DNA from: Burkholderiaceae bacterium
Lineage (GTDB): Bacteria; Pseudomonadota; Gammaproteobacteria; Burkholderiales; Burkholderiaceae_B
Direction: 5' to 3'
Length of the DNA: 32,722 bases
Assembly: GCA_030158305.1 (NCBI GenBank)
Contig: JAOATE010000066.1
Span: forward strand, 1-32,722
Shown here: piece by piece, positions 1 to 32,722 of the stretch
Numbering within the stretch: the first letter of the stretch is position 1
Layout of the letters: every line of letters starts with the position of its first letter
Notes under the pieces: generated by a model
Databases searched by the model: none
Told to the model about the DNA's origin: nothing
The model's input: only the letters and a program-made list of their open reading frames with translations
Program-made: the position numbers and the translations under genes

Positions 1-70
1 GTTCGGCATGATCTTGGGCTCTTACATCACACCTAACAAAATTCATCTGCGTGCAGAGCAGGTTAAATAA
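1..70 (+). CDS. C-terminal end of an unrecognised protein (partial)
   Basis: An open frame enters from the left edge (first full codon at base 2) and ends at TAA, giving 22 residues that begin FGMILGSYITP and end in RAEQVK. I do not recognise the family from so short a tail. The stop lies only 3 bases from the stop of the facing MATE gene, the tight tail-to-tail spacing expected of a real convergent gene pair, which is the main support for the call. It could also be a chance open frame, since 22 codons alone is weak evidence. Confidence 0.45.
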   Translation, partial: FGMILGSYITPNKIHLRAEQVK

Positions 71-73
71 GCT

Positions 74-1447
74 CTAGCGGTTAAACCATATGCGGGGATT
101 GGTCGTCGTCAAGATCAATCCTCCATATGCGGTCATGGCAATAGCTGACGCGACAAAAAACCAACTGAGTGAGCCGGTGATGTGCAAAATCGCCCAGCCC
201 CCCAGCACAGCAATGATTAAACGCAAGATGCCCGAAAAGAGAGGCCAGGCAAGTCTTCTGGCACCTTGCGCCGCAAAGTAAAGCGTAAAACCCATTCCAA
301 AAAATCCAAAAAATGGTCCGACGACTCTGAGGTATGAAACGCCCGCTTCAATCATGTCGGGATCATTGCCAAACAATTGCATCCAGCGGTGTGGCCAGAT
401 CGCGGCAGCGACGCCGATGATCTCTGCAACGACAAACGCCATCGCGCCACCTGTCAACGCGATGCGCAAGGCGCGCTCAGGTTGATTGGCACCGAGATTG
501 GAGGCGACCATCGCCACAAGCGGTGCCCCAATGCCAAAGGCGACTGGAAAAATCAAATATTCAAGTCTGGCTGCTGTGCCATAGCCGGCCAAGGCGGCTG
601 TGCCAAGGTAGGCGCCGACCAGGGCGGTGGTGGACGCGATCAAGCCATTTGTCAAAAGTGGATTGAGGGTGGCGAGACCGCCTACGGCCAGAATGTTGCG
701 CATGGGAGGCCAGCTCAGCGACCCTTTTTGAAGGCGCACCAGATTGCGGCCTGACAGGATGTACCACAACATAATTGCTGTGCCGCTGGCGTAATAGACC
801 ACTAGCGCCCACCCTGCACCGGCAATACCAAGAGCTGGAAAAGGTCCCCAGCCAAAGATGAGCAGTGGAGAAATCGGGACGAGTAATACAGCGCCGCCTG
901 AGATGACGATGCCGGGCGTAAACATGTTGCCAGAGCCGCGGATCACGCTTGCAAGCGCATTCATGATCCACATCAGAATTAAGCCAGGAAAGGCAATATT
1001 TGCGTAAGCAAGGGCTGCAACAAGAGATTCATCTTTGGCACCCATCAGCTGAAATAGCGGCGTACTGAATATGATCAGGACGGCAGAGCAGATGATGCCC
1101 AGCACTGTGTTGAGGATGAGGGCATGGAGGGCGAGGCTGTTTGCCTGAGCCTGTTGACCAGCACCCAGTGCGCGTGCGACGGCCGATGAGATGCCGCCGC
1201 CCATGGCGCCTTGGGACATGCTTTGCATCAGCATCAAAATCGGTAGTACCAGTGCAGCGCCTGCGAGTGCATCAATGCCGAGTTTTGATAAAAACCACGC
1301 TTCGACAAAGCCAGTGCTGGATTGCGCGATCATCATGACAAGGTTGGGCCAGGCGAGGCTCAGCAGTGTCACAAAGATAGGACCCCTCAACATCGCCTCA
1401 AGCTTGGCGTTTGCTGGCTTGGAGGATGAGTGTGTTTGGTTGGTCAT
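74..1447 (-). CDS. MATE family efflux transporter
   Basis: This is an integral membrane protein of about 457 residues, the usual MATE length, with roughly twelve hydrophobic segments in two similar halves. MATE proteins export drugs or metabolites using an H+ or Na+ gradient. Visible family features are the early segment LLSLAWPNLVMMIAQSS, the helix pattern around FLSKLGIDALAGAAL, and the second-half GTAALAGYGTAARLEYL, the matching element of the duplicated unit. The frame stays open 11 codons further upstream to a TTG, but neither start has a good ribosome binding site; I chose ATG (MTNQTHSSS) because the extra residues add nothing recognisable. It is transcribed away from the LysR gene at 1.77 kb, so that regulator is a candidate controller. 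The substrate cannot be inferred. The family call is firm; the start is not. Confidence 0.9.
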   Translation of the reverse strand: MTNQTHSSSKPANAKLEAMLRGPIFVTLLSLAWPNLVMMIAQSSTGFVEAWFLSKLGIDALAGAALVLPILMLMQSMSQGAMGGGISSAVARALGAGQQAQANSLALHALILNTVLGIICSAVLIIFSTPLFQLMGAKDESLVAALAYANIAFPGLILMWIMNALASVIRGSGNMFTPGIVISGGAVLLVPISPLLIFGWGPFPALGIAGAGWALVVYYASGTAIMLWYILSGRNLVRLQKGSLSWPPMRNILAVGGLATLNPLLTNGLIASTTALVGAYLGTAALAGYGTAARLEYLIFPVAFGIGAPLVAMVASNLGANQPERALRIALTGGAMAFVVAEIIGVAAAIWPHRWMQLFGNDPDMIEAGVSYLRVVGPFFGFFGMGFTLYFAAQGARRLAWPLFSGILRLIIAVLGGWAILHITGSLSWFFVASAIAMTAYGGLILTTTNPRIWFNR

Positions 1448-1555
1448 GTGCGACAGGAAAACTTTGGAAAGGTGCTGCAAGTGTACTGACTATGTCACAC
1501 ATAAACAAAGCGAGCGCATATTGACGGATAGGCATACTGTGCAGAATGCAAAAAT

Positions 1556-1585
1556 AAGGTGATCAACCGATCGATTGATCACCTT
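1556..1585. repeat. Inverted repeat, 11-bp arms, between MATE and LysR
   Basis: AAGGTGATCAA (1556-1566) and TTGATCACCTT (1575-1585) are exact reverse complements around the 8-base centre CCGATCGA. A TTTTAT run follows on the plus strand and a U-rich run would follow on the minus strand transcript, so it has terminator shape, but no gene reads into it from either side: both neighbours are transcribed away. An operator bound by a dimeric regulator, or a relic terminator of a lost gene, fits better. The AT-rich arms would make a weak terminator. Confidence 0.55.
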
Positions 1586-1687
1586 TTATCCATCCTCTGG
1601 TAAGAAGAATCGGTCTTCAAGTGCGCACACTCTACATGTAGAAGGATGCCTGTTAAGGGTAGTCAACAGCTGCACGTGAACAACCTG

Positions 1688-1740
1688 TAAAGCTATTAGA
1701 ACGATTTTTAAGCTATCTGCATAATATTGATTTAAGCTAT
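1688..1740. repeat. Three direct repeats containing AGCTAT upstream of the LysR gene
   Basis: TTTAAGCTAT occurs exactly at 1707-1716 and again at 1731-1740 (24 bases apart), and a related TAAAGCTATT lies at 1688-1697. All three sit within the 85 bases before the LysR start. Repeated short motifs on one face of the helix are a common form of regulator binding site, so autoregulation by the adjacent LysR protein is a reasonable guess. The AT-rich background makes chance repeats more likely, so confidence is modest. Confidence 0.35.
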
Positions 1741-1770
1741 ATCTATCTCTTATACAGATGGATTGTGGCA

Positions 1771-2733
1771 ATGGAACTCAGACAACTTCGCTATTTTGTG
1801 GCGATTGCAGAACACGGCACATTTTCCAAAGCCGCCGCTAAAGTGCATATTGCGCAATCTGCGCTCAGTCATCAGCTTGCTCAGCTTGAAGAAGAGCTCG
1901 GCGCTGCGCTGTTTCTGCGTTCGCGTCGCGGCGCGACCCTGACTGAGGCGGGCGCACTTTTTCACGTACATGCGCTGTCGATCTTGCGACAAGTCGCCGA
2001 TGCTCAGGCGAGTGTTTCAAGCATGCTCAGCGCGCCTTCGGGACGCGTCATCTTTGGCTTGCCTCATAGCGTCTCGCATGCCTTGGCCTTGCCGATTATC
2101 GCCGCAGTTCGGCTGGAGCTGCCCCTAGTGAATCTTGAGTTGACCGAGGAGCTGACAGGTAACTTGAGTCAACAGCTTCAGGCGGGCGCATTGCATTTAT
2201 CTGTTTTGTTTGATGACGGTCACTTGGGTGAGTTTTTGTATGAATGTTTAGTGTCCGAACGGATGTCGCTCATTGATCAACTCTCTGGCGCGCCTGGTCG
2301 CATCAGAACCTCAGTCAGTTTTCGTGAGGCGCTTAGTCAACCGTTGATTCTGCCTGCGCAGCCTCATGGTGTTCGGCCGATTATTGAAGATGCAGCGTTA
2401 GAAGCCGGCCTGCCTCCCCCCAACGTAGTGGCGGATATCAGCTCAATTAGTATTTTGCGCAATTCATTGCTGGCGGGTTTGGGGAAAACGATTTTGCCAA
2501 TCATGCCTCTCAAGGCTGAGATCGAAGAAGGCCTACTGAGGAGTCTACCGATTCGTTCGCCAGCATTGACGCGGACTGTCGCGCTGTGTCATGCCCGACA
2601 TATTCCTTTGTCTACCGCAGCGCAGGCAGTGAGTGTTGTCGCGAGGCGTGTCATGAAAGAGCTTTGTCAGAAAAAAGTATGGACCGATGCAACGTTTATT
2701 GGAGCGAAATCAGACGATTCGTTTTTTAGGTGA
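1771..2733 (+). CDS. LysR family transcriptional regulator (Nac-like)
   Basis: This is a DNA-binding regulator of 320 residues. The N-terminal winged helix-turn-helix spans about residues 1-60, with the typical opening MELRQLRYFVAIAEHG and recognition region SKAAAKVHIAQSALSHQ, followed by the LysR wing (FLRSRRGATLTEAG). The remainder is the two-lobed periplasmic-binding-like effector domain, with the usual GRVIFGLPHS strand opening it. The subfamily pattern resembles Nac and related nitrogen-assimilation regulators, but this is a similarity, not a functional assignment. A GTG two codons upstream (1765) is an alternative start; I prefer ATG because MELRQLRYF is the standard LysR beginning. It is divergent from the MATE pump and convergent with the SphA-like barrel, with the two stop codons almost touching. 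The effector is unknown. Confidence 0.9.
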   Translation: MELRQLRYFVAIAEHGTFSKAAAKVHIAQSALSHQLAQLEEELGAALFLRSRRGATLTEAGALFHVHALSILRQVADAQASVSSMLSAPSGRVIFGLPHSVSHALALPIIAAVRLELPLVNLELTEELTGNLSQQLQAGALHLSVLFDDGHLGEFLYECLVSERMSLIDQLSGAPGRIRTSVSFREALSQPLILPAQPHGVRPIIEDAALEAGLPPPNVVADISSISILRNSLLAGLGKTILPIMPLKAEIEEGLLRSLPIRSPALTRTVALCHARHIPLSTAAQAVSVVARRVMKELCQKKVWTDATFIGAKSDDSFFR

Positions 2734-2734
2734 T

Positions 2735-3634
2735 TTAAAACGCAAGCGCGTAACGCAGAATGACACGTCGGGTTTCAGCAAATCCAAATTGGGTGTCAAT
2801 GTTTGTGCCGTATTGCAGCATAAAGCGCCCCTTGCTTGTGGTGGCAACTGCGCTCAGTAAATAACGATGCGTTTGTAGTGCGTTGTTGTTGCTCAAGCCA
2901 TTTAATGCTGTCTCAGCCCCCCATACGTATAGATACGTCGCGGCGACAGAGATGCTTGGATTGATGTGATAAATGGGGCCGATCTGGCCTGTGTAGAGTG
3001 GCTTTTGCGTGAGTTGCACGTTGTTACGACCGACATGGTTGTTTGGGCCGAACCACATCGCATCAATACCAAGCATGCCATCAAGATTTTTAGTGAGCGC
3101 TGTTTGATAGGCGATTTGAACGTCACCCGCGACTCGCTTTGCACCGAAGTTGTATATCTGCTGATTAGAGTAACTGCCCGTGGGCAGGGTTAAATAGCCT
3201 GCAAGACCTAAGTATGTTCGCGTCTGACGATTGGCGTAAGGCCAAAATGCAGTCGCGAGGGTCAGGTCACCGAGACCGTAATCGGTTGGCGCGCTGGATG
3301 CCGTGCCACCGGGCCGAAGCATGCCAACGGGGAGTTGTACAAAAGACAGGCCGGTATAGCCTCCGATACTGTAGGAGCGTCCAAGTCTGAGTTGGATTTG
3401 ATTGCTGGATAATGTGGGGGTGTTGCTCGATTTGTCACCGCGGGCATAGGTGCCCTCTAGCTCTGAGTGAATCAGCGCGGCTGAAAAGAAGTTCTTGTTT
3501 GGTGGTGGGGCCACGACGTCAAAGGGATTGAGATCAATCGCATAGCTGGAGCGGGATACAAACAACATGACAGCCAATAGAAAGAGGCTGACGAGTTTTT
3601 TATAAGCGGTTGGATGTAAAAGCTGATTGTGCAT
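2735..3634 (-). CDS. Outer-membrane beta-barrel, SphA / phenol MetA-pathway type
   Basis: A 299-residue exported protein. A signal peptide covers residues 1-32 (hydrophobic core LVSLFLLAVMLFV, likely cleavage after SYA). The mature part alternates short amphipathic strands with polar turns, and the last residue is Phe (ending YALAF), the signature recognised by the BAM outer-membrane assembly machinery. The spacing of GLSFVQLPVGM, YGLGDLTLATAFWPY and LGLAGYLTLPTGSY matches the family annotated as 'putative MetA-pathway of phenol degradation', also called SphA, thought to form channels for hydrophobic or aromatic compounds. No adjacent aromatic catabolic enzyme is seen. It ends 2 bases from the LysR gene on the opposite strand and is divergent from the TRIC gene, sharing a 141-base promoter region. 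The substrate is unknown. Confidence 0.8.
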   Translation of the reverse strand: MHNQLLHPTAYKKLVSLFLLAVMLFVSRSSYAIDLNPFDVVAPPPNKNFFSAALIHSELEGTYARGDKSSNTPTLSSNQIQLRLGRSYSIGGYTGLSFVQLPVGMLRPGGTASSAPTDYGLGDLTLATAFWPYANRQTRTYLGLAGYLTLPTGSYSNQQIYNFGAKRVAGDVQIAYQTALTKNLDGMLGIDAMWFGPNNHVGRNNVQLTQKPLYTGQIGPIYHINPSISVAATYLYVWGAETALNGLSNNNALQTHRYLLSAVATTSKGRFMLQYGTNIDTQFGFAETRRVILRYALAF

Positions 3635-3775
3635 TGTGCGGTTTGTTATGCGAGGTCGCTACCTAAGTACTACAAATAACATTAGGCGTAGTCGATTTGG
3701 CAAGCGTAGAGTACCTGTTCCCCCGCATAATCTCAACATAAGCGTTGGCATTGACGCCTTTAGGAGTCAGTAAAT

Positions 3776-4408
3776 ATGGATGTATCAGTTTTTACCACGG
3801 CGCAATTTGTCATTGAAATCATTGGTGTGGTGGCCTTTGCCCTTTCTGGGGTTATTGAGGCCGCCAGGCGCCGTCTCGATGTCGTGGGGGTGTGCGCGGT
3901 CGCGATATTGACCTCGTTCGGTGGCGGCACGTTGCGGGATGTGTTGCTAGACCGACGACCATTTTTTTGGGTAGAAAATCATGCCTTGCTCTGGCTGGTC
4001 GTGCTGATGGCCAGTGCGGCGATTTTATTTATGCGTGGAAAACATTTCGAGCCCACTGAGCGGGCGATGCAATGGCCCGATGCGTTCGGCATGGGACTCT
4101 TTTGTGCGAGCGGCACTCAAATCGCGCTTGGGATGGATATGCCGGCCTTGGTGGCGGTCATGATGGGCATGATTACGGCGGTGTTTGGCGGTGTATTGCG
4201 GGACGTCGTATGTAACGAAATTCCGCGCGTCTTTAGCGACCACCGGCCCTATGCATTGTGCGCATTTGCCGGTGGTTGGGTGCTTGTCATGGCATCTTAC
4301 GTGGGGTTACCGCAATGGACGGGACTCTTTCTGGGTGCTGCGACGGCAACGTTATTGCGCGTGCTCGCAATGACCTTCGATTGGAAAATCCCTTCGTGGC
4401 GGACTTAG
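3776..4408 (+). CDS. TRIC / UPF0126 family membrane protein (YicG-like)
   Basis: A 210-residue protein with about seven hydrophobic helices and the internal duplication that defines the family: GGGTLRDVLLDRRPFFW in the first half and GGVLRDVVCNEIPRVF in the second. Bacterial members are trimeric cation channels (TRIC type); some, such as YicG and YadS of E. coli, are annotated as glycine transporters through the same Pfam domain. Length is normal. The start is supported by an AGGAG ribosome binding site 9 bases upstream of ATG. The 3' end overlaps the stop of the facing Bug gene by 4 bases. Nothing nearby indicates what it transports; a role in ion or charge balance is inference from the family. 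Confidence 0.9.
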   Translation: MDVSVFTTAQFVIEIIGVVAFALSGVIEAARRRLDVVGVCAVAILTSFGGGTLRDVLLDRRPFFWVENHALLWLVVLMASAAILFMRGKHFEPTERAMQWPDAFGMGLFCASGTQIALGMDMPALVAVMMGMITAVFGGVLRDVVCNEIPRVFSDHRPYALCAFAGGWVLVMASYVGLPQWTGLFLGAATATLLRVLAMTFDWKIPSWRT

Positions 4409-5373
4409 TCAGCTTTTAAATTAGCTTTTTTGATGACGTCGCCCCATTTGATGACTTCGGCATCGACAAAGGCTGTCCAGTCTTTCGCACCGCGGGGATC
4501 TGGAATGGCTCCTCTAGCGATAATTTTTTCCTGAAACTCAGGGTCACGCAACAGTTTTTGAACGTCGGCACTGATTTTTGCGACGACAGCAGGTGGCGTG
4601 CCGGCTGGTACGACAAGACCGCCCCAACCGCTTCCATCGAAGCCTGGAAAGCCAGCTTCAGCGACTGTGGGAACATTGGGCAACTGAGGCACGCGTTGCG
4701 CACTTGTCATGGCGATCGCTTTGATTTTTCCTGCCTTGATGTGAGGCAGGGCTGAAGCCAAGCTGTCCACGAGCAAGGGAATCTGGCCGCCCAATAAGTC
4801 GGTCATTGCCGGGCCGCTGCCTTTGTAATTGACGCCTGTCATCTCAACCTTGGCGCTCGACTTAAACAACTCTCCTGTTAGATGTTGAGAGGTTCCCGTG
4901 CCTGCATAACCAATGTTGAGCTTGTTAGGCTCTTTTTTGGCTGCGGCAATGAGCTCTGCAGCAGTGTTGTACGGAAGGGAGGGGTGTGCGACGATCATCA
5001 GCGGCACAATGAAGACGCCGTTGACCATTTCAAAATCTTTTGGTCCATAAGGCAGTTTTGAATAGAGACTGGGGTTGACTCCCAGCGTCCCACTTGTGCC
5101 GAAGGTAATGGTGTAGCCGTCGGCCGGAGCAGTTTTCCCCGCCAGCATGCCGACAATGGTGTTGCCACGGTTATCAACGATGACTGGTTGTCCCCATTCT
5201 TTTGTGAGTCCGTCGGCAAGCAGTCTGCCTACGATGTCGGTCGCTTGTCCAGGGGGGAACGGTACGATGAGTTTGACCGGTTTGTTGGGATACGCATCCT
5301 GAGCATGCAAGTGCAAACTTGTTGCACTGGCAGCAATGGCGACAACGACGGACAGCAGATTTTTTATACGCAT
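4405..5373 (-). CDS. Bug/TctC-family tripartite transporter substrate-binding protein
   Basis: A periplasmic binding protein of 322 residues. The signal peptide runs to about residue 24 (ending LHAQ), then comes the family's diagnostic mature start AYPNKPVKLIVPFPPGQ. Other family landmarks are DNRGNTIVGMLAGK, ADGYTITFGTSG, MTGVNYKGSGPAMTDLLGG and the LPNVPTVAEAGFPGF loop. Bug proteins capture small carboxylates, amides or nicotinate-like compounds and normally hand them to TctA/TctB membrane partners, which are absent from this window. The gene follows the NhaR-like gene on the same strand with 122 bases between, so it probably has its own promoter. The ligand cannot be predicted: the usual Asp that contacts amino ligands is replaced by Gln at the PGQATD position, which favours a carboxylate. 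Confidence 0.93.
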   Translation of the reverse strand: MRIKNLLSVVVAIAASATSLHLHAQDAYPNKPVKLIVPFPPGQATDIVGRLLADGLTKEWGQPVIVDNRGNTIVGMLAGKTAPADGYTITFGTSGTLGVNPSLYSKLPYGPKDFEMVNGVFIVPLMIVAHPSLPYNTAAELIAAAKKEPNKLNIGYAGTGTSQHLTGELFKSSAKVEMTGVNYKGSGPAMTDLLGGQIPLLVDSLASALPHIKAGKIKAIAMTSAQRVPQLPNVPTVAEAGFPGFDGSGWGGLVVPAGTPPAVVAKISADVQKLLRDPEFQEKIIARGAIPDPRGAKDWTAFVDAEVIKWGDVIKKANLKAD

Positions 5374-5495
5374 AAAAGCTCGCTAAAAGTGATCAAGAAA
5401 AATCATTGATTCAGAGTAAGAGGTTCTGCTGAAAATTGAATCAGGGAAGTCCCTTGTATTTCCGAAATGTGAAAAAAGCGAGAGGTATGATGGGC

Positions 5496-6377
5496 TCACG
5501 CCTTGGTCGCTGCCAACAGCGCTTGGACTGCAGGATTGTTGAGCTTTGGGCGATCGACCAAGGCATAGTAGTTTTCATACACATCCTCGACTAGACCGAG
5601 TTGGACCACTTGGAATTGGGTGGTGATGTCTGCTGGATCAATAAACGGTGCAGGAAAAAAACCCTCACCATGCATGCCAAAGGTCTTCATGAGCGCACCG
5701 TCATCAAACTCCGCGACCACATTGACTTGTACGCGATGTTGCGTCAACCAGTCGTCAATTTGTGCCCGTAAGACGCTGCCATGTGTGGGAAGCAACATGG
5801 GCTTTCCATTGAGGCAGCCAGGAAAGGAGCCTGTGAGTTGAGAGACTAGGGTCGCATTTCCAAAAATCGCGACAGGACTTTTACCCAGAAGATGCGAGCG
5901 GATTTGTTGCGGACCGCCTTGGGCGTAGGGGCGGTCCGACAGCACGAGATCCAGGCGATGTAAGAGGAGTGAAGGCAAAAGCTCTTCAAAACGGCCTTCG
6001 ATACACTCGATTTTGACTTGTAAATCGCCATGCAAAACGGGCGCGAGCAAGCGATAGGATGCGGTCTTGGGCAGCACGTCAGAGACACCAATCGTCAGGC
6101 GCAGGGTGCGCTCTAAAGATTCGTCGGCGAGGCTGTCGAGCATTTGCTCGCCCAAGCGAAAGATTTCATCTGCGTAGCGACGCGCTACCCGACCCGCCTC
6201 AGTCAGCACGAGGCGGCGACCTTCCAGTTGAAACAGAGTTCGACCAAGATCACTCTCGAGTTTCGAGATTTGGCCACTGACCGTTTGAATGCTGACGCCC
6301 AGTTTTTCTGCGGCGCTCGCGAGGTTACCTTCGGTGGCAACGGCCCAAAAATAACGGAGATGGTGATAGTTAAGCAT
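5496..6377 (-). CDS. LysR family regulator, NhaR-like
   Basis: A 293-residue LysR protein whose details match the NhaR branch rather than ordinary LysR: the opening NYHHLRYFWAVATEGN, the helix-turn-helix variant SIQTVSGQISKLES (NhaR has a similar QTITGQI stretch where most LysR proteins have QSAVS), and a C-terminal region GFFPAPFIDP with ENYYALVDRPKLNNPAV. NhaR of E. coli senses sodium at alkaline pH and activates the nhaA antiporter; whether this protein senses the same signal is unknown. It is divergent from a TerC-family ion exporter 142 bases away, which fits an ion or pH homeostasis pairing. No clear ribosome binding site precedes the ATG, and an inverted repeat covers the start codon region, suggesting autoregulation. 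Confidence 0.85.
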   Translation of the reverse strand: MLNYHHLRYFWAVATEGNLASAAEKLGVSIQTVSGQISKLESDLGRTLFQLEGRRLVLTEAGRVARRYADEIFRLGEQMLDSLADESLERTLRLTIGVSDVLPKTASYRLLAPVLHGDLQVKIECIEGRFEELLPSLLLHRLDLVLSDRPYAQGGPQQIRSHLLGKSPVAIFGNATLVSQLTGSFPGCLNGKPMLLPTHGSVLRAQIDDWLTQHRVQVNVVAEFDDGALMKTFGMHGEGFFPAPFIDPADITTQFQVVQLGLVEDVYENYYALVDRPKLNNPAVQALLAATKA

Positions 6378-6408
6378 TTATTAGTTCGAATAAAGCATAA
6401 TAACTATC
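6365..6408. promoter_or_regulatory. Inverted repeat spanning the NhaR-like start (candidate operator)
   Basis: GATAGTTA (6365-6372) and TAACTATC (6401-6408) are exact reverse complements 28 bases apart; a TTCGAA palindrome lies near the middle (6385-6390). The left arm is inside codons 2-5 of the regulator and the right arm is in its leader toward terC. LysR proteins commonly bind extended two-part sites in divergent promoters, so this is a candidate autoregulatory and terC-activating site. The evidence is positional only. Confidence 0.35.
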
Positions 6409-6519
6409 AGTTTATAGGTCATTTTAATGGACTTGAATAGTCTTTAGTCTCTCACCTATGTTTGAAATGAAAGGCGGCGCAGTGTTTGTGTCCGTTCATG
6501 GGCATATCGGAGAGAGCAG

Positions 6520-7482
6520 ATGGAAACGATTGGAAGTTGGTGGATGTGGACGGGTTTTGCGATCTTCGTCGTGGTGGCTTGTGCTGTGGACTTGTTGGTG
6601 CTGCAGCGCAAGGGTGACGATAAGGTCTCGATTGGTCAGGCGCTTCGGTGGTCCGCCCTCTGGGTCTTTTTGGCCTTGGTCTTTAACGCCTTGTTGTGGT
6701 GGTACATCGATGGGCAAGCCGGTAGAGAGTTGGCCAATCAGAAAGGGTCGGAGTTTTTGACAGGTTATCTGATTGAAAAGTCCTTGGCCGTCGACAACAT
6801 TTTCGTGTTTCTCATGCTGTTCACGTTTTTTGCCGTGCCTCCGCATTTACAAAAGCGTGTGCTGATTTTGGGCGTGATTGGCGCGATCGTTTTGCGGGCA
6901 GTGATGATTCTGATCGGCGCGTGGCTGATCAAAGAGTTTCACTGGATTTTGTATGTATTCGGATTATTCCTGCTAGTGACTGGTATCAAGATGTTGGTGT
7001 TTGCCGAGGCTGAAGCGGATCTTGAGAAAAATCCAATTCTGAAGTGGATGCGTGGTCACATGAATATCTTGCCAAATTTCGAGGGCGAGAAATTTTGGGT
7101 CAACAAAAATGGTGTGCGTTTCTATACGCCTTTGTTTGTGGTCGTGATCATGATTGGCATTACCGACATCATTTTTGCTGTCGATAGTATCCCAGCGATC
7201 TTTGCGATTACAGAGGATCCGTTTATTGTGATGACATCCAATATTTTCGCCATATTGGGATTGCGCGCGATGTACTTTTTGCTTGCCGATCTCAAGGATC
7301 GTTTCCATCTGTTGAGCTATGGCTTGGGATTCATCTTGGTATTTGTTGGAACCAAAATGCTGATTGTTGATTGGATCAAAATTCCAGTCGGCATATCGCT
7401 GGCAGTAGTGGGAGCGATCTTGCTGACGTCCATCATCGCAAGTTTGTTGGTGACGAACAAATCCAAGGCCGACACTAATTAA
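6520..7482 (+). CDS. TerC family integral membrane protein (Alx-like)
   Basis: A 320-residue inner-membrane protein with about nine hydrophobic helices. It carries the TerC family core: VDLLVLQRKG, then the acidic motif EKSLAVDNIFVFLMLF and, in the second half, GITDIIFAVDSIPAIFAIT, whose buried Asp residues are the presumed metal-binding positions. E. coli Alx, the closest well-studied relative, is an alkaline-induced manganese exporter; other TerC proteins are linked to tellurite resistance or to metalation of exported enzymes. Length and architecture match Alx. An unusually good ribosome binding site (GGAGAGAG) ends 5 bases before ATG. It is divergent from the NhaR-like regulator and its 3' end overlaps the histidine kinase gene on the other strand by 8 bases. 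I see no manganese riboswitch in the 142-base leader. Confidence 0.92.
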   Translation: METIGSWWMWTGFAIFVVVACAVDLLVLQRKGDDKVSIGQALRWSALWVFLALVFNALLWWYIDGQAGRELANQKGSEFLTGYLIEKSLAVDNIFVFLMLFTFFAVPPHLQKRVLILGVIGAIVLRAVMILIGAWLIKEFHWILYVFGLFLLVTGIKMLVFAEAEADLEKNPILKWMRGHMNILPNFEGEKFWVNKNGVRFYTPLFVVVIMIGITDIIFAVDSIPAIFAITEDPFIVMTSNIFAILGLRAMYFLLADLKDRFHLLSYGLGFILVFVGTKMLIVDWIKIPVGISLAVVGAILLTSIIASLLVTNKSKADTN

Positions 7483-8845
7483 TCGGCAGTCGGATTAGAA
7501 ATTTTGCACCACCCTCGGGCGTGTCTTGGTAGGTGATTGTTCCATGATTTCGTGTGACGATTTGCTTACAAAGCCATAGCCCGAGTCCCATGCCGCTTCG
7601 TTTTTCGCTAGAAGAGAGTTCGAAGATTTTTGCTTGTTGATCTTTGGAAATGCCGGGGCCATTGTCGATAACCGACAGTATGACGGCATCTTGTTGAAGC
7701 GCTGTTTCAATTGTGATTGCTTTGTCAGACCGCTCAACATTCGAGAGTGCCTGAATCGCATTGTTTAAAATATTCAGAAGCACTTGCTGAATTTCGGGAG
7801 CGTTGACGTGCGCAATTGTTTTCGAATCGAGGTGCAGTTTGACACTGATGTTGCGCCGGGATAACTCAGGGGCAGTGATCTGCAGCACTGACTGAACGAT
7901 ATCCCCGAGATTGATGGGTGCTGCGTTGGTATTTTCATCATTAAAAATTGAACGTAGCGACTGAATAATGCTGCCTGCGCGCAAATTGTCTGCGACAATT
8001 TTTCCAGCGAGATCTTTTAGCAGGGCTTCGTCAACGCGGCCGGTTGCCAACTGAAGCTTCATAAACTCGCTGTTGATTTGCACCGCACCTAAAGGCTGGT
8101 TGAGCTCGTGCGCGATGGACGCGGAAAGCGCACCTGTGGCGGCAGTTTTATTGGCCCAAACGAGGCTATCGATGAGGAGTTTTTCTCTCTCGTTCTCTGC
8201 AATTTTAAGAAGAAAAATCGGGAAGATCATGTAGCGAAAAATCGCTAAAAGAAAAATTGCAATAAAGATAATGGTGTTGAGAATATTGGTATCAAAGGCG
8301 ACGGTTGCGATATCTAGCGCAACCAAAAGGATGCGTGAGCCCCATAAAATTGCTGTTGTAAAAAATAGGATTCCATAAAACTTGACTAGGTCGATGTGAT
8401 TTTTTTTGTAAACCTTGAATGATAAAAAACCACTCTCTGTCGTGATGTGGACGATAGCCAAACTCACAAAAATCGTTTGATATCCTGAACCCAACAGCAC
8501 GCCAATCGCATAAAGGGCGATTGAATAGATTGCAAATACAGTCAAGTTGCGCAGAAAGGAGGGTTTGAGATTGGGCTGTTGACCGAGCAGGTTGATGAGG
8601 GAGTAATTAAAGTATCGATAGGCAATATAAGCGAGAGCGTTCGCCCCAACATAGGAAATCAGGGTAGGAATATCGGCTCTGAAGATGGTGACGATTGCCG
8701 CCGTACCCAACAGAAACGCTCCAATCGCACAGTTTTCTATCGCCCGATTTTTTTGTTTCGGGAAGTAGAACAGTAGAGTGACCGAGTAAGCGATCGACAA
8801 TATTCCGTAGAACATGAAGATCGCCGGGATGAGACTTAATTTCAT
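7475..8845 (-). CDS. Orphan sensor histidine kinase with seven-helix N-terminal domain
   Basis: A 456-residue kinase. Residues 1-212 form seven hydrophobic segments with no sizeable extracytoplasmic loop, so it probably senses a membrane-soluble or intramembrane cue. A short linker leads to the dimerisation/phosphoacceptor helix with His246 in SIAHELNQPLGAV, the HisKA subtype typical of NtrB/FixL/DctB-like kinases. The ATPase domain follows with N box NILNNAIQAL (358-367), G1 DNGPGI (394-399) and G2 GMGLGL (418-423), so it should be catalytically competent. No receiver or response-regulator gene lies in the window. It starts 2 bases after the stop of the upstream alpha/beta-hydrolase-fold gene on the same strand, implying translational coupling and a shared function. 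The 3' end overlaps terC tail to tail. Confidence 0.9.
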   Translation of the reverse strand: MKLSLIPAIFMFYGILSIAYSVTLLFYFPKQKNRAIENCAIGAFLLGTAAIVTIFRADIPTLISYVGANALAYIAYRYFNYSLINLLGQQPNLKPSFLRNLTVFAIYSIALYAIGVLLGSGYQTIFVSLAIVHITTESGFLSFKVYKKNHIDLVKFYGILFFTTAILWGSRILLVALDIATVAFDTNILNTIIFIAIFLLAIFRYMIFPIFLLKIAENEREKLLIDSLVWANKTAATGALSASIAHELNQPLGAVQINSEFMKLQLATGRVDEALLKDLAGKIVADNLRAGSIIQSLRSIFNDENTNAAPINLGDIVQSVLQITAPELSRRNISVKLHLDSKTIAHVNAPEIQQVLLNILNNAIQALSNVERSDKAITIETALQQDAVILSVIDNGPGISKDQQAKIFELSSSEKRSGMGLGLWLCKQIVTRNHGTITYQDTPEGGAKFLIRLPIN

Positions 8846-8847
8846 TG

Positions 8848-9603
8848 CTAGATGATGTTGTTGCGCTGTCTTTCGAGAAATGCCCGTGCCTGTGCGACGG
8901 CTTCTGGCACGCGCTCTTTAGGTTCTTTCCATGGATAGATGCTGACCTCTGCGTGAGGCGCTAGATCTGCGGCTTCTTTGGCAACCGCATAGGGGTGGGG
9001 TGCAGTGTCGTCAGGCATGACGAAAATAGGTGTCTGGCACTGACGCACAAAATCTCTGGAAACCGTAAACACGAAGTCTGGATTCGCGCGATACATTTTT
9101 TCTAAAAATGCATGAACAATATCCATATTTAAGTCAGGACGGCGTGCACAAAGCGCCGGACCCCAGTCTTTTATATTGTTGGCGTAAAACTGATCAGGTA
9201 ACTCGGGTCGAAAGCCACTGGGTTGAACCATGACAGCTGCAATGACTCGCTCAGGGGCTCTTTTAAGCATGTTCCAGATAAAAGGGCCACCAATGCAGAA
9301 ACCCATGACGAGAAACTTGTCGATCCCTAGATGATCCATCAAGCCTAGTTGATCATCGGTGTATGCATCCCAGGGGCGATCCACTTCAAGTGGTCCAGAG
9401 GACTCCCCGCCATTTGCATTGCGCGCGTCCATGGTGATGCAGCGATATTCATTTTTAAATTCTTCGACGGCATCAAAGGGCGAACGGGATTTGAAGAAGG
9501 ACATCGTCGCATTGAGACCGCCGCCGGGCAAAATCAGCAGAGGCACACCCGTACCGGTATCTTGATAGTGAATGCGGACAGATCCCTTTTCGTACATTGG
9601 CAT
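8848..9603 (-). CDS. Alpha/beta-hydrolase-fold protein with Cys at the nucleophile position
   Basis: A soluble protein of 251 residues. The oxyanion loop LLILPGGGLN (24-31) and the nucleophile elbow LVMGFCIGGPF are clear, but the nucleophile is Cys103 instead of Ser, as in dienelactone hydrolases. Asp residues in VMPDDTAPHP may provide the acid. The usual catalytic His after the last strand is not visible: where GH.. is expected there is IYPWKEPKERVP. I recall this PWKEPKER ending as common to a group of proteobacterial homologues, so the loss is probably a family trait and not decay; this is from memory. The start has a GAGAGAG ribosome binding site 5 bases before ATG. The next gene, a histidine kinase, begins 2 bases after its stop, so the two form an operon. 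Substrate unknown; a non-hydrolytic or ligand-processing role is possible. Confidence 0.85.
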   Translation of the reverse strand: MPMYEKGSVRIHYQDTGTGVPLLILPGGGLNATMSFFKSRSPFDAVEEFKNEYRCITMDARNANGGESSGPLEVDRPWDAYTDDQLGLMDHLGIDKFLVMGFCIGGPFIWNMLKRAPERVIAAVMVQPSGFRPELPDQFYANNIKDWGPALCARRPDLNMDIVHAFLEKMYRANPDFVFTVSRDFVRQCQTPIFVMPDDTAPHPYAVAKEAADLAPHAEVSIYPWKEPKERVPEAVAQARAFLERQRNNII

Positions 9604-9675
9604 GACGTCTCTCTCTAAATTAATCTTATTGGTTTAACAAATCCTTAACGGGAAGTTTACAACTTTGGATATATG

Positions 9676-9685
9676 GGCGTACGCC
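9676..9685. repeat. Perfect 10-bp palindrome in divergent promoter region
   Basis: GGCGTACGCC is a self-complementary 10-mer in the 136-base spacer between the divergent hydrolase/kinase operon and the GNAT gene. It is much more GC-rich than the surrounding AT-rich spacer, which makes it stand out as a possible protein-binding site. No partner site is visible. Confidence 0.3.
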
Positions 9686-9739
9686 GATTTGGTGTTTAAT
9701 CCTTGAGTATTCAACCCATTGCTAATAGAGAGGCAACAG

Positions 9740-10048
9740 ATGCCTAGCGGTTCAGACGACTATCAGATCGATATCTCCGAGGGGGTTGTACTGATTAAAA
9801 ATCAAAACACAACGATCGGGTATAGCCGTTTTAATGAGTCCGGAGAGGTGGAATACATCTACGTCAATCCTCTTTACAGGCGAAAGGGCTTTGGTACGCT
9901 TTTAATCAATGAAATCAAGAGGCTCAAGGGGCCGATTGACAAGGTGCACGATCCGATTTCGCCGTTGGGGTCGCATTTTTTCAAGGGCATAGGCCTGGCT
10001 GAGGCGCTCAGTAGCAGCGACAAGGATTCCGACAAAAAATCACCGTAA
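9740..10048 (+). CDS. Small GNAT-family acetyltransferase
   Basis: A 102-residue protein, short for the family. The middle shows GNAT motif A: EVEYIYVNPLYRRKGFGTLLI (residues 37-55), in which RRKGFG is the pyrophosphate-binding loop that holds acetyl-CoA. Motif B is weak. After about residue 65 the chain continues with VHDPISPLGSHFFKGIGL, resembling the end of a minimal GNAT fold. I placed the start at the ATG preceded by AGAGAGG 6 bases upstream; the frame stays open to a TTG at 9719, but the binding site clearly favours ATG. It precedes pyrB by 59 bases on the same strand and could be co-transcribed. The substrate is unknown. The minimal N-terminus leaves open that it is a degenerate or non-catalytic acetyl-CoA binder. 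Confidence 0.75.
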   Translation: MPSGSDDYQIDISEGVVLIKNQNTTIGYSRFNESGEVEYIYVNPLYRRKGFGTLLINEIKRLKGPIDKVHDPISPLGSHFFKGIGLAEALSSSDKDSDKKSP

Positions 10049-10107
10049 TAATACGCAAAGTGCATATAATAAGCGGATTGAGGCCAACTTTTGTGTATAG
10101 GTGAGAC

Positions 10108-11370
10108 ATGGCAATCGCAACACAGGCACTTCTGCGCGACGCAATGCGTCGTTTAAATATGACCCGTGATGCGTTTGCAGAGCGAATTGGCTGTCGGCGC
10201 AGGACTCTCGATAGTTGGTTGCTGCCCGATGAGTCCAGTGAATACCGAGCGATGCCAGAGGTCGCGCGTCGCTATGTCACTGAAATCCTGGCCAATTTGC
10301 CTGACAGCACGCCAAGTGGCTCGACCGCTTCAGAGATGTCTGACAATCATTTACTCTCGGTGGATCAACTAAGCCGAGAGTCGGTGGAAGAGTTATTTTG
10401 GCTCGCGGATGTCATGCAGCCCATCGCACGTCGTCAAAAAGTGACGCGCGTACTAGAAGGCGCTGTCCTGGCAAATCTATTTTTCGAAGCCAGTACCCGG
10501 ACGCGCATCAGCTTTGGTGCCGCGTTCTGTCGGCTCGGCGGTTCAGTCTGCGACACGACAGGTTTTACTTTTTCCTCCATGGCCAAGGGTGAGTCGATTT
10601 ATGACACCAGTCGCGTAGTGAGCGGCTATGTGGATGCAATGGTGATTCGCCACCCAGAGAAAGGCGCCGTCGCGGAGTTTGCGCGCGCGACCAATATCCC
10701 AGTCGTGAATGGAGGTGATGGTCCGGGCGAGCATCCGAGTCAGGCGTTGCTGGATCTATATACGATTCAGCGCGAGTTTTCACGTCTTGGAAAATTAATC
10801 GATGGCGCGCATATCGCGATGGTGGGTGATCTGAAATATGGTCGCACCGTGCACTCGCTGATTAAGTTATTGTCCTTGTATCGCGGTTTGACGTTTACCT
10901 TGATCGCGCCCCAGTCTTTGGAGATGCCAACTGAGATTGTGGATGTGGTGAGTCGGAACGGTCACGTGATCGAGTTCAGTGACTCGCCAGCAAATGGCTT
11001 GGCCAAAGCCGATATTTTGTATGCGACGCGTATTCAAAAAGAACGTTTCGGCGAAGAGGCCATCGATGGCTATGGTGCTGAGTTTGAAATCAATCAAAAA
11101 TTGGTGAACCAGGCGTGCAAGAGTGATGTGGTGATCATGCATCCTTTACCGCGCGATGGTCGACCCGGTTCTTATGATTTGAGTGTTGATTTAAACGCAG
11201 ATCCTCGTTTGGCGATTTTCCGTCAAACGGACAATGGCATTCCGATTCGCATGGCGATTTTTGCCAAATTGCTCGGTGTTGATCGGTTGGTGCAGCGATC
11301 GATGCGGGATGTCACGTGGGTCACACCCGCGCACATTGGGCCTGACGATGCCTTGCCGGACTTCGAGTAA
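10108..11370 (+). CDS. pyrB: Aspartate carbamoyltransferase with N-terminal HTH-like extension
   Basis: Catalyses carbamoyl phosphate + L-aspartate to N-carbamoyl-L-aspartate, the committed step of pyrimidine synthesis, in the cytoplasm. The catalytic body (about residues 83-400) has the carbamoyl-phosphate loop STRTR (129-133), HPSQALLD (209-216) and HPLPR (345-349), all intact. At 420 residues it is about 110 longer than E. coli PyrB; the excess is mainly residues 1-80, where LLRDAMRRLNMTRDAFAERI and RRRTLDSWLLP look like a helix-turn-helix similar to XRE-type regulators, followed by a Ser/Thr-rich linker. I recall the same extension in other Burkholderiales. No pyrI regulatory-subunit gene follows. 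An AGGTGAG ribosome binding site precedes ATG. Whether the extension binds DNA, or mediates assembly or allostery, is unknown. Confidence 0.93.
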   Translation: MAIATQALLRDAMRRLNMTRDAFAERIGCRRRTLDSWLLPDESSEYRAMPEVARRYVTEILANLPDSTPSGSTASEMSDNHLLSVDQLSRESVEELFWLADVMQPIARRQKVTRVLEGAVLANLFFEASTRTRISFGAAFCRLGGSVCDTTGFTFSSMAKGESIYDTSRVVSGYVDAMVIRHPEKGAVAEFARATNIPVVNGGDGPGEHPSQALLDLYTIQREFSRLGKLIDGAHIAMVGDLKYGRTVHSLIKLLSLYRGLTFTLIAPQSLEMPTEIVDVVSRNGHVIEFSDSPANGLAKADILYATRIQKERFGEEAIDGYGAEFEINQKLVNQACKSDVVIMHPLPRDGRPGSYDLSVDLNADPRLAIFRQTDNGIPIRMAIFAKLLGVDRLVQRSMRDVTWVTPAHIGPDDALPDFE

Positions 11371-11415
11371 CACGATCAACCAAGCTAAGTGATCGAGGAG
11401 AGTGCAGCGCTGTTT

Positions 11416-12261
11416 TTAGATCTGCACATTTCCTTCGATCAAAATGTGCACCTCACCTCCGATCCAAACGGTTTCGGGACCCCCTGGGGTCACTGTGACA
11501 CGGCCGGTGCGTCCGATCTGAGTGCCTTGCGCAACAAGATAAGGCTTTTGCATGCGACCAGAATGCATGAGCCATTTTGCGATCGCTGCATTGAGTGATC
11601 CTGTAATGGGATCTTCACTCATCCCACTTGAGGGTGCCAGCATGCGAACCTCGTAGTCGCATTCGCTGCCAGGTGGGTGCGGAGCGATGAGTCCGATCGA
11701 CTTAAAGGTCGGCCAGCGCACAAGAGAGGAGTCAAGCGCCAGTACTTGCGAGGCATGCTTGAGTTCAAATAGCTGCCATATAGGACCATTACATAGCTCT
11801 GCAGTGTTGACGACTGCATCGGCAGGAATGTTGAGCACCTGCATGATGTCGGCACGATGCGCAGGATCCATTTCCTTGATCGTGGTCGCAGGCGCCCCAA
11901 AAGAAAGCGTTGGACGTTTTGACACATCCACCTCCACGATCCCTACACCACATTCTTGGCGGACCATTCCGGCCGTTTTGGGAATGCCTCCGGAATGGAG
12001 CCATGAGGCGCAGGTGCCCAGCGTTGGATGACCTGCAAAAGGCATCTCGCGACTCGGCGTGAATATTCGCAAGCGATAGTCAGCGGATGGATCCGTTGGC
12101 TTCAATATAAATGTCGTCTCCGCGAGATTTGTCCACGCAGCGAAGCGTTGCATTTGCTCATCTGTCAGCCCGTCTGCATCGACGACGACAGCTAAGCCAT
12201 TGCCTTGATAAGGCGTGGGACTAAATACGTCACATTGAATGAAGCGGCGCAGTTTCGACAT
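11416..12261 (-). CDS. PhzF-family isomerase-like protein
   Basis: A 281-residue cytoplasmic protein of the diaminopimelate-epimerase-like PhzF fold. Both halves are recognisable: CDVFSPTPYQGNGLAVV at the start, the catalytic-acid region NLAETTFIL with Glu48, EMPFAGHPTLGT (His78), and in the second domain SEDPITGSLNAAIAKWL. PhzF itself isomerises dihydro-hydroxyanthranilate in phenazine synthesis, but no other phenazine gene is present, so this belongs to the large group of PhzF relatives of unknown substrate. Length is normal. It is convergent with pyrB and divergent from the ABC operon. Its last codons contain a 9-bp hairpin-forming inverted repeat. Family call firm, reaction unknown. Confidence 0.9.
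   Translation of the reverse strand: MSKLRRFIQCDVFSPTPYQGNGLAVVVDADGLTDEQMQRFAAWTNLAETTFILKPTDPSADYRLRIFTPSREMPFAGHPTLGTCASWLHSGGIPKTAGMVRQECGVGIVEVDVSKRPTLSFGAPATTIKEMDPAHRADIMQVLNIPADAVVNTAELCNGPIWQLFELKHASQVLALDSSLVRWPTFKSIGLIAPHPPGSECDYEVRMLAPSSGMSEDPITGSLNAAIAKWLMHSGRMQKPYLVAQGTQIGRTGRVTVTPGGPETVWIGGEVHILIEGNVQI
11423..11450. repeat. Inverted repeat, 9-bp arms, in the 3' end of the PhzF gene
   Basis: TGCACATTT (11423-11431) and AAATGTGCA (11442-11450) are exact reverse complements around a 10-base centre. It lies within the last PhzF codons, close to the convergent pyrB end. It could slow or end transcription from both directions but lacks a T tract on either strand, so it is not a standard intrinsic terminator. 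Confidence 0.4.
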
Positions 12262-12350
12262 CGTGATGATCCATATGTAAATAAGAAAACAATCGTTTGA
12301 GGGTTGATGCCCGTTAGATACGATTCGGTTACATCTTAATACTGTTTCTT

Positions 12351-13214
12351 ATGAATAGCTTATATACAAATAACTCAAAGTTTGTTCTGAGTGCGCAACA
12401 TGTGGGTCTAGCGTACGGAGCGGGCCGTCCACTCATTGCTGATTTTTCTCTCGCAGTCGAAGCGGGTGAGATTGTCACCGTGCTTGGTCCAAGTGGTGTT
12501 GGCAAATCAAGTCTATTGCGTGTGTTTGCAGGCTTACAGCAGTCGAGTAGTGGAAAAGTTTTTGCTGGTGAAGAGCAAGTCACGGGCGCGCATCCTCGTG
12601 TCGCGATGGCATTTCAAGATCCGAGTTTATTGCCGTGGCTCACACTCGAACAAAACGTCGCCTTTGGTTTGGATTTTAAACATCAGCCCAAGCTGAGCAG
12701 GCAAGAGCTGAAGGCCCGCGTCGATTTGGCGATCCGCGAAGTTGGGCTCGAGCATGCTCGCACACGTTATCCTCGCGAGCTTTCAGGCGGAATGGCACAG
12801 CGCGCGGCACTCGCGCGCTGCATCGCTCGTCAACCTACAGTGCTGCTGTTAGATGAGCCATTTGGCGCGCTTGATGAGGTCACACGTGAAGCGATGCAGC
12901 AGTTATTGCTGCGAGTTCGCGATGATTTTGGTACGGCAGCCGTACTCATTACGCACGATATCGACGAAGCACTAAGAGTGTCGGATCGGATTGTGTTGCT
13001 CGGAGGTATGCCGGCACATGTCTACGGGCAGTGGAGATTGGATCGTCATCAGCCCAGAGATTTACTGGAGTCACCGATGCAAACTCTTCGTCTAGAAATA
13101 CTTCAGGCGTTAAGAGGATCGATTAATGGCAAATTCACACCACAGTCCTCAGTCCTTGATCTAAATCTTTTACAAAATACTTTTTCGCATCAGGAGCTCT
13201 CGCATGTGCACTGA
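12351..13214 (+). CDS. ABC transporter ATP-binding protein (NrtD/SsuB/TauB type)
   Basis: The ATPase that powers the importer encoded by the next two genes. All motifs are present: Walker A GPSGVGKS (46-53), Q-loop AFQDPSLLPWL (87-96), signature LSGGMAQRAALAR (144-156), Walker B VLLLDEPFGALD (164-175) and switch His202 in ITHDIDEA. The sequence style (DPSLLPW, LDEPFGALDE) is that of the nitrate/sulfonate/taurine family. At 287 residues it is about 20-30 longer than usual, the surplus being at the C-terminus. There is no ribosome binding site in front of the ATG, and a TAATAC hexamer ends only 8 bases before it, so a very short or leaderless transcript is possible. First gene of a six-gene block; its end overlaps the binding-protein start by 11 bases. 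Confidence 0.92.
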   Translation: MNSLYTNNSKFVLSAQHVGLAYGAGRPLIADFSLAVEAGEIVTVLGPSGVGKSSLLRVFAGLQQSSSGKVFAGEEQVTGAHPRVAMAFQDPSLLPWLTLEQNVAFGLDFKHQPKLSRQELKARVDLAIREVGLEHARTRYPRELSGGMAQRAALARCIARQPTVLLLDEPFGALDEVTREAMQQLLLRVRDDFGTAAVLITHDIDEALRVSDRIVLLGGMPAHVYGQWRLDRHQPRDLLESPMQTLRLEILQALRGSINGKFTPQSSVLDLNLLQNTFSHQELSHVH

Positions 13215-14403
13215 GTACACGACACGACGTGACATGCTTAAGCTTACCAGCCTTTTCACGGTCGCAGGCGCAGCCCCCTTGCTGTCTGCAGCGAACGCCT
13301 ACGCACAAAGTCATCCAGATCAGCCTGTCAAAATCGGCTATTTGCCCATCACCGATGCAGCGCCATTATTGATTGCACATCACAATGGTTATTTTCAAGA
13401 GGCAGGTGTCAAGGTTGAAAAGCCGACATTGTTTCGAAGCTGGGCACAACTAGCGGAGTCCTTCATCGCGGGACAAACCAATGTTGTGCATTTGTTATCG
13501 CCTATGACGGTGTGGGCACGCTTTGGAAGCAAGGTTCCCGCAAAAGTTGTGGCGTGGAACCACATTAATGGTTCGGCATTGACCGTTGCGCCGAAGATTA
13601 ATCATTTGAAAGAGTTGGGTGGCACGACAGTGGCCATTCCCTTTTGGTATTCGATACACAATGTGGTTTTGCAAGACATGCTTCGTGCAGAGGGTCTCAA
13701 ACCTGTCGCGCGACGCGTCGGCAAGGTTGAGGCTGATGAAGTGAGTCTGGTGGTCATGCCTCCTTCGGATATGTTGCCTGCTCTGGCTGCGGGCAGTATT
13801 TCTGGCTACATCGTGGCAGAGCCGTTTAATGCAGCAGCTGAATTGATGGGAGTCGGAAAGGTATTGCGCTTTACCGGTGATGTTTGGCGCAATCATGCCT
13901 GCTGCACAGTGTTTATGCATGAACGTGATTTAAATGGTCGGCCACAGTGGTCTCAAGGCGTGGTGGATGCGATTGTGCGCGCCCAGTTGTGGATTTTGGA
14001 AAACAGAGCTGAGGCTGCAAAAATATTGTCCCGTGAGAGTGGAAAGCAATACACACCGCATGGGTTGAGTGCTCTCACAAAAGTCCTCGCACCTCCAGCA
14101 AGTGATGCGCAAAGCTATTTAGCGTCGCGTGCGATCCGTCATGCTGAATGGAAAGAGGAAAGAATTGGGTTTCAGCCATACCCCTATTCAAGTTATACCG
14201 AAGCGCTTGTGACGCGTTTAAAAAGTACGACAGTCGAAGCGGATCGTGGATTTTTGAATCAGCTTGATCCTGTGTTCGCTGCAAAAGATTTGGTCGACGA
14301 TCGCTTTGTTAAAAAGGCGATTGAAGCCGTGGGTGGTTTGCAAAAATTCGGTGTGGATAGCGCGTATACACGCACAGAAACAATCGATCTTTCTAAGGCT
14401 TAA
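13204..14403 (+). CDS. ABC transporter substrate-binding protein (NrtA/SsuA type), Tat-exported
   Basis: The periplasmic ligand receptor of the importer, 399 residues. A twin-arginine signal is visible at residues 6-14 (TTRRDMLKL), followed by a hydrophobic stretch and a cleavage site near AYA (residue 34). The mature start VKIGYLPITDAAPLLIAHHNGYF is the hallmark of the nitrate/bicarbonate/sulfonate binding family. Later landmarks are VAIPFWYSIHNVVLQ, AGSISGYIVAEPFNAAAE and HACCTVFMHERDL. The family takes up nitrate, bicarbonate, sulfonates, taurine or pyrimidine precursors; the ligand here cannot be assigned. Tat export implies folding in the cytoplasm, as seen for several CmpA/NrtA-type proteins. 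The ATG lies within the end of the ATPase gene (11-base overlap), and the permease start follows 4 bases after the stop. Confidence 0.9.
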   Translation: MCTEYTTRRDMLKLTSLFTVAGAAPLLSAANAYAQSHPDQPVKIGYLPITDAAPLLIAHHNGYFQEAGVKVEKPTLFRSWAQLAESFIAGQTNVVHLLSPMTVWARFGSKVPAKVVAWNHINGSALTVAPKINHLKELGGTTVAIPFWYSIHNVVLQDMLRAEGLKPVARRVGKVEADEVSLVVMPPSDMLPALAAGSISGYIVAEPFNAAAELMGVGKVLRFTGDVWRNHACCTVFMHERDLNGRPQWSQGVVDAIVRAQLWILENRAEAAKILSRESGKQYTPHGLSALTKVLAPPASDAQSYLASRAIRHAEWKEERIGFQPYPYSSYTEALVTRLKSTTVEADRGFLNQLDPVFAAKDLVDDRFVKKAIEAVGGLQKFGVDSAYTRTETIDLSKA

Positions 14404-14407
14404 GCAA

Positions 14408-15163
14408 GTGAGTACGAAAGCTTTTAGCCTTGTACGAGGTTTAGCAGGACTGATTGTGCTCATGGCGCTTTGGTGGGTCCTGACGGTCCCTTTTTCAGCA
14501 AGTACTGGCATGGTGCAGCGGTTTGCGCCCGGCCCTGCTTTGCTCACGCTGATAGAGATGCTCGGCCGTGCTGAAATTTGGACGCATATCGGGGTGAGTC
14601 TTCAGCGCGTCTTTGTGGGTCTTGGCTTTGCTTTATTGATAGGTGTGCCCTTAGGATTAGTGATGGGGAGTTCGTTAAAACTAAATGCAACGTTTTCTCC
14701 AGTATTTCAATTTTTACGCATGATCTCACCACTATCCTGGATGCCGATTGCAGTGATTGCTTTTGGTGTTGGCAATCACCCCGTCTATTTTTTGTTGGCA
14801 TTTGCCGCGGTGTGGCCGATTATGTTGAACACCATCGCAGGCGTCCGTGCGCTAGATCCTCGTTGGTTGCAGTTGTCTAAAAGCCTCGCTGCAACACGTT
14901 GGGAAACTTTACGCGGCGTCGTTTTGCCGGGCGTACTGGGTCATGTGTTGACGGGCGCACGCTTGGCGATTGGGATTGTCTGGATTGTCTTGGTGCCCTG
15001 CGAGATGTTAGGCGTGACGGCAGGACTGGGGTATTTCATTTTGGATACGCGCGACCGACTTGCATATCACGAGTTGATGGCGACGATCGTATTGATCGGG
15101 ATCCTGGGATTTATGTTGGATTGGTTGTTTAGAGAATTATGTCAATTATGGAGCAAAGCATGA
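14408..15163 (+). CDS. ABC transporter permease (NrtB/SsuC/TauC type)
   Basis: Inner-membrane channel subunit of the importer, 251 residues with about six helices. The cytoplasmic coupling (EAA-like) loop is clear around LAATRWETLRGVVLPGVLGH followed by VLTGARLAIG, which docks on the ATPase. The frame is open far upstream inside the binding-protein gene, but GTG (VSTKAFSLVRG) is the natural start: it lies 4 bases after the previous stop and puts the first helix (LAGLIVLMALWWVL) where the family has it. TGA of this gene overlaps ATG of the OsmC gene (ATGA), so translation is coupled. Consistent with the sulfonate/nitrate branch; no substrate information. Confidence 0.92.
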   Translation: MSTKAFSLVRGLAGLIVLMALWWVLTVPFSASTGMVQRFAPGPALLTLIEMLGRAEIWTHIGVSLQRVFVGLGFALLIGVPLGLVMGSSLKLNATFSPVFQFLRMISPLSWMPIAVIAFGVGNHPVYFLLAFAAVWPIMLNTIAGVRALDPRWLQLSKSLAATRWETLRGVVLPGVLGHVLTGARLAIGIVWIVLVPCEMLGVTAGLGYFILDTRDRLAYHELMATIVLIGILGFMLDWLFRELCQLWSKA

Positions 15164-15711
15164 GCACTACAAAACAAGCTGAGACTGTCAACGTTTATCT
15201 ACGTCCTATCGATGCAACAGGTCTCGCAGCATTCGCAGAAAAAGGCCGCGGAAATCCTACGGCGAAAGGCACGAATAAGGTTCATACCGTTCTAGAGGGA
15301 CAATACAGATCCCTCAATTATGTGGGTGATCATGCTCCCGTGATTGTGGACGAGCCGCTGCATTTGTTTGGTCAAAATACCGCTCCTGCACCTGGCGAAA
15401 TTGTGTTGTCGGGATTAGGTGGTTGTTTGGCTGTTGGCATTCAAGCAGTCGCCACGTGGAAACAAGTCAAGCTCACCAAGCTTGAGATTTTTCTCGAAGG
15501 TGATATCGGCAACTCGGCAGCCTGGGGGGCCGGTGGTGCGTTGGATAAGCAGCCAACCCAAATGGGATTTCAGGCTGTTCGCGTCAAGGTCAATCTAGAA
15601 GGCGATGCCTCGCAAGAAGTATTAGACGAAATTGTGAAGCATGCGAATTTTTATTCGCCTGTTGCAAATAGTATTCGCAATCCCATTCCATTTGAAATCA
15701 GTTCTGTTTAA
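15160..15711 (+). CDS. OsmC-family protein with a single cysteine
   Basis: A 183-residue OsmC/Ohr-fold protein. The peroxidatic cysteine is Cys89 in LSGLGGCLAVGIQA, which opens the long central helix. In canonical OsmC and Ohr a second, resolving cysteine sits in a CPVSN-like motif; here the aligned segment is NFYSPVANSIRNPIP with Ser166, and there is no other cysteine in the chain. It may therefore need an external thiol or electron donor, or may not be a peroxidase at all. A GGAG ribosome binding site 8 bases before ATG selects this start over the in-frame ATG codons at 15139 and 15148, and gives an ATGA overlap with the permease. Its place between an importer and two redox enzymes suggests it acts on the imported compound or a reactive product of it. 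Confidence 0.87.
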   Translation: MSTTKQAETVNVYLRPIDATGLAAFAEKGRGNPTAKGTNKVHTVLEGQYRSLNYVGDHAPVIVDEPLHLFGQNTAPAPGEIVLSGLGGCLAVGIQAVATWKQVKLTKLEIFLEGDIGNSAAWGAGGALDKQPTQMGFQAVRVKVNLEGDASQEVLDEIVKHANFYSPVANSIRNPIPFEISSV

Positions 15712-15726
15712 GTCAGAGAGTCCGGC

Positions 15727-16845
15727 ATGAAACAGTTTGAGGCAGGTAAAGAGTCACTGTTAGCTATTGTGCGTTCAATTGCACAGGGTGAGCTGTCTCT
15801 GTCTGTTCAGGAGATCGATCAGCAAGGACTTTACCCAGAGGGCGTGTTGCGTCAGCTGGCCGCGGCGGGTGGCATGAGCGCACATCTGCGCGCCCCGCAC
15901 GGCTTCAATGATTTTGGCTTGTCTATTCAATCGATTGCCGAAGTCGCGCGCGTGTGTGGTTCAACAGGTTTTATGATGTGGTGTCAGGCTGTTTGCGGAC
16001 TTTATTTGCAAGAGGCCTCGTCGGGTGCGCTGCATGGCACTCCCCTTATGCTTCATGCAACGGGCGACCGACTGGGTGGCACTGCATTGTCTAATCCGAT
16101 GAAGACATATGCCAAGATTGAGTCCTTCATGCTCAAGGCGGTGCCCGTAGAGGGAGGCTATCGAGTGACAGGGAGCTTGCCCTGGGTCAGCAATCTTGGC
16201 CCGGATCATTATTGTGGTGCGATTGCCTCGATTGCACACGATAGCGGAACGCGCGAATTAATGTTTTTGCTCCGCTGTGATGCACAAGGTGTCACGCTAA
16301 AAGAGTGTCCAAGTTTTTCAGGTATGGAGGGTACAGCTACCTACGCTTTGCATCTGAAAGATTGCTTTGTACCCGCTGAAGAGGTGATTGCTGAGCCCGC
16401 TCGACCCTTAATCAAAAAAATCAGAGCGGCTTTTGTGATGTTGCAATGTGGCATGGCGGCAGGTGTCATACAAGGTGCTATTGATTCGATGTGGGTAGTT
16501 GAAGATCAACTGGGTCATGTCAATCGCTATCTTGAAGATAGACCTGATGCGTTGCAAGAGGAGCTTGATGTATGGTTAGCTCGGGTCTTCAAGCTCGCCA
16601 AAACACCTTTTGATGATACTGATGCATTTTTTATTCAAGTGCTCGATGCACGCGCCCATGGTGCCGAGCTCAGTTTAAGGGCGGCTCAATCTGCGTTGTT
16701 GCATCAAGGTGCACGAGGCTATCTGATGAGTTCTGAAGTACAGCGTCGCGTACGTGAGTCGCATTTTGTTGCGATTGTGACACCTGCGATTAAGCATTTG
16801 CGCAGTGAGATGGCTCGACTTAGCCAGGAAACGTTGCCAGCATGA
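15727..16845 (+). CDS. Acyl-CoA-dehydrogenase-fold flavoprotein
   Basis: A 372-residue protein with the ACAD fold: an N-terminal helical domain, a middle beta-domain including VPVEGGYRVTGSLPWVSN (139-156) and the FSGMEGTATYALHLKDCFVP segment (197-216), and a C-terminal four-helix domain. These are flavin-contact regions of the superfamily. The usual ALTEP..GSD substrate motif is altered to GGTALSNPMKTYAK, and no clear catalytic base for CoA thioester oxidation is visible. ACAD-fold enzymes such as DszC and SfnC are reduced-flavin monooxygenases in sulfur-compound breakdown, and the setting next to an SsuABC-like importer makes that class plausible here; an ordinary dehydrogenase cannot be excluded. 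The gene starts 15 bases after the OsmC stop and overlaps the rubredoxin fusion by 4 bases (ATGA). Confidence 0.87.
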   Translation: MKQFEAGKESLLAIVRSIAQGELSLSVQEIDQQGLYPEGVLRQLAAAGGMSAHLRAPHGFNDFGLSIQSIAEVARVCGSTGFMMWCQAVCGLYLQEASSGALHGTPLMLHATGDRLGGTALSNPMKTYAKIESFMLKAVPVEGGYRVTGSLPWVSNLGPDHYCGAIASIAHDSGTRELMFLLRCDAQGVTLKECPSFSGMEGTATYALHLKDCFVPAEEVIAEPARPLIKKIRAAFVMLQCGMAAGVIQGAIDSMWVVEDQLGHVNRYLEDRPDALQEELDVWLARVFKLAKTPFDDTDAFFIQVLDARAHGAELSLRAAQSALLHQGARGYLMSSEVQRRVRESHFVAIVTPAIKHLRSEMARLSQETLPA

Positions 16846-18104
16846 GTGCGCTAGAAGCATGGAGGGAGTATCTCTGTAAGGCGTGTGGCTATATCTACAA
16901 TGAGCGTGATGGCGATGTGGATAGTGGATTGCAGCCAGGCACGCGTTTTGAGGATATCCCTGAGGACTGGTATTGCCCGATATGTGGTGTGACCAAAGCA
17001 GATTTTGTCTTGGTCGAAGAGGTGCGTGTGAGCGGCGTGAAGGCTCGGTCACATTATGCTAACAGCCTTCCTCGCGATGGCAGCTCATTACGTCGCTCAA
17101 GCAAGAGAAAATACGATGTAGTGATTGTTGGAGGTGGGACTGCGGCCTGGAAAACAGCGGAAGCCTTACGCGCGTTATCTCAGGAAATTTCCATTGCAAT
17201 GGTCTCGCAATGTGACGCCGATCGCTACGACAAGCCTCTTTTATCCGTTGCGATGGCACGAAACCTGTCCTTATCTGGACTCGTAAAAGAAACGGGCGCT
17301 GCAGCGGCGCTCAGGCTTGAGGTCGTTCTTTTATCGAAGACGACGGCGATTAGTATCAATGCCTCTCATCAGGTGCTTCGCACAACAATCGGCAGTATTC
17401 ACTACCAACACTTGGTGATTGCTCAAGGCGCTCAGTCTGTTTTGCCGGCGCATTTGCCGGCGGAGTATTGTTGGCGCATCAATCATCTAAGTCAATATGC
17501 ACGATTGCGTGACGCACTTGGCGCATCATCGCGTCGAGTGCTGGTGATTGGTGCTGGTCTTGTTGGCTCTGAGTTGTCTAACGATCTGGCATTGGGTGGG
17601 CACAGCGTCTCACTCGTAGATATTGCTCCGCGGCCGCTCGCGCGATTATTCGCCGAGTCAGAGCAAACAGACGCTTTATTGAAAGCGTGGGAACATCTGG
17701 CGATTAAGTTTTTTGGCAATACAGAAGTGTTAGAGGTGAAGCGATCTGCTACGCATGGTTATGAAGTGCGATTAAGCGATGATCAATATATAACAGTCGA
17801 TGAGATTGTTGTGGCAACGGGTCTAAAAACATGTGACCGTCTCGCAAACAGCGCAGGCCTGACTTGGAAAAATGGCATTGTTGTGGATCCAATCGCTCTG
17901 GTCGCCAGCGAAGCGGGTATCTATGCTTTGGGTGACTGTATTTCGATTGCTGGAGAAACGAGTCGTTTTATCGAGCCGATTGGTCGCCAGGCAAAAACTA
18001 TCGCCAGTCAGATCACGGGCGAAGCGCTCATTCCCTACAAGAATCAGCGCGTCCCTATTCGGATTAAGACTACGTCAATGCCAATGACGGTTCATTCATG
18101 CTAG
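16842..18104 (+). CDS. Rubredoxin-FAD/NAD(P)H rubredoxin reductase fusion
   Basis: A 420-residue electron-transfer protein made of two parts. Residues 8-57 are a complete rubredoxin with iron ligands Cys12, Cys15, Cys45 and Cys48 and the typical PGTRFEDIPEDWYCPIC stretch. After a basic linker, residues 90-420 form a pyridine-nucleotide disulfide-type reductase: FAD-binding VVIVGGGTAAWK, NAD(P)H-binding VLVIGAGLVGSE (233-244) and the second FAD motif YALGDC (361-366). It should pass electrons from NAD(P)H via FAD to the iron centre within one chain, like rubredoxin and rubredoxin reductase of alkane-oxidising bacteria but fused. No alkane hydroxylase is present; the natural acceptors are the adjacent ACAD-like flavoprotein or the one-cysteine OsmC protein. 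Last gene of the six-gene block. Confidence 0.93.
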   Translation: MSALEAWREYLCKACGYIYNERDGDVDSGLQPGTRFEDIPEDWYCPICGVTKADFVLVEEVRVSGVKARSHYANSLPRDGSSLRRSSKRKYDVVIVGGGTAAWKTAEALRALSQEISIAMVSQCDADRYDKPLLSVAMARNLSLSGLVKETGAAAALRLEVVLLSKTTAISINASHQVLRTTIGSIHYQHLVIAQGAQSVLPAHLPAEYCWRINHLSQYARLRDALGASSRRVLVIGAGLVGSELSNDLALGGHSVSLVDIAPRPLARLFAESEQTDALLKAWEHLAIKFFGNTEVLEVKRSATHGYEVRLSDDQYITVDEIVVATGLKTCDRLANSAGLTWKNGIVVDPIALVASEAGIYALGDCISIAGETSRFIEPIGRQAKTIASQITGEALIPYKNQRVPIRIKTTSMPMTVHSC

Positions 18105-18122
18105 ACCGAGTCTTCATTCATT

Positions 18123-18935
18123 TCAACCATAGATTTTATTTGCAAAAGTCACGATGGCTTTGCTCATTGCAAGTGGCTGTTCTGGTGCCATCGAGTGTCC
18201 GGCGTTTTTGATCACCTGCACCGTGACGCGATCGCCGAGATAGGGCTTCATGACGTTTGGAACAACAACTGCATCAAACTCGGCTTGCAAATCCAGGATG
18301 GGAACGACTTCGCCAGCAGAGAAATATTCGTCGATGTTGGTGAACATACGGGCATGGCTCTGTGCATGATGGGCCTCTTGATACCAACCGTCTAGCCAGA
18401 CGCTTGGATCGCTGCCAGGAGCGAAAAAAGCTTTTCTGAGATTTTCAAGTCTGACTTCTTTGGTGAGCTCGGGGTTACCGGCACCATCAATTTCCGCTCT
18501 CAGACGACTATAAGGTTTTTCTGTTGAGCCTGGTGGAAGCTTGCCCGCTGAGGCGGCTGCCATCACTACGCCACATACTAAATCTGGACGGTCTGCGGCA
18601 AGCATGCGCGCTGGCTGACTCCCCCAGGCATGTCCAACGACCACAATCGGTCCTGTTTTTTCTTGGTCTAAAACCGCTGCGACGTCTGCCGCAAAATCGT
18701 GCAGGTCCAGATCCTTCATGGGACCAGAGCTTCCTAAAATACCTCTGGGTTCTGGACGGATCACTCGAAAACCGTCTTTGACCAAAAGCTCCGCCACTGC
18801 ATCGTAATCTCTACCGGAACGGGCAAGAGAAGGAAGCATGACGATGATACGACCGGTACCTTGATCGCTGTATTCAATCGTGATTGGCTGGTTATTTTTA
18901 GATTGATACGTGACGGACCGAGTCGAATATGTCAT
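18123..18935 (-). CDS. Alpha/beta-hydrolase-fold protein with Ala at the nucleophile position
   Basis: A 270-residue soluble protein with the full alpha/beta-hydrolase layout: oxyanion-side loop IVMLPSLARSG, nucleophile elbow IVVVGHAWGSQPAR, acid in AEFDAVVVP and the terminal His in IKNAGHSMAPEQP. The elbow reads G-H-A-W-G, so Ala103 occupies the position normally held by the Ser, Cys or Asp nucleophile, while the other two members of the triad are retained. I recall GHAFGN-type relatives in other proteobacteria, so this may be a family with a different chemistry (lyase or cofactor-free reaction) and not an inactivated esterase. It follows the LysR gene on the same strand with a 124-base gap containing a perfect palindrome, and is convergent with the six-gene redox block, ending 18 bases from it. 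Confidence 0.87.
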   Translation of the reverse strand: MTYSTRSVTYQSKNNQPITIEYSDQGTGRIIVMLPSLARSGRDYDAVAELLVKDGFRVIRPEPRGILGSSGPMKDLDLHDFAADVAAVLDQEKTGPIVVVGHAWGSQPARMLAADRPDLVCGVVMAAASAGKLPPGSTEKPYSRLRAEIDGAGNPELTKEVRLENLRKAFFAPGSDPSVWLDGWYQEAHHAQSHARMFTNIDEYFSAGEVVPILDLQAEFDAVVVPNVMKPYLGDRVTVQVIKNAGHSMAPEQPLAMSKAIVTFANKIYG

Positions 18936-19010
18936 GTTTGCATCTGCTATTAGGAGTGTTTAAAGGGCTTAGTTTCAGTGTTTTCTGAAGCTCTGTGAAG
19001 GACTGCCCAT

Positions 19011-19025
19011 CTATAACAGTTATAG
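19011..19025. promoter_or_regulatory. Perfect 15-bp odd palindrome upstream of the hydrolase gene
   Basis: CTATAAC-A-GTTATAG is perfectly symmetric about one central base, 75 bases upstream of the hydrolase start, in the only gap between that gene and the LysR gene. A partial copy (CTATAGTTG) begins at 19033. The arrangement resembles a dimer-binding operator. The LysR protein encoded just upstream is the natural candidate to bind it. Confidence 0.4.
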
Positions 19026-19059
19026 GCGAGTTCTATAGTTGTCTGAAGGTAGAGAATTT

Positions 19060-19941
19060 TTAAGCCCTAAAGTCGAGTTCTCTTAAAAGTTTTGCCGTTT
19101 CCTGGTGCAGCCTGTTGGTGGGGCGAGATTTGGGTGTTGCGAGCACTAAAAGGTTGCGCATGACTGGTGGACCGATCTGTGCAAACCTAAGGTTAGACGT
19201 GTGTTTATGTTTGAGGGCACTTTCAGGCAAAATTGAACAACCTATGCCGCTCTCTACGAGTTTAAGTGCGGTATAGACGGCACCCACTTCGGCAATGATA
19301 TTGAGGCAAATATTTTGAGGCAGTAATACGGCGTCCACGAGATTGCGGATTGGATTGGATTGGCCGGGCAAAATCATTGGAAAATTTGCGAGCTCAGCCA
19401 AGCTGATTTGGCTTTTGAGTGGATAGTGATCGGGTGCGATCAAAATTAGCTTTTCTCGCATCAGTTTTTCGTATGAGAGCAATGGAGTGGGCGGTGGGTC
19501 AAAAAGTACTGCGAGATCAATGCGGCCATTGATGAGTCCATCTCTGAGAGAAACACTGAGTCCCTCAACCACAGAAATCATGGCGTGTGGCATCCGTTTT
19601 CTGAACTCTTGGACGAGAGGGACGCAGAGTCCTTCTGCGACGCGATGCGGCAAACCCACAATGACTTTTCCAGATACCGCTGTGCTCATCTCTTTTATCT
19701 GAAAGGTCGCCGTCGCCGCCGTATCAATCATGAGCTTGGCATGTGCTAGGAGGGCTTGGCCGGCCTCCGTGGGCCTAACTCCTCGGCCAGTTCTCTCAAG
19801 CAGCCTCTGTCCAAGCTCGTCCTCTAGCAAGGCAATCTTTCGGCTGATGCTTGGTTGGGCAAGATTCAAATAGATCGCGGCCTTGCTGAAGCTGCCTTTT
19901 TCGACAACAGCAATAAAGTATTCAAGCTGCTTCAGATCCAT
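19060..19941 (-). CDS. LysR family transcriptional regulator
   Basis: A 293-residue LysR regulator. The helix-turn-helix covers residues 1-60 (MDLKQLEYFIAVVEKGSF, SKAAIYLNLAQPSISRKI) followed by the wing LLERTGRGVRPTEAG; the effector domain begins at GKVIVGLPHRV. The GLPHRV/ISVVEGLSVSLRDGL pattern is the same subgroup as the LysR at 1.77 kb (Nac-like). It is divergent from the SDR-hydrolase-Bug gene set, with only 120 bases to the SDR start, and is followed by the Ala-type hydrolase, so it likely controls this catabolic cluster in response to a pathway intermediate. A 6-bp inverted repeat (CATAGC/GCTATG, 19939-19944 and 19968-19973) overlaps its start codon. Confidence 0.9.
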   Translation of the reverse strand: MDLKQLEYFIAVVEKGSFSKAAIYLNLAQPSISRKIALLEDELGQRLLERTGRGVRPTEAGQALLAHAKLMIDTAATATFQIKEMSTAVSGKVIVGLPHRVAEGLCVPLVQEFRKRMPHAMISVVEGLSVSLRDGLINGRIDLAVLFDPPPTPLLSYEKLMREKLILIAPDHYPLKSQISLAELANFPMILPGQSNPIRNLVDAVLLPQNICLNIIAEVGAVYTALKLVESGIGCSILPESALKHKHTSNLRFAQIGPPVMRNLLVLATPKSRPTNRLHQETAKLLRELDFRA

Positions 19942-20061
19942 AGCATAAAAACATATCTGGTATAGGAGCTATGTAGTTTACAGGACATCCTGATGCGCTC
20001 AAACTTGAAGGCTAATAGGTACTTTGTATCAATAAATAACGATGAGAGGACGCAGTCACAC

Positions 20062-20859
20062 ATGAAAAGATTTGATCAAAAGGTCGCGATTGTGACCGGC
20101 GCAGGCTGCGTAGGGGAAGGATGGGGAAACGGTCGTGCAATGGCTGTCAGGCTCGCAGAGGAGGGCGCACGCGTTTTTGCAGTGGACCGAGAGGAGACGA
20201 CACTTGCAGAAACAATCGCGCGTGCTGGAGAGGCGGCGAAATCGATTGAGACCTACATCTGTGATGTGACGAGTGCGCAAAGCGTTGAGGCCATGGTGGA
20301 AGCCTGTGTGAGAAAGTTTGGCACAGTCGATATTTTGATTAATAACGTCGGTGGTTCAGCTGCAGGTGGCCCAACAGAAATGACGGAGGAAAGTTGGGAC
20401 CGTCAGATGGCAATCAATCTTAAAAGCGTATTCCTGACATCAAAGTTCGTCTTACCCATCATGATGGCGAAAAAAAGCGGTGCTATTGTCAACATGGCAT
20501 CCACATCTGGAATGCGATGGACGGGAAGTGCCCAGGTCGCCTATGCTGCCTCTAAAGCAGGCGTGATTCAAATGTCAAAAGTCATGGCTGTCCAATATGC
20601 AAGCTCAGGTGTTCGAGTCAACACCGTTGTGCCAGGTCAATTGCATACGCCCATGGTCGAAGTCCGACTGGCGAAGCAACGTGCAGGCGGCGATGTCGAT
20701 TCATTGCTTGCTCAGAGATTGAAGCGTATTCCGCTTGGTTTTATGGGTGACGGACGTGATTCGGCAAGCGCGGCTTTGTTTCTTGCCAGTGACGACGCTC
20801 GTTTTATTACGGGAACTGAAATCGTTGTTGACGGCGGGATGACCGCGCGTTGCGATTAA
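20062..20859 (+). CDS. SDR-family NAD(P)-dependent oxidoreductase
   Basis: A 265-residue classical short-chain dehydrogenase/reductase. The cofactor motif TGAGCVGEGWGNG (12-24) has an insertion compared with the standard TGxxxGIG, and NNVGG (94-98) and the catalytic Ser149, Tyr161 and Lys165 (SGMRWTGS, YAASK) follow in order; the C-terminus ends in the usual TEIVVDGG. The frame is open 23 codons further upstream, but ATG (MKRFDQKVAIVTG) is preceded by GAGAGGA and matches the family start. It oxidises or reduces an alcohol/ketone or ring alcohol, substrate unknown. First gene of a divergent catabolic unit; the lactone-hydrolase-like gene starts 17 bases after its stop, so a dehydrogenase-then-hydrolase sequence (alcohol to lactone to acid) is a reasonable inference. 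Confidence 0.92.
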   Translation: MKRFDQKVAIVTGAGCVGEGWGNGRAMAVRLAEEGARVFAVDREETTLAETIARAGEAAKSIETYICDVTSAQSVEAMVEACVRKFGTVDILINNVGGSAAGGPTEMTEESWDRQMAINLKSVFLTSKFVLPIMMAKKSGAIVNMASTSGMRWTGSAQVAYAASKAGVIQMSKVMAVQYASSGVRVNTVVPGQLHTPMVEVRLAKQRAGGDVDSLLAQRLKRIPLGFMGDGRDSASAALFLASDDARFITGTEIVVDGGMTARCD

Positions 20860-20876
20860 GCGAGATCGGGAACACT

Positions 20877-21779
20877 ATGTCCTCAATAGGCACAAAAGAA
20901 GTTCAAACGCCAGTTCGAACATATCTAGAGTCTCCAAGCCAATCGACAATCAAATTACCAAAATTTGCCTGTGACAGTCATGTCCATGTATTTGGACCTA
21001 CCAGTCTTTTTGCATACTCAACAGACCGAAAAATCACACCTATCGAAGCGCCGAAAGAAAAGTTATTTGCCTTGCATCAGCAGTTAGGTATCGAACGCTG
21101 CGTGATTGTGCAATCCGTCATTCATGGTGTTGATAATAGCGTGGTTGAAGATGCAATTCTTGCCGGAAAAGGATCGTATCTTGGCGTTGCGCTGGTGCCA
21201 ACTACTGTCACAGACAAAGAGTTACTCAGACTCGCCGAAGCGGGCTTCAGAGGTGTTCGTTTTAACTTTATGCGTCATTTATCCAATGATGCATCGATCC
21301 AGAAAGTCCTTGAAATGACGCCGCGTTTAAATGCTGTCGGTATGCACTTACAGGTGCACTTTGAGAGCTCACTTATTCATGAGCTTGGACCATTGCTTGC
21401 AGAAAGCCAAGTTCCGGTGGTGATCGATCATATGGGACGCATTGATGCTAGAAAGGGTATTGGCCATGAGGATTTTCAAGCACTATTTCGCTTACTTGGA
21501 AATAAATTGTTCACTGTAAAAGTGAGCGGTATTGATCGCATTGATGCGCATGCATCTATAGGCGATCGCTATGCTGCAGGAGTTGAAATTGCGAAGTGTC
21601 TGGTGAGTCAATATCCAGAACAGTGTGTGTGGGGAACAGATTGGCCACATCCTAATCACACACACATCCCGGATGATGGATTGTTAGTAGATGCGTTAGC
21701 GCATATTGCCCTTGAACCTACGCTGATGGAGCAAGTGCTTGTTTTAAATCCGCAGAGACTCTACCGATTTGTTAGTTAA
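20877..21779 (+). CDS. Amidohydrolase-superfamily lactone hydrolase (LigI / PDC-hydrolase-like)
   Basis: A 300-residue TIM-barrel enzyme of the amidohydrolase superfamily. Landmarks are the HxH strand in CDSHVHVFGP (33-41), GFRGVRFNF, HLQVHFESS, VVIDHMGR and the terminal GTDWPHPNH carrying the catalytic Asp. This pattern is that of 2-pyrone-4,6-dicarboxylate lactonase (LigI) and sulfomuconolactone hydrolase, which open lactone rings in aromatic breakdown, often without metal. The frame opens earlier at a TTG inside the SDR gene, but the ATG after CGAGATCGGGA is preferred. It sits between the SDR and two Bug binding proteins, consistent with uptake and ring opening of an aromatic- or sugar-acid-derived lactone. 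Exact substrate not determinable. Confidence 0.88.
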   Translation: MSSIGTKEVQTPVRTYLESPSQSTIKLPKFACDSHVHVFGPTSLFAYSTDRKITPIEAPKEKLFALHQQLGIERCVIVQSVIHGVDNSVVEDAILAGKGSYLGVALVPTTVTDKELLRLAEAGFRGVRFNFMRHLSNDASIQKVLEMTPRLNAVGMHLQVHFESSLIHELGPLLAESQVPVVIDHMGRIDARKGIGHEDFQALFRLLGNKLFTVKVSGIDRIDAHASIGDRYAAGVEIAKCLVSQYPEQCVWGTDWPHPNHTHIPDDGLLVDALAHIALEPTLMEQVLVLNPQRLYRFVS

Positions 21780-21808
21780 ATTCAATTAAAAATGATTAAG
21801 AGGCATTT

Positions 21809-22780
21809 ATGAAAAAAATAATTTATGGCGCAATCTTTGCAGTCTTTAGCTCGGTGTTGGCGGGACAAGCAATCGCTCAAGCATATCCATCACGTCCCAT
21901 CAGATTAATCGTTCCGTACACACCTGGCGGATCTATTGATACTACTGCGAGAATTATGGCCGATCAATTACAAAAGCAACTCGGCCAGCCGATTGTGATT
22001 GAAAACAAGCCGGGCGCATCAGGATTAATTGGATCCCTTGAGGTCGCTAAAGCAAAATCTGATGGTTATACGCTTTTATTTAATGCTTCTGGCCAAGTGT
22101 ATTTGCCACTGGTGATGGAAGGTAAAACATACGATGCTGAAAAGGACTTTACACCGATCGCTCAGGTCGGATATGTCCCTCTCGCAGTGCTCGTGTCTGT
22201 TAATGAAAAAATCAACTCGCTCAAAGAATTGGTGGCGTTAGCGCAGGCGAATCCTAAAAAATACACTTGGGCGACTTCAGGTTTTGGTACCACCAGCCAT
22301 CTTTCTGAGGAAATCCTCACGAGAGAGCTGAAGCTCAATATGGACATCATTCCTTATAAAGGTGCGAGTCCTCAATTGACGGACGTGATGGGTGGGCACG
22401 TGACTGCCGCGATTTCACCTTTGCCAGGTGCTACGCCATTTATCGAAGGCAAGCGCTTAAAGGTGCTTGCTATTACAAGCAAAGAGCGTGTCCGCTCGAT
22501 GCCTGATGTGCCTACAGTTTCAGAAACAGTACTGCCAGGATTTGAGATTAAGTCTTGGTATGGACTGTGGGGCCCTGCAAATTTACCTCCTGAAATTGTC
22601 GCAATGCTTTCCAGAGAAGTGAACAAGGCAACGCAAGACCCCGTGGTATTGGCTAAGTTTGAAAAGCTTTCATTTCAGACTCAACCTAATACACCTGAGG
22701 AGTTTAAGAAGATCATTGCTGATGAAATCGCAGTTGTTGGTAAAGTAGCCCGCGAGGCAAATATCTTGATTAAGAGATAG
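21809..22780 (+). CDS. Bug/TctC-family substrate-binding protein
   Basis: A 323-residue periplasmic protein. Signal peptide about residues 1-23 (ending AIAQ), then AYPSRPIRLIVPYTPGGSID, the family's ligand-loop signature; ENKPGASGLIGS, SDGYTLLFNASGQ, IIPYKGASPQLTDVMGG and MPDVPTVSETVLPGF follow. GGSID puts a small-residue/Asp pair in the ligand loop. AAGAGG lies 7 bases before ATG. It follows the lactone-hydrolase gene by 29 bases and is likely in the same operon, so its ligand may be the pathway substrate. No TctA/TctB genes accompany it; such lone Bug proteins are common in Alcaligenaceae and may share distant membrane components or act in sensing. Confidence 0.93.
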   Translation: MKKIIYGAIFAVFSSVLAGQAIAQAYPSRPIRLIVPYTPGGSIDTTARIMADQLQKQLGQPIVIENKPGASGLIGSLEVAKAKSDGYTLLFNASGQVYLPLVMEGKTYDAEKDFTPIAQVGYVPLAVLVSVNEKINSLKELVALAQANPKKYTWATSGFGTTSHLSEEILTRELKLNMDIIPYKGASPQLTDVMGGHVTAAISPLPGATPFIEGKRLKVLAITSKERVRSMPDVPTVSETVLPGFEIKSWYGLWGPANLPPEIVAMLSREVNKATQDPVVLAKFEKLSFQTQPNTPEEFKKIIADEIAVVGKVAREANILIKR

Positions 22781-22803
22781 TCTGCCGTTGGAGTGTGTAA
22801 TCT

Positions 22804-22847
22804 CACCGTTCTTAATGATACATTCAAAGAGATGAATAAGAACGGTG
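22804..22847. promoter_or_regulatory. Inverted repeat, perfect 11-bp arms, between the two Bug genes
   Basis: CACCGTTCTTA (22804-22814) and TAAGAACGGTG (22837-22847) are exact reverse complements with 22 bases between. The structure fills most of the 88-base gap and ends 10 bases before the ribosome binding site of the second Bug gene. No T tract follows, so it is not an intrinsic terminator; an operator or a leader hairpin setting different expression of the two binding proteins is more likely. Confidence 0.55.
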
Positions 22848-22868
22848 CAATATGCACGGAGACAAACG

Positions 22869-23840
22869 ATGAATAAAAAAATTTCAACCTTGATCGCGAT
22901 CGGTTTAACTGGCTTTGGCTTGATGTTTAGTTCAGGCGCGCAGGCGAGCTACCCAGACAAGCCAATTCGCATGATTGTGACTTTCGTCCCTGGTGGCGGT
23001 GCTGATGTGTTGGCACGGTATATGGCCAAGGAGATGGCGGATGTTTTAGGGCAACCCGTCGTGGTTGAAAATCGAACAGGGGCGGGCGGATTGATTGGTG
23101 TCGAAGCAGGCCTCGCTGCCGCACCTGACGGCTATACAGTGACATTGATTTCCTCAAGCTACACCGTCAACCCGAGTCTCTACAAACTTAAATTCGATCC
23201 TGTCACGGATATCACGCCCATCGTAAAAATGAGTGCTGGCCCGATGCTGGCAGTGACCTCCAATAAAAGTGGAATCAAAACGGTCGCGGAGTTGGTGGCT
23301 GCTGCCAAAAAATCTCCAGGCTCTATTAATTTTGCCTCATCAGGACAAGGGAGTGTGATTCACCTTGCCAACGAGCTCTTTAACCAGCGCGCGGATATCA
23401 AGATGACACATATTCCTTACAAAGGCGGCGGGAACGCATTGGTTGATTTGATTGCCAATCAGGTTGACCTCTATTTTGCTGCGACTGCGAGTGCTTTGCC
23501 GCATGTGCGTTCCGGGAAAATTAATGCGGTGGCGGTCACTACACCTAATCGTATTCAAGCATTGCCGGATGTGCCAACCATCGCTGAAAGCGGTTTTCCA
23601 AATTACGAGGCGACGCTTTGGTATGGCCTCATCGGGCCTAAGGGGATGCCTGTCGATGTCGTAGAAAAACTTAATACCGTTGTAAATAAAATTCTACAAA
23701 AACCCTCTGCGATAGAAAAGATTCAAGCTGACGGTGCCGAGCCTGCTGGCGGAACAGCGGCTGAATTTAAAGAGTCGATTACGCGTGAAATTAAAATATG
23801 GGGTAAGGTTGTGACGGACATTGGAGTCAAACCTCAATAA
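22869..23840 (+). CDS. Bug/TctC-family substrate-binding protein
   Basis: A 323-residue periplasmic binding protein, second of a tandem pair. The signal peptide ends near residue 27 (SGAQA), and the mature start SYPDKPIRMIVTFVPGGGADV is the family signature. Further landmarks are ENRTGAGGLIGVE, PDGYTVTLISSSYT, MTHIPYKGGGNALVDLI and LPDVPTIAESGFPNY. The frame opens 8 codons earlier, but GGAG at 22858-22861 places the start at ATG MNKKISTL. Its sequence is clearly different from the preceding Bug protein, so this is not a recent duplication; the pair may bind substrate and a related compound. An inverted repeat lies just upstream. It ends 15 bases from the convergent YgiD-like gene. Confidence 0.93.
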   Translation: MNKKISTLIAIGLTGFGLMFSSGAQASYPDKPIRMIVTFVPGGGADVLARYMAKEMADVLGQPVVVENRTGAGGLIGVEAGLAAAPDGYTVTLISSSYTVNPSLYKLKFDPVTDITPIVKMSAGPMLAVTSNKSGIKTVAELVAAAKKSPGSINFASSGQGSVIHLANELFNQRADIKMTHIPYKGGGNALVDLIANQVDLYFAATASALPHVRSGKINAVAVTTPNRIQALPDVPTIAESGFPNYEATLWYGLIGPKGMPVDVVEKLNTVVNKILQKPSAIEKIQADGAEPAGGTAAEFKESITREIKIWGKVVTDIGVKPQ

Positions 23841-23854
23841 TGTTTTGGTTTGAA

Positions 23855-24652
23855 TCAAGATCTAAGTTTGTCCCAGGCATAGGACTCCATCGATAGCATT
23901 CCGTAGCGAACTTCAGTGTCAAGTACCTGCATAGAGTCCTGTGCTGAGCTTGCGCCAAGCGCCACGAAGAGTGGTAGAAAATGCTCATCGGTCGGATGCG
24001 CTCTGACGGCATGAGGCGCTTGTATGCGGTAGTGGATCATCGCCTTGATATCCCGCACTTCAGCGTGTGATCGTACCCAATTGGAAAACTCCGCGACATA
24101 TGCTTGTGGTTGAGTAACTGCCGCGCCGCGAAACTCATTTAAATTATGCGTCATACTGCCGGAACCAACGATCGCTATGCCTTGATCGCGGAGTGAACCG
24201 AGCGCATAACCAAGTGCTAAAGCAGTTTCAGGTGTCGCGTCCTCAGGTAAAGAAACGGGGACAACTGGAATATCTGCCTGAGGTCGCAGATGCAACAGAG
24301 GAACCCATACTCCGTGGTCCAGGCCCTGTTCTGCGTCTAACTCCGCTTTGATGTCTGACAAGGCGAGGGTGTGCAGCACTTGCTGCGCCAAGACTTGTGA
24401 TCCTGGCGCCGGGTAGTTAAGCGTATAAAGAACTTTTGGAAAACCACCGAAATCATGAATCGTTTCGGGATGAAGATGACTACCCACTTTCAATGCTTTG
24501 GTTTGCCAATGAGGTGATACCACCACGATCCCGCGCACCTGATCCCAGTGCTTGCCAAGCTCTGCGAGTTTGACGCCTAGCGCACCGGGTTCGACTGCCA
24601 GCATTGGCGAGCCATGTGAAACGAAGAGTGCGGGTGCGCGTTGCGTAGCCAT
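23855..24652 (-). CDS. ygiD: Extradiol ring-cleavage dioxygenase, DODA/YgiD type
   Basis: A 265-residue member of the class III extradiol dioxygenase superfamily (4,5-DOPA dioxygenase branch). The metal-site histidines are in ALFVSHGSPM (His13) and VVVSPHWQT (His48), with DHGVWVPLLHL (His113) and SGSMTHNLNEF (His169) as further conserved active-site positions and HPTDEHFLPLF near the end. E. coli YgiD opens the ring of DOPA in vitro; the natural substrate in most bacteria is unknown. Length and motifs are normal. It lies 36 bases downstream of doxX on the same strand and the pair is divergent from a LysR gene, an arrangement I recall as common in proteobacteria. Confidence 0.9.
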   Translation of the reverse strand: MATQRAPALFVSHGSPMLAVEPGALGVKLAELGKHWDQVRGIVVVSPHWQTKALKVGSHLHPETIHDFGGFPKVLYTLNYPAPGSQVLAQQVLHTLALSDIKAELDAEQGLDHGVWVPLLHLRPQADIPVVPVSLPEDATPETALALGYALGSLRDQGIAIVGSGSMTHNLNEFRGAAVTQPQAYVAEFSNWVRSHAEVRDIKAMIHYRIQAPHAVRAHPTDEHFLPLFVALGASSAQDSMQVLDTEVRYGMLSMESYAWDKLRS

Positions 24653-24688
24653 AAGGATTTTCTGGTTGTGCTTTAAATGCGTGAATGA

Positions 24689-25108
24689 TTAGGCTGCGAC
24701 TTGGTGACGTTTCCCGCCGAGTGCCCAAGCTCCGGCGCCATGAGCAACCAAGACGAGTAAACCACCAATCACACCAACGTTTTTATAAAACATGAGCTGT
24801 TGCATGAATGCTTGTTCGGCAGGAACTGCCCAGAATGCATGAAAAAATAACGTTGCCACAGCCGTAAACGCTGCAAGCACCAGTGCGGCGGAGCGGGTGA
24901 ACAGACCCGTAATGAGCGCTAAGCCACCGCCGACTTCGACCAGAATCGCGATGACAGCAGCCAAGGAGGCGAAGGGAAGGCCAACGGAGTTGATATAGCC
25001 GACTGTGCCTTCAAAGCCACCGATTTTTGACAAACCCGCGGGTAAAAAGAGAGCAGCAAGAGCTAGGCGTCCCAGGAGTGTCAAACTATTTTGTAGTGTC
25101 GTGTTCAT
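24689..25108 (-). CDS. DoxX family membrane protein
   Basis: A 139-residue protein with four hydrophobic helices and the DoxX pattern LALAALFLPAGLSKIGGF, then AAVIAILVEVGGGLALITGLFTRSAAL and VATLFFHAFW. DoxX-family proteins are small inner-membrane proteins linked to redox or thiosulfate metabolism and stress; the individual role is usually unknown. The frame stays open 15 codons upstream, but ATG MNTTLQNSLTLLGR gives the standard family start, with only a weak binding site. Probable operon with the YgiD-like gene; controlled from the short AT-rich region shared with the divergent LysR gene. Confidence 0.88.
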   Translation of the reverse strand: MNTTLQNSLTLLGRLALAALFLPAGLSKIGGFEGTVGYINSVGLPFASLAAVIAILVEVGGGLALITGLFTRSAALVLAAFTAVATLFFHAFWAVPAEQAFMQQLMFYKNVGVIGGLLVLVAHGAGAWALGGKRHQVAA

Positions 25109-25191
25109 AAATAATCCATTCAAAATCAAGAAAAAAGGTATGTGCTGAATCAAATAACAGTCTATTGTTCAAATATATATAGATAAATATG

Positions 25192-25203
25192 ATCATTAAT
25201 GAT
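25192..25203. promoter_or_regulatory. Perfect 12-bp palindrome in the doxX-LysR divergent region
   Basis: ATCATTAATGAT is fully self-complementary and lies 24 bases before the LysR start, inside a 118-base AT-rich spacer between divergent genes. LysR regulators typically repress their own gene through such dyads while activating the divergent one. The AT-rich context raises the chance of random symmetry. Confidence 0.35.
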
Positions 25204-25226
25204 TGATTGTCTTTAAAATAAAGATA

Positions 25227-26120
25227 ATGGATAAATTTGATGCAATGCGTGCTTTTGTAGCGGTTGTGGATGCTGGCAGTTTTGTCGGGGCGGCGGATCG
25301 TCTGCAGATATCCAAGGCAGTTGTATCTCGCTTGGTCGGAGAGCTCGAGGAGCATCTTGGAGTGAGATTGCTCCACCGGACAACTCGCAAACTATCCCTC
25401 ACTCCAGAGGGCGAGACTTTCTTGGGACGTTGTCGCAACGTGCTCTTTGATCTGCAGGAAGCCGAGGACGATGTGAGTCATCACAGTGCGCAAGCGCGTG
25501 GCCTGCTACGTGTGAATGTCCCGGTGAGCTATGGACTTTCGCATTTGGCGGTGCTTTGGCCTGGTTTTATGGAAAAGTATCCTGAGGTGAATTTGGATGT
25601 GACGCTGTCAGATCGTGTCGTCGACTTGGTAGAAGAGGGCTACGACATGGCAGTAAGAATAGGAAAACTAGAATCTTCTACGCTTGTGAGTCGTCGATTA
25701 AGTGAAACGAGAATGGTGTTGTGTGCTTCACCAGGCTACATACAGAAAAATGCAATGCCTCGCGTTCCCGAAGACTTGAGCGATCATCGTGTGCTGGCAT
25801 ACAGTTTGCTATCGTCAGGCGATCACTGGGTGTTTACTTCTGATCGTGATACCAAGGATCAAGTCTCGGTGCGTATCGCGCCGGTGATGCGGACTAACAA
25901 TGGCGATACTTGTCGCGCAGCAGCCCTTAAAGATCAAGGTATCATTTTACAGCCTGACTTTTTGATTGGAGAAGACATTAAGTCAGGACGATTGATCGAG
26001 CTGATGCCGGAGTGGCGAGCGGACGAACTCGGTATCTTTGCTGTGTATCCAAGTCGCCGCTATTTATCCGCCAAGGTGCGATTGCTCGTTGAGTATTTGT
26101 ATACGCAGTTACAACGATAA
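25227..26120 (+). CDS. LysR family transcriptional regulator (CrgA/DmlR-like)
   Basis: A 297-residue LysR regulator of the large CrgA/DmlR/YafC subgroup, recognisable from MDKFDAMRAFVAVVDAGSF, SKAVVSRLVGELEEHLG, LLHRTTRKLSLTPEG and the effector-domain opening GLLRVNVPVSYGLSHL with VDLVEEGYDMAVRIG. The frame opens 8 codons earlier at a TTG; ATG is chosen because MDKFDAMRAF is the standard beginning. It is divergent from doxX-ygiD and is followed after 26 bases by a RidA gene and then a periplasmic hydrolase on the same strand, so it may control both directions. Quinone- or aldehyde-type signals are common for this subgroup, but none can be read here. Confidence 0.92.
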   Translation: MDKFDAMRAFVAVVDAGSFVGAADRLQISKAVVSRLVGELEEHLGVRLLHRTTRKLSLTPEGETFLGRCRNVLFDLQEAEDDVSHHSAQARGLLRVNVPVSYGLSHLAVLWPGFMEKYPEVNLDVTLSDRVVDLVEEGYDMAVRIGKLESSTLVSRRLSETRMVLCASPGYIQKNAMPRVPEDLSDHRVLAYSLLSSGDHWVFTSDRDTKDQVSVRIAPVMRTNNGDTCRAAALKDQGIILQPDFLIGEDIKSGRLIELMPEWRADELGIFAVYPSRRYLSAKVRLLVEYLYTQLQR

Positions 26121-26146
26121 ATTTATTAATTAATTTTGAATATCAA

Positions 26147-26524
26147 ATGAAACTCATACATTCGCCACATACGCCTGCTCCTGCCGGTCACTACAGCCAT
26201 GCGGTCGAGTCCGGAGGTTTGATTTTTGTATCAGGTGTTTTGCCTGGCAAACCTGCTGAAGGGGAGATCGATAGTTTTGAGCGTCAGGTGCGCGCCTCTT
26301 TTAAGCACTGTGCAAATATTCTCAAAGCATCAGAATGTACGCTCAACGATGTGGTGCAGTGCACGGCATACATTGTTGGTGTATCGAACTGGCCGGAGTT
26401 CAACACGATTTATGCGGATATTTTTGGTGACCACAAGCCTGCTCGCGCCGTGGTGCCCGTGCCCGAGCTTCACTACGGTTTTATGGTTGAAATCCAATTG
26501 GTTGTAGAAAATAAAAAGCGATAG
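26147..26524 (+). CDS. RidA family protein (Rid/YjgF/UK114)
   Basis: A 125-residue protein of the RidA family, which as trimers hydrolyse reactive enamine/imine intermediates to ketones and ammonia. The two key residues are present: Arg100 in HKPARAVVPVPEL and Glu115 in FMVEIQLVV. The N-terminal HYSHAVESGGLIFVSGVLPG matches the family. Length is typical. No ribosome binding site is obvious before the ATG, which lies in an AT-rich stretch. Its position in a putative operon with a LysR regulator and a secreted hydrolase suggests a dedicated deaminase (Rid subgroup) role and not housekeeping RidA, but that is inference. Confidence 0.9.
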   Translation: MKLIHSPHTPAPAGHYSHAVESGGLIFVSGVLPGKPAEGEIDSFERQVRASFKHCANILKASECTLNDVVQCTAYIVGVSNWPEFNTIYADIFGDHKPARAVVPVPELHYGFMVEIQLVVENKKR

Positions 26525-26537
26525 CTGGAGTTGAATG

Positions 26538-27377
26538 ATGTTTGAGCGGATCGACATGAATCGGCTTGGTCTTCAGTTAATACTCTTGGTGATGATCTGT
26601 ATCACTTGTCTGCCGGTGTACGCACAGCCCGTGAGTGAGCGTATTGTTTCAGTTACCCTTCCCGGGGAGCTTCGGCAGCAAGGTGTCTTGTCTGTGTATG
26701 GTGAAAATCCAAAGCCCGAAAAGCTGCTGGTGATTGTGAGTGGTCATCCCGGCGTTACGCGTCCATACATTGATCAAGCCGGAAAAATCCAAACGAAGCA
26801 AAACGGAAATTTTTTGGTGCGATCACGACAGTTCATGATCTCAAACAAAGTCGCTTTATTGTTACTTGATTGTCGTTCTGACTTTGTGGATATGTGCGAT
26901 GATCAATATCAAGCTTCAGCGCAGCGCGCTCAAGACGTATTGACATTGGTTGCGAGTGTAAAAGATCTCTATCCGACCATACGCGAAGTCTGGGCTGTTT
27001 CAACAAGTAGAGGTGCTGTTTCAACAGCCGGATTTTTAAAGCACGCCGAGAAATCATTTAGCGGTGTCATTCATACTGCGTCGACTTTTGGTAAAGCCAC
27101 TGATCAAGGACTCGACTTTGGCCCATATAAAAATACACCGCAATTTTTGGTGCACCACAAGGATGATCCGTGTGGCTTGACGTTATATAGGGATGCCTAC
27201 ATGACCGCGGCAAAATGGAAAATCCCCCTCATCACTGTCGAGGGAGGATCAGGATTTCGGGGGCAAAAATGCCAGGCCTTTACACAGCATGGCTTTGCCG
27301 GAATGGAGGAGCAAACTGGCGCAGCGATCTTGTCTCTCGTCGAAAATGGTCAACCAAAATCACTGCTGATTAAGTAA
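26538..27377 (+). CDS. Secreted alpha/beta-hydrolase-like protein
   Basis: A 279-residue protein with an N-terminal signal peptide (hydrophobic LGLQLILLVMICITCLPVYA, cleavage likely after Ala29), so probably periplasmic. I do not recognise a named family, but the order of motifs is that of an alpha/beta hydrolase: LLVIVSGHPG loop, a nucleophile elbow AVSTSRGAVST with Ser157, an acidic segment LVHHKDDPCG and a late His in FTQHGFAGMEEQ. A GGAG ribosome binding site 7 bases upstream selects this ATG over the one 3 bases earlier. Four Cys in the mature part (for example DCRSDFVDMC, DDPCGL, GQKCQAF) could form disulfides in the periplasm. It follows the RidA gene by 13 bases. Substrate unknown. 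Confidence 0.75.
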   Translation: MFERIDMNRLGLQLILLVMICITCLPVYAQPVSERIVSVTLPGELRQQGVLSVYGENPKPEKLLVIVSGHPGVTRPYIDQAGKIQTKQNGNFLVRSRQFMISNKVALLLLDCRSDFVDMCDDQYQASAQRAQDVLTLVASVKDLYPTIREVWAVSTSRGAVSTAGFLKHAEKSFSGVIHTASTFGKATDQGLDFGPYKNTPQFLVHHKDDPCGLTLYRDAYMTAAKWKIPLITVEGGSGFRGQKCQAFTQHGFAGMEEQTGAAILSLVENGQPKSLLIK

Positions 27378-27401
27378 AACTCAATGCACTAGAAAAGTTC
27401 A

Positions 27402-29126
27402 TTATCTTTTCAAATCATGCAATGCGCTTTTCATCAGATCTTTCACATCACTGATGCGACCACTCAACAAGGCCTTGGCGCTGTAGGTTGCCATACCCAC
27501 AACATTTTGAGCACTAACAGTCGGTGGCATGACGAGCTCATAACGATTCGTATGCACATCCAATAGCGCGGGACCTGGATGGGAGAGAAAGTCTTGGACG
27601 GCTTGCTCAAGATCTTCGCTGCGTTTGACCTCAAACCCTTTTAAACCGACTGCTTCAGCGATTTTGGCAAAGCTTGGATTTTTCAGGTCTGTAAAGTTAT
27701 TCAGCAAGCCCTCTGTCTTCATTTCCATCTCGACAAAGTTTAATGAGCCATTGTTCAATACAGCGATCTTGATTGGAAGATTTTCTTGATGAATCGTCAA
27801 TAAATCACCCATCAGCATAGCGAGGCCGCCATCACCCGCCATACAAATGACTTGGCGATCGGGATAGGCTTTTTTCAAACCCAGTGCCATGGGCATACCG
27901 TTCGCCATCGTGGCGTGTCTAAGGCTAATCATGGTGCGGCGCTTACCATTTGTTTTGATATGTCGCAGCGTCCACACCATCGCGGTTCCGGTGTCCGCTG
28001 AAAATAAAGCGTCATCATCCGCATACTTGTTGAGCAAACTTGCGAGGTGTTGAGGGTGTATCAAGTCACCTCTACCGGGTTGCTCCTCGGCTAGTAGCGT
28101 GGCTTCAGTTTTTTGACGTTGCTCAAGGCACTCTTTCAAAAAGCTTTCATCAGAACGTTCTTTGATCATTGGAAGCAAGACCTCCAATGACGCGATCACG
28201 TCTCCCTCTAAACCGAGTGTGACAGGATGGCGTCGACCTAAGCGGGCGGCATCGCGATCAATCTGTACGATCTTGGCATGTTTAGGATAGAACTGCCCCC
28301 AGGCAAAGTCTGCGCCTAGCAAGAGCAACGTGTCACACTCGGTCATCATATGAAAACCAGAATGCACACCCAGCAAGCCCGTCATGCCAACGTTATAGGG
28401 ATTGTCGTATTCGACAAAATCTTTAGCACGCGATGTATGCGCGATGGGAGCTTTTAATTTTTTAGCTAACTCAATCAGTAGGTCATGCGCACCCTGGCAG
28501 CCTGCGCCGGCGTATATGCCAATCTTTTTTCCCTCGGCAAGAATGGTAGCCGTTTGGGCAAGTTCGCTATCAGAGGGACGTCGAACCGGATTCGGGAAGT
28601 GCACTGAATACGGCACGTCATCTTTGATCACGGTATTGCTGATATCAACTGGCAGGATAATGACCGCAGGACCCTTTTTGCTGATGGCGGCCTGACAGGC
28701 CAGCACAGCGACACGTCGAGCTTGCTCGGCGTTATAAGCCTGCTCGCAAAAGACGGAGCAATCAGAAAAGACTTTTTGAAAGTCGACTTCCTGAGGCATA
28801 TCTAAACCAAGGCTCATGGTGTCGAGTTGGCTTGCAATCACAATCAGCGGTGCATGATTGCGATGGGCCTCGTAGACGCCATTGATCAAGTGCAGGCTGC
28901 CAGGCCCACAGGATCCTGCACAGCCCGCCAAGACGCCGCTCATGTAGGACTCAGCTCCGGCTGCAAAAGCACCGACTTCTTCGTGTCTAGTGTGCACCCA
29001 TTCAATGGTGCTCTTTGAAATGGCATCTGTGACGTGGTTGAGCGTATCGCCAACAACACCGTAGATATGACGCACTCCGGCGGATTCCAAAACCTCAATA
29101 ATGACTTGCGCAGCGTTTTTGCTCAT
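27402..29126 (-). CDS. poxB: Pyruvate dehydrogenase (quinone) / pyruvate oxidase
   Basis: A 574-residue ThDP-dependent flavoprotein that decarboxylates pyruvate to acetate and CO2 and passes electrons to ubiquinone at the membrane. The N-terminal domain has the cofactor-activating Glu50 in HTRHEEVGAFAAGA; the middle domain binds FAD; the C-terminal domain has the ThDP/Mg motif running from GDGG (431-434) to NN (458-459). The length is the same as E. coli PoxB (572). The last residues GRISDVKDLMKSALHDLKR can form the amphipathic helix that attaches PoxB to lipid, though it is more basic than in E. coli. AGGA lies 8 bases before ATG. The gene follows a LysR gene on the same strand with 106 bases between and is convergent with the secreted hydrolase. 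Confidence 0.93.
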   Translation of the reverse strand: MSKNAAQVIIEVLESAGVRHIYGVVGDTLNHVTDAISKSTIEWVHTRHEEVGAFAAGAESYMSGVLAGCAGSCGPGSLHLINGVYEAHRNHAPLIVIASQLDTMSLGLDMPQEVDFQKVFSDCSVFCEQAYNAEQARRVAVLACQAAISKKGPAVIILPVDISNTVIKDDVPYSVHFPNPVRRPSDSELAQTATILAEGKKIGIYAGAGCQGAHDLLIELAKKLKAPIAHTSRAKDFVEYDNPYNVGMTGLLGVHSGFHMMTECDTLLLLGADFAWGQFYPKHAKIVQIDRDAARLGRRHPVTLGLEGDVIASLEVLLPMIKERSDESFLKECLEQRQKTEATLLAEEQPGRGDLIHPQHLASLLNKYADDDALFSADTGTAMVWTLRHIKTNGKRRTMISLRHATMANGMPMALGLKKAYPDRQVICMAGDGGLAMLMGDLLTIHQENLPIKIAVLNNGSLNFVEMEMKTEGLLNNFTDLKNPSFAKIAEAVGLKGFEVKRSEDLEQAVQDFLSHPGPALLDVHTNRYELVMPPTVSAQNVVGMATYSAKALLSGRISDVKDLMKSALHDLKR

Positions 29127-29232
29127 GATGAGATCCTGTCTAGTTCGACAATTGTTAAGCGTGAGTGAAGTATGCCAGTTTTAAGGCAGATCCAGCAGAT
29201 TTGTTCAAGGAATGAAACTTGTTTGCGGAAGG

Positions 29233-30117
29233 CTAAAACGAATCTTTAATCATTGTCGCAAATGATTCTGCAAGTTGCGAGGGTGCCCGCTGAGAAGGAT
29301 AAGCGAGGAAAGTTTCGAGTTTGAGTTTTGGTAAGAAAGGTCGAATTGCGATTTGATCAGCAAAGACGCCGGCGATGTATTTGTTGACGATACCGATACC
29401 TCTTGATTGTGCCGCCAACGCACAAATGGTGCCAGAGTATGTCGTTTCAATTTGACTCGCAGGCTTGATGTCATTCTTGGTCAACAAGTTGCGTAAAGAC
29501 ATGGCCAGATCGTCGTCTGTGTTGAGGGTGAGTAGCTGGACACCCTCTAAATCTTTGAGCTTGATGGTTTTTTTACTGACAAGTTTATGCTGTGGATGCA
29601 TCACACAAACCGCTGAGCTTTGATGGATGCATTCGGATTGAAACGACTGGCTGTCCAAATCTACTGTGCTGAGAGCTAGATCAAACAAACCATGCAGCAA
29701 CCCTTCCCTGAGGTAATGACTTCCCAGTGTTTGAAGGTTGACCTGTACATCCGTATATTTCGCAGAGAATAAACTCATCGCGCGCGGCACCACGCTCAAT
29801 CCAAGCGCTGGCGTGCAGGCAATACGCAAAATACCGCTGCCGGATCTGCGTATGGCTTCGACTCTGGTTTCAATACTTTCCAAACCTAAAAAGTGCCTTT
29901 GGATGGTGTCAAACAACTCGTGTGCTTCGGTTGTCGGACGCAAGCGGCCATGATGCATGTCAAAAAGGCGCAGACCCGTTGCGGCCTGGACCTGTCCAAC
30001 GAGTCGACTCATCGAGGGTTGAGTCGTATGAAGCATGCGAGCCGCACTCGTGGTCGTGCCTGTCAGCATGACCGCTCGAAAAGCGGCAATTTGTCGAAAA
30101 CTCAGGGGTCGACTCAC
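29233..30117 (-). CDS. LysR family transcriptional regulator (OccR/GbpR-like)
   Basis: A 294-residue LysR regulator. The helix-turn-helix begins LSFRQIAAFRAVMLTGTTTSAA, then TTQPSMSRLVGQVQAATG, the pattern of the OccR/GbpR-like group that controls opine, sugar or organic-acid uptake. The effector domain opens GILRIACTPALGLSVVPRA. I place the start at GTG (VSRPLSFRQ), because the family begins just before the LSFRQ motif; a TTG seven codons earlier is the alternative and neither has a strong binding site. Divergent from a Bug binding-protein gene 178 bases away and upstream of poxB on its own strand, so it could regulate either; the divergent arrangement favours the Bug-propeller-thiolase unit. 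Confidence 0.88.
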   Translation of the reverse strand: MSRPLSFRQIAAFRAVMLTGTTTSAARMLHTTQPSMSRLVGQVQAATGLRLFDMHHGRLRPTTEAHELFDTIQRHFLGLESIETRVEAIRRSGSGILRIACTPALGLSVVPRAMSLFSAKYTDVQVNLQTLGSHYLREGLLHGLFDLALSTVDLDSQSFQSECIHQSSAVCVMHPQHKLVSKKTIKLKDLEGVQLLTLNTDDDLAMSLRNLLTKNDIKPASQIETTYSGTICALAAQSRGIGIVNKYIAGVFADQIAIRPFLPKLKLETFLAYPSQRAPSQLAESFATMIKDSF

Positions 30118-30246
30118 AATTGTTAGCGTCCAGTTCAATAATTAGGAAAACGCAGTATTTAATGTATATCAAATCTGTATAGTTAACACTAAAAATATCA
30201 TTTTTATGAATTGTCGGCGGTGCCTAAACTTAAGGAAACTGGCGCC

Positions 30247-30262
30247 ACCCAAGAGGTTGGGT
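30247..30262. repeat. Short hairpin-forming repeat in the Bug gene leader
   Basis: ACCCAA-GAGG-TTGGGT forms a perfect 6-bp stem with a 4-base loop, and GGC (30241-30243) and GCC (30265-30267) can extend it. It sits 33 bases before the Bug start codon, between the divergent LysR and Bug genes. No T tract follows. It may be a leader hairpin or part of an operator. Confidence 0.3.
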
Positions 30263-30294
30263 CAGCCTTTGTCAAAAAAACTTGAGGTATCGAT

Positions 30295-31287
30295 ATGAAG
30301 ATGTATGCGAAATGGATGAAAAATTCGGGCGTGGCGTTGTTTGCCATGGCTCTGCCCTTTCTCGGAGCGACTGCGCAGGCACAAGCGGATTATCCGAACA
30401 AGCAGCTTAGAATCGTCGTGCCTTTCACTGCGGGTGGGAGCTCTGATATTCAAGGACGACTCATCGCCGAGTATTTAGGCAAGCTGTATGGCAAACCCGT
30501 CGTTGTTGAAAACAAGGCTGGAGCAGGCGGCCATATTGGAGGCAAATATGTCGCCGACTCGGGCGCTGATGGTTATACCTTGTTGTTGGGTTCTATCGGC
30601 TTACATGCGACCTATGGCGTCTACCCAAAACTCCCGTACAACCCAGGAAACGACCTCAAGCCTATTACGGTCGTGGCTCAAATGCCCCATGTCATTGTGG
30701 CACCGCCCAGTCTTGCCGCAAACTCTCTGGAAGATTTGACCAGGCTTGCGAAAGGCAAGCCTGAGAGCGTCAACTTTGGTTCCGCTGGGATTGGTTCGTC
30801 AGTGCATATGATTGGTGAACTTTACAAAATGGAATCGGGCGCACCGATTGTCCATATTCCATACAAAGGTAGTTCTGCAGCCATGAATGATCTGATGGGT
30901 GGGCAGATTCAATTGTTGTTTGAGAATGTCCCAACCGTGATCGCAAACGTTCAGGCCGGCAAGCTCAAGGCACTGGCTACAACTGGAGATGTGCGCTCGC
31001 CGCAACTGCCCGAGGTACCCACCGCCAAAGAGGCCGGGTTGCCCGGTCTCGAGGTGATGTCATTCACCACTTTGGCAGCGAGCAAGGAGGTGCCTGACGC
31101 GCTTGTTCTCAAGATCAATCAGGACTTGCAAAAGATTTATGCTGATCCGAAATTTCGCGAAGGTCTGGAAAAACTTGGTATGACTCCAGTTGGAAATACA
31201 CCTGAGCAGGCGAAAGCGTACATCGACAAAGAGCGTATTCGCTGGAATAAAGTCATCGAGACAGCGAAAATCACGACCGGCAACTAA
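30295..31287 (+). CDS. Bug/TctC-family substrate-binding protein
   Basis: A 330-residue periplasmic binding protein. The signal peptide spans about residues 1-29 (core VALFAMALPFLGATA, ending AQA), and the mature part opens DYPNKQLRIVVPFTAGGSSD. Other family landmarks are ENKAGAGGHIGGKYV, ADGYTLLLGSIG, VHIPYKGSSAAMNDLMGG and LPEVPTAKEAGLPGL. GAGG lies 9 bases upstream of ATG. The downstream propeller gene starts at or just after its stop (TAATGAGG junction), so the two are translationally linked; this is the only Bug protein here coupled to a non-enzyme-like partner. No TctAB genes are seen. The ligand is unknown. Confidence 0.93.
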   Translation: MKMYAKWMKNSGVALFAMALPFLGATAQAQADYPNKQLRIVVPFTAGGSSDIQGRLIAEYLGKLYGKPVVVENKAGAGGHIGGKYVADSGADGYTLLLGSIGLHATYGVYPKLPYNPGNDLKPITVVAQMPHVIVAPPSLAANSLEDLTRLAKGKPESVNFGSAGIGSSVHMIGELYKMESGAPIVHIPYKGSSAAMNDLMGGQIQLLFENVPTVIANVQAGKLKALATTGDVRSPQLPEVPTAKEAGLPGLEVMSFTTLAASKEVPDALVLKINQDLQKIYADPKFREGLEKLGMTPVGNTPEQAKAYIDKERIRWNKVIETAKITTGN

Positions 31288-31298
31288 TGAGGAACAGC

Positions 31299-32567
31299 AT
31301 GATGCACGCATATCCCTCTTGCCGTCGTTTGGGTGAAGGCTCATTCCATCATTTTTTTGGGTATTACAACAAAACCGCATGGGATCGCAGTAATCGTCGA
31401 GTACTGGCTTTACAGGTGCCCATGATGGATGCTCGATTGCACCCAGAGCTTGCGGCCGAAATTGGATTTTTTGATACGCAGGCAGGCGACCGCTTCCATG
31501 TAGTCGACACAACATTAGCCTGGAATTGGCAAATGGGTAATCAGCTGCAATGGCTTGACGGGCTTTCTGAAACTCAAATCATTTATAACATCCGTACGCG
31601 GCACTCCAGTGCCGTGTATCCTGGTTTTGGTAGCCGTATCCGCGATATTGAAACTTTAGCGTACCGGGATCTGCCCTTGCCTATATATGTGGTGGCGCCA
31701 AATGGTCAGTATGGTTTATGCATTGATTACAGAAGGTTGTACATCACGCATGAAACAATTGGCTATAGTGAAAAAGGCGGTCCGTTTGACGTGCCGAAAT
31801 GCCCCTCTGATGACGGCATTTATCACATGGATTTATTAACAGGCGAATATCGTTTACTCGTGAGCTACAAGGCGCTCAGCGAGTTCGAGCCTCGCCAATC
31901 CATGCAAAAAGCGATTCATTGGGTCAGTCACATCGAAATCAATCCGGCTTCCTCGCGGATCTTGTTTTTGCATCGCTGGACTGAACGGGTAGAGGACGAG
32001 ACTTGTTTTCTGCACAGATTAATCACCATCAACCCCGATGGGACAGATATGCGATTGCTGGAGTGTTCGGATCATCCTTTGCCCCAGCTGGCTGAAAACT
32101 TCGACCCCAACGCAGTTGGTACCTTCGATTATGAAAAGTCCGAATATCAGATTTCACATCCACTATGGTGCGATGATGAGCGGATCGTGGTATGGGGGCC
32201 TCATCACGGGTCAATTCACTATCATCTGTATCACGATAGCAAAGAGGGCGAGGCGAGCGTGATTGGTAAGAATATCCTTACCGAAAATGGTCACATGAGC
32301 TTTTCGCCCACGAACAAGCGCTGGTTATTGAGCGACACTTATCCGGATGATGTAACCCACGAGCGGGTTCTGTTTCTGTTTGACGTGGTTGAAAATAAAA
32401 AAATCGACATAGGTAGTTTTTATGCCGATCCAGGACTTAAAAAGGAAAATCGCTGCGATCTCCACCCACGATGGAACCGGGACGGCACAAAAGTCTGTAT
32501 CGACTCGGTTCACGAACATCAGCGGCAGATGTATGAAATTGATGTCTCCACCATCGTCACGCGCTAG
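31299..32567 (+). CDS. Cytoplasmic beta-propeller protein, oligogalacturonate-lyase-like
   Basis: A 422-residue protein with no signal peptide. Repeated units of about 40-60 residues, each with an aromatic/Asp-Gly turn (HFFGYYNKTAWDRSNRRVLAL, YVVAPNGQYGLCIDY, HIEINPASSRILFLHRW, HPLWCDDERIVVWG, MSFSPTNKRWLLSDTYPD, HPRWNRDGTKVCIDS), indicate a beta-propeller like TolB or oligogalacturonate lyase (PL22). The HFFGYYN opening and the final HPRW..DG..VCIDS..H..QMYEID blade are closest to the lyase-like group, and several His residues could bind a metal. Enzymatic activity is not proven by the sequence. I use the ATG after GAGGA; the frame could start at 31287, overlapping the Bug stop. It lies between the Bug gene and a thiolase gene, so it probably acts on the imported compound. 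Confidence 0.75.
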   Translation: MMHAYPSCRRLGEGSFHHFFGYYNKTAWDRSNRRVLALQVPMMDARLHPELAAEIGFFDTQAGDRFHVVDTTLAWNWQMGNQLQWLDGLSETQIIYNIRTRHSSAVYPGFGSRIRDIETLAYRDLPLPIYVVAPNGQYGLCIDYRRLYITHETIGYSEKGGPFDVPKCPSDDGIYHMDLLTGEYRLLVSYKALSEFEPRQSMQKAIHWVSHIEINPASSRILFLHRWTERVEDETCFLHRLITINPDGTDMRLLECSDHPLPQLAENFDPNAVGTFDYEKSEYQISHPLWCDDERIVVWGPHHGSIHYHLYHDSKEGEASVIGKNILTENGHMSFSPTNKRWLLSDTYPDDVTHERVLFLFDVVENKKIDIGSFYADPGLKKENRCDLHPRWNRDGTKVCIDSVHEHQRQMYEIDVSTIVTR

Positions 32568-32584
32568 GTTTTGATTTACGCAAA

Positions 32585-32649
32585 AATACTCACGTGGTAT
32601 AAAAAGTCTCAACGAAAAACGATAATGAGACTTTAACCACATGAGTATT
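32585..32649. promoter_or_regulatory. Long nested inverted repeat covering the thiolase start codon
   Basis: The outer arms 32585-32598 and 32636-32649 pair at 13 of 14 positions (AATACTCACGTGGT with ACCACATGAGTATT); the inner arms AAAGTCTCA (32603-32611) and TGAGACTTT (32626-32634) pair perfectly around a 14-base A-rich loop, with 4 and 1 unpaired bases between the stems. The right outer arm contains the ATG of the next gene, so in RNA the start codon would be sequestered. As DNA it could be two nested operators. No T tract, so it is not a terminator. Confidence 0.6.
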
Positions 32650-32722
32650 CGCGGCAAGGCCTATATCGGGGGCATTTACGAGCACCCCGCACGAAAAATT
32701 GAAAATAAATCACTCGCCCAGT
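32641..32722 (+). CDS. Thiolase-family protein, N-terminal 27 residues (partial)
   Basis: The frame starts at ATG and runs off the right edge without a stop. The visible residues MSIRGKAYIGGIYEHPARK with NKSLAQ match the N-terminus of thiolase-fold proteins annotated as acetyl-CoA acetyltransferase or lipid-transfer-type thiolases, which begin with G-x-A-Y-I-x-G-I-Y-E-H-P and continue with K-S-x-A-Q. These act on CoA thioesters in carboxylic-acid or side-chain degradation; many lack the classical catalytic Cys. Only a weak ribosome binding site is visible, and the start lies inside a strong inverted repeat. Family call rests on 27 residues and memory of the pattern. Confidence 0.7.
   Translation, partial: MSIRGKAYIGGIYEHPARKIENKSLAQ

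Follow-up and report, generated by a model that had tools for sequence, protein, structure and literature searches.

Two ways in which bacteria open thiocyanate (SCN-) have been described, namely hydrolysis to carbonyl sulfide and the cyanate pathway, which proceeds via the copper enzyme thiocyanate dehydrogenase (TcDH) (PMC5328954, PMC5778177). In the latter pathway, that of Thioalkalivibrio and Thiohalobacter, thiocyanate yields cyanate and sulfane sulfur, and the cyanate is then taken up by cyanase (PMC5328954, PMC6934394); the TcDH gene is found in sulfur oxidisers near copCD (copper uptake) and tatA (Tat export) (PMC5328954). Heterotrophs of several genera also use thiocyanate as a nitrogen source, and in the passages that treat them the genera are named and the genes are not (PMC5328954, PMC5778177); Methylobacterium, Ralstonia, Sphingomonas, Klebsiella and Arthrobacter are among those given (PMC5328954). 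For cyanate itself, the cynFABDS cluster of Pseudomonas pseudoalcaligenes CECT5344 combines a sigma54 regulator, a CynABD transporter and cyanase, and the main text of that report mentions neither OsmC nor rubredoxin (PMC6627978).

Here we describe a six-gene operon in the window, the whole 32,722-nucleotide stretch of Burkholderiaceae DNA that was analysed, and propose, with a probability of roughly 55%, that it imports thiocyanate and oxidises it with release of cyanate. The operon would share with the TcDH pathway the overall conversion of thiocyanate to cyanate and sulfane sulfur followed by cyanase, but here a flavoprotein with an NAD(P)H-rubredoxin supply would do the work, and a copper TcDH gene is absent among the six genes. 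The sigma54 regulator, CynABD and cyanase of cynFABDS also lie beside the core of this operon in many relatives, whereas the window has no linked cyn genes and its importer is of a different branch. Judged by titles and the openings of abstracts, no description of this cluster was found in a literature search that covered a minority of subscription papers.

Organization and conservation of the operon

All six genes lie on the forward strand. They encode an ABC importer ATPase of the taurine/nitrate-type subfamily (12351..13214; Pfam ABC_tran, 108 bits), a periplasmic binding protein (SBP) of the NMT1_2 / NrtA-CynA family with a twin-arginine signal (13204..14403; NMT1_2, 163 bits), the importer permease (14408..15163; BPD_transp_1, 80 bits), a one-cysteine OsmC-family protein (15160..15711; OsmC, 75 bits), an ACAD-fold flavoprotein predicted to be a monooxygenase (15727..16845; Acyl-CoA_dh_N, 26 bits) and a fusion of rubredoxin with NAD(P)H:rubredoxin reductase (Rd-RdR; 16842..18104; Pyr_redox_2, 133 bits, and Rubredoxin, 72 bits). 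The ATPase and SBP genes overlap by 11 bases (13204-13214), a 4-base gap (14404-14407) precedes the permease gene, which shares an ATGA overlap with the OsmC gene (15160-15163), and after a gap of 15 bases (15712-15726) the ACAD gene runs into that of Rd-RdR through an ATGA-type overlap (16842-16845). For the permease, which we start at the GTG at 14408, the ORF list also holds a longer frame with a TTG start from 14264; the OsmC gene, with its ATG at 15160, has an earlier in-frame ATG at 15139, from which the OsmC residues below are numbered.

The six genes with these overlaps and gaps had been set out in a preliminary description, which the ORF coordinates and Pfam domains bear out. The neighbourhood check set beforehand found the identical six-gene order in three further genomes of the host genus (L067-L069) and the OsmC-ACAD-RdR core in more than 10 genera, so the operon is not a chance assembly, and its layout and retained gene order agree with the earlier view of one compact module. 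These features of gene content, order and conservation, like the missing catalytic Glu and the lone OsmC Cys described below, are read from sequence. Of the 80 best relatives fetched, 79 have RdR immediately after ACAD, and the two adjoin in 6 of 11 genomes drawn from the host genus. The 80 named loci were the best of 508 and came mostly from Burkholderiales; their architectures were counted by tblastn with reference proteins, and seven duplicates (L047-L050, L196-L198) were excluded from the sigma54-site, tree and residue-conservation analyses. The exchangeable part is the ABC genes: in many relatives a CynABD-type transporter accompanies the core in their place, and the fetched stretches of two congeners (L055, L056) held no importer gene that could be recognised.

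The flavoprotein and its predicted electron supply

An AF2 model of the flavoprotein (pLDDT 88, pTM 0.90) adopts the ACAD fold, and Foldseek aligns it at a TM of about 0.8 to acyl-CoA dehydrogenases, which account for nearly all of the 50 matches listed. In such dehydrogenases the catalytic Glu sits in a C-terminal YEG(T) motif; the HMM alignment places T352 on the catalytic Glu of 8i4p, and Thr occupies this position in 128/129 ACAD relatives (the residue-conservation sets comprise the 77 OsmC, 31 CMD and 129 ACAD ORFs that fell inside fixed bounds of identity and length). An ordinary acyl-CoA dehydrogenase was rejected on account of this missing Glu. ACAD-fold monooxygenases of the DszC, SfnC and HsaA class likewise have the fold without the dehydrogenase Glu and draw their reductant from a separate reductase, as would be the case here, but the donor in the window is a rubredoxin fusion and not a flavin reductase, and the sequence profile gives its highest scores with acyl-CoA dehydrogenases (4e-18), against only 1.7e-6 with the 3-HSA hydroxylase oxygenase 2rfq. 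The SfnB sulfur-acquisition model TIGR04022 gives 22.4 bits, below its cut-off of 430.9, and no signal peptide was evident by eye. Nitroalkane oxidase was considered and dropped because that enzyme needs no reductase. The reductase argument is weakened by some flavoprotein relatives, those in CMD-ACAD-ABC operons (L051-L054, L187-L190), next to which no reductase gene was recognised.

In Rd-RdR the reductase domain and its rubredoxin partner are joined in one ORF. The reductase half resembles the P. aeruginosa rubredoxin reductase 2v3a of the alkane-hydroxylase type (E 7e-44, with residues 91-417 aligned to 5-328 of 384), but the rubredoxin is fused at the N-terminal end, the C-terminal part is absent, and the fusion adjoins an ACAD-fold protein where the alkane-hydroxylase system has a diiron hydroxylase. 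Family knowledge suggests an electron path from NAD(P)H through rubredoxin to the flavoprotein, and the domains are consistent with the earlier proposal of an importer set beside an ACAD-fold oxidation driven in this way.

A one-cysteine OsmC protein

C96 is present in 77/77 OsmC relatives, and S173, at what we take to be the usual position of the second (resolving) Cys of OsmC/Ohr proteins, is Ser in all 77; the window protein lacks the second Cys of the two-Cys OsmC/Ohr peroxidases. That OsmC may be a thiol protein dealing with a sulfur by-product, as previously suggested, fits this single invariant Cys. We also considered the selenium-associated SAO system (SaoX/SaoP/SaoA), as the importer and OsmC weakly match its or related NCBIfam models; it was rejected, every curated model falling below its cut-off (SaoX 66.8 of 300 bits, SaoP 166 of 295, SaoA 166 of 360, OsmC_like_Se 55.6 of 95).

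The importer and its predicted ligand

The best NCBIfam models of the ATPase are taurine (191.5 of 357 bits) and nitrate (190 of 292), both below their cut-offs. The SBP carries near its N-terminus the twin-arginine stretch RRDMLK, which we regard as a Tat motif. Among solved structures it is closest to 3un6, a binding protein without a stated ligand (5e-16), followed by the nitrate transport protein NrtA (9e-16) and the bicarbonate transport protein CmpC (1e-14), with the taurine-binding protein far lower (4e-4), and we predict it to be a binder of small anions. Across 41 window-type and 60 CynA-type SBPs, 47 columns are at least 90% conserved with the same residue, including W80, H96, P146, F147, S150, H152, N153, H231, C233 and C234; at 39 further columns each set is conserved but the residues differ, and the ligands of the two types may therefore differ as well.

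These results bear on the substrate, for which the preliminary description leaned towards organosulfur compounds and an SsuABC-type importer. We revise that leaning: the SBP is nearer to nitrate and bicarbonate binders, and the neighbours of the core in relatives are cyanase, CynABD, rhodanese and persulfide-dioxygenase-like genes. An SsuABC/SsuD sulfonate system was rejected, the SBP scoring 92.3 bits against the cut-off of 163.5 of the SsuA-family model and SsuD/MsuD and flavin reductase being absent from the six products; the same absence upholds the earlier remark that the wiring is unlike that of sulfonate systems. A broader form of the organosulfur idea, which we consider unlikely, has the module freeing cyanate or sulfur from some small organic compound of S or N, for example a sulfonate, thioamide, organic thiocyanate or isothiocyanate. 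ACAD-fold monooxygenases frequently attack the S or N atoms of organic molecules, the ABC parts fall within the broad SsuA/TauB/NrtC superfamily, and the 39 differing columns would suit a ligand of this kind, as would a CMD variant with RdR and the window-type importer, in which the cyanase gene cynS occurs in just 2/7 genomes, so that cyanate may not be the product of the flavoprotein in every case. However, SsuA and TauA model scores are both below cut-off, nitrate and bicarbonate proteins far outrank the taurine binder among structures, the operon has neither SsuD/MsuD nor flavin reductase, and in many relatives CynABD-type transporters stand in for the window-type importer.

Links to cyanase and to sulfur-handling genes

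The module is tied to cyanase by co-occurrence. In the host's own family, cynS is present in 10/10 genomes with OsmC-ACAD-RdR versus 42/190 others (p 7e-7, uncorrected for kinship), and in 2/46 genomes whose best ACAD relative is merely distant (about 40% identity); the baseline in the order is 48/200. With RdR as the marker, the family of genome G218 gives 13/13 versus 36/107 (p 3e-6, again uncorrected for kinship), the 13 genomes spanning 12 genera and RdR and cynS sharing a contig, 1.3-16 kb apart, in 12 of them; within the host genus alone the figures are 6/6 with and 2/5 without the module (p 0.06). All 51 OsmC-type loci with at least 8 kb on each side, among the best 80 of 508, come from genomes with cynS, linked in 34 and elsewhere in the genome in 14 + 3. 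No cynS is linked to the window operon itself; in the host genome cynABDS lies on another contig (L171). On a Marinobacter plasmid (L042) a window-type SBP (47%) and cynS belong to one cluster. Cyanase also adjoins thiocyanate hydrolase in Thiobacillus thioparus, and it has been cautioned that cyanase alone is no proof of a cyanate route (PMC5328954).

In 33 of the same 51 loci a two-domain rhodanese is encoded upstream of OsmC, and L191, a second cluster that joins a window-type SBP to cynS, has the order ATPase-SBP-permease-OsmC-ACAD-rhodanese-cynS. A Blh-dioxygenase-like gene follows RdR in L184 and L185 (383 and 390 bits), and a weaker persulfide-dioxygenase-like gene follows cynS in L044 (104 bits; glyoxalase II model 94.5). 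No rhodanese or persulfide dioxygenase gene is linked to the window operon, and a rhodanese of the relatives' type had no match in the host genome at 1e-30.

The tightness of the cyanase tie, and the classical use of cyanide by rhodanese, would also suit a flavoprotein that is the long-postulated cyanide monooxygenase, turning cyanide into cyanate for cyanase, with rhodanese or persulfide dioxygenase serving sulfur-based cyanide detoxification. We hold this to be quite unlikely: an ABC importer dedicated to a membrane-permeant molecule such as HCN would be odd, a persulfide dioxygenase would by our reasoning destroy the sulfur donor of rhodanese, and neither a cyanide-insensitive oxidase nor a nit1C nitrilase was noticed on reading through the annotated neighbours of L042, L043, L045 and L046. 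A cyanide monooxygenase has been proposed, its existence not having been demonstrated experimentally (PMC11049912).

Of the 65 loci with the sigma54 regulator, 60 have a sigma54 site (at most one mismatch to the consensus, with GG and GC required at the two cores), versus 0.4% in shuffles that keep base composition only. None was found for the window operon, and its control by a sigma54 regulator was rejected on that ground. Defence against peroxide or reactive species, with OsmC or an AhpD-like protein as a peroxidase having its own rubredoxin reductase, the flavoprotein an ancillary oxidase and the cyanase link a matter of shared nitrogen control, is very improbable: the OsmC and CMD/AhpD families do include peroxidases, and the CMD protein of L121 reaches 56.6 of 81.8 bits with a 'peroxidase-related enzyme' model, but the lone OsmC Cys is unlike the two-Cys enzymes and the import genes and sigma54 promoters of relatives suit nutrient use.

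A proposed route from thiocyanate to cyanate

Oxidation of thiocyanate to cyanate fits better with a core linked to cyanase, CynABD-type transporter, rhodanese and persulfide-dioxygenase-like genes, since genes for disposing of both cyanate and sulfane sulfur suggest thiocyanate and not sulfonates. In the mechanism that we propose, the Tat-exported NrtA/CynA-type SBP, permease and ATPase would bring in SCN-, and electrons from NAD(P)H would enter the fused reductase at its FAD, move to the rubredoxin of the same protein and from there reach the ACAD-fold flavoprotein. The reduced flavin would activate O2 and oxidise SCN- at sulfur, to the level of hypothiocyanite. The single Cys of OsmC would then take the oxidised SCN unit, and hydrolysis at carbon would free cyanate and leave a persulfide on OsmC. 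The sulfane sulfur could be cleared by rhodanese or persulfide dioxygenase, and cyanase would convert cyanate to NH3 and CO2. In this scheme SCN- as substrate, the oxidation at sulfur and the transfer to OsmC are what we infer.

More tentatively, at a little under even odds, this would constitute a third, O2-dependent thiocyanate route via a rubredoxin-fed ACAD-fold monooxygenase and an OsmC persulfide, occurring widely in proteobacteria, plasmids included, and these would be the genes behind heterotrophic use of thiocyanate nitrogen. If so, they could help explain how ordinary bacteria obtain nitrogen from thiocyanate. Were either the thiocyanate reading or its cyanide rival true, a defined gene set would make an open question directly testable, matter for cleaning up waste water from mining and coking, and represent new ACAD-fold chemistry with rubredoxin as donor.

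A 504-aa gene in L183 has no Pfam match. In a tree of 130 rows, in which many long branches meet, the window groups with Zwartia, and five of six CMD-RdR loci fall together in a single clade that lies within the OsmC-RdR loci, with L045 elsewhere. The flanks of the CMD-ACAD-ABC operons that were inspected proved uninformative, holding genes that look housekeeping-like by eye.

Operon layout and conserved core

Reading of the open reading frames confirmed the six genes at 12351-18104 (+), with the overlaps and gaps claimed in the preliminary description, and placed a GTG start codon for the permease at 14408. In order, they encode an ABC ATPase, an NMT1_2 binding protein with a twin-arginine signal, a permease, OsmC, an ACAD-fold protein and a rubredoxin-rubredoxin reductase fusion (RdR). 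The contig, C66, is the entire window (32,722 bases) from a 2.6-Mb genome, and the closest matches in the ACAD search came from a Burkholderiaceae MAG, Zwartia panacis and Zwartia vadi. When the neighborhood was sought in other genomes, as the preliminary description had suggested, the same six genes were found together in all four genus-level loci (the window, L067, L068 and L069), and the OsmC-ACAD-RdR core proved widespread. Because these six genes are constant while those 3' of 18104, common to the window and L068, are absent from L067 and L069, the operon seems to end at 18104. A LysR regulator gene at 19060-19941 (-), nearest to NAC (205.5 of 309 bits), lies beside the operon in some, not all, Zwartia-like loci. 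At 10108-11370 (+) is an ORF judged by eye to be aspartate-carbamoyltransferase-like, its N-terminal ~75 residues resembling a helix-turn-helix, and the cluster around it recurs in the fetched Zwartia loci.

A contig search with the ACAD alignment gave 508 relatives in 530 candidate stretches, the best 80 of which were analyzed. Among these best 80 of 508, 79 have RdR no more than 300 bases downstream of ACAD, and the gene directly upstream is OsmC in 71 and a CMD/AhpD-like protein in seven; in the other two, the available sequence begins less than 200 bases ahead of the ACAD match. Within the host family, 81 of 200 genomes have any ACAD relative at 1e-20 and 10 of 200 have OsmC, ACAD and RdR adjacent. 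The importer appears to be a separable part of the system, since no importer gene was recognized within the fetched stretches around the core of two congeners (G060 and G159; L055 and L056) and the core is paired with a different, CynABD-type importer in many relatives. The binding proteins of the two branches (41 window-type and 60 CynA-type) have 47 columns in common at a conservation of at least 90%, among them W80, H96, P146, F147, S150, H152, N153 and H231-C233-C234; at 39 others, each set conserves a residue of its own. This pattern fits ligands of a single class, but it also fits shared ancestry with ligands that differ. A sister operon, CMD-ACAD-ATPase-binding protein-permease without rubredoxin reductase, is common in the host family (L151-L170 and other genomes). 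The core also occurs on plasmids of Marinobacter, Acetobacter, Caballeronia and Moraxella (L042, L043, L044 and L045; CMD form in L045), two typed as conjugative and one as mobilizable, so it may spread by plasmid transfer. Close to the core in L183, a 504-residue ORF (12978-14489, +) had no match in a Pfam search.

Cyanase accompanies the OsmC-RdR module

Cyanase (cynS) lies inside the fetched stretch in 40 of the 71 OsmC-type loci among the best 80 of 508 relatives. Of these 71 loci, 51 have flanks of no less than 8 kb to left and right, and 34 of the 51 include cynS. Two genome searches located it elsewhere in the genome for the remaining 17 (14 and 3), so all 51 well-flanked cases have cyanase. 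The search of 24 genomes recovered cynS in 17/17 OsmC-type genomes (14 of the 51 plus those of L082, L117 and L129) and 2/7 CMD-type genomes; none of the 35 fetched loci with a CMD gene has cynS within the stretch. The order-wide baseline is 48 of 200 genomes. With kinship ignored, cynS occurs in 10/10 host-family genomes with the core versus 42/190 others (Fisher p 7e-7), and in the host genus alone in 6/6 versus 2/5 (p 0.06). It is the OsmC-RdR module that cyanase accompanies, rather than ACAD proteins in general: among 46 host-family genomes in which the best ACAD relative is distant (~40% identity; mostly CMD type, judged from the loci fetched), 2 have it. Three genomes of the family with OsmC-ACAD and no recognized RdR (G130, G146 and G161; L051-L054) gave no cynS match either. 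In a second family, that of G218, sampled at nearly one genome per genus with RdR as the marker and OsmC looked at in G218 alone, cynS occurs in 13/13 genomes with RdR versus 36/107 (p 3e-6, kinship ignored), on the RdR contig in 12 of the 13, 1.3 to 16 kb away. In the host itself, cynABDS is unlinked to the operon, on contig C83; another ABC importer precedes it, and two ORFs that by eye resemble amidohydrolases/M20 peptidases follow.

Sulfur-linked neighbors

Of the 51 well-flanked OsmC-type loci, 33 have a two-domain rhodanese gene upstream of OsmC. In six loci from a phylum search (L186-L191), rhodanese occupies the position of RdR downstream of ACAD; L186 and L191 also have a ferredoxin-reductase-like flavoprotein close by, and none was recognized in L187-L190. 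Transporter, module and cyanase form one run in L191 (ATPase-binding protein-permease-OsmC-ACAD-rhodanese-cynS), and Marinobacter plasmid pMAD49a carries OsmC-ACAD-RdR-cynS with an importer whose binding protein is 47% identical to that of the window. In L184 and L185, RdR is followed by a gene that resembles Blh over its dioxygenase half (383 and 390 bits, where the whole model has a cut-off of 625), and an MBL-fold protein follows cynS on the Caballeronia plasmid (L044; Blh model 104 bits, glyoxalase II model 94.5). A Blh-dioxygenase-like protein is encoded on host contig C61. Matches at 1e-15 in 16 of 23 genomes (7 without), counted in module-bearing genomes only, hint weakly that such a protein might clear persulfide.

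Proposed substrate and chemistry

The conserved six-gene module partly bears out the earlier proposal of a pathway of import and oxidation, and the cyanase and sulfur links point to thiocyanate (SCN−) as its probable substrate, left open there. Few compounds would give cyanate and sulfane sulfur together, thiocyanate being the simplest. Imported SCN− would be oxidized at sulfur by a flavin-bound peroxide, and an S-SCN adduct would form on OsmC, in which one Cys is kept in 77/77 relatives, and hydrolyze to persulfide and cyanate. The chemistry of cyanase and rhodanese is that known for their families, as is the electron path from NAD(P)H through FAD to rubredoxin. In purpose the operon resembles the cyanate pathway of copper thiocyanate dehydrogenase, but that enzyme is not among its six genes. 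Counting against SCN− are the window operon's lack of any diagnostic neighbor, the CMD-RdR variant, which has a window-type importer and cyanase in only those two of seven genomes, and a report of cyanase beside thiocyanate hydrolase, with the caution that cyanase by itself is not enough to assign a cyanate pathway (PMC5328954). Cyanide may instead be the flavoprotein substrate; a cyanide monooxygenase is described, where PMC11049912 treats it, as proposed, not demonstrated.

Acyl-CoA dehydrogenation is unlikely, since Thr replaces the dehydrogenase catalytic Glu in 128 of 129 relatives of the flavoprotein, within an FVAIVTPA stretch conserved at 97% or more; the AF2 model (pLDDT 88) has the ACAD fold. 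The presence of a dedicated reductase in OsmC-RdR loci points to the flavoprotein as a recipient of electrons, as for an oxygenase; relatives with no linked reductase would have to use one encoded elsewhere. The CMD protein that stands in for OsmC has CxxC in 31/31. In the fusion protein (16842-18104), the reductase half covers P. aeruginosa rubredoxin reductase (384 residues) from residue 5 to 328 and no further, so it lacks the C-terminal part.

Regulation

Of 65 loci carrying a σ54 regulator gene, 60 have a −24/−12 site (one mismatch or none) in the 350 bases ahead of the first gene, versus 0.4% of shuffles. Such a site also occurs in 13 of 63 loci lacking the regulator gene, 12 of them with OsmC before ACAD; among the 34 CMD loci in the site table, none has a site with two or fewer mismatches. 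CynF of P. pseudoalcaligenes is presented, in the part of PMC6627978 concerned with it, as a putative σ54 regulator required for cynABDS expression. The upstream search gave no σ54 candidate for the window operon, which, judged from this region, must therefore be under some other control. Next after the CynA-type binding protein gene, many loci (e.g., L138, L136 and L080) have a two-component system, its sensor and regulator labeled NarX/NarL by eye.
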